In this document: in pieces, positions 1-64,000 of the stretch
Position numbering within the stretch: position 1 is the stretch's first letter
Layout: the number at the start of each line of letters is the position of its first letter
The notes under the pieces: generated by a model
Told to the model about the DNA's origin: nothing
The model's input: the letters and a program-made list of their open reading frames with translations, nothing else
Database searches by the model: none
Translations under genes and position numbers: made by a program
Source: Gallaecimonas kandeliae
GTDB lineage: Bacteria > Pseudomonadota > Gammaproteobacteria > Enterobacterales > Gallaecimonadaceae
Reading direction: 5' to 3'
DNA length: 64,000 bases
NCBI RefSeq assembly: GCF_030450055.1
Contig: NZ_CP118480.1
Coordinates: forward strand, 2,259,415 to 2,323,414

Positions 1-887
1 GCGCCCTGCAAGGCGAATTCGACATTGAAAGGGTCAACGAGCTGAGCGGCTTCCCCAGCGTGACCCTGTTGCGCCGCGATCTGATGGGCATATTGGCCGC
101 TGCGCTGGTGCCTTTAGGCGTGGAAATGCGCTTCGGATGTGCCGTCACGCCGCAGGACATCGACGACTTAAAGCAAGAGTTTGACCTGGTGGTAGGGGCG
201 GACGGACGCATGAACTCGGCCGTACGTCAGTCCCTGTACAACGATGCCCCCTATCCTCGCTACCACGGCTTTATCAACATCATAGGTATCAGCCAGCTGC
301 AACCAGGCGCTTTGGACGACGCCATCATGGATTTTCGCGGCCAGGGCGAGCGCTTTGGCATAGTGCCCATTAAGGCGGGTCTGTGTTTCTGGGCGGCGGC
401 CTGGACTACAGCAGTGGACAAAGAGCGGCCCTTGCCTGGCTGGTATGAAGAGCTGCACCGGCGTTTTCAACACTGGCCAGGCAAGGTACAGGAGGTTCTG
501 GAGGGCTATGAGGAGAGGTCACTCAACCGCATCTTCGTTCACGACCTGGACCCCCTCCCCTACTGGCATAAAGGTAATGTCTTGCTCCTCGGTGATGCGG
601 CCCACGCACCTTTGCCGACGTCGGGCCAGGGGGCATGCCAGGCGTTGGAGGATGCCTGGCATCTTGTCCGCTTGTTAAAGACGGGCGGTGAATTGGAGGA
701 CGTTTTGGCCGGTTTTTACCGGCAACGGATCGCCAAGACCACCGCGGCCCAGGCCAGTGGCAGGCAGGTGGCCAAGATGATTTTTGCTGGGTCATCAACG
801 GCGGATACGAAGCCCCCCTCTTCCGCTCCGACGATCTCTGCCGAGCAGCTCAGCCAGTTCTGGATGCAGGGATTGGCTGGGCATTAG
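1..887 (+). CDS. FAD-dependent monooxygenase, 5' end outside window
   Basis: C-terminal part of a flavoprotein hydroxylase of the UbiH/PHBH-like FAD monooxygenase family. The frame is open from the first complete codon at base 3, so the start and the N-terminal Rossmann GxGxxG lie upstream of the window. Visible motifs are the conserved R-x-x-L segment (RRDLMGIL), the DG motif (VVGADGRMNSAVR), and the GD motif with flavin contact (LLGDAAHAPLPTSGQGA), which together define group A flavin monooxygenases. These enzymes use NAD(P)H and O2 to hydroxylate or epoxidise an organic substrate, which the sequence does not reveal here. Family identity is firm; the substrate is unknown. Confidence 0.85.
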   Translation, partial: ALQGEFDIERVNELSGFPSVTLLRRDLMGILAAALVPLGVEMRFGCAVTPQDIDDLKQEFDLVVGADGRMNSAVRQSLYNDAPYPRYHGFINIIGISQLQPGALDDAIMDFRGQGERFGIVPIKAGLCFWAAAWTTAVDKERPLPGWYEELHRRFQHWPGKVQEVLEGYEERSLNRIFVHDLDPLPYWHKGNVLLLGDAAHAPLPTSGQGACQALEDAWHLVRLLKTGGELEDVLAGFYRQRIAKTTAAQASGRQVAKMIFAGSSTADTKPPSSAPTISAEQLSQFWMQGLAGH

Positions 888-987
888 CAAGATCCAGCCG
901 CTAAAAGGGGCACGAGATGGCCTCAAACGCGGCCCTCGGTTCATCCAGGATATGTAAAAGCCTGGGTGGCGGGCCGCCCCCCTCAAC

Positions 988-1040
988 GAAGGGAGTGTTG
1001 GATGCAGTCCATGACAAAACCCGCTCCTGAGAGCCTGGCC
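988..1040 (+). pseudogene. Decayed duplicate of the tspO translation-start region
   Basis: The stretch beginning GAAGGGAGTGTTGGATG matches, with few changes, the ribosome-binding site and first codons of tspO at 3106-3150, including both ATG codons and the following ACAAAAC. Similarity fades after about 50 bases, and the open frame that follows does not resemble TspO. It looks like a leftover made when the segment carrying the crystallin-like gene arrived or was duplicated in front of tspO. Confidence 0.6.
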
Positions 1041-1069
1041 ATGGCCAGCTTTAGCGGTCGCTTCCCAAA

Positions 1070-1090
1070 AAGGCGGCCACAGGCCGCCTT
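1070..1090 (-). terminator. Intrinsic terminator of the crystallin-like gene
   Basis: A 9-bp perfect stem (AAGGCGGCC / GGCCGCCTT) with a 3-base loop. On the minus strand it is followed by a run of five T, directly downstream of the gene that stops at 1114. Confidence 0.8.
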
Positions 1091-1113
1091 GGTATTTGGA
1101 CTGCCCACATCGG

Positions 1114-2853
1114 CTAGCCGTTGCTGGTGGCTTCGATGATGGTATTGACGTTGAGCTTGGCGATATTGGGCAGGGTGGCCCTGGCCTGGTTGTTGTCGTT
1201 GCTGCCAAAGTCCATCCCCGCCAGTTGGCTGGCCAGGGAATCGGCCACGGCCTGGCCCAGGTCGCTGATGGGGGCAGCGGCGGTGCTGTAGATGGGCTCG
1301 CCGAGGATGTTGCTGAAGTCGCTGTCGTCGGTGACGTGGAACTGGATGGAGGCCTGGGCAAAGACGGCGCGCGGGCCAGAGGCCGTGGCCATGAAGCCCA
1401 CCATCAGGATGATGTGGTCATCAAAGCTGCCCCTTTCGAAATCCACCTTGCAGGTGACCAGCATGCCTGCGTTCTGGCGCATCACCGACAGCTCCTGGTA
1501 CCAGGTCCGGTAGTCGTAGTCGCCTTGGCGATACTCCACCCTCTGGTTGAGCGCCCCTGTTGTGCCCTGCCACTGCAGCCAGTTGCCCCCCAGCATGCGG
1601 GCAACGGCCTGGTGGTCGAAGTTGATGGGGGTGCCACCGCCGGGCTCGCTGCTCGACACCGCCAGGCTGGCCCGCACTATGGTGTGGCAGGCCACAGGTA
1701 TCATGTAGAAACGGCCGCCGTCGCTTTCGCTCAAGTTCGCGATGACCTGGCAGACCTTGTTGAAGGTCTTGCAGGCGGCGTCGAAGGTCTCGACGAACTC
1801 GTTGGCCGCCGCCTCCGAAATACCGGCGGTTTCCAGGGCGCCCACGGCCCCCAGCACTTCGGCGCCGACGTCCACCGTCTTTATGACCCAGGAGGGCACC
1901 TGATAGGCCGAGCCGGCCTGCCAGTCCTGGCTCACCTGGATAAGCTCACGGTGGGTGTTGTAGGTCAGCACCAGCTTGGTATGGTCGTCGGTGGAGGCGC
2001 TGATGATGTGGTCTATCTGGATGGTCGCTGCCATGGTGTCCACATCGGGATAGTCCACTACCGGGTCGTAGATGCGGTACTGGGCGTCCTGGGTGCGATA
2101 ACCTATGGCATTGCCGTTCAAGGTGTTGTCGCTGTAGTTGTCGGGATAGAGGGATTTGAAGCGGGACTCGTCCAGCCCCATGGACCAGGATGCCGGTTCA
2201 CTGGTCGAATAGATGCAGCGAAAGCTCTGGAGCTGGTTACTCCAGTTACCGATGCTCCCCCTTTTTGCGCTGCTGAGATCGCGGTATTCGGTGCTGGGGT
2301 GCACCTTGAGCACGTTGCCCTGGTAGTCGGTAGCGTCGTAGACCTCCAGCCAGGCATTGCTACCGGTGGCCAGGGAGCTGATGTTGTTCTTCAAGTCACG
2401 GCTGGTGCCGTTGGTGCCGTAGGGGCAGTTGTTCAGATCCCTGGCGTAGTTGGTGCCGTGGTAGATCTTGCAGTCACCCTCGAAATCGGCGTTCTCGGCG
2501 AAGATGATTTCGCCGTCTTGCAGATCCAGCTCGGGGCGGGTGGCGCCGCTGGCCCAGAAGCTGGGCTTGTGGTCGTACATCACGAAACTGGAGATCTGGT
2601 TGTTCCAGTCACCACCGTCGCGGTTGGTGTGGACCTTGGTCAAATCGTAAATCCTGGTATTGGGGCCCAGCTGCATGGCATCGCCATCGAAGTTCTTGCC
2701 CTGGTAGACGATAAGCCAGGTCTCGGAGCCGGTTTCCACTGAGCTGACGCCACTGATGCTGGGGCTGCTTTGGGCCTGGGGCCCTGTGTAGCGGTGCAGC
2801 TCACCCTCGTATTCCTGGCTTTTATAAAAATTGACGAACGTGGACGTAGACAT
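1114..2853 (-). CDS. Large beta/gamma-crystallin-type protein with unknown C-terminal domain
   Basis: A protein of 579 residues. The first ~215 residues hold three Greek-key-like repeats (about 5-90, 115-160, 167-215), each with a WL-x-VY or similar strand, an NFDGD/DFEGD/DYQGN turn, and an N-x-I-S-S type ending. NNQISS at 84-89 fits the calcium-binding consensus (N/D)(N/D)xx(S/T)S; the other two copies are degenerate. The remaining ~360 residues match no family I recognise. There is no signal peptide or transmembrane segment. The ATG at 2853 is chosen because GGAGG sits 7 bases upstream; a GTG three codons earlier overlaps that site. It is monocistronic with its own terminator, and lies between tspO and a relic of the tspO start. 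Microbial crystallin-like proteins often bind Ca2+; the role here is unknown. Confidence 0.75.
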   Translation of the reverse strand: MSTSTFVNFYKSQEYEGELHRYTGPQAQSSPSISGVSSVETGSETWLIVYQGKNFDGDAMQLGPNTRIYDLTKVHTNRDGGDWNNQISSFVMYDHKPSFWASGATRPELDLQDGEIIFAENADFEGDCKIYHGTNYARDLNNCPYGTNGTSRDLKNNISSLATGSNAWLEVYDATDYQGNVLKVHPSTEYRDLSSAKRGSIGNWSNQLQSFRCIYSTSEPASWSMGLDESRFKSLYPDNYSDNTLNGNAIGYRTQDAQYRIYDPVVDYPDVDTMAATIQIDHIISASTDDHTKLVLTYNTHRELIQVSQDWQAGSAYQVPSWVIKTVDVGAEVLGAVGALETAGISEAAANEFVETFDAACKTFNKVCQVIANLSESDGGRFYMIPVACHTIVRASLAVSSSEPGGGTPINFDHQAVARMLGGNWLQWQGTTGALNQRVEYRQGDYDYRTWYQELSVMRQNAGMLVTCKVDFERGSFDDHIILMVGFMATASGPRAVFAQASIQFHVTDDSDFSNILGEPIYSTAAAPISDLGQAVADSLASQLAGMDFGSNDNNQARATLPNIAKLNVNTIIEATSNG

Positions 2854-3119
2854 GGTTTTCACCTCCGGTTTGTGAAAGGGACAGCCCCCTTTTGTGGGGA
2901 GCCATATCCGGTTGCCCTGTCCAGATTGGGCATTCCCTAAGCCTAGGCCCAGTTCTTGAAATGGCTACTGGTCTTTAGGGATGACGGGGCAAGTCCCAAT
3001 AAGATCTCACCACCATCGGCAAGATCCACCGGCAGGTCCCAGGCGTAAGCCTGACCAACTGAAACCACGCGTGGCCGGCCATGTTCAGCGCCTGTCACCG
3101 GTAAAGAAGGGAGTATTGG

Positions 3120-3614
3120 ATGCCGCCCATGACAAAACAAAAGCAGCTCCTGGGGCTGGTCTGTTGGCTGCTGGCGAGCTTTGCCGCTTCGGCCATCGGC
3201 GCCCTCGCGTCCATAGAGGCCAAAGCCTTTTACGGCCAACTGACCCAGCCGGGCTGGGCGCCGCCCCCCTGGTTGTTCGGCCCGGTTTGGACAGTGCTCT
3301 ACGCCCTGATGGGCGTCGCTGCCTGGCTGGTATGGCGGTCAGAGGCGCGCAGCCCCAAGCCTGCCCTCGCCTTGTTCATGGTGCAGCTTGGCCTCAACGC
3401 CCTGTGGAGCTGGCTGTTCTTCTCCTGGCACCAGGGCCTTTGGTCCTTCGTCGAGGTGCTGGCGCTGTGGCTGCTGATCCTGGCGACCCTGGTCGCTTTC
3501 TGGAAACGGCGCCCCCTGGCGGGTGCGCTGCTGCTGCCCTACCTGCTGTGGGTGGCTTTCGCCTCGGCGCTGACCTTTTCGCTGTGGCAATTGAACCCCC
3601 AGTTGCTGGGCTGA
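3120..3614 (+). CDS. tspO: TspO/MBR family tryptophan-rich sensory protein
   Basis: A 164-residue integral membrane protein with five hydrophobic helices. It carries the family hallmark PGWAPPPWLFGPVWTVLY and the later W-N-A-L-W-S-W-L-F-F segment. TspO homologues bind porphyrins and are linked to tetrapyrrole and oxidative-stress control in bacteria. GGAG lies 6 bases before the ATG at 3120; a second in-frame ATG at 3129 is possible. The 5' end of the gene is echoed by the relic at 988-1040. Confidence 0.9.
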   Translation: MPPMTKQKQLLGLVCWLLASFAASAIGALASIEAKAFYGQLTQPGWAPPPWLFGPVWTVLYALMGVAAWLVWRSEARSPKPALALFMVQLGLNALWSWLFFSWHQGLWSFVEVLALWLLILATLVAFWKRRPLAGALLLPYLLWVAFASALTFSLWQLNPQLLG

Positions 3615-3704
3615 CGGCGGGGCGGCACCAAAAGGCGCCCTGGACCTGGGGCGCCATAAAGGGTATCCCTGTAGGCATCAAGCTCCTCACCTGACAAGGC
3701 CGGC

Positions 3705-4157
3705 ATGCCTGACACCCTTTCCCTGTCCGACTATGTCAAACGCCGCAACGGCTTGCCCCTTGGCGCCCCGGGTTCCATGAGGAACATGCTCAGGCGCTCC
3801 CTGGGCGCCGCGTCCTTCCCCGCCTTCTGGCACTACTGGAACCCCATCTGGGGCTACTACCTGTCCCGCCATGTGATGAAGCCGCTCGGCAAGTGGCTGC
3901 CGATGTGGTCGGCCATCCTGCTGACCTTCGCCGTCAGCGGCGCCCTGCACGACCTGGCGGTGACACTGGTGAAGTGGCGGCTGACCTGTTTCTTCACTCC
4001 CTGGTTTGTGCTGATGGGCGCCGGCGTGCTGGCGGCAAAACAGTTCAACCTGACCTACGGCGGCCGCCCCTGGGCGCTGCGTATGGCCTGCAACCTGGCT
4101 TTTGTCGCCTTGAGCCTGGCGTTGACCCTGGGTTTCGAGGCCGCCTATGCTGGTTAG
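3705..4157 (+). CDS. Small membrane protein with MBOAT-like histidine motif
   Basis: 150 residues with three to four hydrophobic segments. The centre reads FWHYWNPIWGYYLSRHVMKPL, and then a membrane stretch ends in SGALHDL. An aromatic block followed by a helix ending in a conserved His resembles the C-terminal catalytic region of membrane-bound O-acyltransferases and wax synthases. MBOAT proteins normally exceed 350 residues with about ten helices, so this is either a mini-member or an unrelated protein with a similar motif. It lies 90 bases after tspO in the same direction. Family placement is tentative. Confidence 0.6.
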   Translation: MPDTLSLSDYVKRRNGLPLGAPGSMRNMLRRSLGAASFPAFWHYWNPIWGYYLSRHVMKPLGKWLPMWSAILLTFAVSGALHDLAVTLVKWRLTCFFTPWFVLMGAGVLAAKQFNLTYGGRPWALRMACNLAFVALSLALTLGFEAAYAG

Positions 4158-4205
4158 GCCCGCCTCGGCGGCGTACCAGATCCCTTTGAACAGCAGGTGC
4201 TTTAG

Positions 4206-4544
4206 ATGACAATCCGCTCACTTTGCCTTATTGCCGGCCTCAGCTTGGTTGCGACGGCCCATGCCGGCCAGCCCCCCATCCTGAAGAACGATCCCAAGCG
4301 CCCCGTGGCAGCGATAAGCCGGGATCTGGGGGTTTCAGTGGCGCAATTTGTCGGCTGCTTTGCCAAGGTGAACCCCACCCCGGGCGGCGCCAGGCCCGAG
4401 TCCATGGCCAGGGTCCACGCCAACAAGGCGGTGCTGCTTCCCTGCCTGCAGCAGGCCAACCCCAAGATCACCAACGAGATGCTCGACGCCGTCATGGACC
4501 GCTACAGGCCAGGCGGCAGGAAAGCCCAGGAGCCCGTCCGCTAG
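4206..4544 (+). CDS. Small secreted hypothetical protein
   Basis: 112 residues. A clear signal peptide (charged start, hydrophobic core to residue ~17, AHA cleavage site near 20) precedes a mature domain of ~90 residues with two cysteines (GCFAK and LPCLQQ) that could form a disulfide in the periplasm. Start supported by AGGTG about 7 bases upstream. No family recognised. Confidence 0.65.
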   Translation: MTIRSLCLIAGLSLVATAHAGQPPILKNDPKRPVAAISRDLGVSVAQFVGCFAKVNPTPGGARPESMARVHANKAVLLPCLQQANPKITNEMLDAVMDRYRPGGRKAQEPVR

Positions 4545-4641
4545 GCCGCTCTGCCTCCGTGGTTTTCACCAGGCCGCTCAAGGACAGCCCAGGCCCAGGG
4601 GACTAACCTGAGCAGAGGCTCATCGGCAAAGGGCGGCTGTG

Positions 4642-5937
4642 ATGGCGGCGTCTCTCGGGTTCTGGCGGCTCTGGGCATTGGTGGTCGGCAGCATGATAGG
4701 GACGGGGATCTTCCTGCTGCCCTCGGTGTTGGCCCCTTACGGCAGCCTCAGCCTGCTGGGGCTGGCGGTCTCCGGGACCGGCACCCTGCTGATCGCCCTG
4801 ACCCTGGGCTCCCTGGCCAGGCGCATTCCCGCCGTCGGCGGGCCCTACGCCTACACCCGCTCGGCCCTTGGCGAGCTGCCGGGCTTCCTGGTGGCCTGGG
4901 GTTATTGGATCGCCATCTGCACGGCCATACCGGCCATGGCGGTGGCGGCCGTGGGCTACCTCGCCGTCTTCGTGCCCAGGCTGGCCCAGGACCCCATGTT
5001 GGGGGCGGCTTCGGCCCTGGCCATCATCTGGCTGCTGACCAGCATCAACCTGGCCGGGGTCCGCTCGGCAGGGATCTTCCAACTGGTCACCACCCTGCTC
5101 AAGCTGCTGCCGCTCTTCCTCATCACGGGCTCTGGCCTGCTGCTGGGGGATGCCGGCGCCGTACCGGCACAGAACCCCGGCAACCAATCCTGGCCGGCAC
5201 TCATATCCACCCTGGCGCTGCTGACCATGTGGCCCTTCCTCGGCTTCGAGGTGGCCACCATTCCCGCCGACGACACCATAGCGCCGAAGAAGAACATCCC
5301 CAGGGCACTGCTGGCCGGCACCCTGACCGTCACCCTCGTCTACCTGCTGGCCACCTATGGCCTGATGGCCCTGATCCCGCCTTCAAGACTGGCGGGCTCC
5401 AGTTCTCCCTTCGCAGACGCGGCCTCCTTGCTGTTCGGCCCTTGGGGAGCCGATCTGGTTGCCCTGGGGGCCCTCATCTCCATCACCGGCGCCCTCAATG
5501 CCACCATCTTGGTGGCCGGCGTGATGCCGAGGGCCATAGCCCTGGAGGGCCTCTTCCCGGCGCGCTTCGCCAGGCTGAACCAGCACCAGGCCCCCGCCTA
5601 TGCGCTGCTGATCAGCGCCATGGTGGGCTCGGTGCTGATCGTGATGAACCATACCCAGGGCCTGGTCGCCGTCTACCGGATGCTGATAGTGCTCTCAACC
5701 CTGACCACGCTGCTGCCCTACGCGGCCTCGGCCGTTGCCGAGCTGGTCTTGCAGCGTCAGGATGCGGCCAAAGGCCGGCGCCACTGGGGAGCCGCAGCCA
5801 TCGCCACCGCAGCCCTGGCCTTTTCCGTCGTTGCCATCGTCGGCGCCGGCTGGAAGGACGACCTCTATGGCCTTTTGCTGCTGGCCGCGGGCCTGCCCCT
5901 CTATTGGCGAGGCAAGCACGTCCAGGTGCCGAGCTAA
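4642..5937 (+). CDS. APC superfamily amino-acid permease
   Basis: 431 residues, about 12 transmembrane helices. The helix-1 motif GSMIGTGIFLLP is the substrate-binding signature of the APC family, and PAVGGPYAYTRSALGE is typical of the PotE/AdiC basic amino-acid and polyamine branch. It is an inner-membrane transporter, probably an exchanger or proton symporter for an amino acid. Substrate cannot be read from sequence alone. A GTG codon directly precedes the chosen ATG and could also serve as start. Confidence 0.85.
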   Translation: MAASLGFWRLWALVVGSMIGTGIFLLPSVLAPYGSLSLLGLAVSGTGTLLIALTLGSLARRIPAVGGPYAYTRSALGELPGFLVAWGYWIAICTAIPAMAVAAVGYLAVFVPRLAQDPMLGAASALAIIWLLTSINLAGVRSAGIFQLVTTLLKLLPLFLITGSGLLLGDAGAVPAQNPGNQSWPALISTLALLTMWPFLGFEVATIPADDTIAPKKNIPRALLAGTLTVTLVYLLATYGLMALIPPSRLAGSSSPFADAASLLFGPWGADLVALGALISITGALNATILVAGVMPRAIALEGLFPARFARLNQHQAPAYALLISAMVGSVLIVMNHTQGLVAVYRMLIVLSTLTTLLPYAASAVAELVLQRQDAAKGRRHWGAAAIATAALAFSVVAIVGAGWKDDLYGLLLLAAGLPLYWRGKHVQVPS

Positions 5938-6222
5938 GTCAACCTGGGGCTTAGCCTTCCGCCCAGGCAAGCCGCCGGTTGGGCAAAGCATCAGGGGCTG
6001 TCCAATACCGGAGCCTGACGCCTTTCACAGCCCCCCGCCCTTACCGGCACAGCCTGTGATGAAAGGCTACCGCTTACATTTTTTCGGACAACAAGGGCCC
6101 CCAAAAAAGCCTCTGCCAGGGTCACATCATCTATACTTCCAAAACTTCCAAGAAATTCATAAAGATATCCTTTCCCTCGCTATCCCTGAAAGAGCTCAAG
6201 GATTTTCAACTGGCTGATAGCA

Positions 6223-8694
6223 ATGCTGAAGAGACTTTTCCCATTACTGCTCCTGCTCTTTTTCTCGGCGGTGAGCGCCGCACAGGACGCCACCAGTGTC
6301 GTGATCGACACCTCTCCCCTGGACATCCCCCTAGGTCCGCTGCCGACAGCCATCGTCAGCGACGGCAACAGCGCCCCCTTTTCCCTGGACCGGTACCGGC
6401 CTTCCCTCCTGCCTAGCACCAACAGCTATCTCTACCGCCTGGACCTGACAAACCAGCTGCCCGCGAGCCGCCTTAGGCAACTGCACCTGATGATGCTGTC
6501 AAACATAGTGCAGCACCTCGAGGTCGGGCTTTTCCGCAACGGCAACCTGGTAAGATCGCAAGCCTTGGGGGTAACCAACCCGGGCACCGCCAGCTCGTTG
6601 CAGTTGCCCACTTTTACTTTCGAGGTCAGCGGCGGCAACGACTATTATCTGCTGCTACGCAAGCAGACACCGGGCCCTGGCGCCATTCCCCTGGTACTTG
6701 CCGACGACCAAGCCATGGAAAGGCATGTCAAGTTCCGCTACTTCACCTTGGGGATGCTGATATCGGCGCTGCTACTGCTGGCCGCCTACACCACAGCCTT
6801 GGGGTCAATCAACCGCGACCGGCGGGCGATCATGTATATCGCCTACTTCCTCTACGTGCTGCTGGCCGTCTCCGTAATGACGGGACTCACCCGGGGCACA
6901 GTGCCCTTTGGGGTGCACTTGGCGCTGGTCACCCGTATTCCCCAGATCAACATGGTCGGCGTCGTGATGATCCAGCTGATCTGCTGGGTGTACCTGGATT
7001 GCCAACACCGCTTGCCCCAGGTCAAAAAGCCCTTCGCCAGCAGTCTGGCCATCAACACCCTGGTCATGGCGTCGACCTTTTTCCTGTCCGAAAGGGCGGC
7101 CTTCTATCCCTTCGTATTCAGCTTCCTGCTGTCAACGGTGACCATTGTCTGGGTGTGTCTGGAGGGCATAAAGCACAACAGCAGGCCGGCCAAGCTGTTC
7201 CTCGCCTGCTGGGTGATCATCTGCATCGGCTCTTTCATCAACACCTCGGCCTACATGGGGCTGATTGAGGCGGGTGGCTTCACCCTCAATGCCTACGGCC
7301 TGTCCATGGTGCTGGTGCTGTCGATACTGTCGATAGGCATAGGCGACGTCAGCCTTTATCGCTCCTTGCGCAGCACCATCAGGGCCTACCGGGACGGCAG
7401 CACGGGCGTGCCCACCTTCGATTACCTGGTAGACCTCTATAAAGAGGATCTCGGTGACCACCTTCGCCGACGCAATGTCGACTGTTGGCTGGTGCTGCTC
7501 CGCATCGGTGAATTGGATCGCATCGCGTCCATCTTTGGCATGTCCGTTTCCAAAGAGGCTTACCGACAATTGATGAGAAGGGCCCGTGACGCCCTCAGCC
7601 TCCACCCGGCTTGCATCCGGCTGCCTATCACCCCGTCCGAATACGCGACCATGGTCGGCTTCCCAGGCGGGGAGGTTGCGATACTGGCACAAGGCAACCT
7701 GAAGGCGGACTTCTTAACCAAGCTGCAGAACACGCTGGAATCTCCGCTCTCCATCGCCGGTATCGAAACCCATGTCAGCATCCAAGCCGGCATAGCCCGC
7801 CTCTACGATCCTTCAACCAAGGTGCTCTTCGACCTGGAGGACGCCCACCGCTTGGCGGATACGGCCTTGATCGACGGCACCAAGGCCGGGAACAAGATCG
7901 CCTTCGCCTCGTCATCCACACCGGCGGTGCATGGTTCGTCCGCGGCCCTGGCGCGCCGCTTGTACCAGGCCATCGAAGCCGAAGAACTGGCTTTGCACAT
8001 ACAACCTCAATACGGCTTCGAGGGGCAGTTGTTGGGAGGTGAGGTCCTGGTCCGCTGGTTCAGCCCCGATCTCGGCTTTGTGAGCCCCGACGTCTTCATT
8101 CCCCTGGCCGAAGACGCCAACATCATTTCCCAGATCACCAGGCAGGTCATCAAGCGCTCCTTCGACTGGCTGGTGCGGTACGACGACGCCCTGCCGCCTG
8201 GTTTCGCCCTGTCCATCAACCTGTCGGTCAAGGACTTCAACGAACCCGGACTCTTCGACGACATCCACTCCTACTCGGACTCGCTCCCCCTCAAGCGCGG
8301 CCAGGTCACCTTCGAAATCACCGAGACCGCCTCCACCGACAAGCTGGCTTTATTTGTTAAAAACATAAATAAAATCAAAACCCTTGGCTTTAAAGTCGCC
8401 CTGGACGACTTCGGCACCGGCCATTCGACCCTGTCCTACATGCAGGCCATGGCCCCGGACGTCGTCAAAATCGACATGGCCTTCATCCGCGACATCGACC
8501 AGTCGGCCGTCAACCAGAACATCGTCGAGGCCATTTGCCGCCTGGCAACGGCCGTCAAGGCGACGACCGTTGCCGAGGGGGTGGAAACCGACGCCGAATT
8601 ACAGACCCTGAAGGCCTTGGGGGTCTCTTATGTCCAAGGGTATCTGCTGGGTAAACCCGTGCCGGCAAAGGATTTTGTCGGCACCTACCTCTAG
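6223..8694 (+). CDS. 7TM-DISM sensor with degenerate GGDEF and EAL domain
   Basis: 823 residues. A signal peptide and an extracytoplasmic beta-rich domain (about 30-165, 7TMR-DISM type) are followed by seven hydrophobic helices (about 170-385), a GGDEF-like domain (about 400-560) and an EAL domain (about 580-820). The cyclase site reads GGEVAIL instead of GGDEF, so it is probably inactive or regulatory. In the EAL domain the signature is GGEVLVRW (EVL for EAL, catalytic Glu kept), and DDFGTGHSTLSYM, the KID segment and AEGVET are intact. This predicts a membrane c-di-GMP phosphodiesterase that responds to an external ligand. A 285-base upstream gap probably holds its promoter. Confidence 0.88.
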   Translation: MLKRLFPLLLLLFFSAVSAAQDATSVVIDTSPLDIPLGPLPTAIVSDGNSAPFSLDRYRPSLLPSTNSYLYRLDLTNQLPASRLRQLHLMMLSNIVQHLEVGLFRNGNLVRSQALGVTNPGTASSLQLPTFTFEVSGGNDYYLLLRKQTPGPGAIPLVLADDQAMERHVKFRYFTLGMLISALLLLAAYTTALGSINRDRRAIMYIAYFLYVLLAVSVMTGLTRGTVPFGVHLALVTRIPQINMVGVVMIQLICWVYLDCQHRLPQVKKPFASSLAINTLVMASTFFLSERAAFYPFVFSFLLSTVTIVWVCLEGIKHNSRPAKLFLACWVIICIGSFINTSAYMGLIEAGGFTLNAYGLSMVLVLSILSIGIGDVSLYRSLRSTIRAYRDGSTGVPTFDYLVDLYKEDLGDHLRRRNVDCWLVLLRIGELDRIASIFGMSVSKEAYRQLMRRARDALSLHPACIRLPITPSEYATMVGFPGGEVAILAQGNLKADFLTKLQNTLESPLSIAGIETHVSIQAGIARLYDPSTKVLFDLEDAHRLADTALIDGTKAGNKIAFASSSTPAVHGSSAALARRLYQAIEAEELALHIQPQYGFEGQLLGGEVLVRWFSPDLGFVSPDVFIPLAEDANIISQITRQVIKRSFDWLVRYDDALPPGFALSINLSVKDFNEPGLFDDIHSYSDSLPLKRGQVTFEITETASTDKLALFVKNINKIKTLGFKVALDDFGTGHSTLSYMQAMAPDVVKIDMAFIRDIDQSAVNQNIVEAICRLATAVKATTVAEGVETDAELQTLKALGVSYVQGYLLGKPVPAKDFVGTYL

Positions 8695-8756
8695 GCCGCC
8701 CTTGCCCAAACAGAGGGCTTGGCACCGATACGCCTCTGCCCACAACGGAGTTCTCC

Positions 8757-9380
8757 ATGCATTCGTTCTACACGCAACTGGTCACCGTCTTCCTCGGCTT
8801 CTTCGCCATCATGAACCCCGTCGCCAATACGGCCGCCTTTGCCGGCCTGGTGGGAGACAGGGACAAGAAAGACCAGTACCGCATCGCCGCCAAGGCACTG
8901 CTGATCACCTTCGCCGTGATCCTGGCGTTTTCCCTGCTGGGCAAGGCCATCTTCCAGCTGTTCGGCATCACGTTGCCGGCGCTGCGCATCACCGGCGGCA
9001 TACTGGTGTTCCTGATCGGCTACCACATGCTCAACGGCAGCGGCTCCAAGCTGCACAGCGCCGGCAGCAGCGAGGAAACGGACGTGGCCGTCTCCCCCTT
9101 GGCCGTGCCCCTGTTGGCCGGCCCCGGCACCATAGCCACGGCCATGAACTACTCGGCCTCGGGCGGCCTGACCGGCATCGTAGTGACACTGTCGGTCTTC
9201 GCCCTGCTCTGTCTTATCACCTTCATCTGCTTTATCTTCAGCGCCAGGATCCTGGCCCTGATCGGCCAGAGCGGCCTGGGTATGGTGACCCGGCTGATGG
9301 GCTTGATCCTGGCCGTCATCGGCACCCAGATGGCCATGGCCGGTGTGCTGGCTTTCATCAAGCTGCCGGGCATGGCCTGA
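8757..9380 (+). CDS. MarC family integral membrane protein
   Basis: 207 residues with six hydrophobic helices. Family features are the start FLGFFAIMNPVANTAAF, RITGGILVFLIGYHML and the repeat-like PLAVPLLAGPGTIAT. MarC (UPF0056) proteins are inner-membrane proteins of uncertain transport function, once wrongly tied to multiple antibiotic resistance. GGAG lies 6 bases before the ATG. Confidence 0.88.
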   Translation: MHSFYTQLVTVFLGFFAIMNPVANTAAFAGLVGDRDKKDQYRIAAKALLITFAVILAFSLLGKAIFQLFGITLPALRITGGILVFLIGYHMLNGSGSKLHSAGSSEETDVAVSPLAVPLLAGPGTIATAMNYSASGGLTGIVVTLSVFALLCLITFICFIFSARILALIGQSGLGMVTRLMGLILAVIGTQMAMAGVLAFIKLPGMA

Positions 9381-9476
9381 CCGGGGAAAGGGCCAGCTCT
9401 GTTGAACAGGCCCCTTGACCTGTGCATGGCACTGGCCCAATCCTCTACCACCAAGGCATCAAAGGAATGACACTGC

Positions 9477-9887
9477 ATGGCCCAAATACTGCTGATCGCC
9501 GGCGCCGCCATCTTCGGCATCCTGGGGACTATCCACCTGCTCTACACCTTTTTCACCGAGAAGTTCAGCCCCTATGACAGGGCCGTGGCCGACGCCATGA
9601 AAAGCACCTCGCCACGCCTGACCAAGGAAACCAGCATCTGGCGGGCCTGGATCGGCTTCAACGCCAGCCACAGCCTGGGCGCCATGCTGCTGGCGGCCGT
9701 CTATATCCCCCTGGCGGCGGGCCACTTTGCCCTGATCGCCGGCTCCCTCTGGTTTTCCCTGCTGCCGGTGGTGCTAAGCGCCGCTTACCTCTACCTGGCC
9801 AAGCAGTACTGGTTCAGGGTGCCCTTCTTCGGCATCCTTATCTCCCTGCTCTGTTTCGTGGGCGCGGCCTGGCTGGCCAACAGCTGA
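9477..9887 (+). CDS. Conserved four-helix membrane protein, unknown function
   Basis: 136 residues with four hydrophobic helices (about 3-25, 60-82, 86-108, 113-133). Between helices 1 and 2 lies a conserved-looking cytoplasmic or periplasmic loop with WRAWIGFNASHSLGA. Short hydrophobic proteins of this shape occur as conserved hypotheticals in Proteobacteria. It is the first gene of a close set with the phosphatase and secreted protein that follow. Confidence 0.7.
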   Translation: MAQILLIAGAAIFGILGTIHLLYTFFTEKFSPYDRAVADAMKSTSPRLTKETSIWRAWIGFNASHSLGAMLLAAVYIPLAAGHFALIAGSLWFSLLPVVLSAAYLYLAKQYWFRVPFFGILISLLCFVGAAWLANS

Positions 9888-9912
9888 GCGCCCTGTCGCA
9901 TAAGGATGACCC

Positions 9913-10416
9913 ATGCAAAAGATTTTCTGGCTAAGGGAAGCCCGGCTCGCCGGCCGCTCCGGGCCCAACCTCGACCCCTGGGAGCTGCCGCAGTTCAAGG
10001 AAGCCGGCTTCGCCGCCATCCTCAGCGTCAATGACGGCGAGATGGTCCACGGCAGCCAGATTGAGGCCCTCGGCATGGCCTACGCCAATATCCCCATGTC
10101 GCCCAACGCCCCCATCCGCCCCGGTGACAAGGCGCAGTGCCTGGCGAACCTGCCCCAGGCGCTGGCCTTTATCGAAAGCCAGTTCGAGGCCGGCCCAGTG
10201 CTGGTCCACTGCCGGTCGGGTAAGGACAGGACGGGCCTGGTGCTGGCCGCCAGCCTGATGGCCTTCGAAGGCCTTGGCGTCGAAGAAGCCATGGACGAGG
10301 TGTTCAAGGTGCGGGACATCGCCTTCAGCGCCGAAGGCTGGGTGCCCTTCGCCAGGGAGGTACTGGCTGCCTTTGCCGAGCAGCGCCAGGCAGCGCGCTG
10401 CGTCGGGGTGGCCTGA
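9913..10416 (+). CDS. Dual-specificity/tyrosine phosphatase-like protein
   Basis: 167 residues. The P-loop HCRSGKDRTG (nucleophile C100, R106) matches the C-x5-R active site of cysteine phosphatases, and the DGEMVHG loop region could supply the general acid. Bacterial proteins of this size act on phosphotyrosine, phosphoserine or phospholipid substrates. No signal peptide, so cytoplasmic. The stop codon overlaps the next start (TGATG), indicating coupling with the small secreted protein downstream. Confidence 0.8.
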   Translation: MQKIFWLREARLAGRSGPNLDPWELPQFKEAGFAAILSVNDGEMVHGSQIEALGMAYANIPMSPNAPIRPGDKAQCLANLPQALAFIESQFEAGPVLVHCRSGKDRTGLVLAASLMAFEGLGVEEAMDEVFKVRDIAFSAEGWVPFAREVLAAFAEQRQAARCVGVA

Positions 10417-10811
10417 TGGAACGCCCCATCGCCCTTATCCCCCTGCTCCTTGCCTTTAGCCTGCCGGCCATGGCGGCGTCCCTCGATATCAGCAAGCTGG
10501 TCGGCATCTGGGGCAACTCCGAAGACGGCGGAAAAACCTTCTGGGGCTACGACCAATACCTTGCCGACGGCAGCACCAAATCCTGGGGTACGGTGCCGAA
10601 TTCCGAGTTCAGTTACGAGATAGAAGGACGGTACGAAATAAAGGAAAAGTTCGGCACTCTCAGCTGTGTCACCGTCACCAAGACCTCGGCTCCTGCCTTG
10701 GTGCCGGTCGGCAGCCGCATCTGCGATACCCTTATCGACATCAACGACAAGACTTTCGTCTTCAAGAGTGACGAAGGCGAAGTGACCACCCTCTACCGGC
10801 AATCCCAGTAG
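10416..10811 (+). CDS. Small secreted hypothetical protein
   Basis: 131 residues with a signal peptide (hydrophobic core to ~17, cleavage after AMA near residue 20). The mature ~110 residues are predicted mostly beta, with two cysteines (LSCVTV and RICDTL) and a WGYDQY...SWG pattern that suggests a lipocalin-like small barrel. Translationally coupled to the phosphatase upstream by TGATG. Function unknown. Confidence 0.65.
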   Translation: MERPIALIPLLLAFSLPAMAASLDISKLVGIWGNSEDGGKTFWGYDQYLADGSTKSWGTVPNSEFSYEIEGRYEIKEKFGTLSCVTVTKTSAPALVPVGSRICDTLIDINDKTFVFKSDEGEVTTLYRQSQ

Positions 10812-10925
10812 CCCAGCCCTTTGCGCCTGGGCGATCCCGGTGCCATATAAGAGAGTCGGGATCAATCACGGACAGGGAAGTGGCGGGGCCTGGAATGCAG
10901 GGTCCCCTTGCATGAAGGGCTTGCC

Positions 10926-12074
10926 ATGCAGCCGTTCGACCAGGTCCAGCTCATCGGCTCGACCGTCTATTTCGTCTTTTCCCTGCTCTTCCTCTGGCTG
11001 AGCCGGGTGCCGCGGACGCCAGCCGGCCCAGGCTGGTGGTCGGCCGCCATCTTCAGCGCCCTGCTCTCCAGGCTTTCCCTGCTGTTACTGCCAAGCCTTG
11101 CCAGCCCCCAGTTGGCCGAGGCCGCCTACGGCGCCCTGACGATGCTGGAAAAGCTGTTCCTGGTGACCGGCGCCCTGAAGTGCTTCGGCCTGGACAGGCA
11201 ACTGCCGCTGATCCGCTGGCCTGTGCTGCTGGCCCTGCTGTGGCTGGTCCTGGCCCGGCTCCTTGGCCTTGCCCCCCAGGAACAGGCCCTGGGGGTGGGC
11301 GCCTTCCACGCCTATGCGCTCTTTCTCCTGGCCTGGTTCAGCGTCAGGCAGCGCCATTTCTTGGCGGGCCCCATGCTGCTGTTCACCGCCCTGTTCAGCG
11401 GCCTCCTTGGCCTGCACTGGCTCAGCTACCCCCTGCTGCGCTTCGACACCGCCTGGGGGACCTGGGGCTTCCTGGCCGGGTCCGCCCTGAACCTGCTCCT
11501 GTACCTGACGCTGCTGGCCCTGATACTGCAACGCTTCGAAAAGCGGCTGCTGGACGCCGAGCAGAAGGCCCTGGATATGGCCTACCACGACCCCCTGACC
11601 GGCCTCAACAACCAGCGCTACATGACGCTGCTGTTCGACCAGGCGCTGCTGCTGGCCACCCGCCCCCACCAGTTCCTGGCGGTGCTCTATATCGATCTCG
11701 ACAACTTCAAACCCATCAACGACAACGCCGGCCACAAGGTGGGGGACGCCGTGCTAAAGGAGGTGGCCAAGCGGCTGCTCGAGCATTGCCGCAGCACCGA
11801 CATCTGCGCCCGCATCGGCGGCGACGAGTTCGTGGTGCTCGCCACCCAGCTCGACAGCGAACCCCAGATCCACAAGGTGGCAGACAAGCTGCTCAAGCAG
11901 CTTTCGGCCCCTGTCCTGGTGGGCGGCAAGGCCTACCAACTGGGAGCCAGCATAGGGATCAGCCTCTATCCCCAGCACGGCGACCAGCTGCAGCAGCTGA
12001 TGGACAGAGCCGACGCCGCCATGTACCAGATAAAGAAAAGCGGCAAGAGCGGCTACCGGTTGTTCGAGGCCTGA
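10926..12074 (+). CDS. Membrane diguanylate cyclase (7 TM + GGDEF)
   Basis: 382 residues: about seven hydrophobic helices in the first ~200 residues, a short coiled linker, then a complete GGDEF domain. The active site GGDEF is at 298-302, and an RxxD inhibitory site (RSTD, 289-292) lies five residues before it, so an active cyclase with product inhibition is expected. The ATG at 10926 is preferred because AAGGG lies 6 bases upstream; a TTG at 10908 would add six residues without a clear ribosome-binding site. Confidence 0.88.
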   Translation: MQPFDQVQLIGSTVYFVFSLLFLWLSRVPRTPAGPGWWSAAIFSALLSRLSLLLLPSLASPQLAEAAYGALTMLEKLFLVTGALKCFGLDRQLPLIRWPVLLALLWLVLARLLGLAPQEQALGVGAFHAYALFLLAWFSVRQRHFLAGPMLLFTALFSGLLGLHWLSYPLLRFDTAWGTWGFLAGSALNLLLYLTLLALILQRFEKRLLDAEQKALDMAYHDPLTGLNNQRYMTLLFDQALLLATRPHQFLAVLYIDLDNFKPINDNAGHKVGDAVLKEVAKRLLEHCRSTDICARIGGDEFVVLATQLDSEPQIHKVADKLLKQLSAPVLVGGKAYQLGASIGISLYPQHGDQLQQLMDRADAAMYQIKKSGKSGYRLFEA

Positions 12075-12151
12075 AGGGCATTCCAAGGGGCGCCGCCTTG
12101 GCCTTAAGATAGGGAGCTTGAAGCCAAGCGGCTGTTTTTTAAAAGGACATA

Positions 12152-12556
12152 GTGGTGATTCAATACAGGGTCAATGATCCCATCAGCACCGAAGACTTCA
12201 TCGACATACTGAACCGCTCGACCCTGGGGGAACGCCGCCCCTTGGAAGACAGGGCCTGCATGGAGGCCATGGTCCGGCACGGCAACCTCTGCGTCACCGC
12301 CTGGGACGGCGATCTCCTGGTGGGCCTGGCCCGCTCGGTGACCGACTTCCATTACGCCTGTTACCTGTCCGAACTGGCGGTGGACAGCCGCTACCAGAAG
12401 GGCGGCATCGGCAAGGCCCTTATCCACCACACCAAGGCACAGCTCGGCCCCCATTGCTGGCTGACCCTGATAGCGGCGCCGGCCGCCAGGGACTACTATC
12501 CCCACATCGGCCTGGAAAGGAACCCTGACTGCTGGGAGCAGCCACCGGCGCCCTGA
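12152..12556 (+). CDS. GNAT family N-acetyltransferase
   Basis: 134 residues in the compact GNAT fold. The core ELAVDSRYQKGGIGKALI is motif A with the acetyl-CoA pyrophosphate loop (Q/R-x-x-G-x-G/A), and the C-terminal DYYPHIGLERN resembles motif B. Start is GTG at 12152, with AAGGA 7 bases before it; a second GTG follows directly. Substrate unknown; members of this size often act on small amines or protein N-termini. Confidence 0.82.
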   Translation: MVIQYRVNDPISTEDFIDILNRSTLGERRPLEDRACMEAMVRHGNLCVTAWDGDLLVGLARSVTDFHYACYLSELAVDSRYQKGGIGKALIHHTKAQLGPHCWLTLIAAPAARDYYPHIGLERNPDCWEQPPAP

Positions 12557-12573
12557 TCCCCTAAGGAGACCCC

Positions 12574-12999
12574 ATGCGTTACCTGGCCCTGCTGTTCCTG
12601 GCGCTGGCCGCCACGGCCTGCCAACAGCAAGAGAGTCCCGACGATTTCTACCGCGGTTACAACCAGAAGGTGATCGCCGGCATGGCTTCCCTGGAAGAAG
12701 ACGCCGCCTATTATTCGGCGCGCAAGCGCCAGGAGATGGCCGCCCACCTCGAGGCCTTCATGGCCCAGAGCCACAAGACCAAGGCCCAGGCCATCGCCTT
12801 CTACCTGGACTTTTCCCACGCCGTCGCCAAGTGCAAGAAGATCACCCTGGTGTCGCAGCAGCAGGACGGCGACGTCGCTAACCTTACCTACAATCAGCAG
12901 GATGTCTGCGGTAATCCCACCGCGGTGCCCGAAACCCAGAAGGTGCGGCTGGTCAGGGAAGATGGCTGGAAGATTGACGACATCAGCCTCTCCCTCTGA
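12574..12999 (+). CDS. Predicted lipoprotein, unknown function
   Basis: 141 residues. The N-terminus MRYLALLFLALAATAC has a signal sequence ending in a near-lipobox (ATA-C), so lipidation at C16 is likely although position -3 is Ala, not the usual Leu. The mature part is helical first and then ends with strands, VRLVREDGWKIDDISL, typical of small NTF2-like or DUF4878-type periplasmic domains. AGGAG lies upstream of the ATG. Confidence 0.65.
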   Translation: MRYLALLFLALAATACQQQESPDDFYRGYNQKVIAGMASLEEDAAYYSARKRQEMAAHLEAFMAQSHKTKAQAIAFYLDFSHAVAKCKKITLVSQQQDGDVANLTYNQQDVCGNPTAVPETQKVRLVREDGWKIDDISLSL

Positions 13000-13029
13000 G
13001 CACCACAACCCAGGCAAAGGAGCCATGCC

Positions 13030-13416
13030 ATGATCGACCATACCGGCGTTACCGTCAGTGACTTCGAAAAAAGCAAAGCCTTCTACCAGGCCGCCCTGGC
13101 CCCCCTCGGTTACAGCCTGCTGATGAGCCTGCCCAAGGCCGTCACCGGCAGCACCGATGTGGCGGGCTTCGGTGAGCCCCCCAAACCGGACTTCTGGATA
13201 AGCCAGGGTACCCCCAACAGGCCGCCCATCCATGTCGCCATCCGCGCCGCCAACAGGGCCCAGGTGGACGCCTTCCACCGGGCCGCCCTTGACGCCGGCG
13301 GCACCGACAACGGCGCCCCAGGGCCTCGGCCCCACTACCACCCTGACTACTACGGCGCCTTCGTGCTGGACCCGGACGGCCACAATATCGAGGCCGTCTG
13401 CCACGAGCCGGCCTGA
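13030..13416 (+). CDS. VOC family (glyoxalase/bleomycin-resistance-like) protein
   Basis: 128 residues forming one VOC module of two beta-alpha-beta-beta-beta halves. It starts IDHTGVTVSDFEKSKAFY and ends FVLDPDGHNIEAVCH, with metal-ligand positions H3-type His, a central His (PIHVAI) and a Glu near the C-terminus. Such proteins are metal-dependent isomerases, dioxygenases or resistance proteins; substrate not predictable. AAAGGAG precedes the start. Confidence 0.85.
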   Translation: MIDHTGVTVSDFEKSKAFYQAALAPLGYSLLMSLPKAVTGSTDVAGFGEPPKPDFWISQGTPNRPPIHVAIRAANRAQVDAFHRAALDAGGTDNGAPGPRPHYHPDYYGAFVLDPDGHNIEAVCHEPA

Positions 13417-13476
13417 CGCCAGGCACCTAAGGCCATACGCAGGAGCCCTTCGCGGGCCAAGCAAGGAGAAGCAACC

Positions 13477-14109
13477 ATGCTCAACGCCATCATCGACCTT
13501 TCCCACCACAACAGCATTTCCAGCTTCCAGGCCGCCAAGGATGCGGGGATCTTCGCCATCATCCACAAGGCCACCCAGGGTGCGACCTACCAGGATCCCA
13601 CCTTTCGCGAACACCGCGAGATGGCCTTGGCGGCCGGCCTGAAAGTGGGGGCTTACCACTTCGGCACCGCCGGCGACCCCATAGCCCAGGCCGAATCCTT
13701 GTTGGCCGTGGCAGGCAAGGACAGCCTGCTGGTGCTGGACTTCGAGGGCAACCCCCAGGGCCGGGACATGAGCCTGGAGGAAGCGGAGCACTTCGTCAGC
13801 CATATCCAGGCGGTGACGGGGCGCTACCCGGGGTTCTATTCCGGCCACAGCATCAAGGAAGCCCTGGCCCAGGCCGGCATCACCAGCCCTGACCAGACGG
13901 TGCTATCAAAATGCTGGCTCTGGCTGGCCCAGTACAGCCAGGCGCCCCTTATCCCCAAGGCCTGGGAAAGCTGGACCCTCTGGCAATACACGGACGGCGC
14001 CTACGGCCCCGAGCCCCACCAGGTGCCCGGCATAGGCCGCTGCGACCGCGACCAGTTCAACGGCACCCAGGCCCAGTTGGAAGCCTTCTGGGCCAGCAAC
14101 AGCGGCTAA
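13477..14109 (+). CDS. Glycoside hydrolase family 25 (lysozyme-type)
   Basis: 210 residues covering one GH25 barrel. IDLSHHN at the start supplies the first conserved Asp, and LVLDFEGN carries the D-x-E catalytic pair; GAYHFG, PGFYSGHS and WTLWQYTDG are further family landmarks. GH25 enzymes cleave the beta-1,4 bond of peptidoglycan. No signal peptide, wall-binding domain or nearby holin is visible, so export, if it occurs, must use another route. No phage genes surround it. Confidence 0.85.
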   Translation: MLNAIIDLSHHNSISSFQAAKDAGIFAIIHKATQGATYQDPTFREHREMALAAGLKVGAYHFGTAGDPIAQAESLLAVAGKDSLLVLDFEGNPQGRDMSLEEAEHFVSHIQAVTGRYPGFYSGHSIKEALAQAGITSPDQTVLSKCWLWLAQYSQAPLIPKAWESWTLWQYTDGAYGPEPHQVPGIGRCDRDQFNGTQAQLEAFWASNSG

Positions 14110-14129
14110 CGAGAAGGGCGAAGAGAGAC

Positions 14130-14732
14130 ATGCGTTACCAGGGAAAACTGAGCGATTGGAACGACGAACGGGGTTTTGGCTTCGTGGAGCCCAATGGCGG
14201 CGGCGTCCGCGCCTTCGTCCATATCAAGGCCTTCAAGCGCGGTGGCCGCCGCCCTGTCGAGGGCGACGTCCTCGTCTATGAGCTGCAAAAGGACGGCGGC
14301 GGCAGGCCCCAGGCCAGGCAGGTCCGCTTCGCCGCCGAGGGCCGCCGGTACCAGATCAGGCGGGGGCGCAGCGGCGCCTTCAATGCCCTGCTGGGCCTGG
14401 CCTTCCTGGCCCTTATGGGCGTCAGCCAGAAGGCGCCGGCGGTGCTGCTTGGCGCCTATGGCCTGCTCAGCTTCCTGACCTTCCTTGCCTATGGCCGGGA
14501 CAAATGGGCAGCCAAAAAAGGCCGCTGGCGCACGCAGGAGAACAACCTGCACCTGCTGGCGTTGGCCGGAGGCTGGCCAGGCGCGGCCTGCGCCCAGTAC
14601 CTCTTTCGCCACAAGTCCCAGAAGGCCGAGTTCAGAGGCGGCTACTGGCTGACGGTGGCGCTGAACATCGCCGCCCTTTGCTGGCTGCTTTTCAGCGCCA
14701 AGGGCGCCGCACTGCTGGAACGGCTCGCCTGA
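14130..14732 (+). CDS. Cold-shock domain fused to DUF1294 membrane domain
   Basis: 200 residues. Residues 1-70 form a cold-shock nucleic-acid-binding domain (GKLSDWNDERGFGFVEP, with FVHI as the second RNP-like motif). Residues 85-195 form a DUF1294 unit with about four hydrophobic stretches and the family signature YGRDKWAAKKGRWRTQE. The fusion is a known bacterial architecture of unknown role. The ATG at 14130 starts exactly at the cold-shock domain. Confidence 0.85.
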   Translation: MRYQGKLSDWNDERGFGFVEPNGGGVRAFVHIKAFKRGGRRPVEGDVLVYELQKDGGGRPQARQVRFAAEGRRYQIRRGRSGAFNALLGLAFLALMGVSQKAPAVLLGAYGLLSFLTFLAYGRDKWAAKKGRWRTQENNLHLLALAGGWPGAACAQYLFRHKSQKAEFRGGYWLTVALNIAALCWLLFSAKGAALLERLA

Positions 14733-14752
14733 CTGGCCAAAGGACAATGACC

Positions 14753-15322
14753 ATGGATGACAGCCTCGAGCTCGCCTTCGACACCCCGGCCGCCTTCTCG
14801 GCCTGGTTGGCGGCCAACCACCAGACTGAAGCGGTGCTCTGGCTGCGTATCTACAAGAAAGGATCGGGACGCCGGACCATCAGCTGGGAAGAAGCGGTGA
14901 TTGAGGCGCTTTGCTGGGGCTGGATTGACGGCCAGAAGCAGGCCCTGGACCAGCACGCCTACCTGCAGCGTTTCACCCAGCGCCGCCCAGGCAGCCCCTG
15001 GTCACGGCGCAACAAGGCCCATGCCGAGCGGCTGATGGCCGAAGGGCGGATGCAGCCCCCCGGCCTTGCCCAGGTCCAGGCGGCCAAGGCCGACGGCCGC
15101 TGGGACGCCGCCTATGCGCCCCCCAGCGAGATGCAGGTACCGGACGACTTCCTGGCCGCCCTGAAGAGCCGCCCCGAGGCCCAAGCCTTCTTCGACACCC
15201 TCAACAAGCACAACCGCTACGCCATCGCCTACCGCCTCCAGAGCGCCAAGAAGGCAGAAACCCGGCAGAAGCGCTTCGAGCAGTTCCTGGCCATGCTGGA
15301 GCGGGGCGAGAAGCTGCATTGA
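14753..15322 (+). CDS. YdeI/OmpD-associated family protein
   Basis: 189 residues. The N-terminal part (TPAAFSAWLAANH, VLWLRIYKKGSGRRTISWEEAVIEAL) and the C-terminal helical part (VPDDFLAALKSRPEAQAFFDTLN, YAIAYRLQSAKKAETRQKR) match the bacteriocin-protection YdeI/OmpD-associated family. Start chosen at 14753 because AAAGGA lies 8 bases before it, whereas the ATG at 14747 is too close. Cytoplasmic; function unclear. Confidence 0.82.
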   Translation: MDDSLELAFDTPAAFSAWLAANHQTEAVLWLRIYKKGSGRRTISWEEAVIEALCWGWIDGQKQALDQHAYLQRFTQRRPGSPWSRRNKAHAERLMAEGRMQPPGLAQVQAAKADGRWDAAYAPPSEMQVPDDFLAALKSRPEAQAFFDTLNKHNRYAIAYRLQSAKKAETRQKRFEQFLAMLERGEKLH

Positions 15323-15565
15323 TACGAAGCCAAGCGGCCCGCTTCCCTCTGGTGTTTGTCCCTCATTCACCTGCTGATTGCTCTTTGTCAAAGCCCAGAT
15401 TTTTTGGCTTGCCCCGCCTGGGCTACGCTTTTTATTAGTCTCTTTTGTTCTTGATCGGCGGCGGCTTGGACCTTTTTTGCCGATCATTGGTGGTAAAGGC
15501 GCTTGGCGCCATCCCCTAGCGGCGGCACGGCGGCCCCGGCAGGGGGGGAGAAATGGGCCCATCTT

Positions 15566-16603
15566 ATGAGCAGTCCCTACGAAGCCGATGACAGGGAACT
15601 CATCAGCCGCCTGCAAGGCGAGATCAGCAAGCGGGAGGAATTGGAGCGGCGCATCAAGGCGCTGGAGCATGAACGCCGCCAACTACAGGACTCGGCCCAC
15701 CAACTCAGCCAGGAGTTGGGCCACTACCGCAAGGAGCGGCAGGAATGGGAGTGGTTCTTCGAGAACTCCCTGGAAATGCTCTGCATCGCCGGCCTGGACG
15801 GCTATTTCAAGCGGGTCAACCCCGCCTTTTCCCGAGTCCTTGGCTACAGCACCGACGAGCTGCTGGCCCGCCCCTTCACCGACTTCATCCATCCAGACGA
15901 CATAGAGAACACCCGCCAGGAGCTGGCGGCACTGGGGGAAGGCCAGGACAGCATCAACTTCGAGAACCGCTACCGTGACGCCAAAGGCCAATGGCGTTGG
16001 ATAGCCTGGCACTGTCCGGCCCTGACCCAGGCCACCACCAACCTCTACGCCATCGCCCGCGACATCACCGACCGCAAACGTAGCGAGGCGGAGATATTGC
16101 ACCGAGCCCTGCACGACCCCCTGACCGATCTCTGCAACCGCGCCGCCTTCGAAGAAAAACTGGCCGACGCCATTGGCCTTTGTGGCCGGGAGCCGGCCTG
16201 CCAGCTGGCCCTCTACCTGGTGGACATCGATGGCTTCAAAGCGGTCAACGACAGCCAGGGCCACCAGGCCGGTGACCGGTTGCTGGTGACCCTGGCCCAC
16301 CGCTACCGACAGCTCCAACGGGAGGGTGATCTGGTATTCCGACTGGGTGGCGACGAATTTGCCTTCCTCATCGAGGCGCCGGGCACCCTGGCGGTGGAGC
16401 CCCTGGCCAAGCGTATATTGGAAGCCAGCAGCCAACCCCTGGAGCTGCCCCTGGGCACAGTGCAGGTGGGCTGCAGCATCGGCATCGCCGTCTTCCCTAC
16501 TCAGGCCTCGGACGCCGACAGCCTGGTGGCCATGGCCGATACGGCCATGTACCAGGTCAAGAAGACGGGCAAGAAGGGATTCAGGTTGTTCGAGAGGGGA
16601 TAA
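15566..16603 (+). CDS. PAS-GGDEF diguanylate cyclase
   Basis: 345 residues and no membrane segments. A coiled coil (about 10-60) leads into a PAS domain (about 70-185, with the PAC-like end YAIARDITDRKRSE) and a GGDEF domain (about 190-345). GGDEF is at 261-265 and an RxxD inhibitory site (REGD) at 252-255, so a soluble, ligand- or redox-sensing active cyclase is expected. The ATG at 15566 begins at the coiled coil; a TTG at 15503 would add unstructured Pro/Gly/Ala residues. Start is moderately certain. Confidence 0.85.
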   Translation: MSSPYEADDRELISRLQGEISKREELERRIKALEHERRQLQDSAHQLSQELGHYRKERQEWEWFFENSLEMLCIAGLDGYFKRVNPAFSRVLGYSTDELLARPFTDFIHPDDIENTRQELAALGEGQDSINFENRYRDAKGQWRWIAWHCPALTQATTNLYAIARDITDRKRSEAEILHRALHDPLTDLCNRAAFEEKLADAIGLCGREPACQLALYLVDIDGFKAVNDSQGHQAGDRLLVTLAHRYRQLQREGDLVFRLGGDEFAFLIEAPGTLAVEPLAKRILEASSQPLELPLGTVQVGCSIGIAVFPTQASDADSLVAMADTAMYQVKKTGKKGFRLFERG

Positions 16604-16608
16604 GCAAC

Positions 16609-16634
16609 AAAAAAGGCCCCGAGGGGCCTTTTTT
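16609..16634. terminator. Bidirectional intrinsic terminator
   Basis: Stem AAAAAAGGCCCC / GGGGCCTTTTTT with a 2-base loop between convergent genes (PAS-GGDEF and the CsoR-family gene). U-runs are present on both strands. Confidence 0.9.
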
Positions 16635-16936
16635 CATGCGTACTTGGCCAGCAACCTTCGGATCTCGCCCATCCGTTCCTCTGTTTCCGGCTTGCCGTCC
16701 TCCAGCACCGAGCCTTCGATGACGCAGGCCATCAGCTCGAAGAAGGCCTTGTCCAGGGCCTTGCGGGAGGCGGTGAGCTGCTGCACCACCTTCTCGCAAT
16801 CGGCCTGGTCGCGGATCAGTTTCTGGATGCCGCGCAGCTGGCCCTCTATGCGGGCCAGGCGCTTGATCATCTTGTCCTGTTGCTGTGGTGTGGGTTGCAT
16901 TAAGGGCAAGGACTCCAACTTGGGTTTGGCCGACAT
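16634..16936 (-). CDS. CsoR/FrmR-family transcriptional repressor with atypical cysteine pair
   Basis: 100 residues, all-helical DUF156 repressor (MIKRLARIEGQLRGIQKLI is the family helix 1). C47 occupies the usual first ligand position. The next two ligand positions (47+25 and 47+29) are V72 and S76, not His and Cys as in copper sensors, but a second Cys lies at 71. Copper or nickel sensing is therefore unlikely, and a thiol-based sensor (as in persulfide-sensing CstR, though with different Cys spacing) is plausible. It is the last gene of the operon, and the operator pair upstream of that operon at 21646-21701 fits this family, so autoregulation is expected. Confidence 0.85.
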   Translation of the reverse strand: MSAKPKLESLPLMQPTPQQQDKMIKRLARIEGQLRGIQKLIRDQADCEKVVQQLTASRKALDKAFFELMACVIEGSVLEDGKPETEERMGEIRRLLAKYA

Positions 16937-16953
16937 GATCCCGCCCTCGGCCC

Positions 16954-19900
16954 TCAGTGTCCAGCCCGGCGCAGCAGTGCCGCATAGAGCTGGGGTATCA
17001 CCACCAACGTCAGCACAGTGCTGATGGCGATACCGAAGATGAGGCTCACTGCCAAGCCGTTGAAGATGGGGTCGTCCAGGATGAAGAAGGCCCCCAGCAT
17101 GGCCGCCACCGCCGTCAGTATGATGGGCTTGGCCCTGATGGCCGAGGCCTGGATCACCGCCTGTTCCAGGCTAACCCCTTCCGCCACCGCTTCGCGGATG
17201 AAGTCCACCAGCAGTATGGAGTTGCGCACTATGATGCCGGCCAGGGCGATCATGCCGATCATGGAGGTGGCCGTGAACTGGGCCCCCAGGAGGGCATGGC
17301 CGGGCATGATGCCAATGAGCGTCAGGGGGATGGGGGCCATGATCACCAGCGGCACCATATAGTTGCCGAACTGCCCCACCACCAAGAGGTAGATCAGCAG
17401 CAGCCCCACGGCGTAGGCGATGCCCATATCGCGGAAGGTCTCATAGGTGATTTGCCATTCGCCGTCCCACTTGAGGGCCGCCTTGTTCCAGATATCCGGT
17501 TTCTCGGTATAGGTCTGGGGCAGCTCCAGCTTGCCGGCGGCGGCGAAGAGGCCGTAGAGGGGGCTGTCCAGGCGCCCGGCCATGTCCGCCGTCACGTAGA
17601 CCACGGGCCGCAGATCCTTGTGGTAGCGGGGCTGGTCCAGGGGCACCTTGACCCGCTCCACCAATTCCGCCAGCGGCACGGCCTGGCCGCCCTGGGCCTT
17701 GATGGTCAGGCCCTCAAGCTGGGCCAGTTGGCCCTGCCAACTGCCGGGCAGGCGCAAGGTCACGGGGATCGGCTGGGTCTGGCCGGGGATGGCCACATAG
17801 GTCACGTCTATGCCGGCCAGGGCACCCTGCAGGGCCTTGACCACCTGGGCCGGGCTGACGCCGAGCTGCATGGCCTTCTGGCGCTTGACCTGCCAGATCT
17901 CGTCACTGCCTTTGGCTACCAGGGTGCTGTCCTGGTCCACTATGCCGTCGGTCCCGCTAAGGGCCTTGAGCACGGCCGCGGCGGCCTGCTCCCGGCTCTG
18001 GCGGTCAGGGCCATAGATCTCCGCCACTATGGGCGCCAGCACCGGCGGCCCAGGCGGCACTTCCACCACCTTGAGGCTGGCGCCGGCCGCCTGGGCCAGG
18101 GGCGCCAGCAACGGCCTGATGGCCAGGGCTATCTCGTGGCTGGAGCGATCCCTGTGGTGCTTGTCCTTCAAGGTCACCTGGATGTCGCCGAGGTTGGGGC
18201 CACGGCGCAGGTAGTACTGGCGCACCAGGCCGTTGAAGCCGATGGGGGAAGCGGTACCGGCGTAGACCTGGGTCTCCTCCACCTCATCCATCTGGTCGAG
18301 CTTGCGGGCCATGGCCTGCAGCAAGGCGTTGGTGTCCTCCAGCGGCGTGCCCTCCGGCATGTCCACCACCAGCTTCACTTCGCTCTTGTTGTCAAAGGGC
18401 AGCATCTTCAGCACCACGGCCTCCACCACCGCCAGGCCCATGGCCAGGACGATGAGGCCGATGAGGCCAAAGCCCATCAGGTAGCGCTTCTTGCGGCTGC
18501 GCAGCAGCGGCAGCATCAGCTTGCCGAAGAAGGCCAGCAACCTGTGGCTGTGCTGCTGGTCATGGCCTTGGTCTTTCAACAGGTGCCTGGCCAGCCAGGG
18601 GGTGACGGTGAGGGCAATGAGCAACGACAGCAACATGCCCAGGGAGGCGTTGATGGGGATGGGGCTCATGTAGGGCCCCATCAGGCCGCTGACGAAGGCC
18701 ATGGGCAGCAGCGCCGCTATGACGGTGAAGGTCGCCAATATGGTGGGGCCCCCGACTTCGTCGACGGCGCCGGGAATGGCGGTCTTGAGGCTGCCGCCAA
18801 GGGCCAGGTGGCGGTGGATGTTCTCCACCACCACTATGGCGTCGTCCACCAGTATGCCGATGGAGAAGATAAGGGCGAACAACGACACCCGGTTGAGGGT
18901 AAAGCCCCAGGCCCAGGAGGCGAAGAGGGTCAGGGCCAGGGTCAGCACCACGGCGCTGCCCACCACCACCGCCTCGCGGCGGCCCAAGGTGAAGAGCACC
19001 AGGGCCACCACCGACAGGGTGGCGAAGATAAGCTTATGAATGAGCTTGCTGGCCTTGTCGTCGGCGGTCTGGCCATAGTTGCGGGTCACGTCCACCTTGA
19101 GCCCGGCCGGCAACCACTGCTCCTTGAGGGTGTCCAGGCGCTTAAGCACCTTGTCCGCCACCACAACGGCGTTTTCACCGGCCTTCTTGGTGAGGGTCAG
19201 GGTCAGGGCCGGCACCGCCTGGCCGCCCTTGGGCCTGGTCCAGATATACTGGCTGGGCACAGTGCTGCCCTGGCTGATGGTGGCCAGCTGCGACAGCCTG
19301 ACCGGCTTGCCGTCCACGACAGTCACCACCAGGTTTTTGAGGGTATCGACGCTGTCGATGAAGCTCCCGGCCTGCACGCTGACAAGCTTGTCTCCCGCCA
19401 GCCGGTAACCGGCCTGGCCGCTCTGGTTCTGGGAGGACAGGGCCTGGGCCAAGGCGTTGATGTCGAGCCCTACCCTCGCCATGGCGGTGGCGTCGAGGCG
19501 CACCTCCAGCTGCTCGGGCTCGGCGCCGATGATATTGAGGTCACGCACCCCGTCGACGTTCTTCAATGGCTCGGTCAGGGTATCGGCCACCGATTTGAGG
19601 TCGAGGCCGTCCCCCGAGAGGGTCAACGCCAGGATCGGCACGTCGTCTATGCCCCTGGCCTTGACCAAGGGCTGGCTGATCCCCGGATGGGCTTCACGCC
19701 AACTGGCCAGGCTGTCGAAGAGCTGGACCAGGGCCTTGTCCCTGTCCACCCCGACCTTGAACTGCACCGTCACCAGCGCCTGGCCGGGACGGGCCTGGGA
19801 ATAGACGTGGTCTATGCCGCTCATGCGGGAGAAATGCTGCTCCAGGGGCACCAGCAGCTCGGTCTCCACCTGCTGGCTGCGGGCGCCGGGGAAGGCCACC

Positions 19901-20061
19901 ATGACATCGGCCATGGTGACGTCGATCTGGGGTTCTTCTTCACGGGGAGTGATGCTGGCGGCCAGCAGCCCCAGCACCAGGCCGAACAGGGCCAGCAAGG
20001 GGGTGAGACGGGAGCGCTCCCCCCAGGCGGCCAGGCGCCCTGCCAGTCCGAGCTTAGTCAT
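16954..20061 (-). CDS. RND efflux pump inner-membrane subunit
   Basis: 1035 residues, the normal length of a hydrophobe/metal RND permease. N-terminal helix, large periplasmic loop, six-helix bundle with VSLFALIFSIGILVDDAIVVVENI (the helix-4 Asp pair of the proton relay), and the duplicated C-terminal half with IGMIALAGIIVRNSILLVDFI. It sits in the inner membrane and works with the adaptor encoded just upstream; the ATG at 20061 overlaps the adaptor stop by 8 bases. No outer-membrane channel gene is nearby. Its setting with sulfur-related genes suggests a non-antibiotic substrate. Confidence 0.9.
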   Translation of the reverse strand: MTKLGLAGRLAAWGERSRLTPLLALFGLVLGLLAASITPREEEPQIDVTMADVMVAFPGARSQQVETELLVPLEQHFSRMSGIDHVYSQARPGQALVTVQFKVGVDRDKALVQLFDSLASWREAHPGISQPLVKARGIDDVPILALTLSGDGLDLKSVADTLTEPLKNVDGVRDLNIIGAEPEQLEVRLDATAMARVGLDINALAQALSSQNQSGQAGYRLAGDKLVSVQAGSFIDSVDTLKNLVVTVVDGKPVRLSQLATISQGSTVPSQYIWTRPKGGQAVPALTLTLTKKAGENAVVVADKVLKRLDTLKEQWLPAGLKVDVTRNYGQTADDKASKLIHKLIFATLSVVALVLFTLGRREAVVVGSAVVLTLALTLFASWAWGFTLNRVSLFALIFSIGILVDDAIVVVENIHRHLALGGSLKTAIPGAVDEVGGPTILATFTVIAALLPMAFVSGLMGPYMSPIPINASLGMLLSLLIALTVTPWLARHLLKDQGHDQQHSHRLLAFFGKLMLPLLRSRKKRYLMGFGLIGLIVLAMGLAVVEAVVLKMLPFDNKSEVKLVVDMPEGTPLEDTNALLQAMARKLDQMDEVEETQVYAGTASPIGFNGLVRQYYLRRGPNLGDIQVTLKDKHHRDRSSHEIALAIRPLLAPLAQAAGASLKVVEVPPGPPVLAPIVAEIYGPDRQSREQAAAAVLKALSGTDGIVDQDSTLVAKGSDEIWQVKRQKAMQLGVSPAQVVKALQGALAGIDVTYVAIPGQTQPIPVTLRLPGSWQGQLAQLEGLTIKAQGGQAVPLAELVERVKVPLDQPRYHKDLRPVVYVTADMAGRLDSPLYGLFAAAGKLELPQTYTEKPDIWNKAALKWDGEWQITYETFRDMGIAYAVGLLLIYLLVVGQFGNYMVPLVIMAPIPLTLIGIMPGHALLGAQFTATSMIGMIALAGIIVRNSILLVDFIREAVAEGVSLEQAVIQASAIRAKPIILTAVAAMLGAFFILDDPIFNGLAVSLIFGIAISTVLTLVVIPQLYAALLRRAGH

Positions 20062-20986
20062 ATTGGATGACCTCGCCCGCCTTGAGGCCACTCAGCACCT
20101 CCACCTGGCCATCCCTGGACTGGCCCAGGCGCACCGCCCGCCAGTCGCCGTTCTGCATCCGTACCAGGCTGAGCTCGCCCTGGTGCTGCACCGCCGCCTT
20201 GGGCAGCAGCAGCCCCTGGTGTTCCCCCACCTGCACCCTGACCTGTTGCCACTGGCCGGGCAGCAGCTTGGCGTCGTCGGGCAGCACCAGGCGCAGCCGC
20301 ACTGTGCCGCTCAAACTGTCGGCGGTGGGGAAAAGCAGGAAGCTCTTGGGGGTCAGCTCCCCGACCCTGGCCCAGTGGTAATGGCCGGCTCCCTCGGCCA
20401 GGCTGGCCGGGAGATCCACGTGGATGCGCATGGATCTGGGGTCGAAGCCTGTCATCAGCGGCGTGCCGGGCTGGACCAGCTCACCGGGCTCCACCAGGCG
20501 CTGGCTGACCACGCCGCCGTAAGGGGCGCGGATGGCGGTGTAAGAGAGCTGCTCGCTGGCCCTTTTCGCCGCGGCACTGGCGGCCTTGAGGGCGGCCTTG
20601 GCGTTGTCCAGGGCCGCCCTGGCCTTGTCCTTCTCGGCCACCGGCAGCAGCTTGCGCCCCACCAGATCCGAGACCCGCTGCCAGTCCTGCTGGGCCGACA
20701 GCAAGGTGGCCTGGGCGGCGGCCTCGGCGGCCTGGGCCTGGTCCAGGGCCTGGTGCTGTTCCACCGAGGTGATGGTGAGGATGACGGCGCCGGCCGGCAC
20801 TTCGTCACCCACGTCCGCCAGCACCTGCTCCACCCGGCCCGAGGTCTGGGCCGACACTGTGGCCTGGTTGGTGGCCTCCACCAACCCCTGCAACACCAAT
20901 TGGTCAGCCAGGGGCTGGGGTTCCAGGGTCAGTTCGGTGGCCAGCACCGGCAGCGCCAGGGCGCCCAGCAGCCAAAGCCCTTTCAT
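20054..20986 (-). CDS. RND efflux periplasmic adaptor (HlyD/MFP family)
   Basis: 310 residues. Signal peptide (MKGLWLLGALALPVLA), then half-lipoyl (GLVEATNQATVSAQTSGRV), helical hairpin of Ala/Gln-rich coiled coil (about 80-140), second lipoyl half (IRAPYGGVVSQRLVEPGE) and beta-barrel. Bridges the RND pump to an outer-membrane factor. AAGGAG lies 6 bases before the ATG at 20986. Confidence 0.9.
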   Translation of the reverse strand: MKGLWLLGALALPVLATELTLEPQPLADQLVLQGLVEATNQATVSAQTSGRVEQVLADVGDEVPAGAVILTITSVEQHQALDQAQAAEAAAQATLLSAQQDWQRVSDLVGRKLLPVAEKDKARAALDNAKAALKAASAAAKRASEQLSYTAIRAPYGGVVSQRLVEPGELVQPGTPLMTGFDPRSMRIHVDLPASLAEGAGHYHWARVGELTPKSFLLFPTADSLSGTVRLRLVLPDDAKLLPGQWQQVRVQVGEHQGLLLPKAAVQHQGELSLVRMQNGDWRAVRLGQSRDGQVEVLSGLKAGEVIQYD

Positions 20987-20996
20987 GCAAAGCTCC

Positions 20997-21200
20997 TTAG
21001 AAGGCACAGCCGGGTTTGACGCCCAGCTTCTTGAGGATGATGGCCAGGGGGCAGAAGCCGGTAAAGGACGACTGCACCAGGTTGACGCCCACGAAGGCGG
21101 TCAGCCAGAGCCAGTAAGGGCTGACTAGATAGGCCAGCAGCAGGCTGAGCAGCACCACAGAGCCGGCAAAACGCAGTACAAATTTATCGACGTTCATCAT
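20997..21200 (-). CDS. DUF2892 (YgaP-like) membrane protein
   Basis: 67 residues with two hydrophobic helices around a short loop, and GFCPLAIILKKLGVKPGC at the end, which is the DUF2892 signature with its conserved Cys. DUF2892 forms the membrane part of the rhodanese YgaP and often accompanies sulfide-handling genes. Start ATG overlaps the upstream stop (ATGA). Confidence 0.87.
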   Translation of the reverse strand: MMNVDKFVLRFAGSVVLLSLLLAYLVSPYWLWLTAFVGVNLVQSSFTGFCPLAIILKKLGVKPGCAF

Positions 21201-21631
21201 TCACCTCCACAGAGACATTGGCGCAGGGGCGCTTCGAGCTTGGTCATGCCGCCCTGGCGGCCTGCGGCCATGGCGCTTTCCAGATCCTGGCCCTCACAGA
21301 GATAGGCCATGGCGGCCAGCATGCCGCCGGCGCGATTAGCAGTGCCGCAGTGCAGCAGCACAGGGCCCTCTGCCTCTTCCAGCAGGGTTTTGAGCCGCTC
21401 GCAGCGGGCCTTGTCGATATCGCCCGGGCCCGCTATGGGCAGGGCGTGGTAAGCCATGCCAAGGGAGCGGACCAGGGCTTCCTCGTCGAAGCTCACTTCC
21501 TTTGGCAGGGTCAGGTTGATGACGGTCTTGATCCCCTTCTTCTGGCAGGCTTCCAGTTCAGCCTGGGTCGGCAGGCCAGCGCAGAACAGGGCATCGTTGA
21601 CCTGGTGGCAATAGGATACGGGCAATGGCAT
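21197..21631 (-). CDS. Beta-lactamase-hydrolase-like sulfurtransferase/phosphatase (TIGR01244, DUF442 type)
   Basis: 144 residues, a cysteine-phosphatase-like fold with active loop HCGTANRAG (C95, R100), the C-x4-R variant typical of the DUF442/Blh N-terminal family. In BigR-type sulfide operons this domain is fused or adjacent to persulfide dioxygenase and acts in sulfur transfer. Here it stands alone as the first gene of a five-gene operon. A strong GGAGGT lies 5 bases before the ATG. Rhodanese-like activity is an inference from family context. Confidence 0.82.
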   Translation of the reverse strand: MPLPVSYCHQVNDALFCAGLPTQAELEACQKKGIKTVINLTLPKEVSFDEEALVRSLGMAYHALPIAGPGDIDKARCERLKTLLEEAEGPVLLHCGTANRAGGMLAAMAYLCEGQDLESAMAAGRQGGMTKLEAPLRQCLCGGE

Positions 21632-21645
21632 GAGACACCTCCTTA

Positions 21646-21663
21646 TATACCCCCAAGGGTATA
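21646..21663. promoter_or_regulatory. CsoR-family operator 1
   Basis: Inverted repeat TATACCCCCAAGGGTATA directly upstream of the first operon gene, matching the TACCCC/GGGGTA style of CsoR-family operators. It lies at the expected -10 and ribosome-binding region, so binding would block expression. Confidence 0.75.
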
Positions 21664-21685
21664 TGTGAAGACTGCAAAGATCAAC

Positions 21686-21701
21686 ATACCCCCAAGGGTA
21701 T
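21686..21701. promoter_or_regulatory. CsoR-family operator 2
   Basis: A second copy, ATACCCCCAAGGGTAT, 39 bases from the first. A TTGATC (-35-like) on the minus strand falls between the two copies. Paired sites suggest cooperative repression by the regulator at 16634-16936. Confidence 0.75.
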
Positions 21702-21739
21702 AAGCCATGAAGGGAGAGGCGGCCCCAGGGCCTGCCTCC

Positions 21740-24232
21740 TCAGCTGCGGATAAGGCGCAGCGGCGCGCGGCGCAGCAGCGGCCAGAGCCGCAGCAGGGCC
21801 GGTATCGCCACTCCCAGTGCACCACCGACCAGGGCCAGCAAGGATAGCGGCCAGTGCAGGTTCACAGGGAGATCCAGCACCCTGGTCTGCAGAAGATAGA
21901 GGCTGAGCTGGCTGCACAGGCCCGCCATCAACCCGGCCAGGCCCCCCAGCAGCAGGAACTCCAGGCCCAGGGCCTGGCGCAGACTGCGGTTGGAGGCCCC
22001 CAGGGTACGCAGCACCCCCAGATCCCGGCGCCGCTCGTCGAGGCTGGCCTGCACCGCCGCCAGCAGCACCAGCAGCGCCGCCGCCGAGACCAGTAACCAG
22101 ACGAAACGCAGCGCCAAGGCCACCTGGTTGATGAGGCTGCGGATCTGGCCGAGGATGGCGTCCACGTCGATAAGGGTCAGGGTAGGATGGTCACGCAGCA
22201 AGGTGCCCAGGGCCGGGCGCTGGTCGTCCGCCAGGTGGAAGCTGGCGATGTAGCTGGCCGGGAAGTCCTTGAGCACGGCCGGGCTGAAGATCATGAAAAA
22301 GTTGGGCTGCATGGACTGCCAGTCCACCTTGCGGATACTGGTGACCGGGGCAGAGAAATCCTCACCGCCGAGGCGGAAGGCCAGCTCGTCCCCCAGCTTG
22401 ATGCCGAGGCGCTTGGCCACCCCTTCCTCCACCGATACCGCCTTGCCGCCGCCGGCCTGCCACCAGCTGCCCTGCACCAATTTGTTCTGGGGCGGCAGAT
22501 CGGTGCGCCAGGTGAGGTTGAGCTCGCGGTCTATGCCGACCCGGCCGCCCCGCTGCGGCGCTTTGCCCTGGGCCGGCTCTTCGTCCCCCTGGCGCAGCGC
22601 TTCGCCGTTGATGGCGGTGAGCCTGGCCCGCACCACGGGATAGAGGTCGCTGGCGCTGCTGCCGTGGCCGGCCAGGAAGGCCTTGACCGGCGCCACCTCG
22701 TCCGGGGCCACATTGACCACGAAATAATTGGGGGCATCATCCGGCAGGCTCTTCTGCCAGTCCGCCAGGAGATCATGCTGGATCAGCTGCACCAGCAGCA
22801 TCAGCATCAGCGCCAGGGTGAAACTGCCCAGTTGCACCAGGCTGGCGCCGCGGCGCCGTTGCAGCCCCGCCACCGCCAGCCGCCAGGCCCCGCCGATACT
22901 GCGGGTCCGGCCAAGGAGGCGCAGCAGCACATAACTGCACAGGCCCACGGCCAGGGCGGCGGCCCCGACCCCGGCCCCCACAGCCCAGGTCAGGTTGAGA
23001 TCGCCAGTGAAGAGGTAAATGACACCAAACAGGGCCGCCAGCACCAGCAGGTAGTGGGTCCGGCCCCCGCCGTCGCCGCCTTCCCCTTCCCGCCAGACCC
23101 GGATCGGCGGCACCTTCAGGAGCCGCCACAGCGGCCAGGCGGCAAAGGCAGCTGTGCACAGGGCCCCCACCGCCATGCCCAGCCAGAGGGGCTCAGCGGT
23201 GGGCGGCGGCAGCTCGGCCGGCAAGAGGGCCCCGTATTGGGCCAAGAGCCCCTGCACCAGCCCCAATCCCAGGGCCAGGCCCAGCAGCGAGCCCAGGACC
23301 AGCACCAGCCCCATCTGGCCGGCAAAGAGCGCCACCACCTTGTTCCTGCTGCCGCCAAGGGCCTTGATCAACGCTACCGTCTCCACGTGGGCGTCGCAAA
23401 AACGCCGCGCCGCCACCCCTATGGCCACGGCCGCCAGCAGCACCCCCAGCAGGCTCGAGAGCAGCAAAAAGCGCCTGGCCCTGTCCAGGGCCGTGCCTAT
23501 GGGGGAGTTGCTGCGGTGGATGTCGGTGAACTCGGCGCCGGGCGGCAGCTGGTCCTTGAAGCGCGCTTCCAGCTGCTTGAGGGCCTTGGCATCCCCTCTG
23601 AACAGCCAGCGCCAGCCGACCCTGGAGCCCGGCTGTATCACCTTGGTCGCGGCGAGATCGGCCTCGTTCATCAGCGCCGGCGGCGCCGTGGCGAAGAGGT
23701 TGAGCCCCAGGTCGGGGGCCTCGATAAGGAAGCGCTCCACCTTGAGGCTGGCGTAGCCCAGCTCCACCTTGTCCCCCAGTTTGGCGCCGAGGGCCTGGGC
23801 CAGGCGGCTGTCGAGCCAGATGCTGCCGGCCCCTGGGCCATGGCCGGTGACCACCTTGGTCCCGAAGGGGCTGTCCGCCACCTTGAGCTGGCCCCGCAAG
23901 GGGTAGTGGGCATCGACGGCAGCCACCGCCGCCAGCTGCATGGCGTCGCCATGGATCAGCATGGTGGTGAAACGGGTCTGGTGGCTCTTGTCCAGGGGGC
24001 TGGCCTGGATGGCCTTTTCCACCGCCTGGTCCAGGGGCTGGCTGCTGCGCAGCACCAGATCGGCGGCCAGGAAGCTGGCGCCCTTGCGATCGAAGGCCTG
24101 GTTCAGCACCTCGGCGAAGCGTGCCAATGACACCACGGACGCCACCGCCAGGGCGATGGCCAGCACCATGATCAGCACGTCCATGCGTTTGAGCTCACGC
24201 CAGAAGAAACGCCAGACCAGCTCAGGCCGCAT
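21740..24232 (-). CDS. ybbP: ABC transporter permease, YbbP type (FtsX-like)
   Basis: 830 residues: N-terminal helix, periplasmic domain (about 45-240), three helices, a second hydrophobic core and periplasmic domain (about 480-700), and three C-terminal helices ending in a DERRRDLGVLRTLGASNRSL coupling motif. This two-unit FtsX layout is that of YbbP. Works with the ATPase encoded upstream, whose stop overlaps this start by 11 bases. In E. coli the pair neighbours tesA. Substrate unknown; this type usually moves lipids or lipoproteins. Confidence 0.88.
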   Translation of the reverse strand: MRPELVWRFFWRELKRMDVLIMVLAIALAVASVVSLARFAEVLNQAFDRKGASFLAADLVLRSSQPLDQAVEKAIQASPLDKSHQTRFTTMLIHGDAMQLAAVAAVDAHYPLRGQLKVADSPFGTKVVTGHGPGAGSIWLDSRLAQALGAKLGDKVELGYASLKVERFLIEAPDLGLNLFATAPPALMNEADLAATKVIQPGSRVGWRWLFRGDAKALKQLEARFKDQLPPGAEFTDIHRSNSPIGTALDRARRFLLLSSLLGVLLAAVAIGVAARRFCDAHVETVALIKALGGSRNKVVALFAGQMGLVLVLGSLLGLALGLGLVQGLLAQYGALLPAELPPPTAEPLWLGMAVGALCTAAFAAWPLWRLLKVPPIRVWREGEGGDGGGRTHYLLVLAALFGVIYLFTGDLNLTWAVGAGVGAAALAVGLCSYVLLRLLGRTRSIGGAWRLAVAGLQRRRGASLVQLGSFTLALMLMLLVQLIQHDLLADWQKSLPDDAPNYFVVNVAPDEVAPVKAFLAGHGSSASDLYPVVRARLTAINGEALRQGDEEPAQGKAPQRGGRVGIDRELNLTWRTDLPPQNKLVQGSWWQAGGGKAVSVEEGVAKRLGIKLGDELAFRLGGEDFSAPVTSIRKVDWQSMQPNFFMIFSPAVLKDFPASYIASFHLADDQRPALGTLLRDHPTLTLIDVDAILGQIRSLINQVALALRFVWLLVSAAALLVLLAAVQASLDERRRDLGVLRTLGASNRSLRQALGLEFLLLGGLAGLMAGLCSQLSLYLLQTRVLDLPVNLHWPLSLLALVGGALGVAIPALLRLWPLLRRAPLRLIRS

Positions 24233-24911
24233 CACCCAAGGCCTCCAGGTGGCCGTCCTTGAGGCTGAGCACCCGGCCGCAGCGCCGCGCCAAGGTCTCG
24301 TCATGGGTCACCAGCACCAGGGTGGTGCCAAAATCCCGGTTGAGGGCAAAGAGCAGGTCCGCCACGTGCTCCCCTGTGTGGCGGTCCAGGTTGCCTGTGG
24401 GTTCGTCGGCGAAGAGCAGCGCCGGGTTGGTGATGAAGGCCCTGGCCAGGGCCACCCGCTGCTGCTCACCGCCGGAGAGCTGGCCTGGGAAGTGGTGCAG
24501 CCGCTCGCCGAGGCCGACCCGGGCCAGCAGTTCCTGGGCCCTGGCCCGGGCGTCCTTCATGCCTTGGAGCTCGGCGGGCATCATCACGTTTTCCAGGGCA
24601 TTGAGGCTGGGGATCAGCAGAAACTGCTGGAAGACGAAGCCGAGCTTGCTGGCCCGCAGCGCCGCCCGCTGGTCTTCGTCCAGCGCCGCCAGCTCCTGGC
24701 CGGCCAGCCAGAGGCTGCCCGAGCTGGGGCTGTCCAGCCCCGCCAGCAGGCCAAGCAAGGTCGACTTGCCGGAGCCTGAGGCACCCATGATGGCCAGTGT
24801 CTCCCCTGCCCCCACCTGCAGATCCAGGCCCTTGAGAATGGTCAGCTGGTTGCCGTCGGCACTGACGACCGACTTGGCCAGCTGCTGCGCTGCTATCACG
24901 GGGTGACTCAT
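24222..24911 (-). CDS. ybbA: ABC transporter ATP-binding protein, YbbA type
   Basis: 229 residues, a complete MacB/LolD-type ATPase. Walker A GASGSGKST, signature LSGGEQQRVALARA, Walker B ALLFADEPTGNLD, and switch His in LVTHDETLA. The ATG at 24911 is chosen since GGAG lies 6 bases upstream and homologues start at this point. Forms a transporter with the YbbP-like permease downstream. Confidence 0.92.
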   Translation of the reverse strand: MSHPVIAAQQLAKSVVSADGNQLTILKGLDLQVGAGETLAIMGASGSGKSTLLGLLAGLDSPSSGSLWLAGQELAALDEDQRAALRASKLGFVFQQFLLIPSLNALENVMMPAELQGMKDARARAQELLARVGLGERLHHFPGQLSGGEQQRVALARAFITNPALLFADEPTGNLDRHTGEHVADLLFALNRDFGTTLVLVTHDETLARRCGRVLSLKDGHLEALGDAA

Positions 24912-25026
24912 GGCGAACTCCAGCGAGATCCTTTGATAGGACCTTAACCGGCTTTGGATCCCCGGCCAAGGGGTCAGTCCAGTTAAGTCCTTGCCCACAA
25001 TAGAGATGCAATCAGAAGCTGTTATA

Positions 25027-25050
25027 GATAGGTTAGTGCCAGAACCTATC
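25027..25050. promoter_or_regulatory. Inverted repeat upstream of pxpB, candidate operator
   Basis: Perfect 8-bp inverted repeat GATAGGTT / AACCTATC with an 8-base spacer, 14 bases before the pxpB ATG in the ybbA-pxpB divergent region. Placement suggests a repressor site; no regulator gene is adjacent. Confidence 0.45.
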
Positions 25051-25063
25051 GACGAGAGCCATC

Positions 25064-25696
25064 ATGACCCTGACCTGGTCGCCCCTTGGGGACAGCGCCC
25101 TGGTATTGAACCTCAACGATCCCGGCGTGGAGGCCCAGCGCCAGCTCCATTGGCTGGCCGGCCAGTTGGCAGGCAAGGCCGAGCTGCTGGAGGCGGTACC
25201 CGGCATGGGCAACCTGACCCTGCTGCTCAAGGCCCCCGGGGCCGATCTCGACGCCCTGGCCGGGCATTGCCTGGCGCTCTGGGAAAAAAGGCCAGCCCAG
25301 AGCCATTCCGGCAAGCTGCATCTGCTGCCGGTGCGCTACAAGGGCCCGGATCTGCACCTGGTGGCCGAATACACAGGGCTCACCGAGGAAGAGGTCATAG
25401 CCCGCCACAGCGGTACCACCTACGAGGTGGCCTTCGTAGGCTTCATGCCGGGCTTTGCCTACCTCACCGGCATGGACAGGCGCCTGGCGGTGCCGCGCCG
25501 GGCCGAACCCAGGGTGCAGGTGCCGGCCGGCGCCGTGGGCATCGCCGGCAGTCAGACCGGCATCTACCCTCGCCAAAGCCCGGGCGGCTGGCAGATCATC
25601 GGCTACATGGAGCAGCCCCTGTTCGACGTGACCCGGGAGCCGCCGGCGCTGATCCAGCCCGGTGACCAGATCCGTTTCGAGGTGCGCCATGACTGA
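25064..25696 (+). CDS. pxpB: 5-oxoprolinase subunit PxpB (KipI family)
   Basis: 210 residues. Family landmarks: PLGDSALVLNL start, VGFMPGFAYLTGMD, and GSQTGIYPRQSPGGWQIIG. With PxpA and PxpC it forms the ATP-dependent prokaryotic 5-oxoprolinase that opens pyroglutamate to glutamate. Its last ~16 residues (…PGDQIRFEVRHD) are echoed at the end of each of the three small ORFs that follow. Confidence 0.9.
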   Translation: MTLTWSPLGDSALVLNLNDPGVEAQRQLHWLAGQLAGKAELLEAVPGMGNLTLLLKAPGADLDALAGHCLALWEKRPAQSHSGKLHLLPVRYKGPDLHLVAEYTGLTEEEVIARHSGTTYEVAFVGFMPGFAYLTGMDRRLAVPRRAEPRVQVPAGAVGIAGSQTGIYPRQSPGGWQIIGYMEQPLFDVTREPPALIQPGDQIRFEVRHD

Positions 25697-25775
25697 GGCT
25701 CTGAAAGACAGCTTCCTCGCCGCCATCCCATCCCAGCCTGGACACCGGATCCAGTTCGAGGTGCGCCATGATTGA
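25689..25775 (+). CDS. 28-codon relay ORF 1 of the pxpB/pxpC repeat
   Basis: Encodes MTEALKDSF…IQFEVRHD. Its ATG overlaps the pxpB stop by 8 bases, and its own stop overlaps the next ATG by 8 bases, so ribosomes could pass along by reinitiation. N-terminus resembles PxpC, C-terminus resembles PxpB. A product by itself is unlikely to be an enzyme; it may only be a passenger of the repeat. Confidence 0.4.
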   Translation: MTEALKDSFLAAIPSQPGHRIQFEVRHD

Positions 25776-25854
25776 GGTTTTGCAAGACAGCATCCTCGCC
25801 ACCATCCCATCCCAGCCTGGACACCGGATCCAGTTCGAGGTGCGCCATGATTGA
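25768..25854 (+). CDS. 28-codon relay ORF 2 of the pxpB/pxpC repeat
   Basis: Encodes MIEVLQDSI…IQFEVRHD, intermediate between units 1 and 3. Overlaps both neighbours by 8 bases, keeping the coupling seen at the pxpB end. Confidence 0.4.
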   Translation: MIEVLQDSILATIPSQPGHRIQFEVRHD

Positions 25855-25933
25855 AGTGCTCAAGGGCGGCATCCTCGCCACCATCCCATCCCAGCCTGGA
25901 CACCGGATCCAGTTCGAGGTGCGCCATGATTGA
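25847..25933 (+). CDS. 28-codon relay ORF 3 of the pxpB/pxpC repeat
   Basis: Encodes MIEVLKGGI…IQFEVRHD; the first 13 codons equal those of pxpC. Its stop overlaps the pxpC ATG at 25926 by 8 bases, restoring the usual pxpB-pxpC coupling. Confidence 0.4.
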   Translation: MIEVLKGGILATIPSQPGHRIQFEVRHD

Positions 25934-26837
25934 AGTGCTCAAGGGCGGCATCCTCGCCACCATCCAGGACGGCGGCCGACCCGGCCTTCGCAACCAGGGG
26001 GTACCTGTCAGCGGCGCCATGGACAGCCTGGCCTTGCAGGCGGCCAACCTGCTGCTGCAAAAGCCGCCCCTGGCCCCGGCCATCGAGATCACCTTCGGCC
26101 AGACCCAGCTGCGCTTCCAGAAAAGTGGCTGGGTGGCCCTGACCGGCGCCGATCTGGGCGCCAGCTTCGACAACGAACCCGTCACCCCGGGCTGGCGTTT
26201 CCACGTAGAGCCGGGGCAAGTCCTCCATTTCCGCCAGCCGAAGAAGGGCTTCAGGGCCTACCTGGCGGTCAGCGGCGAGCTGGAGGTGCCCCAGGTGCTG
26301 GGCTCGGCCAGCACCGACATCAGCTCCGGCTTCAATGCCCCCCTGGCCACAGGCGACGAGCTGGGCTGGCGCCCAGAAGGCGATTTCCAGGCTCCCCTTT
26401 TCGTGCGGGTACCGGGCACGGGCCGGCTGCGGGTGCTGCCGGGGCCCGAATACGAAAGCTTCGACCAGGAGGCCAAGACCCTCTTCTGGCACAACGACTG
26501 GACCATAGGCTCACTGTCCAACCGCATGGGTTACCGCCTTAACGGCCCCAAGCTGACCCGGCTGGTGGGGGACGAACTGCCCTCCCACGGCGTGATCCCC
26601 GGCACCATACAGGTGCCCGGCAATGGCCAGCCCATAGTGCTGGCCATGGACGCCCAGGCCACAGGCGGCTACCCCAAGCTGGGGGTGATCATTGCCGCCG
26701 ATCTCTGGCAGCTGGGGCAGCTGGGGCCGGGCCGGCGCCTGGGCTTCATCCCCGTGACCATGGCCGAGGCGCGTCTGGCCTGGCAACAGCAACAGGCCTA
26801 TCTGAAACACCTGGAGGAATTCGTTGCAGCGCATTGA
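25926..26837 (+). CDS. pxpC: 5-oxoprolinase subunit PxpC (KipA family)
   Basis: 303 residues, family length. MIEVLKGGILATIQDGGRPG, GVPVSGAMDSLALQAAN and the late QATGGYPKLGVI segment identify the biotin-dependent-carboxylase-like KipA/PxpC family. The start at 25926 aligns with the family N-terminus; earlier in-frame codons belong to the repeat. Partners PxpB and PxpA flank it. Confidence 0.92.
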   Translation: MIEVLKGGILATIQDGGRPGLRNQGVPVSGAMDSLALQAANLLLQKPPLAPAIEITFGQTQLRFQKSGWVALTGADLGASFDNEPVTPGWRFHVEPGQVLHFRQPKKGFRAYLAVSGELEVPQVLGSASTDISSGFNAPLATGDELGWRPEGDFQAPLFVRVPGTGRLRVLPGPEYESFDQEAKTLFWHNDWTIGSLSNRMGYRLNGPKLTRLVGDELPSHGVIPGTIQVPGNGQPIVLAMDAQATGGYPKLGVIIAADLWQLGQLGPGRRLGFIPVTMAEARLAWQQQQAYLKHLEEFVAAH

Positions 26838-27564
26838 TTTCAACGCCGATCTCGGCGAAGGCGCCCCCTTCGACGCCGAGCTGATGCCGCTCATCAGCTC
26901 GGCCAATATCGCCTGCGGCTTCCATGCCGGCAGCCCTGCCTTGATGGCCAGGACTGTGGATCTCGCCATCCGCCACGGCGTCGCCATCGGCGCCCACCCC
27001 AGTTTCGACGACAGGGCCAACTTCGGCCGCACCGAGATGACCCTGGACCCACAAGAGGTCTTCGACCTGGTGCTCTACCAGTGCGGCGCCCTCAAGGCCC
27101 TCTGCGAGGCAAGGGGCGCGGCGCTCCACCACGTCAAACCCCACGGCGCCCTCTACAACCAGGCCGCCCGTGACCCGGCCTTGGCCGCCGCCATCGCCGC
27201 GGCCGTCAAGGCCCTGGGCCCCAGCCTCAAGCTCTATGGCCTGGCCGGCGGCCAACTGCTGGTGGCCGCCGAAAAGGCCGGCCTTGAGGCCGTTTCCGAA
27301 GTCTTTGCCGACCGCCGCTACCAGGGCGACGGCAGCCTGGTGCCGCGCAGCCAGGCCGGCGCCGTGCTGGAGGACGACGCCGAGGTCCAGGCCCAGGTAC
27401 TGGCCCTGGCCATGGATGGCGAGGTGCAGGCCCAGGGCGGTGGCAAGATCCAGGTCAAGGCCGACAGCCTCTGCCTGCACGGCGACAACCAACATGCCCT
27501 GAGCCTGGCCAGGACCCTTCGCCAAGCCCTGCTCGAGCGACAGATCGTCATAGAGGCCCCCTGA
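26824..27564 (+). CDS. pxpA: 5-oxoprolinase subunit PxpA (LamB/YcsF family)
   Basis: 246 residues. IDFNADLGEG, SSANIACGFHAG, GAHPSFDDR and HVKPHGALYN are the LamB/YcsF signature blocks. The start is a TTG, unusual but supported: GGAGG lies 6 bases before it inside the pxpC 3' end, and the family begins at this point. Overlaps pxpC by 14 bases. Confidence 0.92.
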   Translation: MQRIDFNADLGEGAPFDAELMPLISSANIACGFHAGSPALMARTVDLAIRHGVAIGAHPSFDDRANFGRTEMTLDPQEVFDLVLYQCGALKALCEARGAALHHVKPHGALYNQAARDPALAAAIAAAVKALGPSLKLYGLAGGQLLVAAEKAGLEAVSEVFADRRYQGDGSLVPRSQAGAVLEDDAEVQAQVLALAMDGEVQAQGGGKIQVKADSLCLHGDNQHALSLARTLRQALLERQIVIEAP

Positions 27565-28271
27565 TGGACGCCGTATCCTACTGGCCCCTGCTGGGGGTGG
27601 CGGTGATCATCATCGGCTTTGGGCTGAGGGCCAACCCGCTGCTGGTGGTGACCCTGGCCGGGGTGGTCACTGGCCTGGCCGCCGCCCTGCCCTTTGGCGA
27701 CATCCTCAAGGCCCTGGGCGAAGGTTTCACCCATACCCGCACCCTGTCGCTGATCCTGGTGCTGCCGCTGGCCGTCATCGGCCTTCTGGAACGGAGCGGC
27801 CTGCGCGAGCAGGCGGGCCGCTGGATAGCGGGCTTCAAGCAGATCTCCGCCGGGCGGCTGATGGCCCTCTACCTGCTGCTGCGCGAACTGAGCGCCGCCC
27901 TCGGCCTCACCAGCCTTGGCGGCCACCCGCAGATGGTCAGGCCACTGCTGGCGCCCATGGCCGAAGGGGCAGCCGGCCGGGTGCTGGGGCCCCTGAGCGA
28001 CGCCGAGCGCCAACGCCTGCGGGCCATGGCGGCCGCCACCGACAACGTCGGCCTCTTCTTCGGCGAGGACATCTTCGTGGCCTTCGGCGCCGTGCTCTTG
28101 ATGCACAGCTTCCTCAAGGAAAACGGCATCGACGTCGAGCCCCTGCACATCGCCTTCTGGGGGATCCCCACCGCCCTCTGCGCCCTGCTGATCCACGGCT
28201 GCCGGGTGCTCTACCTGGACCGCCAGCTGGCCCGGGCGAGGGCGGCCCTCCAGGAGGCGCCCCGTGCTTAG
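27564..28271 (+). CDS. DUF969 family membrane protein
   Basis: 235 residues with about six hydrophobic helices (YWPLLGVAVIIIGFGL, VVTLAGVVTGLAAAL and others). DUF969 and DUF979 occur together beside pyroglutamate genes and probably form a two-subunit transporter; 5-oxoproline is the substrate suggested by context. The start overlaps the pxpA stop (TGATG). Confidence 0.85.
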   Translation: MDAVSYWPLLGVAVIIIGFGLRANPLLVVTLAGVVTGLAAALPFGDILKALGEGFTHTRTLSLILVLPLAVIGLLERSGLREQAGRWIAGFKQISAGRLMALYLLLRELSAALGLTSLGGHPQMVRPLLAPMAEGAAGRVLGPLSDAERQRLRAMAAATDNVGLFFGEDIFVAFGAVLLMHSFLKENGIDVEPLHIAFWGIPTALCALLIHGCRVLYLDRQLARARAALQEAPRA

Positions 28272-29211
28272 CATCGAGTTTTTCTATGGCCTTGCAGGAG
28301 TGCTGCTGCTGGCCAACGGCGTGTTGACGGCCCTGGACAGGGCCCACCCCAGGCGCTGGCCCACGGCCCTCTTCTGGAGCCTCTACGGCCTTCTCTTCCT
28401 GGTGGGCGGCTGGCTGCCGGCCAAGCTCAGCGGCGCCCTGGTGCTGGCCATGGGCCTGCTGGGTGGCCTGAACCTGGTCAAGTCCAGGCTCCAGGGCGAG
28501 CTGGACCAGGCCAGGCGCGACCAGGGGGCCGAGCGCCTGGGTGCCAAACTCTTCTGGCCGGCGCTGGCCATCCCCGGCATCACATTGGTGGGGGCGCTGG
28601 GCTTTCCCTGGCTGGCCGGCCAGGGCTTGGTGTGGGTGGCCCCCAAGAGCGCCACCCTTATCAGCCTGGGCCTGGCCTGCCTTATCGCCTTTGCCCTCGC
28701 CTGCCGCCTGACCCGGGAGTCGCCGCTGCAGGGCCTCAAGGAAAACGCCAGGCTGATGGACGCCATCGGCTGGGCCCTGCTGCTGCCCCAGATGCTGGCC
28801 ACCCTGGGTATCCTCTTCGCCCACGCCGGTATCGGCAACGCCGTCGCCGCCCTGGTGGGCCAGGTGCTGCCTGAGGGCGTACGCTTCTGGGCCATTGTCG
28901 CCTATGCCGTCGGCATGGCACTCTTTACCATGATCATGGGCAACGCCTTTGCCGCCTTCCCGGTCATCACCGCCGGCGTCGGCATCCCTTTCCTGGTGAA
29001 CCAGTACCACGGCGACGCCGCCGTCATGGCCGCCATCGGCATGTTCAGCGGCTATTGCGGCACTCTGCTCACCCCCATGGCCGCCAACTTCAACATGGTG
29101 CCGGCGGCCCTCTTGGAACTGGACGACAGAAACGCGGTGATAAAAGCCCAGGTGCCCACGGCCCTGCTGCTGCTCACCGCCAATATCGCGCTTTTATGGT
29201 GGCTCTTGTGA
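28264..29211 (+). CDS. DUF979 family membrane protein
   Basis: 315 residues, about nine helices, ending in GYCGTLLTPMAANFNMVPAALLEL, typical of DUF979. Partner of the DUF969 protein; the two genes overlap by 8 bases. Start is GTG with GGAGG upstream. Its stop overlaps the pcp start by 4 bases (GTGA), so the entire set is one transcript. Confidence 0.85.
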   Translation: MLSIEFFYGLAGVLLLANGVLTALDRAHPRRWPTALFWSLYGLLFLVGGWLPAKLSGALVLAMGLLGGLNLVKSRLQGELDQARRDQGAERLGAKLFWPALAIPGITLVGALGFPWLAGQGLVWVAPKSATLISLGLACLIAFALACRLTRESPLQGLKENARLMDAIGWALLLPQMLATLGILFAHAGIGNAVAALVGQVLPEGVRFWAIVAYAVGMALFTMIMGNAFAAFPVITAGVGIPFLVNQYHGDAAVMAAIGMFSGYCGTLLTPMAANFNMVPAALLELDDRNAVIKAQVPTALLLLTANIALLWWLL

Positions 29212-29843
29212 AGATCCTCTTAACCGGTTTCGAGCCCTTCGGCGGCGAAGCCATCAACCCCTCCTGGGAAGCGGTCAAACAACTGGCCGGCTACAAGGAC
29301 AGCGTCATCAGCCTGATGCTGCCCTGCACCTTCGCCCAAAGCCTGGCGGTGCTGGGCCAGACGGCCCGCGCCCTGGAGCCGGACATCATCCTCTGCGTCG
29401 GCCAGGCCGGGGGCCGGGCCGCCATCAGCCTGGAAAAGGTGGGCATCAACCTCATCGAGGCCCGCATTCCCGACAACCAGGGCCAGCAGCCGAGCGGCCA
29501 GCCTGTGGTGGCAGGCGGCCCCACCGCCTACTTCAGCACCTTGCCCGTCAAGCGGCTTCGGGCCGCCCTCGAAACGGCCGGCATTCCGGCGGAGATCTCC
29601 TACAGCGCCGGCACCTATGTCTGCAACCAGGTGCTCTACGGCGCCTGCCACCTGGCCGCCGCCCTGCCCTGGGGGCCCAAGGCCGGCTTCGTCCACATCC
29701 CCTACCTTCCCGAGCAGGCGGCCCGCCACCCCGGCAGCCCCAGCATGGCGCTGCCGACCCTGGTGGCGGCCCTGAAAAGGCTCTGTGACGAACTGCTGGC
29801 CGGCACCACCGAGATAGAGGCCGTCGCCGGCACCACCCACTAG
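29208..29843 (+). CDS. pcp: Pyroglutamyl-peptidase I
   Basis: 211 residues. KILLTGFEPFGGEAINPSWEA is the family N-terminus, so the GTG at 29208 is chosen over an ATG at 29196. The catalytic Cys is in YVCNQVLYGA, the His in FVHIPYLPEQ and the Glu in the ISLEKVGIN region. It removes N-terminal pyroglutamate from peptides, feeding the PxpABC enzyme encoded upstream. Confidence 0.93.
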   Translation: MKILLTGFEPFGGEAINPSWEAVKQLAGYKDSVISLMLPCTFAQSLAVLGQTARALEPDIILCVGQAGGRAAISLEKVGINLIEARIPDNQGQQPSGQPVVAGGPTAYFSTLPVKRLRAALETAGIPAEISYSAGTYVCNQVLYGACHLAAALPWGPKAGFVHIPYLPEQAARHPGSPSMALPTLVAALKRLCDELLAGTTEIEAVAGTTH

Positions 29844-29851
29844 GAGGCCCC

Positions 29852-30448
29852 ATGCGAGCCCTGCTGCTGATACTGCTGCTGATAAGCCCCCTGGGCCAGG
29901 CCAAGACCCTGCTGGTGCTGGGGGATTCGCTGAGCGCCGGATACGGGCTCCAGACGGAGCAGACCTGGGTAAAGCTGTTGTCGGACAGGCTGGCCAAGGA
30001 GGCACCGGACTGGCAGCTGGTCAACGCCAGCATCAGCGGCGAGACCACGGGCGGTGCCCTGCGCCGCCTGCCCGCCATCCTCAAGGAACATCAGCCCGAC
30101 CTGGTGCTCATCGAGCTGGGGGGCAACGATGGCCTGCGCGGCTACCCCCTTGGCCGCATGAAGGCCAACCTGGCGCAGTTGGTGAGCCTCAGCCGCCAGG
30201 CCGGCAGCCAGGTGCTGCTGATGGAGATCTGGCTGCCCCCCAACTACGGCCCCCGCTACCTGGACGCCTTCAAGGCCAGCTTCGGCCAGGTGGCCAAAGC
30301 CAAGGACGTGCCCCTGCTGCCCTTCTTCCTCAAGGATCTGTTCGGCAAGGACGGCATGGTCCAAGGCGACGGCCTGCACCCCACAGCCCAGGCCCAGCCG
30401 GCCCTGATGGAAAACATCTGGGCCGACCTCAAGGACCGGCTGGATTAG
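29852..30448 (+). CDS. tesA: TesA-type acyl-CoA thioesterase I / lysophospholipase / arylesterase
   Basis: 198 residues of the SGNH hydrolase family. Signal peptide cleaved near residue 17, so periplasmic. Block I GDSLSAGYG (Ser), block III GGNDGLRGYP (Asn) and block V DGLHP (Asp-His) are all present. In E. coli tesA is divergent from ybbA; here the pyroglutamate module lies between them. Followed 9 bases after pcp, with a terminator downstream. Confidence 0.92.
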   Translation: MRALLLILLLISPLGQAKTLLVLGDSLSAGYGLQTEQTWVKLLSDRLAKEAPDWQLVNASISGETTGGALRRLPAILKEHQPDLVLIELGGNDGLRGYPLGRMKANLAQLVSLSRQAGSQVLLMEIWLPPNYGPRYLDAFKASFGQVAKAKDVPLLPFFLKDLFGKDGMVQGDGLHPTAQAQPALMENIWADLKDRLD

Positions 30449-30467
30449 ACGAGCCCTGACGAGAAAA

Positions 30468-30497
30468 TGGCCGCTCTTTCGAGCGGCCTTTGTTTTT
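30468..30497 (+). terminator. Terminator of tesA
   Basis: Stem GGCCGCTC / GAGCGGCC, loop TTTC, then a T-rich tail. The same hairpin stands at 30661-30690 after the tRNA operon, and the base run directly following is a tRNA-Ala 3' fragment, so the terminator is a duplicated copy. Confidence 0.85.
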
Positions 30498-30513
30498 GGT
30501 GGAGCTAGGCGGG
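30497..30513 (-). pseudogene. tRNA-Ala 3'-end fragment
   Basis: Matches the acceptor, CCA and edge of the T arm of the tRNA-Ala at 30693 and then diverges. With the hairpin on its left, it forms a duplicate of the end of the tRNA operon. Confidence 0.7.
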
Positions 30514-30660
30514 GCGAGGCTCGAAGCAGAAGCGCCGCTTCTGCGCTGCCGAGCGCGAGGCCACAGGACGGCCGAGCCGGAAGGCGGCGCCAGGGACGGC
30601 TTGTCCCAACCAACCATAAGACAGCCTCAACTGACGGTAATGCCTTAAAAAACGCAAAGA

Positions 30661-30690
30661 AAAAGGCCGCTCTTTCGAGCGGCCTTTGGT
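30661..30690 (-). terminator. Terminator of the Ala/Glu tRNA operon
   Basis: Stem GGCCGCTC / GAGCGGCC with a GAAA loop on the minus strand, followed by TTTTTCTTT, immediately downstream of the last tRNA-Ala. Confidence 0.85.
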
Positions 30691-30692
30691 TT

Positions 30693-30768
<76 letters not shown>

Positions 30769-30774
30769 AAATTG

Positions 30775-30791
30775 TGGCGTCCCTAGGGGAT
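30775..30791 (-). pseudogene. tRNA-Glu 3'-end fragment
   Basis: Matches the acceptor end of the tRNA-Glu genes (one C fewer) and then runs into a chain of short hairpins instead of a tRNA body. A twin lies at 31210-31227. Confidence 0.6.
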
Positions 30792-30928
30792 TACGAAATG
30801 CCTTCGGCATTTCGCCCTTCGGGCCAGCCTTTCGGCTGTTCCAAGACGCTACGCGCCTTGGTCGAACTGCAGGGTTTCTCACCCCTTGGTGACGCTACTG
30901 GAATGGCGTTCACCTCAGTTCTTCGATG

Positions 30929-31004
30929 TGGCGTCCCCTAGGGGATTCGAACCCCTGTTACCGCCGTGAAAGGGCGGTGTCCTAGGCCTCTAGACGAAGG
31001 GGAC
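30929..31004 (-). tRNA. tRNA-Glu (TTC)
   Basis: 76 bases with CCA; anticodon stem CCGCC/GGCGG and loop CTTTCAC gives anticodon TTC. The cognate synthetase gltX lies just upstream of the operon. Confidence 0.97.
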
Positions 31005-31127
31005 AAAATTTGCAGTCTGCGACGCGTTGCGTCGCGGCAAATTTTGTAAGGTGAGACTTTGCTGGTCAAAGTCGAACGGCAATTCTGCCTTTCACCTGCA
31101 CTAATGCTAGGACATCAGTGACTTATT

Positions 31128-31203
<76 letters not shown>

Positions 31204-31209
31204 AAATTG

Positions 31210-31227
31210 TGGCGTCCCCTAGGGGAT
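31210..31227 (-). pseudogene. tRNA-Glu 3'-end fragment
   Basis: Same relic as at 30775, in the second copy of the 435-bp unit: tRNA-Glu acceptor end followed by UUCG/GAAA-capped small hairpins. Confidence 0.6.
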
Positions 31228-31363
31228 CACGAAATGCCTTCGGCATTTCGCCCTTCGGGCCAGCCTTTCGGCTGTTCCAAGACGCTACGCGCCTTGGTCG
31301 AACTGCAGGGTTTCTCACCCTTGGTGACGCTACTGGAATGGCGTTCACCTCAGTTCTTCGATG

Positions 31364-31439
31364 TGGCGTCCCCTAGGGGATTCGAACCCCTGTTACCGCC
31401 GTGAAAGGGCGGTGTCCTAGGCCTCTAGACGAAGGGGAC
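31364..31439 (-). tRNA. tRNA-Glu (TTC)
   Basis: Second copy, same sequence as 30929-31004, anticodon TTC and encoded CCA. Confidence 0.97.
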
Positions 31440-31626
31440 AAAAATCAGGCTTTGCAAAGCCTCGCTTTGCACTGATTTTTGTAAAGGCTTGGCTGAGCCA
31501 ACGAAGCCATGCGGCTTCTTCCTTTACATCAATCGAGCCAAATTTTTTAAGGTGAGGTTTTGCTGGCAAAACCGAACGGCATTTCTGCCTTCACCCGCAC
31601 CGATGCTAGGACATCGGTGACTTATT

Positions 31627-31702
<76 letters not shown>

Positions 31703-31793
31703 GAAACTACCGTATCGAACCTGCTGTGCTGGTGCAGGCCAAATTGTCGCTCTTTTCAGAGCTGGTCACCGCTTACAAGCCATGACCACTGTT

Positions 31794-31866
31794 TGGTGGA
31801 GCCAGGCGGAATCGAACGGGGCAACCTTTGTCGCCGACCTCTTTTCCGATATATCCTACACCATCA
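31794..31866 (-). pseudogene. Broken tRNA-Ala
   Basis: The acceptor 3' end, CCA and T-arm edge of tRNA-Ala are kept (TGGTGGAGCCAGGCGGAAT on the plus strand), but the anticodon and D arms are unrecognisable. Lies between two intact tRNA-Ala genes. Confidence 0.65.
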
Positions 31867-31878
31867 AACACTTGAATT

Positions 31879-31954
<76 letters not shown>

Positions 31955-31993
31955 TGAATCAGGGGAGCCGCGCTCCCCTTCAGTGCGAGGCGC

Positions 31994-32022
31994 ATTCTAT
32001 GCAGCCCCCTTTTTCCTGTCAA
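31994..32022 (-). promoter_or_regulatory. Promoter of the Ala/Glu tRNA operon
   Basis: On the minus strand TTGACA (32022-32017), 17-base spacer, TAGAAT (31999-31994). A near-consensus sigma-70 promoter placed between gltX and the first tRNA, with a GC-rich discriminator as in stable RNA promoters. Confidence 0.85.
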
Positions 32023-32032
32023 CCGGCTTTTC

Positions 32033-33445
32033 TCAGTCTGCGGCGCGTTTGACGATAAAATCAACGGCTTGGTCCAGGCGGGCCAGGCTGCGCTCTTTGC
32101 CGATGAGGTGCAGGGTCAGGTCCAAGGAGGGGGATTGGCCGGCACCGGTGACGGCGACGCGCAGCGGCATGCCCACCTTGCCCATGCCCACTTCCAGCTC
32201 GTCGGCGGTGGCCTGGATGGCGTTGTGGATGGCTTCGACTGTCCAGTCGGCCAGCTCCGCCAGCTTCTTCTGCACCAGTTGCAGCGGCTCCTGGGCGACG
32301 GGGCGCAGGTGCTTCTTGGCAGCCCCTTCTTCGAAGTCGCTGAAGTCCTCATAGAAGTAGCGACTCTGGGCGGCCAGCTCGCGCAGGGTATTGACCCGCT
32401 CGCCCATGACCCCCACCAGGGCTTCCAGGCTGGGACCTTTGCTGGTGTCGAGCTGCTGGTCGGCCATATGCCATTCGAGGTGCTTGGCTACCTCTTCAGC
32501 CGGCAGGGTGCGGATGTAGTGGTTGTTCAGCCAGTTCAGCTTCTCGGTGTTGAAGGCGCTGGCGGCCTTGTTGACGGCTTCCAGGGTGAACAGCTCGATC
32601 ATCTCGGGCATGCTGAACACCTCCTGGTCACCGTGGGACCAGCCCAGGCGCACCAGGTAATTGAGCAGGGCCTCGGGCAGGTAGCCTTCGTCGCGGTACT
32701 GCATCACGGACACGGCGCCGTGGCGCTTGGACAGCTTCTTGCCGTCGTCGCCCAGGATCATGGAGACGTGGGCATAGAGGGGCACGGGGGCACCCAGGGC
32801 CTTAAGGATGTTGATCTGGCGCGGGGTGTTGTTGATGTGGTCTTCACCGCGCACCACGTGGGTGATGCCCATGTCCCAGTCGTCCACCACCACACAGAAG
32901 TTGTAGGTGGGGCTGCCGTCGGTGCGCTGGATGATGAGGTCGTCCAGTTCCTTGTTGCCTATTTCGATGGGGCCGCGGATCTGGTCGTCGAAGATGACAC
33001 TGCCCTCTTCCGGGTTCTTGAAGCGGATGACATAAGGCGCGTCGGCGGCATGCTCTGTGTTGCCGTGGCGGCACTTGCCGTCATAACGGGGCTTCTCACC
33101 CTTGGCCATCTGCTCTTCGCGCATGGCGTCCAGGCGCTCTATGGAGCAGTAGCATTTGTAGGCGGTGCCCGCTTCCAGCATCTGGGCGACCACGTCGCGG
33201 TAACGGTCAAAACGCTTGGTCTGGTAGTAAGGACCTTCGTCCCAGCCCAGCTCCAGCCAGTTCATGCCGTCGAGGATGGCCTCGATGGCCTCCGGGGTGG
33301 AACGCTCGAGATCGGTGTCTTCGATACGCAGCACGAACTCGCCCTGGTTGTGGCGGGCAAAGAGCCAGGAATAGAGGGCGGTGCGGGCACCACCGACGTG
33401 CAGGTAACCTGTGGGGCTGGGGGCAAAACGGGTTTTGACTTTCAT
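32033..33445 (-). CDS. gltX: Glutamyl-tRNA synthetase
   Basis: 470 residues, class I. The HIGH-type motif is HVGG in [20 protein letters not shown], and KLSKRHG is the KMSKS-type motif. It charges tRNA-Glu, two genes of which lie directly downstream. The C-terminal anticodon-binding helical domain is complete. Co-directional with the tRNA operon, which has its own promoter. Confidence 0.97.
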
Positions 33446-33572
33446 GGAAGCACTTATTAGGTTGACGGCTTGGCCTTGGGAAAGCGCCTATTCTAGCACC
33501 GGGCGGCAGCGGCTCCCAGCACCCCAAGGCGTAGAAAAAACCAGCACTCAAGCGGGGTTGCGGAAAATTGGG

Positions 33573-33600
33573 TTGACACTAAAAACACCCTCCCTATAAT
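33573..33600 (+). promoter_or_regulatory. Promoter of the tRNA-Val operon
   Basis: TTGACA at 33573-33578 and TATAAT at 33595-33600 with a 16-base spacer: both hexamers are full consensus. The tRNA starts 18 bases after the -10 box. Confidence 0.92.
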
Positions 33601-33617
33601 ACCGCTCCACATGGCAG

Positions 33618-33693
33618 GGGTGATTAGCTCAGCTGGGAGAGCACCTCCCTTACAAGGAGGGGGTCACTGGTTCGAACCCGGTATCACCCACCA
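33618..33693 (+). tRNA. tRNA-Val (TAC)
   Basis: 76 bases with CCA. Anticodon stem CCTCC/GGAGG and loop CTTACAA give TAC. First of four identical genes. Confidence 0.97.
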
Positions 33694-33769
33694 ATTTCCT
33701 GATGATTCAGGACCTGCCAACCAAATTGAAAACGCAACGCCGACAACCCAGGGCTTTGCTATAGATTTA

Positions 33770-33845
33770 GGGTGATTAGCTCAGCTGGGAGAGCACCTCC
33801 CTTACAAGGAGGGGGTCACTGGTTCGAACCCGGTATCACCCACCA
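33770..33845 (+). tRNA. tRNA-Val (TAC)
   Basis: Identical to the first copy. Confidence 0.97.
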
Positions 33846-33860
33846 TACAAGTTGGTTCCT

Positions 33861-33934
33861 GGAGCAAAGAGGGAGAGCAACTCCCGCTGTGACAAGAACC
33901 GGGGATAACGGGTCAAACCCGGTATCACCCACCA
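33861..33934 (+). pseudogene. Broken tRNA-Val
   Basis: The 3' half (T arm, CCGGTATCACCC acceptor, CCA) is almost intact; the 5' acceptor is lost and the D and anticodon arms are scrambled. Sits between copies 2 and 3. Confidence 0.75.
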
Positions 33935-33978
33935 TTTACAACGTAAAGCCGACAACCCAGGGCTTTACTACAGATTTA

Positions 33979-34054
33979 GGGTGATTAGCTCAGCTGGGAG
34001 AGCACCTCCCTTACAAGGAGGGGGTCACTGGTTCGAACCCGGTATCACCCACCA
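33979..34054 (+). tRNA. tRNA-Val (TAC)
   Basis: Third identical copy. The spacer before it repeats the 'GCCGACAACCCAGGGCTTT' text seen before copy 2. Confidence 0.97.
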
Positions 34055-34129
34055 TACAAATTGGTTGTCAAAACTTTTGGTAACCAGACAACGTGCCGTC
34101 ACACTTCCCAGGACGCCACTACAGAATTT

Positions 34130-34205
34130 GGGTGATTAGCTCAGCTGGGAGAGCACCTCCCTTACAAGGAGGGGGTCACTGGTTCGAACCCGGTATCACC
34201 CACCA
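34130..34205 (+). tRNA. tRNA-Val (TAC)
   Basis: Fourth identical copy and last intact gene of the operon, followed by a terminator at 34213. Confidence 0.97.
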
Positions 34206-34212
34206 TCTACTT

Positions 34213-34238
34213 AAAGGCCACCGAAAGGTGGCCTTTTT
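34213..34238 (+). terminator. First terminator after tRNA-Val copy 4
   Basis: Stem AAAGGCCACC / GGTGGCCTTT, GAAA loop, T run. Three further hairpins of the same shape follow in the repeat array. Confidence 0.85.
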
Positions 34239-34603
34239 CTTTATCCGGAATACGAGCCGGGAGATGTGGCACCGCCCGCTTCTTACAAGAACCGGGCGTC
34301 ACTGGTTCGAACCCGGTATCACCCACCATTTCAAAAAGGCCGCTGCAAAGCGGCCTTTTTCTTTATCCGGAATACGAGCCGGAAGGTGTGGCACCTCCCG
34401 CTTCTTACAAGAACCGGGTATCACGGTTCGAACCCGGTATCACCCACCATTTCAAAAAGGCCGCTGCAAAGCGGCCTTTTTCTTTATCCAGAATACGAGC
34501 CGGAAGGTGTGGCACCTCCCGCTTCTTACAAGAACCGGGCGTCACTGGTTCGAACCCGGCATCACCCACCATTTCAAAAAGGCCGCTATAAAGCGGCCTT
34601 TTC
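34239..34603 (+). repeat. Three tandem ~122-bp modules: tRNA-Val 3' fragment plus terminator
   Basis: Units at 34239-34360, 34361-34481 and 34482-34603. Each starts CTTTATCC(G/A)GAATACGAGCC, carries a degenerate tRNA-Val 3' portion (T arm, acceptor strand and CCA kept, about 60 bases) and ends with an intrinsic terminator (stem GGCCGCT / AGCGGCC, loop GCAA or ATAA, T run). The 5' acceptor strand and D arm are absent, so these are not functional tRNAs. No coding gene is seen here. Confidence 0.88.
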
Positions 34604-34673
34604 TGTCTACCTAGGTGGAGCCTCGATACCTCAGTGCCCTGCCCTATTGGCAAGACCTGGGCGGACGGCGTCT

Positions 34674-34964
34674 TTACTTGATATCGGTAGAGCGGTAGAC
34701 GGTCTTGATCAGATGCCAGCCGAACTTGGTCTTGACCGGGCCCTGGACCTCGAACAGCGGCTTCTTGAACACCACGTCGTCGAAAGCCTTGACCATGTCG
34801 CCCTTGCGAAACTCCCCCAGGTCGCCGCCGCGGCGTTTGGAGGGGCAGAGGGAGTGCTGCTTGGCCAGCTTGTTGAAGTCGGCGCCCTTCTTGAGCTGCG
34901 CCAACAGCTTCTCGGCTTCTTCGCGGGTCTTGACCAGGATGTGGTAGGCACTGGCGGTGGCCAT
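34674..34964 (-). CDS. ppiC: Parvulin-type peptidyl-prolyl cis-trans isomerase
   Basis: 96 residues, the length of E. coli PpiC (93). [39 protein letters not shown] and [12 protein letters not shown] are the parvulin blocks, with the active-site Cys in SLCPS and the two His. Cytoplasmic single-domain prolyl isomerase. GAGGAG precedes the start. Confidence 0.93.
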
Positions 34965-35024
34965 GGACAGCTCCTCTCGTTATGGGGGCGCTATTTTGAC
35001 CATAGCCGGCGCCCCCGGCAAGGC

Positions 35025-36695
35025 CTAACTCATCACCGGCTCGCTATCCAGGCTGCGGCTGCTGCGGGCCAGGCTTTCCAGCTCGACGCTGGCCGGCTCG
35101 AAGCTGTCGCTGCGGGCCATGTGCCAGACCCTGGCGTAGAAATCTCCCTCAATGCGCTCTTGGAGCAGCTCGCCGGGCTTCAAGAAGACGTGGATCTGCG
35201 AGAAGAGCCTGACTTCGGTGCTGCTGGTGCGGCGCACCAGGTGCTTGCCCTCCAGCTGGTCCGGGTGGTCCAGGCCGGCGGCGGCCATCATCTCGGCCAG
35301 GGTATGGAGGGTGTTGTGGTGGAAATTGCGCACCCGCTCGGCCTTTTCCGGCACCACCAGGGCACGCTGGCGCAGCTTGTCCTGGGTGGCGACACCGGTC
35401 GGGCACTTGTTGGTGTGGCAGGACTGGGACTGGACACAGCCGACGGCGAACATGAAGCCCCTGGCCGAGTTGGCCCAGTCGGCGCCTATGGCCAGGACGC
35501 TGGCGATATCGAAAGCCGAGACTATCTTGCCGCTGGCGCCGATCTTTATTTTGTCGCGAAGATTGAGCCCCACCAGGGTGTTGTGGACGAACAACAGCCC
35601 TTCACGCAGCGGCACGCCGATATGGTTGGAGAATTCCAGGGGCGCCGCCCCAGTGCCCCCTTCCTTGCCGTCGACGACAATGAAGTCGGGCACTATGCCG
35701 CTCTCCAGCATGGCCTTGGCGATGCCCATGAACTCCCAGGGGTGGCCCAGGCAAAGCTTGAAGCCCACCGGCTTGCCGCCACTGAGCTCACGCAGCTGCT
35801 GGATAAAGGCCAGCAGTTCCAGCGGGGTGGAAAAGGCGCTGTGGCTGGACGGCGATATGCAGTCCTGGCCCCTGGGCACGCCCCGGGTCTCGGCGATTTC
35901 GGCCGTGACCTTGTGGGCGGGCAGGATGCCGCCGTGGCCTGGCTTGGCCCCTTGGCTGAGCTTGATCTCTATCATCTTGACCTGGGGATCCTTGGCCTGC
36001 TCGGCAAAGCGTACCGGGTCGAAATGGCCGTCCGGGGTCCGGCAGCCGAAATAGCCCGAGCCCAGCTCCCAGATGAGGTCGCCGCCGAATTCCCGGTGGT
36101 AGGGGCTGATGCTGCCCTCCCCCGTGTCGTGGGCAAAGCCGCCCAGCTTGGCGCCCTTGTTCAGGGCCCGGATGGCGTTGGCGGACAGGGCCCCGAAGCT
36201 CATGGCGGAGATATTGAAGATGGAGGCCGAATAAGGCTGGCTGCACTGGGGCCCCCCTATCTTCACCCTGAAGCCCTGGTGCTCCTGCACTGCCTTGGGG
36301 CACATGGAGTGGTTGATGAACTCGAAACCCGGCTCGTAGACGTCGATGAGGGTGCCGAAGGGTTTGGCGGAGTTCTGATCCTTGGCGCGGGCATAGACCA
36401 GGGAACGCTGGGCCCTAGAGAAAGGCAGCTTGTCGTCGTCCCCTTCCAGCAGGTACTGGCGCAGCTCGGGGCGCACGAACTCCACCAGGTAACGGATATT
36501 GCCCAGCACCGGGTAGTTGCGGCGTATGGAGTGGCGGCTCTGGATAAGGTCGTAGACCCCCAACAGGCTCAAGAGGCCGGTGAGGATGGTCAAGGACCAG
36601 AGCCAGGGGTGGTGATCCAGGAGCGGCAGGCAGATCAGGGTGACGAGGATACAGCCGACGAAGAAGGCGTAGCGGCTGAAGAGCGAGAGTTTCAT
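35025..36695 (-). CDS. FMN-binding glutamate-synthase-family protein
   Basis: 556 residues. Two N-terminal hydrophobic helices (about 7-27 and 31-50) anchor a domain like the GltB central region: FGALSANAIRALNKGAKLGGF, EIKLSQGAKPGHGG, VDGKEGGTGAAP (FMN and Fe-S site) and CNTNKCPTG-like SCHTNKCPTGVATQ with a cysteine cluster. It lacks the glutaminase domain of true glutamate synthase. Substrate not known; an oxidoreductase at the inner membrane is likely. Confidence 0.87.
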   Translation of the reverse strand: MKLSLFSRYAFFVGCILVTLICLPLLDHHPWLWSLTILTGLLSLLGVYDLIQSRHSIRRNYPVLGNIRYLVEFVRPELRQYLLEGDDDKLPFSRAQRSLVYARAKDQNSAKPFGTLIDVYEPGFEFINHSMCPKAVQEHQGFRVKIGGPQCSQPYSASIFNISAMSFGALSANAIRALNKGAKLGGFAHDTGEGSISPYHREFGGDLIWELGSGYFGCRTPDGHFDPVRFAEQAKDPQVKMIEIKLSQGAKPGHGGILPAHKVTAEIAETRGVPRGQDCISPSSHSAFSTPLELLAFIQQLRELSGGKPVGFKLCLGHPWEFMGIAKAMLESGIVPDFIVVDGKEGGTGAAPLEFSNHIGVPLREGLLFVHNTLVGLNLRDKIKIGASGKIVSAFDIASVLAIGADWANSARGFMFAVGCVQSQSCHTNKCPTGVATQDKLRQRALVVPEKAERVRNFHHNTLHTLAEMMAAAGLDHPDQLEGKHLVRRTSSTEVRLFSQIHVFLKPGELLQERIEGDFYARVWHMARSDSFEPASVELESLARSSRSLDSEPVMS

Positions 36696-36768
36696 GCTTC
36701 ATTCCTTGGCATGGAGGCTGTGACCACCATAACACCAGAAGGCCGCAGCGGCACGAAACAGAGCGTCC

Positions 36769-37080
36769 CTAAACCAGCTTCAGGCAGTCCAGGCCGTCCA
36801 GGGCCATGTGGATGAGCAGCCCCACCCCGACCCAACGGGTCCGGGGCAAGAGCGCCAGCAGGGCGTAGAGGCCTATGGCCCAGGACTGGTGCAACGGGTG
36901 GAAACCGATGGAGCAGCGCAGCGGGTCGAAGACGGGCCTGGCCAGCAGGTGGTCCAGATCCACCGCCATGGTGGCCCACATCACCAGGGTGGCCTTGCGC
37001 CACTGGGGCCGCCAGCAGGCGAGCGCCACCAGCAATGGCACCAAGAAGTGGCCAATCATGTGCAGCTGGCTGGAGAGCAT
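36769..37080 (-). CDS. DUF6122-like small membrane protein
   Basis: 103 residues, three to four helices, with His/Asp pairs HMIGHFLVPLL, DLDHLLARP, FHPLHQSW and LIHMALDGLD. This spacing resembles the YdjM/LexA-regulated metal-dependent membrane hydrolase group and DUF6122. The start overlaps the upstream gene's stop (TGATG), so it is coupled to it. Confidence 0.72.
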   Translation of the reverse strand: MLSSQLHMIGHFLVPLLVALACWRPQWRKATLVMWATMAVDLDHLLARPVFDPLRCSIGFHPLHQSWAIGLYALLALLPRTRWVGVGLLIHMALDGLDCLKLV

Positions 37081-37550
37081 CAGAAACGGGGCCTGTCGCG
37101 CCACAGCAGCGGCAGGTACTTGGAACTCAAGAGGTAGACGAGGCCCCAGCTGGTCACCGCCAATTGGATGGCCAGCCAGGGATCGTAACGGCCGTGGGTC
37201 TTGATGATGGCGGCGACGATAAGGCCGAGGTCGCCGACCAACGTCAGCTTGAGCAGCCAGCCCTGCTGGCGCCAGCACCACCAGAGCTTGTCGGAGCCGT
37301 CCACCTGGCGGTGGCCGTTGAGCCAGAGACAGAGCAGCGCCGGTAGCGCCGGCAGCAGCCAGGGCCAGGCCTTTTCAAAATCCGGCATCAGTTGCTCCAG
37401 GAAACGGCCGCCGGCCTGGCCGCCCATCAGGGAGCCGAGCCAGATGATGGGGTAACGCATCAGCCACCAGAGCAGCACCCAGAGCGGCCGCGGCATCGAC
37501 AGCAGGCCCTTGGCGTCCAGTTGGCTGGGATGAAATTCCAGCTTAGGCAT
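37080..37550 (-). CDS. DUF2919 (YfeZ-like) membrane protein
   Basis: 156 residues with about four helices. The start HPSQLDAKGLLSMPRPLWVLL and the end GLVYLLSSKYLPLLWRDRP match the DUF2919 pattern. Overlaps the GntR-family gene upstream by 8 bases and the next gene by 3, suggesting one transcript. Function unknown. Confidence 0.75.
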   Translation of the reverse strand: MPKLEFHPSQLDAKGLLSMPRPLWVLLWWLMRYPIIWLGSLMGGQAGGRFLEQLMPDFEKAWPWLLPALPALLCLWLNGHRQVDGSDKLWWCWRQQGWLLKLTLVGDLGLIVAAIIKTHGRYDPWLAIQLAVTSWGLVYLLSSKYLPLLWRDRPRF

Positions 37551-38214
37551 GACGCCCGGCCAGGATCATGTTGAGCACGTCCTGCTTGGCGTCACAGATA
37601 TGGGCCTTGAGCCGTTCCACGGCTTCATCGATACGCTTGTCGCGGCAGCAGGCCAGCAGCGCCTCGTGCTCCCCTTCGGCGCGCTGCACGCCGCCGTCCA
37701 GCAGCAGATGCAGCCGCACGTAGCGGTCGGCGTGAGTATTAAGGGTCTGTACCAGCTCCAGGGTGCGGGGCCTGTTGGCGCCGGCGTAGAGGCTCAGGTG
37801 GAACTGGCGGTTGAGGCCGGCCCAATCCTGGATGGAACCCTGCTTGAGGGCGGCATCCATCTGCAGCAGGTAGCCCTGGGAATGGTGCAGATCCAGGGCC
37901 GTGAGGTTGGGGATGGAGCGGGTCAGGAGGTCGGGTTCGAGCAGCAGGCGGATATCGAACAGCTCTTCGGCCTGCTCTACCGACAAAGGCGTGACCCTGG
38001 CACCCTTGTGGGCCTCGAAGTCGATAAGGCCTTCGGCCTCCAGCTGCATCAGGGCCTCGCGCACCGGGATACGGCTGACGTTGAGGCTCTCGGCCAGCAG
38101 GTTCTGGCGTAGCGGCTCGCCGGCCTTGAGTTCGCCGGAGAGGATGCGGTCGCGCAGGCTGTCCAGCACGTAGGAGGTACGGGTCTTATGGACGACGGGG
38201 GCTTTCTGGGTCAT
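37543..38214 (-). CDS. GntR-family regulator, FadR/FCD subfamily
   Basis: 223 residues. N-terminal winged helix (LRDRILSGELKAGEPLRQNLLAESLNVSRIPVREALMQLEAEGLI) and C-terminal all-helical FCD domain (about 85-215) with the ELFDIRLLLEP start and His residues that bind a metal and ligand. FCD regulators respond to small organic acids. Target genes not apparent; it may control the operon it heads. Confidence 0.9.
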   Translation of the reverse strand: MTQKAPVVHKTRTSYVLDSLRDRILSGELKAGEPLRQNLLAESLNVSRIPVREALMQLEAEGLIDFEAHKGARVTPLSVEQAEELFDIRLLLEPDLLTRSIPNLTALDLHHSQGYLLQMDAALKQGSIQDWAGLNRQFHLSLYAGANRPRTLELVQTLNTHADRYVRLHLLLDGGVQRAEGEHEALLACCRDKRIDEAVERLKAHICDAKQDVLNMILAGRHA

Positions 38215-38272
38215 GGATACCGGTGACTGACGACGGATTGGCCGCAGTATATGCGGCCCCCGCCCGCCAAGG

Positions 38273-38770
38273 CTAGCGGCCTTTCAGGGTGGCGCGAAAA
38301 TCCAGGCGTTTACGGGTATCGATGAAGTAGTAAAGGCCCATCACCACCGCCAGGACCAGGGGCGGCATGGGGGACGGCAGCACCCTGGGCGGGAAGCCCT
38401 GGGCTATGACGTTGAACAGCAGCATGAAGAGCGCCGCCATGGCGAAGAAGCCAAAGCCGCAGAAAAGGCCGTTCTGCAAGGCCAGTTGGGCAGGCTGTTC
38501 GTCCTCGGCTAGGGGAGCTTCGGTCAGGGCCTCGCCATCCACCGCCACCGCCAGCTGGCCGTCCTGGACTGTCACCTCGATAAGGCCAAGGCGCCCTTCC
38601 GGCACCGCCAAGGCACAGAGCCGGTGCAGCTTGAGGGTGCGGAACAGCAGGGATCTGTCCCGCTCCTCGCCGTCCACCAGCAGCCTGACTTCGCCGAGCA
38701 TCAGCCTCGGCAGCAGCTGCACTTCCAGCTTGTGGGTCCGCCATTCTCCTTGCCAGGTTGCAACTTTCAT
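38273..38770 (-). CDS. Hypothetical membrane protein
   Basis: 165 residues. A beta-rich soluble N-terminal part (1-90: LEVQLLPRLMLGEVRLLVDGEE, VTVQDGQLAVAVDGEAL) and two C-terminal helices (about 100-120 and 135-152). The start overlaps the upstream stop by ATGA, so it is coupled to the secreted protein gene. No family recognised. Confidence 0.65.
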   Translation of the reverse strand: MKVATWQGEWRTHKLEVQLLPRLMLGEVRLLVDGEERDRSLLFRTLKLHRLCALAVPEGRLGLIEVTVQDGQLAVAVDGEALTEAPLAEDEQPAQLALQNGLFCGFGFFAMAALFMLLFNVIAQGFPPRVLPSPMPPLVLAVVMGLYYFIDTRKRLDFRATLKGR

Positions 38771-39294
38771 TGTTTCTTCTTGGGGGTCCAGGGAGTGATG
38801 AGTCGGATTTTACTGTGTTTTTCCGGGATGGCGATGCCCGGTTGCAGGCCAGGGAAGTAATCGTAGATCTGCTGGGGGAAATCCACCCCGGCGCCGTCGA
38901 TGAAATGCCAGTCCGGCGACGCCTTGGGCCGCACTGCGATGAGGTAGCTGTCCTCTTCGATGATCTGGCTGGCGTTCTCATAGCGGCTGTGGGTCAGCAC
39001 GAAGGTCAGCCAGTCGTCCCCGGCGGGGTAGAACTGCGTGGGCTTGTCGAGGCGGTAGTCGGTCTGCTTCATGCCGCTGCGGGTCAGCTCCAGCAATGCC
39101 TTCTGGGCATTGACCAGGGCCGCGTCCTCACCGCCCTGGGCATGGATGGCCTTGGGGTGGGTCAGGGCCACCAAGGTCTTGTAGTCGCCATTCAGGGTAG
39201 CGGTCCTCAGCCTGTCCAAGGCGGGGCCCAGCTCGTCGAAGCGGGCCATGGCCGGCGCGGCCAGGAAGCAAAGGCAGAGCAGCAGTTTTTTCAT
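38767..39294 (-). CDS. Secreted hypothetical protein
   Basis: 175 residues. Signal peptide MKKLLLCLCFLAAPAMA, then a domain of ~155 residues with ALVNAQKALLEL, a YRLDKPTQFY strand and a WHFIDGAG segment, which resembles NTF2-like periplasmic domains. Start at 39294 is preferred to 39306 because GGAG lies 4 bases upstream and it overlaps the cupin stop (ATGA). Confidence 0.65.
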   Translation of the reverse strand: MKKLLLCLCFLAAPAMARFDELGPALDRLRTATLNGDYKTLVALTHPKAIHAQGGEDAALVNAQKALLELTRSGMKQTDYRLDKPTQFYPAGDDWLTFVLTHSRYENASQIIEEDSYLIAVRPKASPDWHFIDGAGVDFPQQIYDYFPGLQPGIAIPEKHSKIRLITPWTPKKKQ

Positions 39295-39785
39295 TCTCCG
39301 TCCCAATAGTTGAGGCCCTGGCCTTGGCGGCCGAAGATGGCGAAGGTCCTGTCCTGGCTGTCACCGCCCGGGGCTGAGCCTGCGATGACGCCGTATTTGT
39401 TGGAGTCGGGGTAGAGCATCACGTCCGGCTCCTTCATGGTGGATACCGCCAGGTAGACCAGCTCACGGCTGCCGCTGTTCACTATCTGGTGGGCCTGGTC
39501 GGGCCCGGCCGGGCAGGCCACGAAGTCCCCGGCCTGCAAGGGGTGGCTGTCCTCCCCCATCAGCAGGGTGCCGGTGCCTTCGAGGATGAAGAACATCTCT
39601 TCGTTGTTGAGATGGGCATGGCGGGGCCAGGCCTTCTTGCCGGGCTGAACCCGCACCACCCGGTAGCCCAGCTCCTTGGCGCCGATGGCACCGGCCACCG
39701 AAGCCACCCTGGCGAAATACTGATCGCCGTGGCTGTGGCTGCGGTAGGTCAGCTTCTGGATATTGATAACGGGACTGTCGGCCAT
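39291..39785 (-). CDS. Cupin-domain protein
   Basis: 164 residues, one conserved cupin barrel. Motif 1 is RHAHLNNEEMFFILEGTG (H-x-H-x4-E-x6-G) and motif 2 is PAGPDQAHQIVN (His). A metal-binding dioxygenase, isomerase or sensor role is possible. First gene of a three-gene run that ends at 38273; divergent from the permease at 39940. Confidence 0.85.
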   Translation of the reverse strand: MADSPVINIQKLTYRSHSHGDQYFARVASVAGAIGAKELGYRVVRVQPGKKAWPRHAHLNNEEMFFILEGTGTLLMGEDSHPLQAGDFVACPAGPDQAHQIVNSGSRELVYLAVSTMKEPDVMLYPDSNKYGVIAGSAPGGDSQDRTFAIFGRQGQGLNYWDGE

Positions 39786-39939
39786 GCTTGACCCCGCTCT
39801 TTGGGTCTTTTAAGTTGAGCCCCATTCTAACAACGAAGCCCGGCAAATTAACAACAGCATCACAAGCCGAGGCGCCGTCAGCAGCAGTAAAGACTGGCGG
39901 GAAGGCCAAGCCCCTCCCGATCCAGCAGTCGAGGATCGG

Positions 39940-41046
39940 ATGAACAAGACCCTGGGCTCAGCCCTTATCGTGGCCGGTACCACCATTGGCGCCGGCATGC
40001 TCGCCCTACCGCTCGCCACCGCCAAACTGGGCTTCGGCCTCAGCACGGCCCTCCTTATCGTCTTCGCCCTCTTGGCCGTCAAGGCCGCCTGGATGATGGT
40101 GGACCACTGCATCGCCCTCGACGGCCCCGCTTCCCTGGACGCCCTCGGCCGGAGCGCCTTCGGCCCCCTGGGCAGGCTGGTTGTCGCCATCAGCATGGGC
40201 TTTCTCTACTACTCGCTGATGGCCGCCTATGTGTCCGGCAGTGCCAGCCTGCTGGCGGCCAGCACCGGTATCAGCCAGGGGGCGGCGGCGCTGCTGGCCA
40301 GCCTGGCGGTGGCGGCCCTGGTGACGCTGTCGGTGCGGGTGGTGGACATCAGCAACCGGCTGCTGTTCAGCCTCAAGATGGTGGCGCTGACCCTGGTGGT
40401 GGCCGGGCTGCTGCCCGGCATCAGCCTCCATAATCTCCAGGGTGACAGCGCCCTGCCTCTGGCGTCCCTGCCCATCATCTACACCGCCTTCGGCTACCAC
40501 GGCTCCATCCCGACCCTGGTCAATTACCTGGAGAAGGACCGCAAGGCCCTGCGCCAGGCCATCGCCGGCGGCACCCTGCTGCCCCTGGCCCTCTACCTGA
40601 TTTGGCAACTGGTGGTGCTGGGCAGCCTGGACCAGCAGGCCCTGGTCCAGACCGACGGCGCCCTGGAAAAGCTGGTGTCCGCCCTCACCGGCGGCCAGGG
40701 CGGCTGGCTCAGCCAGTGCATCCACCTCTTTGCCGACCTGGCCCTGGCCACCTCCTTCCTAGGGGTCGCCGTGGGCATGTTCGACTTCCTGGCGGCCCTC
40801 TTTAACCGCCGCTTCACCCTGGCCGGCCGCGGCCAGACGGCGCTGCTGACCTTCATCCCACCGCTCGCCATCGCCCTCTACTTCCCCGGCGCCTTCATCA
40901 GCGCCCTGGGCTTTGCCGCCCTGGCCCTGGCCATGGTTGCCCTGGTGCTGCCGGCCCTGCTCAGCCACCAGCAAAAAAGGCACCTCGAAGGTGCCCTGAT
41001 GCTGGGGGTGGCGCTGCTGGTGACGGTGGCGCAGCTGGCGGGATAA
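39940..41046 (+). CDS. Aromatic amino-acid permease (HAAAP family, TyrP/Mtr type)
   Basis: 368 residues, about 11 helices. GSALIVAGTTIGAGMLALPLATA is the family start, and FGYHGSIPTLVNYLEKD is the conserved middle block of TyrP/TnaB/Mtr transporters. Proton-coupled import of tyrosine or tryptophan is expected. Ends at a strong terminator. Confidence 0.87.
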   Translation: MNKTLGSALIVAGTTIGAGMLALPLATAKLGFGLSTALLIVFALLAVKAAWMMVDHCIALDGPASLDALGRSAFGPLGRLVVAISMGFLYYSLMAAYVSGSASLLAASTGISQGAAALLASLAVAALVTLSVRVVDISNRLLFSLKMVALTLVVAGLLPGISLHNLQGDSALPLASLPIIYTAFGYHGSIPTLVNYLEKDRKALRQAIAGGTLLPLALYLIWQLVVLGSLDQQALVQTDGALEKLVSALTGGQGGWLSQCIHLFADLALATSFLGVAVGMFDFLAALFNRRFTLAGRGQTALLTFIPPLAIALYFPGAFISALGFAALALAMVALVLPALLSHQQKRHLEGALMLGVALLVTVAQLAG

Positions 41047-41047
41047 G

Positions 41048-41078
41048 AAAAGGCGGCCTCTGGGCCGCCTTCTTTTTT
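41048..41078. terminator. Bidirectional terminator
   Basis: Stem AAGGCGGCC / GGCCGCCTT, 4-base loop, T run on the plus strand and A run ahead of the stem. Lies between the convergent permease and GNAT genes. Confidence 0.87.
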
Positions 41079-41092
41079 ACCTGCCAGGAGCC

Positions 41093-41623
41093 TTAGATGG
41101 CCTTGTTCAGCAGGCGGTGCAGACGGATCTGCTTGAGCTCGGTGCCGTCGCGTTCATCGATGCGGTGGCAGCCGTCCTCCTTGAAACCGTGTTTGAGCCA
41201 GAAGCGGATCCCGGCCTGGTTGTTCTCCAGCACCCAGAGGTTCAAGGACACGAAGCCCTGTTCACGTAGCGGCGGCAATGCCTTGTCCAGCAGCTGGCTG
41301 CCGAGGCCGCCGCCCACCAGTTCCGGGTCCAGGTAGAGGGCCCGCAGTTCCGCCGTGGTGCGGCGTGACACGTCGGGGTCACGGGAGCGGCCCGTGTTGA
41401 CGAAGCCCAGCAGGCGGCCGTCGTCTTCCACCAGCCAGGTCTGGCTCTGGGGCTGGCGCAGCAGGCTTTCCACCAGGCCGATACGCCCTGCCACATTCAG
41501 CTTCTCCAGGAAGCTGGCCGGCAGGAATTGCCGATAACTCTGCTGCCAGGCCCGCACCAGGAGGTCAGCGATGGCGGGGGCATCCTCCAGATGGGCTTGG
41601 CGAAACTGCGGCAGTACGGGCAA
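41093..41623 (-). CDS. GNAT family N-acetyltransferase
   Basis: 176 residues. ELRALYLDPELVGGGLGSQLLDKAL is motif A with the acetyl-CoA loop, and LNLWVLENNQAGIRFWLKHGFKEDG is motif B. Substrate unknown. The gap after it to 41845 has no gene beyond a terminator at 41817. Confidence 0.87.
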   Translation of the reverse strand: MPVLPQFRQAHLEDAPAIADLLVRAWQQSYRQFLPASFLEKLNVAGRIGLVESLLRQPQSQTWLVEDDGRLLGFVNTGRSRDPDVSRRTTAELRALYLDPELVGGGLGSQLLDKALPPLREQGFVSLNLWVLENNQAGIRFWLKHGFKEDGCHRIDERDGTELKQIRLHRLLNKAI

Positions 41624-41816
41624 GGTATTGGTCTCGAAAAGGGATCTACCCCGAAATTAGCAAATGCCGGTGGCTCTGGGCAATCCCCTCACCTCCCTGA
41701 ATTTGTACCAGATGGTCGCGGCGCCCCATTCGGCGGCCTTTGCCGCTGGTCTGATGGGTTAGCCGCCGGCAATCAGCCTGGTCAAGGGTTAACCAAGTCC
41801 GGCAGCACCAGCCAAT

Positions 41817-41844
41817 AAGAAAGCCGCCCCTGGGGCGGCTTTCT

Positions 41845-41845
<1 letters not shown>
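41817..41845. terminator. Terminator after the ligA operon end
   Basis: Stem AGAAAGCCGCCCC / GGGGCGGCTTTCT with a 1-base apex; T-rich on both sides. Downstream of the gene at 41845-42258. Confidence 0.8.
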
Positions 41846-44641
<2,796 letters not shown>

Positions 44642-45463
44642 TCAATGGCCGCCGGCCGCCAGCAACTGGCGCCGCGTGAATTCCCGAATTTGCCCCTGGT
44701 AGTGCTGCACCGTCTGCTGGGTAACCAGGTTGCGATCGCCGTCCAGCACCTGGCAGCCGAATTCTTCGGCCAGCTTCTGGGCGGCGGAGAGCATCATGGC
44801 GAAGGCCTTCATGGCGTCACCCTCGTTGGGCAGGGTCATGAACAGGGCCAGGCCCTTGGTGCTGAACTGCTCCATGTTGTCCAAATCGAAGGTGCCGGGG
44901 TTGACCATGTTGGCCAGGCTGAACAGCACAGGGCCGCGGCCGGAGGGCTCCAGGTGGCGGTGGAAGATGTCCATCTCACCGAATTTCAGGCCCAGGGTCA
45001 GCAGCAGCGGCAGCAGCTCGGCCCCTTCGACGGGCTCTTCTTCCCTGGCCACCACGTGCAGCACCAGCACCTGCTGGGGCGCGGGGGCCTCTTGCTGGGG
45101 GGCCGGCTCGGGTTCGATGTCTTCGGCCACCGCCTGCAGGCTCGGCAGCTCGGGTTCGGCAGCTTGTGCCGGGACTTCCTCGGCCACGGCAGCCGCAGCG
45201 GGAGCTGCTGCAGGGGCGGCTTGTGCAGACTCGGCCAGGTTCAGGTCCATCTGCTCCATCTTGGGCTCCTGGCGCTTGCGGGCCACCACCCGCACCTCGC
45301 CGATGCCGTCGTCGTCAAAGCCCTTATCGTCCTTGACCTTGGGCATGGGCTTGATGGCCTTGGTCTTCATCTTGGCCTGGCCCTGGCGGCGAATGGTCCT
45401 AAGGCCATGGGCGAAAATGCCGACTATGACCACTATCCCTAAAACCAGTAGTGCGATATCCAT
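44642..45463 (-). CDS. zipA: Cell-division protein ZipA
   Basis: 273 residues. N-terminal membrane helix MDIALLVLGIVVIVGIFAHGL, a charged segment, a long Pro/Gln/Ala linker (about 70-130), and the C-terminal FtsZ-binding domain (about 135-265, LVLHVVAREEEPVEGAEL and GLALFMTLPNEGDAMKAF). Anchors FtsZ to the membrane. Restricted to Gammaproteobacteria. Lies between smc and ligA, as in Pseudomonas. Confidence 0.92.
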   Translation of the reverse strand: MDIALLVLGIVVIVGIFAHGLRTIRRQGQAKMKTKAIKPMPKVKDDKGFDDDGIGEVRVVARKRQEPKMEQMDLNLAESAQAAPAAAPAAAAVAEEVPAQAAEPELPSLQAVAEDIEPEPAPQQEAPAPQQVLVLHVVAREEEPVEGAELLPLLLTLGLKFGEMDIFHRHLEPSGRGPVLFSLANMVNPGTFDLDNMEQFSTKGLALFMTLPNEGDAMKAFAMMLSAAQKLAEEFGCQVLDGDRNLVTQQTVQHYQGQIREFTRRQLLAAGGH

Positions 45464-45485
45464 CTAGGCTTCCTGTCTCGTTTTT

Positions 45486-48400
45486 TTAGCCTGCTTCCGC
45501 CAATGCGACGGCTTCTTCAATGTCCACGGCGACGATGCGCGACACCCCGGGTTCATGCATGGTGACACCCGTGAGTTGGTCCGCCATCTCCATGGCCACC
45601 TTGTTGTGACTGATGTAAATAAACTGGACGCTATCTGACATTTCCCTGACCAGGCGGCAATAACGCTCGACATTGGCATCGTCCAACGGTGCGTCCACCT
45701 CGTCCAGCATACAAAAAGGTGCCGGATTGAGCCGGAAAATGGCGAACACCAATGATAAGGCGGTCAGCGCCTTTTCACCACCGGAGAGGAGGTGGATAGT
45801 GGCGTTTCGTTTACCCGGGGGCCTGGCCATGATGGTGACGCCGGTATCCAGCAGATCGTCGCCGGTCAGCTCCAGGTAGGCGCTGCCGCCGCCGAATACT
45901 TTGGGGAAGAGCCGCTGCAAGTCGGCGTTGACCACCTCGAAGGTGTCCTTGAACTTGGCGCGGGTCTCCCGGTCAATCTTGCGGATGGCGTTTTCCAGGG
46001 TCTCCAGGGCCTCATTGAGGTCGTCGTGCTGGGCGTCCAGATACTGTTTGCGCTCGGCCTGCTGCTCGAATTCCTCGATGGCTGCCAGGTTGATGGCGCC
46101 GAGGCGGGCCACGGCATTGACCAGCCTGTCGATTTCCTTGGCCAGGGTCTCTTCGTCCTGGTCACCGAGGCTGGCCAGCACCTGGTCGAGATCCTGCTCC
46201 AGCTCATCCAGTTGTTCACGGGCGCCGTCGGCCCTGACCTTGTTGCCCTCTATCTCGACCTTGCGCCTGTCTATCTCCCCTTGCAGGGCCTGGACCTTGG
46301 TAAAGGCGGCGGCCTGGCCGTCTTCCAGCAGCACCAGCCGCTCGTCCAGTTCGGCCAGCTCGCCGTTGAGGCGGCCAAGGAGCTCTTCCACCTCCCGGTG
46401 TTCGGCCAGCCACAGGGCCAGCTGCTCCTGCTGCTCGCAGCCCGGCTCTTCGAGGAGCTGCTGTTCTTCGCGCAGCGCCTCCATCTGCTCAGTGACTTCC
46501 TCCACCTGGGCCGCCGCCCGCTGGCTCGATTCCAGCAGGCCCTGGCGCCGGGACTTGAGGGTCTCGAGGCGGATCTGCAGCTGCTGGCTTTCACCGCGCA
46601 GCTGTTCCTCCAGGGCCCTGGCCTCTGCAAGTTCGGGCTCCAGATCAGGGTGGGCGTCGTCGCCGTCCTGGCCCTGCTCGGCTTCTTCTTCGAGCATCAG
46701 CCGCTCTTCCATCAGCTCCTGGCGCTCCAGGCGCTGGGCCTCCAGGGCCTCGGTGAGCAGGGCTTTCTCGGCCTGGCGGGCCCTGGCCTGGGCCTCGAGG
46801 TCGCCGAGGCGGGCCTGCAAGATGGCGAGCTGCTGGCGGGCCTCCTGGTTGCCCTGCTGGGCGCCCTGCTCTGCCAGCAGCAGCGTTTCAAGCTCCACTT
46901 CCCCGGCCTGGACGGCCGCTTCGGCGCCCTCAAGGCCGGCTTCGGCGCCGGCCAGGGCTTCTTCCAGGGCAGGCAGGCCCGCTTCCAGGGCCTCGAGGTC
47001 GGCCACCAGGCTAAGCCCCTGGCCCTGGCCCGGGGCCGTGGCCAGGAAGGCCGGGCCCAGCCAGAAGCCGTCGGCGCAGACAACCGATTCGTCGGCCGCC
47101 AGCTCGGCGCGCAAGGCCAGGGCAGCGGCGCGGTCAGGGGCGGTGCGGACCTTGTCGAGCCAGGGCAGCGGCACCGGGCTCTGCACCTGGGCCCCGAGGC
47201 TGCCGGGCTTCGGCTGGTGCTGGCCGGGGCGCAGCAAGAGGGCGGCCTGGGTCAGTTCCACGAAGGGGCTGTCGTCACCGACGGCGGCCTGCAGCCAGGC
47301 CCCCAGCACCTGCTCCACGGCCTGGTGCCAGGGAGCCTGTACCTGGAGCCGGGACAGCAATGACGGCAAGGCGTCTAGCCCCGGCACCGCCTCCTGGCGG
47401 CTGGCCGCCACCAGGGCGCGCAGCTGCTGGATGCGGCTCAGCTGGCCGTCCAGGCCCCGCTCGGCCTGGCGCTGGGCCTCGAGCCGGGCCTTGAGCTCGT
47501 CTTTGGCACCGGTCAGGCGCTCCCGGCCGGCCTGGCTTTGAAGCCTCGCCGCTTCCCAGGCCTCGGCCGCTTCCAAGGCCAGCTCTTGCTGCTCGGCCAG
47601 GCGCTCGCGAGCCTCGAAGAGGGCTTCGTCGTCCTGGCCGGCCATGGCCGCCAGCCGTTCGCTGTCGCGCTGGATGTTGGCACCGAGGTTGTCGATGCGG
47701 GTGGCCAGCACCGAGAGGCGGGTCTGCATCTGCCCCTGGCGCTGCAGCCGGGCCGCCAGGGCCTGCTGCTGGGCGCGGTGGCGCCCTTCCAGGGCCTCGC
47801 GTTCCAGGCGCGCCTCGGCAAGCTGCTCGCGGCGTTCTTCGAATTCGGGGGCCAGCATGGCCAGCTCTTCGTCGGCCTCTTCCAGGCGCTGCTCGTCCTC
47901 GGCCAGGGTCTGGCGGGCCAGCTCCATGCGCTGGCGCAGCTTGGAGACTTGCTCCTCGAGCTGGCCGCGGCGGCCCTTGGCGTGCAGCAGGTTCTGCTCG
48001 GCGCGGGCTATCTCGGAGCCGAGGCGGTAGTAACGGCCCTGGGCCGACTCCACCTTGGCCTTGGCGTCATGCTGGGCCTCTTTGAGGGCCACCATGGCCT
48101 TCTCGTCGCCTCGGCTCTGGGCGATGAAGCGCTCCAGCTCGGTTTCGAAATGGCGGATCTCACCCATGAGCTGGGTGATGGCGTCCTGGTAGCGGCGGTA
48201 GCGCAGGGCCGCCAACTGGCCCTTGTTGGTGCGCTCCTGGGCCTTGTAGTCGCGGTAGCGCCTGGCGGCGTCGGCCTGGCGGCGCAGCTTGTCGAGCTGC
48301 TGGCCCAGCTCTTCGCGCACGTCGGTGAGGCGCTCGAGGTTGTCGCGGGTATGGCGGATGCGGTTCTCGGTTTCCTTGCGCCGCTCCTTGTACTTGGAGA

Positions 48401-48908
48401 TGCCGGCCGCCTCTTCGATGAAGACCCGCAGTTCCTGGGGCCGCGACTCGATGAGCCGGGAGATCATGCCCTGCTCGATGATGGCGTAGGAGCGGGGGCC
48501 CAGGCCCGTACCGAGGAAGATGTCGGTGATGTCGCGGCGCCGGCAGCGGCTGCCGTTGAGGAAATACTGGGACTGGCCGTCCCGGGTCACCAGGCGCTTG
48601 ACGGCAATTTCGGCGTACTGGGCCACGGGGCCCGTGGCGGTGCCGTCATGGTTGTCGAACACCAGTTCGACGCTGGCCTGGGAGACGGGCTTGCGGCCCG
48701 AGGAGCCGTTGAAGATGACGTCCGTCATGGCGTCGCCGCGCAGGTTCTTGGCGCTGGATTCACCCAGCACCCAGCGCACGGCGTCGATGATATTGGATTT
48801 GCCACAACCATTGGGCCCCACCACGGCTGTCATGGCCTTGGGGAAAGGCACAGTCGTGGGGTCCACAAAGGATTTGAATCCAGCCAGTTTGATACTTTTA
48901 AGGCGCAT
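45486..48908 (-). CDS. smc: Chromosome segregation protein SMC
   Basis: 1140 residues. Walker A GPNGCGKSN near 32-42, two long coiled coils (about 170-500 and 650-1000) around a hinge domain (about 500-650), then signature LSGGEKALTALSL and Walker B FCMLDEVDAPLDDAN. It folds and compacts the chromosome with ScpA/ScpB. Presence of smc in place of mukB is informative for the lineage. The 20-base gap to zipA means they may be co-transcribed. Confidence 0.95.
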   Translation of the reverse strand: MRLKSIKLAGFKSFVDPTTVPFPKAMTAVVGPNGCGKSNIIDAVRWVLGESSAKNLRGDAMTDVIFNGSSGRKPVSQASVELVFDNHDGTATGPVAQYAEIAVKRLVTRDGQSQYFLNGSRCRRRDITDIFLGTGLGPRSYAIIEQGMISRLIESRPQELRVFIEEAAGISKYKERRKETENRIRHTRDNLERLTDVREELGQQLDKLRRQADAARRYRDYKAQERTNKGQLAALRYRRYQDAITQLMGEIRHFETELERFIAQSRGDEKAMVALKEAQHDAKAKVESAQGRYYRLGSEIARAEQNLLHAKGRRGQLEEQVSKLRQRMELARQTLAEDEQRLEEADEELAMLAPEFEERREQLAEARLEREALEGRHRAQQQALAARLQRQGQMQTRLSVLATRIDNLGANIQRDSERLAAMAGQDDEALFEARERLAEQQELALEAAEAWEAARLQSQAGRERLTGAKDELKARLEAQRQAERGLDGQLSRIQQLRALVAASRQEAVPGLDALPSLLSRLQVQAPWHQAVEQVLGAWLQAAVGDDSPFVELTQAALLLRPGQHQPKPGSLGAQVQSPVPLPWLDKVRTAPDRAAALALRAELAADESVVCADGFWLGPAFLATAPGQGQGLSLVADLEALEAGLPALEEALAGAEAGLEGAEAAVQAGEVELETLLLAEQGAQQGNQEARQQLAILQARLGDLEAQARARQAEKALLTEALEAQRLERQELMEERLMLEEEAEQGQDGDDAHPDLEPELAEARALEEQLRGESQQLQIRLETLKSRRQGLLESSQRAAAQVEEVTEQMEALREEQQLLEEPGCEQQEQLALWLAEHREVEELLGRLNGELAELDERLVLLEDGQAAAFTKVQALQGEIDRRKVEIEGNKVRADGAREQLDELEQDLDQVLASLGDQDEETLAKEIDRLVNAVARLGAINLAAIEEFEQQAERKQYLDAQHDDLNEALETLENAIRKIDRETRAKFKDTFEVVNADLQRLFPKVFGGGSAYLELTGDDLLDTGVTIMARPPGKRNATIHLLSGGEKALTALSLVFAIFRLNPAPFCMLDEVDAPLDDANVERYCRLVREMSDSVQFIYISHNKVAMEMADQLTGVTMHEPGVSRIVAVDIEEAVALAEAG

Positions 48909-49060
48909 CCCGGGGTGGCGCTCTCGTTATGGTGGTGGCATCGGCTTGAGCTGGCAATCTAACACAGATTGTGTAACAAATCCGGGCTAGGCAGCCGCCT
49001 TTTGGTCTTTTTATACTGCCTGGCTCAATGAATGCAACGGCTATGCAAAGGAGGTCTGCC

Positions 49061-49804
49061 TTGGCCAACCCGGTATCTGGCGCCCAGTACCTGATGCGCG
49101 GTTTTTCCCTTATCCAGACGAAAGGCCTGAGGCGCTTCGTCTTCATCCCCCTGATGGTCAATCTGGTGCTGTTCGCCGGCGCCTTCAGCTGGTTGCTGTA
49201 CCAGATGCAGGATATCGTCAACAAGGTTATGGACTGGCTGCCCAGCTGGCTCGCCTGGCTGGAATACCTGTTCTGGCCCCTGGCCGTCATTTTGGTGTTG
49301 GTAGCCTTTTCCTACGTTTTCAGCGCCATCGCCAACTGGATAGCGGCCCCCTTCAACGGCCTGCTGGCCGAGCGGGTGGAACTGCTGCTGACCGGCGAGC
49401 CGCTGCCCAACAGCGGCCTGCTGGACTTGGCCAAGGACATGCCGCGCCTCTTCGGCCGGGAATGGGCCAAGTTCAAGTACTACCTGCCGAGGGCCATCGG
49501 CTTCCTGCTGCTGTTCCTCGTCCCCGTGGTCGGCCAGACCCTGGGGGCCGTGCTCTGGTTCCTGTTCACGGCCTGGATGATGGCCATCCAGTACCTGGAC
49601 TACCCCTTCGACAACCACAAGATCCCCTTCGAGGACATGAAGCTGGCCCTCAAGTACCAGCGCGGCCCCAGCTTCAGCTTCGGCATGCTGGCCACAGTGC
49701 TGGCCATGGTGCCGATCTTGAACCTCATCGTCATGCCCGTCGCCGTCTGCGGCGCCACCGCCATGTGGGTGGAGCGCTTCAGGCCGCACCTGCTGAGGCG
49801 CTGA
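49061..49804 (+). CDS. cysZ: Sulfate transporter CysZ
   Basis: 247 residues, four membrane segments in the family pattern: YLMRGFSLIQTKGLRRFVFIPLMVNLVLFAGAF and FVNFPLYDEFR-type PFDNHKIPFEDMK. High-affinity sulfate uptake for cysteine synthesis. The start is probably TTG at 49061: AAAGGAGG at 49047-49054 is 6 bases before it. ATG codons at 49028 and 49043 are alternatives without a good ribosome-binding site. Divergent from smc. Confidence 0.9.
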   Translation: MANPVSGAQYLMRGFSLIQTKGLRRFVFIPLMVNLVLFAGAFSWLLYQMQDIVNKVMDWLPSWLAWLEYLFWPLAVILVLVAFSYVFSAIANWIAAPFNGLLAERVELLLTGEPLPNSGLLDLAKDMPRLFGREWAKFKYYLPRAIGFLLLFLVPVVGQTLGAVLWFLFTAWMMAIQYLDYPFDNHKIPFEDMKLALKYQRGPSFSFGMLATVLAMVPILNLIVMPVAVCGATAMWVERFRPHLLRR

Positions 49805-49860
49805 CAACCCGGCCAAGATGGCCACAAACCACACCAGGAACATTCAAAAGGATTTTTATC

Positions 49861-50133
49861 GTGAAGTGCTCGAAATGCGGAACTGAATCAGCCAGTTTTT
49901 TTAGCCTGATTGTCGGCAGCAACCGCAATGTAACCTGCCAGCATTGCCATGCCAGGCTGTCTTTGAGGGTCAACAACGTCCGCTTCTTCTTCATCGCATC
50001 GGCGATGGCGGCCCTCTATATCTTCTTCTTGAAGCCCTACTTCATCCGCCTGGGGATAGGCAGCGACCTGCTGATCCCCACCACCATAGCGCTGTCGATG
50101 TTTGCCTCTTGCCAGCTTAAAGAGGCGGTGTAA
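49861..50133 (+). CDS. Small zinc-ribbon membrane protein
   Basis: 90 residues. Two CxxC pairs (CSKCGTES and CQHCHARL) form an N-terminal zinc ribbon, followed by two hydrophobic helices. GTG start with AAGGA 9 bases upstream. No family recognised; a short membrane protein carrying a metal ribbon. Confidence 0.6.
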   Translation: MKCSKCGTESASFFSLIVGSNRNVTCQHCHARLSLRVNNVRFFFIASAMAALYIFFLKPYFIRLGIGSDLLIPTTIALSMFASCQLKEAV

Positions 50134-50152
50134 AAGTCTGCCATTAAACTAT

Positions 50153-50180
50153 CCTGGCAGCGCTGCAAGGCGCTGCCAGG
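50153..50180. terminator. Stem-loop between convergent genes
   Basis: Stem CCTGGCAGCG / CGCTGCCAGG, 8-base loop. Neither strand has a clear T run, so it may be a weak terminator or transcript stabiliser. Confidence 0.4.
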
Positions 50181-50188
50181 CTTGAGCT

Positions 50189-51073
50189 TCAGGCTGTTGC
50201 CGTATGGGCCTGGAGGCAGGCCACCAGGGCATCGAAGGTCGCCCGGCAACGGGGGCTGTCGCGCAAGTCCTGATGCATGGTGATCCAGGCCGGCAGCCGA
50301 AAGCTGAAGTGCTCCGCCAGAACCCGTTTGAGCGCCGCATCCCGCCTGGCCAGGGCCACCTGGCAGACGCCGATACCGGCACCAGCGCGGATCAGCGCCA
50401 GCTGGCCCAGGTCGCTGTCGGTGCGTACCGAGAAGGCATCCCGCCGCCAAAGGGGAAAGGCCTGGGTGGCGGCGCGCAGGAAGGGCGTCTGGGTATCGAA
50501 GCCGACCAAGGCATGGCCGGCCAGTTCGTCGGGCAGGGCCGGTGTGCCGTGCATCTCCAGGTAGTCGCTGCGGGCAAAGAGGCCTATCTCCACATCCCCG
50601 GCTTTGCGCGCCACCAGCGCCTCTTGCCTGGGCGCCGTCATGCGCACGGCGATGTCCGCCTCCCGCTGCAACAGATCCTGCACCTTGTTGGTGGGCACCA
50701 ACTCGACCTTGAGACCGGGATGGTCCTGGCGCAGCCGGGCTATGGCGCCCGGCAACACTTCTACCCCTATCACCTCGCTGGCCGACACCCGCACCGTGCC
50801 CGTCAGGCCCTCGCCCTGGCGGCGGCTGGCGGCGCGCTCGAGGGCGGCCGCATTGCTCTGCATGGCCTCGGCATAGCCACGCAGCGCCAGCGCCGCCTCT
50901 GTGGGCAACAACCCTGTCTGGGAGCGGGTGAAGAGGACCTGCTGGAAGGAGGCTTCCAGCGCCGAGATATGGCGCCCCACCGTCGGCTGGGTGATCCCCA
51001 GGGCCCGCGCCGCCCCGGACAAGGAGCCCTCGTTCAGCACCGCCAGAAAGGTCCGGTATTGCTCCCAGCCCAT
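50189..51073 (-). CDS. LysR-family transcriptional regulator
   Basis: 294 residues. N-terminal helix-turn-helix (FLAVLNEGSLSGAARALGITQPTVGRHISALE) and a C-terminal effector domain of two Rossmann-like lobes (about 90-290). Divergent from the SDR gene at 51177, with a LysR box between, the usual arrangement for activating a neighbour. The ATG at 51073 aligns with the family start; an upstream ATG at 51085 adds four residues. Confidence 0.88.
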   Translation of the reverse strand: MGWEQYRTFLAVLNEGSLSGAARALGITQPTVGRHISALEASFQQVLFTRSQTGLLPTEAALALRGYAEAMQSNAAALERAASRRQGEGLTGTVRVSASEVIGVEVLPGAIARLRQDHPGLKVELVPTNKVQDLLQREADIAVRMTAPRQEALVARKAGDVEIGLFARSDYLEMHGTPALPDELAGHALVGFDTQTPFLRAATQAFPLWRRDAFSVRTDSDLGQLALIRAGAGIGVCQVALARRDAALKRVLAEHFSFRLPAWITMHQDLRDSPRCRATFDALVACLQAHTATA

Positions 51074-51094
51074 GCCGCCACCCATACAAAAATG

Positions 51095-51114
51095 AATATC
51101 AGAAAGCAGATATT
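51095..51114. promoter_or_regulatory. Candidate LysR box
   Basis: Inverted repeat AATATC / GATATT with an 8-base spacer, which contains the T-N11-A core of LysR sites. Lies between the divergent LysR and SDR genes. Confidence 0.6.
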
Positions 51115-51176
51115 AGCCAATTTATTTAAAGCAAAGTCAAAACCACAATGAAGGCCACTGAACTCAGATAAAGAGA

Positions 51177-52196
51177 ATGGACATGGAAACGACTGGCGAT
51201 CCCCAAGACAACAAGGCCCTGGTACTGGGCGCCACAGGCGGTATCGGCGGCGAAGTCGCCCGGCAACTGCTGGGCGCCGGCTGGGAACTGGTGGCCCTGA
51301 AACGCGGCCTGGCCGCCCCCGTGGAGCGGCGCGACGGCATCAGCTGGCTGCGTGGCGATGCCATGGAACTGGCTGACGTACTGGCAGCCGCCCGCGACTG
51401 CAGCGTCATAGTGCACGCCGTCAACCCGCCCGGCTACCGCAACTGGGGGCAGCTGGTGCTGCCCATGGTCGACAACAGCCTGGCGGCGGCCAAGGCAGAG
51501 GGCGCCACCTTGGTGTTGCCGGGCACCCTCTATAACTACGGCCCGGACGCCTTCCCAATGCTGAGCGAGGCGTCCCCCCAACACCCCCTGACCCGCAAAG
51601 GCGCCATCCGGGTCGAACTGGAGGCACGGCTGGAGGCCGCCAGCGCGCAAGGGGTACGCACTATAGTGGTGCGGGCCGGTGATTACTTCGGCCCCAATGC
51701 CGGCAACAACTGGTTCTCCCAGGGCCTGGTCAAACCCGGCCAGCCGGTGAAGGCCATACAGCTGCCGGGAGCGCCGGGGGTCGGCCACCAATGGTCCTAC
51801 CTGCCCGACGTGGCCCGCACCATGGTCGAACTGCTGGCCCGCCGGGCCGAGTTGCCGCCCTTCGCCCGCTTCCACATGGCCGGCCACTGGGACGAAGACG
51901 GCACCCAGGTGGCCGCCGCCATCCACCGCGCAGTGCGGCGCCACGGCGGCCAGGCCAAGCTCAAGGCATTCCCCTGGTGGCTCACCCGCCTGCTCTCCCC
52001 CTTCATCCCCACCCTGCGCGAACTCCAGGAGATGCGCTACCTCTGGCGCCAGCCGGTGCGTATGGACAACAGTCGTTTGAAGGCTTTCCTCGGTTATGAG
52101 CCCCACACGCCGTTGGACGAGGCCGTCGAAGCCACCCTGCGAGGCCTCGGCTGCCTGCCGCCGCGGCCTGGGGTGGTTGTGTCGGTTCGGACTTGA
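51177..52196 (+). CDS. NAD-dependent epimerase/dehydratase-family protein (extended SDR)
   Basis: 339 residues. ALVLGATGGIGGEVARQLL is the glycine-rich nucleotide loop, and an extended SDR fold continues with a VVRAGDYFGP and HMAGH segment. The catalytic Y-x3-K of the family appears altered. Activity on a sugar or other substrate is not predictable. Probably activated by the divergent LysR regulator. Confidence 0.82.
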   Translation: MDMETTGDPQDNKALVLGATGGIGGEVARQLLGAGWELVALKRGLAAPVERRDGISWLRGDAMELADVLAAARDCSVIVHAVNPPGYRNWGQLVLPMVDNSLAAAKAEGATLVLPGTLYNYGPDAFPMLSEASPQHPLTRKGAIRVELEARLEAASAQGVRTIVVRAGDYFGPNAGNNWFSQGLVKPGQPVKAIQLPGAPGVGHQWSYLPDVARTMVELLARRAELPPFARFHMAGHWDEDGTQVAAAIHRAVRRHGGQAKLKAFPWWLTRLLSPFIPTLRELQEMRYLWRQPVRMDNSRLKAFLGYEPHTPLDEAVEATLRGLGCLPPRPGVVVSVRT

Positions 52197-52477
52197 ATGG
52201 GAGGAGTCTTGGCTGATTCAGTATCCACGCTATAGAACCGATAACGAGTGCGAGGTCATACCCAGTCCGAATGCAGCTCCACCGCCAAGTAGGTGGGCCG
52301 CTTTTATTGCGGAACTAACTAAATTTTGAGGACAATAGAAAGAAAGTTCTAAGACATATCACTTCTTCATATTTTTACCAATCAAAGATATTTATTTTTT
52401 CAGCAAAGATATATTAGTTGCTCCACATTTTAATGCGTGAACTATTTTACACTCATCCGGCGCTGCTACGAACCGCA
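52197..52477. other. AT-rich intergenic segment
   Basis: About 280 bases with much lower GC than the surroundings and no gene or clear terminator. It marks the left edge of an acquired patch that continues through the gene at 52478. Confidence 0.6.
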
Positions 52478-53458
52478 TCAATTAACATCAACATTATTAA
52501 TAAAGAACTCAAGGTCATCCAAGCTATTGAGTATAGAAACTCCAAACTTACTTTCCAGTTTCAGTGTATTTTTCAGCGTATGTGCAGTGGGTTTATCTGT
52601 GACATAAATATGACTATAGGGCAATGCCATTGCATGCTCTAAATCCCAGAAATCATTGACCTTTACTGTCTTTTTATCATAACGAAGAGAAGTGTTTATT
52701 TTACTTCGCATAAATAGTGAAGGAAGATTCCTGAAAAAAGATCGCCTTCCTTCACTTGTCTTTGCCGTTTTTTCATGGAAGTTTCGAATTGCGTCGAGTT
52801 CTTCAGCTTTAAAGTTCTTGATTGCAATCAACTCAGAAAGTAATAGATCAATCAAAAAGTCCATCTCTTCCTTTTCAATTAATTTACGACCTTTACCAAT
52901 GTAATGCCCGTCATTTACCAAGCTGCGGAGACGGCCATAGACTTCTTTATCTAGTGTTTCCGTCATTCTCCAGAATTCATCATACTTCAACCAAATGTCT
53001 GGAGACATTGCAAGAAGCTGTGAACATAAAACATCATACTGCTCATCTGTAGCTCCGTTCTGCTCAAAACGAAGCTCCTCAGGGAAAAAATCAAACCAAT
53101 GAGTCAATGCATCATATTTTTCTAGAGCACAAGAGTCATTGCTATATTTCACAAACTCTATACGGGGGAGCCTACGATAATGAATAATAGCAAATCGTTT
53201 GGATAGCCTATCAGCAAAGCGAATTCTTTTTAGTACTAAATCCTTATCCTTGTGCTTTTGGAATTCATTAATTATCGAAAAGCTCACTGGACATATAACT
53301 TTTCCATCTTCCACTTGCGATGTTAAAGTCCTCATCAACCTTTCATATCTTTTTTCCTCTAGTAGTCGATACCAATGACATAAATCAAGAAAAACTATCT
53401 TTTCTGTCTTTAACAGATTAGATTCCTTGAAGATAGCAAACTTATCTTGTAACTCCAT
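52478..53458 (-). CDS. PIN-like domain protein, unknown role, AT-rich
   Basis: 326 residues, no membrane segment. IVFLDLCHWYRL at 21-32 (D25), IINEFQKH (E65), NDFWDLEHAMALPYSHIYVTD at 268-288 (D269, D272, D288) give the acidic residue pattern of PIN-like nucleases, with a helical insertion of ~200 residues. A single-gene nuclease, perhaps a toxin or defence factor, is possible. The GC is far lower than neighbours and the flanks are repetitive, signs of transfer. No antitoxin-like partner is visible. Confidence 0.55.
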   Translation of the reverse strand: MELQDKFAIFKESNLLKTEKIVFLDLCHWYRLLEEKRYERLMRTLTSQVEDGKVICPVSFSIINEFQKHKDKDLVLKRIRFADRLSKRFAIIHYRRLPRIEFVKYSNDSCALEKYDALTHWFDFFPEELRFEQNGATDEQYDVLCSQLLAMSPDIWLKYDEFWRMTETLDKEVYGRLRSLVNDGHYIGKGRKLIEKEEMDFLIDLLLSELIAIKNFKAEELDAIRNFHEKTAKTSEGRRSFFRNLPSLFMRSKINTSLRYDKKTVKVNDFWDLEHAMALPYSHIYVTDKPTAHTLKNTLKLESKFGVSILNSLDDLEFFINNVDVN

Positions 53459-53644
53459 GACATCCCTTACTCATGTAAAAATAAATGGGTCATTCGAAAG
53501 CTTACTAAAGGTAGCAACAAATCGCCTTGATTAGCCAGCCGCTCATCCAATTACGCACTGCATTCAGTCTTTCGGACGAGCACGTTAGGAAGCCAGTCCA
53601 TCGGCTCACCCACTAAGGCCGGCTAGTGAGGCCAAAAAGCCCGT

Positions 53645-53843
53645 TAAGCGCAGCGCTGAGGCGACGGAAGCGTGAGCTGGCGCGAGGCAGGGACGTCGAG
53701 CGAACGGAATACGCGGTCGGACCCGCGTATGCAGTGGTCAGCGGCAAGCGACCAGAGGCGAAGGAGAAGCGGAGCGCAGGGCAATGGTTTTGGTTACTTT
53801 TGCCGAAACAAAAGTAACCCGCCCGCCGGTGCGGGAACCGGCG
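53645..53843 (+). repeat. Intergenic repeat, copy 1
   Basis: About 200 bases beginning TAAGCGCAGCGCTGAGGCG. Together with copy 2 in reverse orientation it shares AGCGACCAGAGGCGAAGGAG and an end hairpin (GGTTACTTTTG / CAAAAGTAACC at 53792-53819). The apparent 63-codon ORF in it is not a real gene. Such non-coding repeats are known in several gammaproteobacterial lineages. Confidence 0.75.
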
Positions 53844-53943
53844 AATAAAGGCGCTTGAAGGCTCCTGCCGACTTGTAGGAAGAAGCCCTCCCCGTTTCAG
53901 TTTTTCAACTTCACCCGTCTTTTAAAGCGGAAAGTTGCTTTAG
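53844..53943. other. Spacer between inverted repeats
   Basis: About 100 bases with no gene; contains a Thr/Lys-rich-looking stretch in one frame only, and no promoter or terminator was found. Confidence 0.5.
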
Positions 53944-54148
53944 ATGCCGGGACTCGCCCCGGCGGGCGACCTACTTTCTTGATGGCCAAGAAAGTAGGCA
54001 AAGAAGGCCACCCCAGCGTTCCGCTTCTCCTTCGCCTCTGGTCGCTCGGAGGCCACCGGTTCATACGCGCTCCCGGCACGTATTCACCTGCCTCGACATC
54101 CCTGTCTCGGCTGGCCTTTCGCTCCCGGCGCCTCAGCGCTGCACTTAA
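53944..54148 (-). repeat. Intergenic repeat, copy 2 (inverted)
   Basis: Imperfect reverse complement of copy 1. The end hairpin is CCTACTTTCTT / AAGAAAGTAGG at 53970-53998. Divergence between copies is clear, so this is an old pair or two independent members of one family. Confidence 0.75.
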
Positions 54149-54225
54149 AGGGGCCCCAGGGCCACATCTCAAACTCCGCTATAACGACCAGCGGTGCTGC
54201 TTCGTTCTAGTACAGCCTCACAAAC

Positions 54226-54253
54226 AAAAAGCCCCGCTGACGCGGGGCTTTTT
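54226..54253 (-). terminator. Terminator of the second RND operon
   Basis: Stem GCCCCGC / GCGGGGC with a TGAC loop, flanked by A and T runs, directly after the RND gene that stops at 54271. Confidence 0.88.
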
Positions 54254-54270
54254 CATAGAGGACAGCACCC

Positions 54271-57200
54271 TTACTGGCTAGAGGCCTCAGCCTCGGAGGC
54301 CATAGAGGCCCCCTGCGCCGCCTGAGCAGGAGCAGAAGACCGACCACTGCGGAAGGTCCAATGGACATAACGCCTGAAGGCCCACTTGGCATCGTCCAGC
54401 ATCAGGTACAAGGCCGGCACCAGCACCAGGGTGATGACGGTGGCGAAGAGGATACCGAAGGCCAGGGACACGGCCATGGGGATGATGATCTGCGCCTGCA
54501 GGCTGGTCTCGAAGACGATGGGGACCAGGCCGAGGAAGGTGGTCAGGGAGGTCAGCAGTATGGGGCGGAAGCGTTTGACCCCTGAGTCCACGACGGCGGT
54601 GCGGATCGGCACCCCTTCCTCACGGGCCTGGTTGACGAAGTCCACCATCACCAGGGAGTCGTTCACCACCACCCCGGACAGGGCGATGATGCCGAACATG
54701 GACAACATGGACACGCTGAGCCCCAGCATCCAGTGGCCGAGGATGGCGCCGATGATGCCGAAGGGGATCACCGACATGATGATCAGCGGCTGCAGGTAGG
54801 AGTTGAGCGGTATGGCCAACAGCGCATAGATGACGAAGAGCGCCGCCAGGGCCCCCAGCAGCATTTGGCTGTTGTTTTCCGCCTCGTCCTTGGCCTCGCC
54901 GGCCATCTTGAAGCTGATGCCGGGGTACTTGGCCTGGAGCTTGGGCAGGGCGTTCTTGGTGATCTCGCCTATGACCTTGCCTGGCTCCACCTTGTTCTTG
55001 TCGGCATCGGCGCTGACGGTGACGGCCCGCACCCCGTCGACCCGGGTGATGCGGGAATAGCCCTCACCCAGCTGGACGTCGGCCACAGATGAGAAAGGTA
55101 CTTCGTCACCACTGGCGGTGCGGATGCGCATGTTCTCCAAATGGGCCAGGGATCGGCGCTCGGCCAGGGGATAGCGCACCATCACCTTCACTTCTTCATC
55201 GTCACGCTGGATGCGCTGCACCTCGGCGCCGTAGAAACCTTCGCGCACCTGGCGGGCCAGGTCGGCCAGGGTGATGCCCAGGGCCTCGGCGGCCGGCTTG
55301 ACCTTGAGCTGCACTTCCAGGTTGCCGGACGACATGCTGTCTTCGATGTCGAAGACCCCTTCATAGCCGGCCATGATGCCCTTGAGCTCGTCGGTGGCCG
55401 CCTTCAGCTCTTCCAGGTTCTTGCCCCTGATGGTGAAGGCGATGGCCCCGCCGCCGCCGCCGTTGATGGAGGCGTTGAGCTTGAGGGTCTTGACTCCAGG
55501 CAACTGCCCCACTTCCTTACGCCACATGTCGGCCAGTTTGAAAGTGTTGATGCTGCGGTTCTCGGAACTGGTCAGCTCCACCACGAAGCGGCCCGTGGTG
55601 GTGGACTGGTTCCAGACGTTGACGTGCCTGACGACGCGGCTGCCGGTCTGGGCCTTGATCTTGTCGTCCACCCGCCACAGGGCCTCCTGGATCTTCTCCA
55701 GGGTGGCGTTGGTCTGGGTAGATGAAGTACCGCTGACCATCTCCAGGTTGCCGTTGACAAAGTCGGACGGGATATTAGGCATTTGGACGATACGAACTAT
55801 GCCGCCGGCCACCATGCCGGCCACCAGCAGCATCATGCCCAGGAAAGCCGCGACCGTAACGTAGCGGTAATGCAGGCACCATTGCAGGGCCGGCTTGTAC
55901 ATCTTGAGTACGAAATGGTCGAAGCCGCGGTTGAAGCTGGCCTTGGCCCTGACGAAGACGTTGTTGGACGGCTTGTTGTCGATGCGTACGTGCTTGAGGT
56001 GGGCCGGCAGTATCAGCTTCGACTCGATAAGCGAGAAGATGAGGCTGAGGATCACCACTATGCCGATGGCCTTGAACACGGCCCCCATGAAGCCCGATAC
56101 CAGCAGCATGGGCAGGAAGGCGGCGATGGTGGTCAGCACCCCGAAGGTGGCGGGCATGGCCACCTTCTTGGCGCCGCGGATGACGCTCTCGACGCCGGCG
56201 CCCCGCTCCTCTATCTCGGTGTGGACGCTCTCGCCGATGACGATGGCATCGTCCACCACTATCCCCAGCACCAGTATGAAGCCGAAGAGGCTCATCAGGT
56301 TGATGGTGATGCCGATGAAGGGCATGTGCATGAACAGCAATGTGCCCAGGAAGCAGACCGGGATCCCCATCATCACCCAGAAGGCCAGGCGCACCTGCAG
56401 GAAGAGGCTCAGCACCAGCAGCACCAGTATGCCGCCCATCAGCATGTTGCTGAACATCATGTCCAGGCGGTCGTTGAGGAACTTGGAGCTGTCACCCCAG
56501 CAGGCCAGCTTGACGCCGGCCGGCAGGTGTTTCTGCTTCTCGTTGACGTAGCTCTTGACGGCCTTGGCCATCTCCAGGGCGTCCTGCTCACCGACGGCGA
56601 CAACGCCGATGGAGAGGCCAGGCTTGCCGTCGAAGCGGGCATAGTTGTCTTCCTCGACGAAGCCGTCCACCACCTTGGCCACGTCCCCCACCAGCACCCG
56701 GGTACCGTCGGGGCGGGTCAGCAGGGTCAACTTGTCGAACTGGTAACCGCGGTAGGCCTTGCCCTTGGCGCGCAGCATGATGTCGCCGGTGCTGGACTTG
56801 ATGGCACCGCCCGGCATATCGATGGAACTCTGGCGCACCTTGGAGGCCACTTCGTCCAAGGTCAGGCCGTACTTGCGCAGCTGGTCTTCGGAGACCTCGA
56901 TGCCCACCTCGTAGTTGCGGGCACCGTTGACGTCGGCGCGGGTGATACCAGGCAACGCCTTGAGGTCGTCGGCTATGGACTTGGCGTATTCCTTGAAACC
57001 GCGCTCACTCAAGTCCCCATAGACCTGCACCCAGATCACCTCCCGCTCGGGGCGGATCTCGTAGATCACCGGCTTCTCGGCCTCGGCCGGCATGGAGGGG
57101 ATGGCGTCGACCCGGATCTTGATCTCGTTCAGCACCTGGGTGGTGTCGTAGCCCTGCTGCACCTCCACCTGGATGGAGGCGTTGCCCTCGCCGGCATTGG

Positions 57201-57459
57201 ACCTGATCTCCTTGATGCCCTCGATGTTCTTGATGGACTCTTCCACCTTGAGGATGATGCCCTCCTCCACCTCCTGGGGCGCGGCACCGGGATAAGGCAC
57301 ATTGATGGCGATATAGGGCAGGTTCAGCTGCGGGAAGACTTCCTTGCGGATCCCGAAACCCGCCACCAGGCCGCCGACAATGATGATGAACATCAAGAGG
57401 TTGGCGGCGACGGTGTTATGGGTGAACCAGGCGATGACGCCTTTTTGCTTTTCCATCAT
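54271..57459 (-). CDS. RND efflux pump inner-membrane subunit
   Basis: 1062 residues, complete RND permease: N-terminal helix, periplasmic domain, GFILVLGIVVDDAIVIGESV (helix-4 proton-relay Asp pair), and the C-terminal half with IALSGVVVNDSLVMVDFV. The loop DPARMSGA-like segment is replaced by VEESIKNIEGIKEI typical of the hydrophobe/amphiphile class. Partner adaptor is encoded directly upstream with 4-base overlap. No local regulator or outer-membrane factor. Not closely similar to the pump at 16954. Confidence 0.92.
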   Translation of the reverse strand: MMEKQKGVIAWFTHNTVAANLLMFIIIVGGLVAGFGIRKEVFPQLNLPYIAINVPYPGAAPQEVEEGIILKVEESIKNIEGIKEIRSNAGEGNASIQVEVQQGYDTTQVLNEIKIRVDAIPSMPAEAEKPVIYEIRPEREVIWVQVYGDLSERGFKEYAKSIADDLKALPGITRADVNGARNYEVGIEVSEDQLRKYGLTLDEVASKVRQSSIDMPGGAIKSSTGDIMLRAKGKAYRGYQFDKLTLLTRPDGTRVLVGDVAKVVDGFVEEDNYARFDGKPGLSIGVVAVGEQDALEMAKAVKSYVNEKQKHLPAGVKLACWGDSSKFLNDRLDMMFSNMLMGGILVLLVLSLFLQVRLAFWVMMGIPVCFLGTLLFMHMPFIGITINLMSLFGFILVLGIVVDDAIVIGESVHTEIEERGAGVESVIRGAKKVAMPATFGVLTTIAAFLPMLLVSGFMGAVFKAIGIVVILSLIFSLIESKLILPAHLKHVRIDNKPSNNVFVRAKASFNRGFDHFVLKMYKPALQWCLHYRYVTVAAFLGMMLLVAGMVAGGIVRIVQMPNIPSDFVNGNLEMVSGTSSTQTNATLEKIQEALWRVDDKIKAQTGSRVVRHVNVWNQSTTTGRFVVELTSSENRSINTFKLADMWRKEVGQLPGVKTLKLNASINGGGGGAIAFTIRGKNLEELKAATDELKGIMAGYEGVFDIEDSMSSGNLEVQLKVKPAAEALGITLADLARQVREGFYGAEVQRIQRDDEEVKVMVRYPLAERRSLAHLENMRIRTASGDEVPFSSVADVQLGEGYSRITRVDGVRAVTVSADADKNKVEPGKVIGEITKNALPKLQAKYPGISFKMAGEAKDEAENNSQMLLGALAALFVIYALLAIPLNSYLQPLIIMSVIPFGIIGAILGHWMLGLSVSMLSMFGIIALSGVVVNDSLVMVDFVNQAREEGVPIRTAVVDSGVKRFRPILLTSLTTFLGLVPIVFETSLQAQIIIPMAVSLAFGILFATVITLVLVPALYLMLDDAKWAFRRYVHWTFRSGRSSAPAQAAQGASMASEAEASSQ

Positions 57460-58643
57460 TTATCGCTCACCGCCAGTTGGGGTTGGGCCTCTGTCTTGGG
57501 CTGGTCATCGGCCAGGGCCACCAGGGTGCCGTCCACCACGTTGGTCAGGGCGGTCAGTGAGACCTTGGCGCCGGCCTCCAGGCCACTGGCGATGTAGGCG
57601 AACTTGTCGTCGTTGCGATCCACCTGCACCTGGATGCGGTGGATATGGTTGTCCTTGTCAACGGTGACCACTTCGTCACCGCGCACCGCGTCCTTGGGCA
57701 GCACTATCAGGGGGCGCTGGGTGCTGGAGCGCAGCTGCGCCTCCACGAAGGTACCGAACTTGAGCCACTGGCCCCTGCCTTGGTGGCGCAGGTAGGGGTC
57801 ACGCACTTCGGCGATGATGAAGCTCATCCGGGACTTGTCGTCCAACACCCCTGAGCTTTGCACCAGGGTGGCGGGCCAGCTGTAGCTGTGGCCGTTGACG
57901 CTGTGGCTCAAGGTGATGCTGACGGTGGAGCCGTCGTTGTCGTTGAGGCCCAGCCAGTTCAGCTCCTGGTCGGACACCGGCAGCCGCACTTCGGCGATGG
58001 CGGTATCGTCTATGATCCCCAGTTGGCTGCTGGGGCCCACGTACTGGCCCAGGTTGACCAGGCGGGAACGGACCAGGCCGTCATAGGGGGCACGGATCTC
58101 GGTGCGGGCCAGGTTGCGCTTGGCCTCTTCGACGCGGGCCTTCTGGGCCTCGACGGCGGCCTTGGCGCTGGCCAGCTGCGGTTTGCGCAGGGCTATGTCG
58201 GTGACCTTGTCAGGGGAGACATGGCGCCATTCCTTGGCGGCCACTACCCCTTGGGCCTTCTCCTGCTCGTATGCAGCCTGGGCCTGGGCCAGTTCGGCCT
58301 CGGCCATGCTCAGGGCGGTCTGGTAATCGGCGGGGTCGATCTGCGCCAGCAACTCGCCCTTTTGCACCATGGAGCCGGAGCGGAAGCTGCCGGAGACCGA
58401 GACGATGCGGCCGCCCACCTGGGCCGCCAGGGTGGTCTGGGTCTTGGGTTGTATGGTGCCCTGGGAATGGACCTGGTAGTTGACCTCTTGCGCCTTGGCC
58501 TGCACCACCGAAACCATCAGCGGCGGCTTGGCCTCCTCGGCCTTCTGGGGCGGCTTCTTCATGGACTTCAAGGCAAAGAATCCCCCGACGGCAACCACCA
58601 ATACGGCGAGGGGGATCAGGCAACCAACGGCAACTTTCTTCAT
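57456..58643 (-). CDS. RND efflux periplasmic adaptor (MFP)
   Basis: 395 residues. N-terminal membrane helix (CLIPLAVLVVAVGGFFALKS), lipoyl halves (QVHSQGTIQPKTQTTLAAQVGG and IRAPYDGLVRSRLVNLGQYV), coiled-coil hairpin (about 110-165) and beta barrel. The ATG at 58643 fits the signal-anchor start, with AGGGAAG upstream; earlier in-frame codons lack a family match. Pairs with the pump downstream. Confidence 0.9.
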   Translation of the reverse strand: MKKVAVGCLIPLAVLVVAVGGFFALKSMKKPPQKAEEAKPPLMVSVVQAKAQEVNYQVHSQGTIQPKTQTTLAAQVGGRIVSVSGSFRSGSMVQKGELLAQIDPADYQTALSMAEAELAQAQAAYEQEKAQGVVAAKEWRHVSPDKVTDIALRKPQLASAKAAVEAQKARVEEAKRNLARTEIRAPYDGLVRSRLVNLGQYVGPSSQLGIIDDTAIAEVRLPVSDQELNWLGLNDNDGSTVSITLSHSVNGHSYSWPATLVQSSGVLDDKSRMSFIIAEVRDPYLRHQGRGQWLKFGTFVEAQLRSSTQRPLIVLPKDAVRGDEVVTVDKDNHIHRIQVQVDRNDDKFAYIASGLEAGAKVSLTALTNVVDGTLVALADDQPKTEAQPQLAVSDK

Positions 58644-58812
58644 TCGGACGCTTCCCTGTTTTTCTAGTCTGGTGCTGTACGCTGCGGCCTTTATAGCCCA
58701 AGGCAAAGGCGGCTTATACAGGCCCCATATTTTAATGTTTTGCAAAATGTGTACGAGACTGTATCACGGAAGAATACGCAGCTAAGGCCCGGCCAGCCTG
58801 GATTTGTTCCAT

Positions 58813-58838
58813 AAAAAAGGGCCCTGCGGGCCCTTTTT
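58813..58838 (-). terminator. Terminator of the KAS III-like gene
   Basis: Stem GGGCCC / GGGCCC with a TGC loop and long A and T runs, 17 bases past the gene that stops at 58855. Confidence 0.88.
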
Positions 58839-58854
58839 CTGCCGTTACCGGCGC

Positions 58855-59967
58855 TTAACCTTTCTGAACCGTGATGCAACCGGCCGAATAGCCGGCGCCG
58901 AAGGAGCAGATCACCCCGACGCTGCCGCTCGGCAGATCGCCGCGATGTTTGTGGAAGGCGATGATGGAGCCGGCACTGGAGGTGTTGGCGTATTCGTCCA
59001 GGATCACCGGCGCCTCTGCAGGCTCGGGGTCCCGGCCCAGCACCTTGCGGGCAATGAACTGGTTCATGTTGATATTGGCCTGGTGCAACCAGAGGCGGTC
59101 GGGGCTCAGCGCCTGGCGGGCCAGTTCGCTGCTGATCAGCTCGCTGACCATGGGCACCACTTCCTTGAACACCTTGCGCCCTTCCTGCACGAACAGCTTG
59201 TCCAGGTCGAACTGGGTCAGGGGCGCCGTGCGGTTGAGGAAGCCGAAGTTGTTGCGGATGTTGTTGGAGAACTGGGTGATCAGTTTCTCGCCGCGGATAT
59301 GCCACTGCTCGGGCGCAGTGGCGTCCTCGGCCCGCTCCAGCACCAGGGCCGTACAGGCATCGCCGAAGATGAAATGGCTGTCGCGGTCGCGGAAGTTGAG
59401 GTGGCCGGAGCAGATCTCGGGATTGACCACCAGGGCCAGCTTGGCGTTGCCGGCCTTGAGCAGGCCGGCGGCCGTGGCGATACCGAAGGTGGCGGAGGAG
59501 CAGGCCACGTTCATGTCGAAGGCCAGGCCCTTGGCACCGAGAAAGTGCTGCAGTTCCACGGCCATGGCCGGATAAGGGCGCTGCATGTTGGAGGCGGCGC
59601 AGATCACCAAGTCCACCTCTTCAGGCTCGCGGCCGGCGGCCTTGAGGGCCTCGTCGGCGGCGTGCATGGCCATCTCCACCATCACCGAGGGCTGGTCGTT
59701 GCTGCGCTCTGGGATGAGCGGCATCATCACCTCGGGGTCGAGGATGCCGTCTTTGCTGACCACATGGCGGCTCTTGATGCCGGAGGCCTTGAGGATGAAC
59801 TCGCTGCTGGAATGGGCCAGGGGCTCGAGCTGCCCCGCCTCTATGGCGGCGACGTTCTCCTCGTTGAAGTTGTCCACATACTGGTTGAAGGCCTTGACCA
59901 GTTCTTCGTTGCTGATGGCATTGGGAGGGGTATAAAGCCCTGTGCCGCTGATGACGATGTCGCTCAC
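58855..59967 (-). CDS. Beta-ketoacyl-ACP synthase III-family protein
   Basis: 370 residues, a thiolase-fold condensing enzyme. The catalytic triad is C in MNVACSSATFG, H in LWLHQANINMNQ and N in DEYANTSSAG, in FabH order. It is longer than FabH (~317), with an insert near the N-terminus (SRHVVSKDGILDPEVMMPLIP), as in the FabH-like lineage used for special fatty acids or in Shewanella-like bacteria. Overlaps the RDD gene upstream by 4 bases. Confidence 0.88.
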   Translation of the reverse strand: MSDIVISGTGLYTPPNAISNEELVKAFNQYVDNFNEENVAAIEAGQLEPLAHSSSEFILKASGIKSRHVVSKDGILDPEVMMPLIPERSNDQPSVMVEMAMHAADEALKAAGREPEEVDLVICAASNMQRPYPAMAVELQHFLGAKGLAFDMNVACSSATFGIATAAGLLKAGNAKLALVVNPEICSGHLNFRDRDSHFIFGDACTALVLERAEDATAPEQWHIRGEKLITQFSNNIRNNFGFLNRTAPLTQFDLDKLFVQEGRKVFKEVVPMVSELISSELARQALSPDRLWLHQANINMNQFIARKVLGRDPEPAEAPVILDEYANTSSAGSIIAFHKHRGDLPSGSVGVICSFGAGYSAGCITVQKG

Positions 59968-61073
59968 GCCTTGTCCTCTTGCTGTTGTATGGCGTCGCCG
60001 GAATGGCCGTCAGTATAACAAACCACTGGTCCGTCCTGAACGACTACCGTCTCCCCTATCTTGTCCTGGATGCATTGGCGGTTGCTGTCCCAGTACACCT
60101 GCAGGAAGCCCAGCATGCCGGTGGCAAGGCCGGCGCCGTAACCACCGTAGCGGCCGAAGGCGCCCCAGAGGGTCAAAGGCTCGCCGTTGAGCCTGACCAC
60201 CCGCAGCTTGAACAGCTTCTTGCCTGGAGTCTGGCCCCGCCACAAGGCCGTGAAGAGGCTGAAATAAAGAGCTGCCCAGCTCAGGCCCAGGCCCAGATCC
60301 TTGGCGACGCCCTTGATCCACCCCAGCAGCGAAAAGGACTTGTCCGCCTTCTTGGCCTTGGGCGGATCGGCCTTGCAGCTCGCCAGCTTGGCCTCCACAT
60401 CGGCAAGCTTGGCCTGGCAGGCCGGCAGGTCCAGTTCGGCCTGGGGCTGGGATGGCGTGCCCAGCAGCTGCTGGCGGTAGCCGGCCTTGTCTTCAGCGCT
60501 CAGGAAATCCATGTCCTCGAACAGCTCCTTGGCCAGATCGGCCTTGGCGTCCGGTTGGTCGGCGAACTTCTCGTCCATCACCTGCTTCAGGGGCGGCATC
60601 AGATCATCGACACAGGACTTGTCCTTACAGGCGGCCAGGCCCAGGCTGGTGGCCCCCAGCTGCAGCACTTCCAGGGCCGAGTGGGACTGGCTCTTTTCCT
60701 TGTGGGACTTGGACGGCAGTGAATCCCTGACCATGGAGCCCAGCACCACGACCACCACGAAGATGGTCAGGGCCGCCAGGGCCCGCAGCCAGCGCCTGGC
60801 CCAGGCGTGGACCACCTGGTCGCGGCGCCTGGCCAACATCCAGGTGGCGATGGCCGCCGCCAAGGCCACGGCCACGTCGGGGACATAGGTCAAAAGGGAA
60901 ATGAGCCAGAGGTCCAGCAGTATCGCCAAGCCCCGGCGCCAGGGCTTGCCCAGGGGGCGGCCCAGCAGGCTTTCGTCTACCTTGAAAGCGAAAGGCGTGA
61001 CTATGGTCCTGGTCTCCCGGCCCTCGCGCCAGGCCTCCAGGGCCGATTGGTGTTCAGGATCGTGCTTTATCAT
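59964..61073 (-). CDS. RDD-family membrane protein with large insertion
   Basis: 369 residues. The first RDD helix (GRPLGKPWRRGLAILLDLWLISLL) and the last part (GQTPGKKLFKLRVVRLNGEPLTLW, the RDD signature) are separated by about 200 residues that include a Cys-containing, helical periplasmic-like domain (about 115-240) and further helices. RDD proteins are thought to transport or act in stress. Function unknown. Terminal in its transcript with the KAS III-like gene. Confidence 0.8.
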   Translation of the reverse strand: MIKHDPEHQSALEAWREGRETRTIVTPFAFKVDESLLGRPLGKPWRRGLAILLDLWLISLLTYVPDVAVALAAAIATWMLARRRDQVVHAWARRWLRALAALTIFVVVVVLGSMVRDSLPSKSHKEKSQSHSALEVLQLGATSLGLAACKDKSCVDDLMPPLKQVMDEKFADQPDAKADLAKELFEDMDFLSAEDKAGYRQQLLGTPSQPQAELDLPACQAKLADVEAKLASCKADPPKAKKADKSFSLLGWIKGVAKDLGLGLSWAALYFSLFTALWRGQTPGKKLFKLRVVRLNGEPLTLWGAFGRYGGYGAGLATGMLGFLQVYWDSNRQCIQDKIGETVVVQDGPVVCYTDGHSGDAIQQQEDKA

Positions 61074-61163
61074 CTTTTTATATCCTTATAACCAGAAAAT
61101 CCTTAACAGCCAGCAGCCCGCTCGCTACCTTGTGTCAATCATACCCAAAGGCGAATACCCGTT

Positions 61164-62132
61164 ATGAGCCAGATATTTAAAGACAATTCCCTGACCATCG
61201 GCAATACCCCCCTGGTCAAACTCAACCGCGTCACCGGTGGCGAAGTCTACGCCAAGGTCGAAGCCCGCAACCCCAGCTTCTCCGTCAAATGCCGTATCGG
61301 CGCCTCCATGATCTGGGACGCCGAGGAAAAAGGCCTGCTGGGCCCCGGCAAGGAGCTTATCGAGCCCACCTCCGGCAACACCGGCATCGCCCTGGCCTTC
61401 GTGGCCGCCGCCCGCGGCATCCCCATCACCCTGACCATGCCCGAGTCCATGAGCCTGGAGCGCCGCAAGCTGCTGGGCGCCCTGGGTGCCAAGCTGGTGC
61501 TGACCGAGGCCGCCAAGGGCATGAAGGGCGCCATCGACAAGGCCACCGAGATCCGCGACGGCGCCCCGGACAAGTACGTGCTGCTGCAGCAGTTCGAAAA
61601 CCCGGCCAACCCCGCCATCCACGAGCAGACCACGGGACCCGAGATCTGGGACGCCACCGGCGGCGACATCGACGTCTTCGTGGCCGGGGTCGGCACCGGC
61701 GGCACCATCACAGGGGTCTCCCGCTACTTCAAGAACACCAAGGGCAAGCAGGTGCTGTCCGTGGCCGTGGAACCCACCGACTCCCCCGTCATCAGCCAGA
61801 AGCTGGCCGGGGAAGAACTCAAGCCAGGCCCCCACAAGATCCAGGGCATCGGCGCCGGCTTCATTCCCGGTAACCTGGACTTGAGCCTTGTCGACCGCGT
61901 CGAGCAGGTCAGCAACGAAGACGCCATGGCCATGGCCCACCGCCTGATGAAGGAAGAAGGGATCCTCGCCGGCATCTCCTCCGGCGCCGCCGTGGTGGCC
62001 GCCAAGCGCCTGGCCGAAAGTCCCGACTTCGCCGGCAAGAGGATAGTGGTGATACTGCCCTCCTCCGCCGAGCGCTACCTGAGCTCCCCGCTCTTCGCCG
62101 ACTACTTCGACGAGCAAGGGATCAGCATCTAA
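61164..62132 (+). CDS. cysK: Cysteine synthase A
   Basis: 322 residues, PLP-dependent fold II. The PLP lysine lies in [14 protein letters not shown], the substrate loop is [10 protein letters not shown] and the glycine-rich phosphate loop is [10 protein letters not shown]. It makes cysteine from O-acetylserine and sulfide, the last step of sulfate assimilation; cysZ at 49061 serves the first. Strong terminator after it. Confidence 0.97.
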
Positions 62133-62146
62133 GACGCTGATGAGCT

Positions 62147-62172
62147 TAAAAAAGGCCCTGCAGGGCCTTTTT
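62147..62172 (+). terminator. Terminator of cysK
   Basis: Perfect stem AAAAAAGGCCCTG / CAGGGCCTTTTTT with no loop gap beyond the apex; T run on the plus strand. Confidence 0.92.
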
Positions 62173-62245
62173 TATTTGTCCAGGTGAACTCCATCTATCT
62201 ACTCTAGAAGCCAATCCTTTTCCCACTGAATGGCATATCTAATGC

Positions 62246-62743
62246 CTACTGCGAACCGCAGTGATTAAGAAACCCACATTTTTCTTTTGAAAGCCATGCA
62301 ATGGCAACATTTGGTGGAGAAAAAAGTATCACCCCGTACTTGTAACTATAAATAAGATGCCCTTTATAATCGAATTTATTTGCCTTCTTTGCATCGATAT
62401 CCACAGAATAGGCTTCTCCAAAAGAGATACCAAAAGCCTTGAAGCTCTCCAGCTTTTTAACCTTCACGGAATAACTTCCGTCCCTTAATGAATAGCTTTT
62501 CTTTCCGAGAAAATCATAAGGAACATCCACAAAAAAACCTCCTGCATAAAAACAGAGATTTTCAGGCGAACAATCAGAGAATGAAGATATGGTATCTACA
62601 TCTCCAGCCATTACCGACGTCTTCTTGTCTCCATCGATAGAGAGCCAATCTCCGTAAATGTTCGAGTACAAAACCCCTGCCGAGAAAGCCGGAATACTGT
62701 ACAGCGCGAATATAACCCCAAAAAATACTACTCGACTAATCAC
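62246..62743 (-). CDS. Secreted hypothetical protein, AT-rich
   Basis: 165 residues. Signal peptide (VVFFGVIFALYSIPAFSA, cleavage near 22), then a beta-rich mature part with four to five Cys (SDCSPENLCFY and CGFLNHCG) likely to form disulfides in the periplasm. GC is well below the surroundings, indicating recent acquisition. No family recognised. Confidence 0.65.
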   Translation of the reverse strand: MISRVVFFGVIFALYSIPAFSAGVLYSNIYGDWLSIDGDKKTSVMAGDVDTISSFSDCSPENLCFYAGGFFVDVPYDFLGKKSYSLRDGSYSVKVKKLESFKAFGISFGEAYSVDIDAKKANKFDYKGHLIYSYKYGVILFSPPNVAIAWLSKEKCGFLNHCGSQ

Positions 62744-63008
62744 TTAAGATCCTCCTTTTAACCAATGATGTGGATAAAGCACTGTCAGAACCAGACTTCA
62801 TTGGCAATCCATCTTTCGCTTAAGAAGCGTTACTAAGCAACCACAGCCTCGTTACCTTCGTGGCCATTCCAACATCTCTCTTGTAAACAGAGCAGGTTAG
62901 GTTTAAAGGCTGTTATGTACATAGCTAAGTCGGTCGTCCGGATAAATGACTTGAGTTAAACAGGGTTCTGGATAATTAAAAAGAAAAAACTTCACACGAA
63001 AGCCCGAG
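62744..63008. other. AT-rich intergenic segment
   Basis: About 265 bases without a gene, continuing the low-GC patch. I see no repeat, terminator or tRNA in it. Confidence 0.5.
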
Positions 63009-63542
63009 CTAGCCTTCCGGGGGATATTCCCTGGCCAGAAGGCCATAGAGCCAGTCATCGTGCCAGCAGCCGCCAAGCCAAAAGTGCTCGCGCAGCTCCC
63101 CTTCCCGCTTGAAGCCGCATTTCTCCAGCAGCCTGCTCGAGGCCAGGTTGCCGGCTGTGACCTGGGCGCAGAGCTTGTGGTAGCCCTGGGCTACGGCGAA
63201 AGCCAGCACGGCGCGGGTGGACTCCAGGGCATAACCCTGGCCCTGGCCGGCGGTCAGGAACAAGAAGCCCAGCTCGGCCTGGCGGTTGGGCCAGTCGCTG
63301 CGAAAGCCGTTGATGCCGAAGGGCTGCCTGGAGGCCTTGTCCCGCACCACCAGGCTCAGCCATTGATCCTGCTCCTTGTCCCAGGGCTGGCAGGCGGCCT
63401 CGAAGCGGGCGGCGATGTCGGCGGGGCTACGTGGGTCCGAGACGAAGCGCATCAGCTCCGAGTCTTGCTGGACGGCAAAGAAGAAGTCCCGGTCGGCCGG
63501 GGTGATGGGGGTCAACAGCAGGCGTGGCGTCTCGAGCAGCAT
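63009..63542 (-). CDS. GNAT family N-acetyltransferase (RimJ/RimL type)
   Basis: 177 residues. It opens with LETPRLLLTPITPADRD, typical of RimJ/RimL-like acetyltransferases, has ELGFLFLTAGQGQGYALESTRAVL (acetyl-CoA loop) and NLASSRLLEKCGFKREGEL (motif B). May acetylate ribosomal proteins or a small amine. Confidence 0.88.
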   Translation of the reverse strand: MLLETPRLLLTPITPADRDFFFAVQQDSELMRFVSDPRSPADIAARFEAACQPWDKEQDQWLSLVVRDKASRQPFGINGFRSDWPNRQAELGFLFLTAGQGQGYALESTRAVLAFAVAQGYHKLCAQVTAGNLASSRLLEKCGFKREGELREHFWLGGCWHDDWLYGLLAREYPPEG

Positions 63543-63586
63543 GGCATCTAAAAAATAAGGCTTTTCAGCACCATGCCTTAAAATAC

Positions 63587-63610
63587 CAAACCCGGCAACT
63601 GCCGGGTTTG
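63587..63610 (-). terminator. Stem-loop after the zinc-ribbon gene
   Basis: Stem CAAACCCGGCA / TGCCGGGTTTG with a 2-base loop; the minus strand has a moderate T tail. Ends the transcript of the gene at 63622. Confidence 0.65.
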
Positions 63611-63621
63611 GGCTAGAGACT

Positions 63622-63813
63622 CTATCTTTCTTGGTTTATTTCAAAGCGAGTATGACACTCAATGCAGTCGTAGGTATGAGTGTGCTCTGCGACCGTCCCA
63701 TCACGCCTGACATAAGCCCTAGAACGCATCTCTCCTCTAGGCACATTCCTCAAGTTACCTTTGCATATAGGACAGAACTGAATATCCGGCTGAGGCCCTG
63801 ACACATTCGCCAT
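63622..63813 (-). CDS. Small zinc-ribbon protein
   Basis: 63 residues with one zinc ribbon, CPIC at 14-17 and CIEC near 50-53, with basic residues between (RSRAYVRRDG). Cytoplasmic; a short metal-binding protein of unknown use. GGAG lies upstream of the ATG. Confidence 0.65.
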   Translation of the reverse strand: MANVSGPQPDIQFCPICKGNLRNVPRGEMRSRAYVRRDGTVAEHTHTYDCIECHTRFEINQER

Positions 63814-63858
63814 AACAGACTCCTTTCCATGTTCTACAGAGACTTAAACTGCCTTAAA

Positions 63859-63890
63859 ACAAAAGGCCCGGCAATAGCCGGGCCTTTGGC
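63859..63890 (-). terminator. Terminator of the CorA-like gene
   Basis: Stem AAAGGCCCGGC / GCCGGGCCTTT with an AATA loop; T-rich on the minus strand, 13 bases after the stop codon at 63903. Confidence 0.8.
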
Positions 63891-63902
63891 GAGGTTGAGG
63901 CC

Positions 63903-64000
63903 TTAGAGCCAGCCTTTGCGCTTGAAGAAGAAATAGGTGCCGGCGGCGGAGGCGAACATCAGGCCTATGGCCAACGGATAGCCGAAGCGCCAGTGCAGCT
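63903..64000 (-). CDS. corA: CorA-like Mg2+/Co2+ transporter, C-terminal end only
   Basis: Last 31 codons visible, ending [31 protein letters not shown]-type text (given here as key positions: GYPL at the membrane entry, FFFKRKGWL at the C-terminus). This is the last helix and tail of CorA. The GMN pore motif and start lie beyond the window, so family assignment rests on this short piece. Confidence 0.65.

Follow-up and report, generated by a model that had tools for sequence, protein, structure and literature searches.

Between pxpB and pxpC of Gallaecimonas kandeliae, three tandem repeats form a chain of overlapping small open reading frames (mini-ORFs), which raises the question of how such a chain arose and whether it serves the expression of pxpC. 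The window that was analysed is a stretch of 64,000 nucleotides (contig NZ_CP118480.1), in which the 5-oxoprolinase operon has the order pxpB-pxpC-pxpA, with family matches in that sequence to PxpB, PxpC/TIGR00724 and PxpA (Table 1). The identities of pxpB and pxpC, proposed in an initial annotation made from the sequence alone, are borne out by the profile matches to TIGR00370 and TIGR00724. The best match of pxpC is to NF045499 PxpC (329.7 bits, with the equivalog cut-off of 500 not reached), and pxpC overlaps pxpA by 14 nt. The ATG at 25926 is used as the pxpC start, a position that is backed by the congeners. The longest open reading frame containing pxpC runs from a TTG at 25851 to 26837 (328 aa) and starts inside the array, so automatic gene callers may misplace the start of this gene. 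A class-wide survey of TIGR00724 yielded mostly larger fusion proteins and was left out of the analysis of junction spacing.

The array is detected by TRF as one tandem repeat at 25654-25965 with a period of 79, 91% matches, no indels and a score of 456; its 3.9 copies take in parental sequence on either side. Each mini-ORF consists of 28 codons and a TGA, with a pxpC-type head and a pxpB-type tail (QFEVRHD before the stop), and the description of three 79-bp units, each joining a pxpC-like start to a pxpB-like end, proved exact to the base against TRF and the open reading frames. The stop codon of pxpB (TGA) lies at 25694-25696, and the stop/start overlap is 8 nt at all four junctions (ATGACTGA once and ATGATTGA three times), so that the 8-base overlap at the pxpB end is indeed passed along the chain, as first claimed. 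In the genome of this strain (3.84 Mb) the array is present at a single locus. That it is an artefact of assembly or sequencing is extremely unlikely, since the units can be told apart: the three unit heads differ from one another at 6-10 positions, which one falsely duplicated sequence cannot yield, and the genome is a single contig that is 99.98% complete.

Table 1. Features of the pxpB/pxpC junction and its operon, in positions of the window
Feature	Position	Strand	Basis
pxpB, 5-oxoprolinase subunit B, 210 aa	25064-25696	+	NCBIfam TIGR00370, 189.6 bits vs cut-off 145.55; ORF
T0, 3' end of pxpB itself (type from which the unit tails derive)	25652-25696	+	SD GAGGTG; overlaps first ATG
Three 79-bp tandem units, 237 bp inserted	25689-25767, 25768-25846, 25847-25925	+	TRF; relatives L003-L005
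mini-ORF1, MTEALKDSFLAAIPSQPGHRIQFEVRHD then stop	25689-25775	+	ORF; overlaps pxpB stop by 8 nt
mini-ORF2, MIEVLQDSILATIPSQPGHRIQFEVRHD then stop	25768-25854	+	ORF; overlaps mini-ORF1 by 8 nt
mini-ORF3, MIEVLKGGILATIPSQPGHRIQFEVRHD then stop; head = pxpC start	25847-25933	+	8-nt overlaps with mini-ORF2 and pxpC
pxpC, 5-oxoprolinase subunit C, 303 aa	25926-26837	+	TIGR00724, 289.6 bits vs cut-off 230.2
pxpA, TTG start, operon context	26824-27564	+	NF003814 PxpA, 307.8 bits vs cut-off 226; ORF

The comparison of this junction with close relatives, which the initial annotation had called for, was carried out in a genus sample of five genomes (this one and four congeners). The repeats are absent from all four congeners, and in three of them (L003-L005) pxpB overlaps pxpC directly by the same 8 nt (GTGATTGA); in the fourth, the two genes overlap by 4 nt, with GTG. 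Together, the absence of the array from the congeners and the direct 8-nt overlap in three of them indicate that a single junction is the ancestral state. No tandem period of at least 30 was found by TRF at the loci (L003-L031) of 29 relatives. At fourfold sites, pxpC has diverged by 32% from that of the nearest congener, which exceeds the 25% difference between the first unit head and pxpC and fits an origin of the array after the split from that congener.

It has also been considered that the array is a mobile repeat of the kind known as MIRUs in mycobacteria, which inserts at start codons and brings its own coupled ORF. Its size, its tandem layout between operon genes and its coupled mini-ORFs agree with the descriptions of MIRUs, but the genome holds no second locus, and the unit is composed of pxpC-start and pxpB-end sequence. 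Moreover, a search with the unit in 395 genomes of the order gave no match outside the genus and no dispersed copy, its sole other match being a congener's own pxpB/pxpC junction. A dispersed repeat was rejected by these searches of the strain's own genome and of the order, and a mobile element is accordingly regarded as most improbable.

The explanation that we consider probable is that the overlapping junction of pxpB and pxpC was duplicated locally and in tandem in this lineage, giving an array that has persisted because it is nearly harmless. In a simulation, every tandem duplication that reaches 20-110 bp into pxpB on one side and into pxpC on the other was generated from the collapsed junction; a chain of mini-ORFs with 8-nt overlaps resulted in 2694 of 2700 duplications whose length was 1 (mod 3), and in 0 of 5400 of other lengths. 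Thus, about one in three duplications yields such a chain without design, and later copies preserve it. The motif ATCCAG is present in both pxpB and pxpC, in the same codon phase and 73 bp apart (73 = 1 mod 3), and is a plausible seed for the duplication, as recombination at this motif would join Ile-Gln to Ile-Gln in frame. The first duplication would have fused the pxpC start to the pxpB end in frame, perhaps via the common ATCCAG, and subsequent copying and homogenisation would have led to three units, although this order of events is a reconstruction from the sequence of the units. The unit measures 79 bp against the 73 predicted, and a simple ATCCAG model does not account for the further 6 bases (ATCCCATCCCAG in place of ATCCAG), for which reason the ATCCAG step is one that we infer.

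Other duplications are present in the window. A second tandem array, at 34171-34602, follows the final member of a set of four tRNA-Val genes and comprises 3.5 copies of a 122-bp unit, in which the 3' part of tRNA-Val (GGTTCGAACCCGGTATCACCCACCA) is followed by a terminator-like hairpin and a T-run, with no full tRNA; this arrangement resembles the rtT repeats downstream of tyrT in E. coli. A degenerate tRNA-Val-like 3' half (GGGTCAAACCCGGTATCACCCACCA) at 33878-33935, between intact tRNA-Val genes, is perhaps a decayed tRNA copy. On the minus strand, six tRNA genes at 30693-31954, four for tRNA-Ala(GGC) and two for tRNA-Glu(TTC), partly alternate, which suggests tandem duplication.

The fine structure of the pxpB/pxpC array can be described with the notation T0 H1 T1 H2 T2 H3 T3 H4, in which pxpB ends with T0 and pxpC starts with H4. 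The unit tails T1, T2 and T3 are identical over 40 of 40 nt, as had been noticed at the outset, and differ from T0 at 10 of 40 positions, while the heads are graded in their likeness to pxpC, with 10/40 differences in H1, 8/40 in H2 and 0/40 in H3. The head-versus-tail differences give Fisher p values of 0.007 and 0.001, with boundaries that were set post hoc. Identical tails beside heads that are 15-25% divergent would appear to need homogenisation or selection on the tail, beyond simple neutral drift. Codon 3 is GAG in both H1 and H2, and their codons 7-8 read GACAGC (Asp-Ser), which makes these two heads sisters. The congeners carry GGCGGC or GCGGGG (Gly/Ala-Gly) at head codons 7-8; at one tail codon they carry CAA or CAG (Gln), where T1-T3 have CAG and pxpB itself has CGT. 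These codons indicate that the pxpB end and the first two heads were altered after the array began, and the tails and last head look as if they were copied or homogenised later than those changes. The earlier suggestion of recent duplication or conversion therefore holds either for the last copy, where the stretches around the ATGs of 25847 and 25926 agree over 97 nt, or for a homogenisation of the tails, but not for the first two units, which are older.

Whether the mini-ORFs encode a functional peptide of 28 aa, or part of a PxpB/PxpC variant, can be judged from the same substitutions. All three frames are open and complete with start and stop, have a good SD and share identical C-terminal halves, which would be expected of such a peptide. 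Nevertheless, they have no Pfam match and are absent from the relatives, and most head substitutions alter an amino acid; third codon positions are not clearly in excess, accounting for 4 of 10 changes between H1 and pxpC, 4 of 8 between H2 and pxpC, and 0 of 6 between H1 and H2. In the two older heads, the changes show no clear purifying pattern such as conservation of a peptide would leave, and a peptide function is considered very unlikely.

With respect to translation, the SD GAGGTG lies 4 nt upstream of all four ATGs, with an identical pairing energy to the 16S tail of -9.6 kcal/mol. A value of -8 kcal/mol or better is attained by about 15% of all the ATGs of the window. The unit tails share 17 identical nt around the ATG with pxpB's own end. 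For termination-reinitiation, the distance from stop to next start is expected at about -8 to +10 nt, and it is -8 at all four junctions, with the SD close to the upstream stop at the array junctions. Translational coupling along the chain, as proposed in the initial annotation, is thus plausible in view of the 8-nt overlaps, the same GAGGTG before four ATGs and the published spacing rules. It has been shown that coupling is almost gone at +38 nt and that the final 15 nt of the upstream gene are enough (Huber 2023, PMC10666635). By this spacing, a gap of 229 nt lacking the mini-ORFs should uncouple pxpC, and the tails found here should not.

In the working proposed for the duplicated junction, each unit would bring the pxpB end, with the SD GAGGTG followed by a TGA that overlaps the next ATG by 8 nt. 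Ribosomes coming from pxpB may either traverse all three of these minimal ORFs or load directly at the SD, and the start context of pxpC would stay native. The mini-ORFs, which are probably translated, would hold terminating ribosomes close to where pxpC starts and beside a strong SD, such that the insertion is tolerated. Since the insert renews the coupling context at every unit, persistence with a small effect is predicted, by an argument like that made for MIRUs (PMC12548453), and the array may be close to neutral. The folding of the RNA is not unusual in the array region (shuffle z-scores of -0.06 to 1.52). A reading as RNA structure or riboswitch was rejected on this ordinary folding and on the lack of any Rfam family at gathering score, and an internal promoter or terminator was rejected as no such site was found.

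Alternatively, the chain may be a translational relay under selection, by which the output of PxpC is set relative to PxpB, with the repeat number as the knob. In a simple model, where r0 is the own initiation at each SD, c the coupling per unit and R_B the pxpB term, the pxpC rate becomes r0(1+c+c^2+c^3)+c^4*R_B, compared with r0+c*R_B for a single junction, and the array would insulate pxpC from pxpB. In this toy calculation, the chain would move the pxpC rate toward r0/(1-c) and lessen its dependence on PxpB, with effects of 0.37- to 2.6-fold depending on c and R_B, all parameters being assumed. A real effect on PxpC is possible, with a sign that is not predictable from the sequence. The overlap geometry preserved across all units, the SD identical throughout and the homogenised tails agree with a relay, subunits of complexes are over-represented among overlapping gene pairs (Huber 2023, PMC10666635), and in a synthetic setting a short coupled ORF raises downstream expression up to 20-fold. 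On the other hand, the chain geometry follows automatically from a third of possible duplications, the congeners do without the array, and the RNA structure is not unusual. A selected relay is hence regarded as unlikely, and a fuller version, in which a junction-born minicistron chain of adjustable copy number insulates or sets PxpC against PxpB and has uniform tails for that reason, as decidedly improbable. The original suggestion that the chain may be a tuning device is not supported, as a third of duplications give the chain, its heads show no sign of conservation as a peptide and its RNA folds ordinarily.

Among known systems, termination-reinitiation gene pairs resemble the duplicated junction in their overlap, in the SD beside the stop/start and in having subunits of one enzyme as partners, and an overlap of -8 is one of three that are enriched (Huber et al., 2023, PMC10666635; Brown and Wade, 2025, PMC12548453). 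Such pairs usually have one junction, whereas here there are four in series, making the array a natural test construct for the decay or saturation of coupling over successive junctions. In coupled small ORFs, linkage to the next gene outweighs the peptide sequence, both in mycobacteria (PMC4633059) and in synthetic 'nonsense' ORFs (PMC13255528), a precedence of linkage over peptide that would apply here as well; those are single ORFs, as opposed to a tandem chain made from an operon junction.

The initial annotation knew of no described case, but the mycobacterial MIRUs provide one, and nothing closer was found in the literature on duplicated gene junctions. In M. tuberculosis H37Rv, three 77-bp MIRU units lie between senX3 and regX3 (PMC4213456). 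The ORF of a MIRU unit is described as coupled to the following gene, on which minimal impact is supposed, and MIRUs are dispersed and apparently mobile, with a spacing of -4 nt (PMC12548453; Supply et al., 1997, cited there). The likeness is that both arrays consist of short units in tandem, three of 77 bp in H37Rv and three of 79 bp here, which lie between operon genes of the same direction and whose ORFs overlap the next start, and by this analogy the array may work like a MIRU. By membership it is not a MIRU, being set apart from the descriptions of these elements by its -8 rather than -4 nt spacing and by its confinement to one locus, where it is made from its two flanking genes, in contrast to an interspersed and mobile repeat. 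On its own, the array is a curiosity of a single operon in one species. What is new relative to the MIRU precedent is its local origin, which shows a simple route by which one duplication of the right length modulo 3 turns an overlapping junction into a chain of coupled mini-ORFs, and which offers a possible model for the origin of MIRU-type coupled repeat elements.
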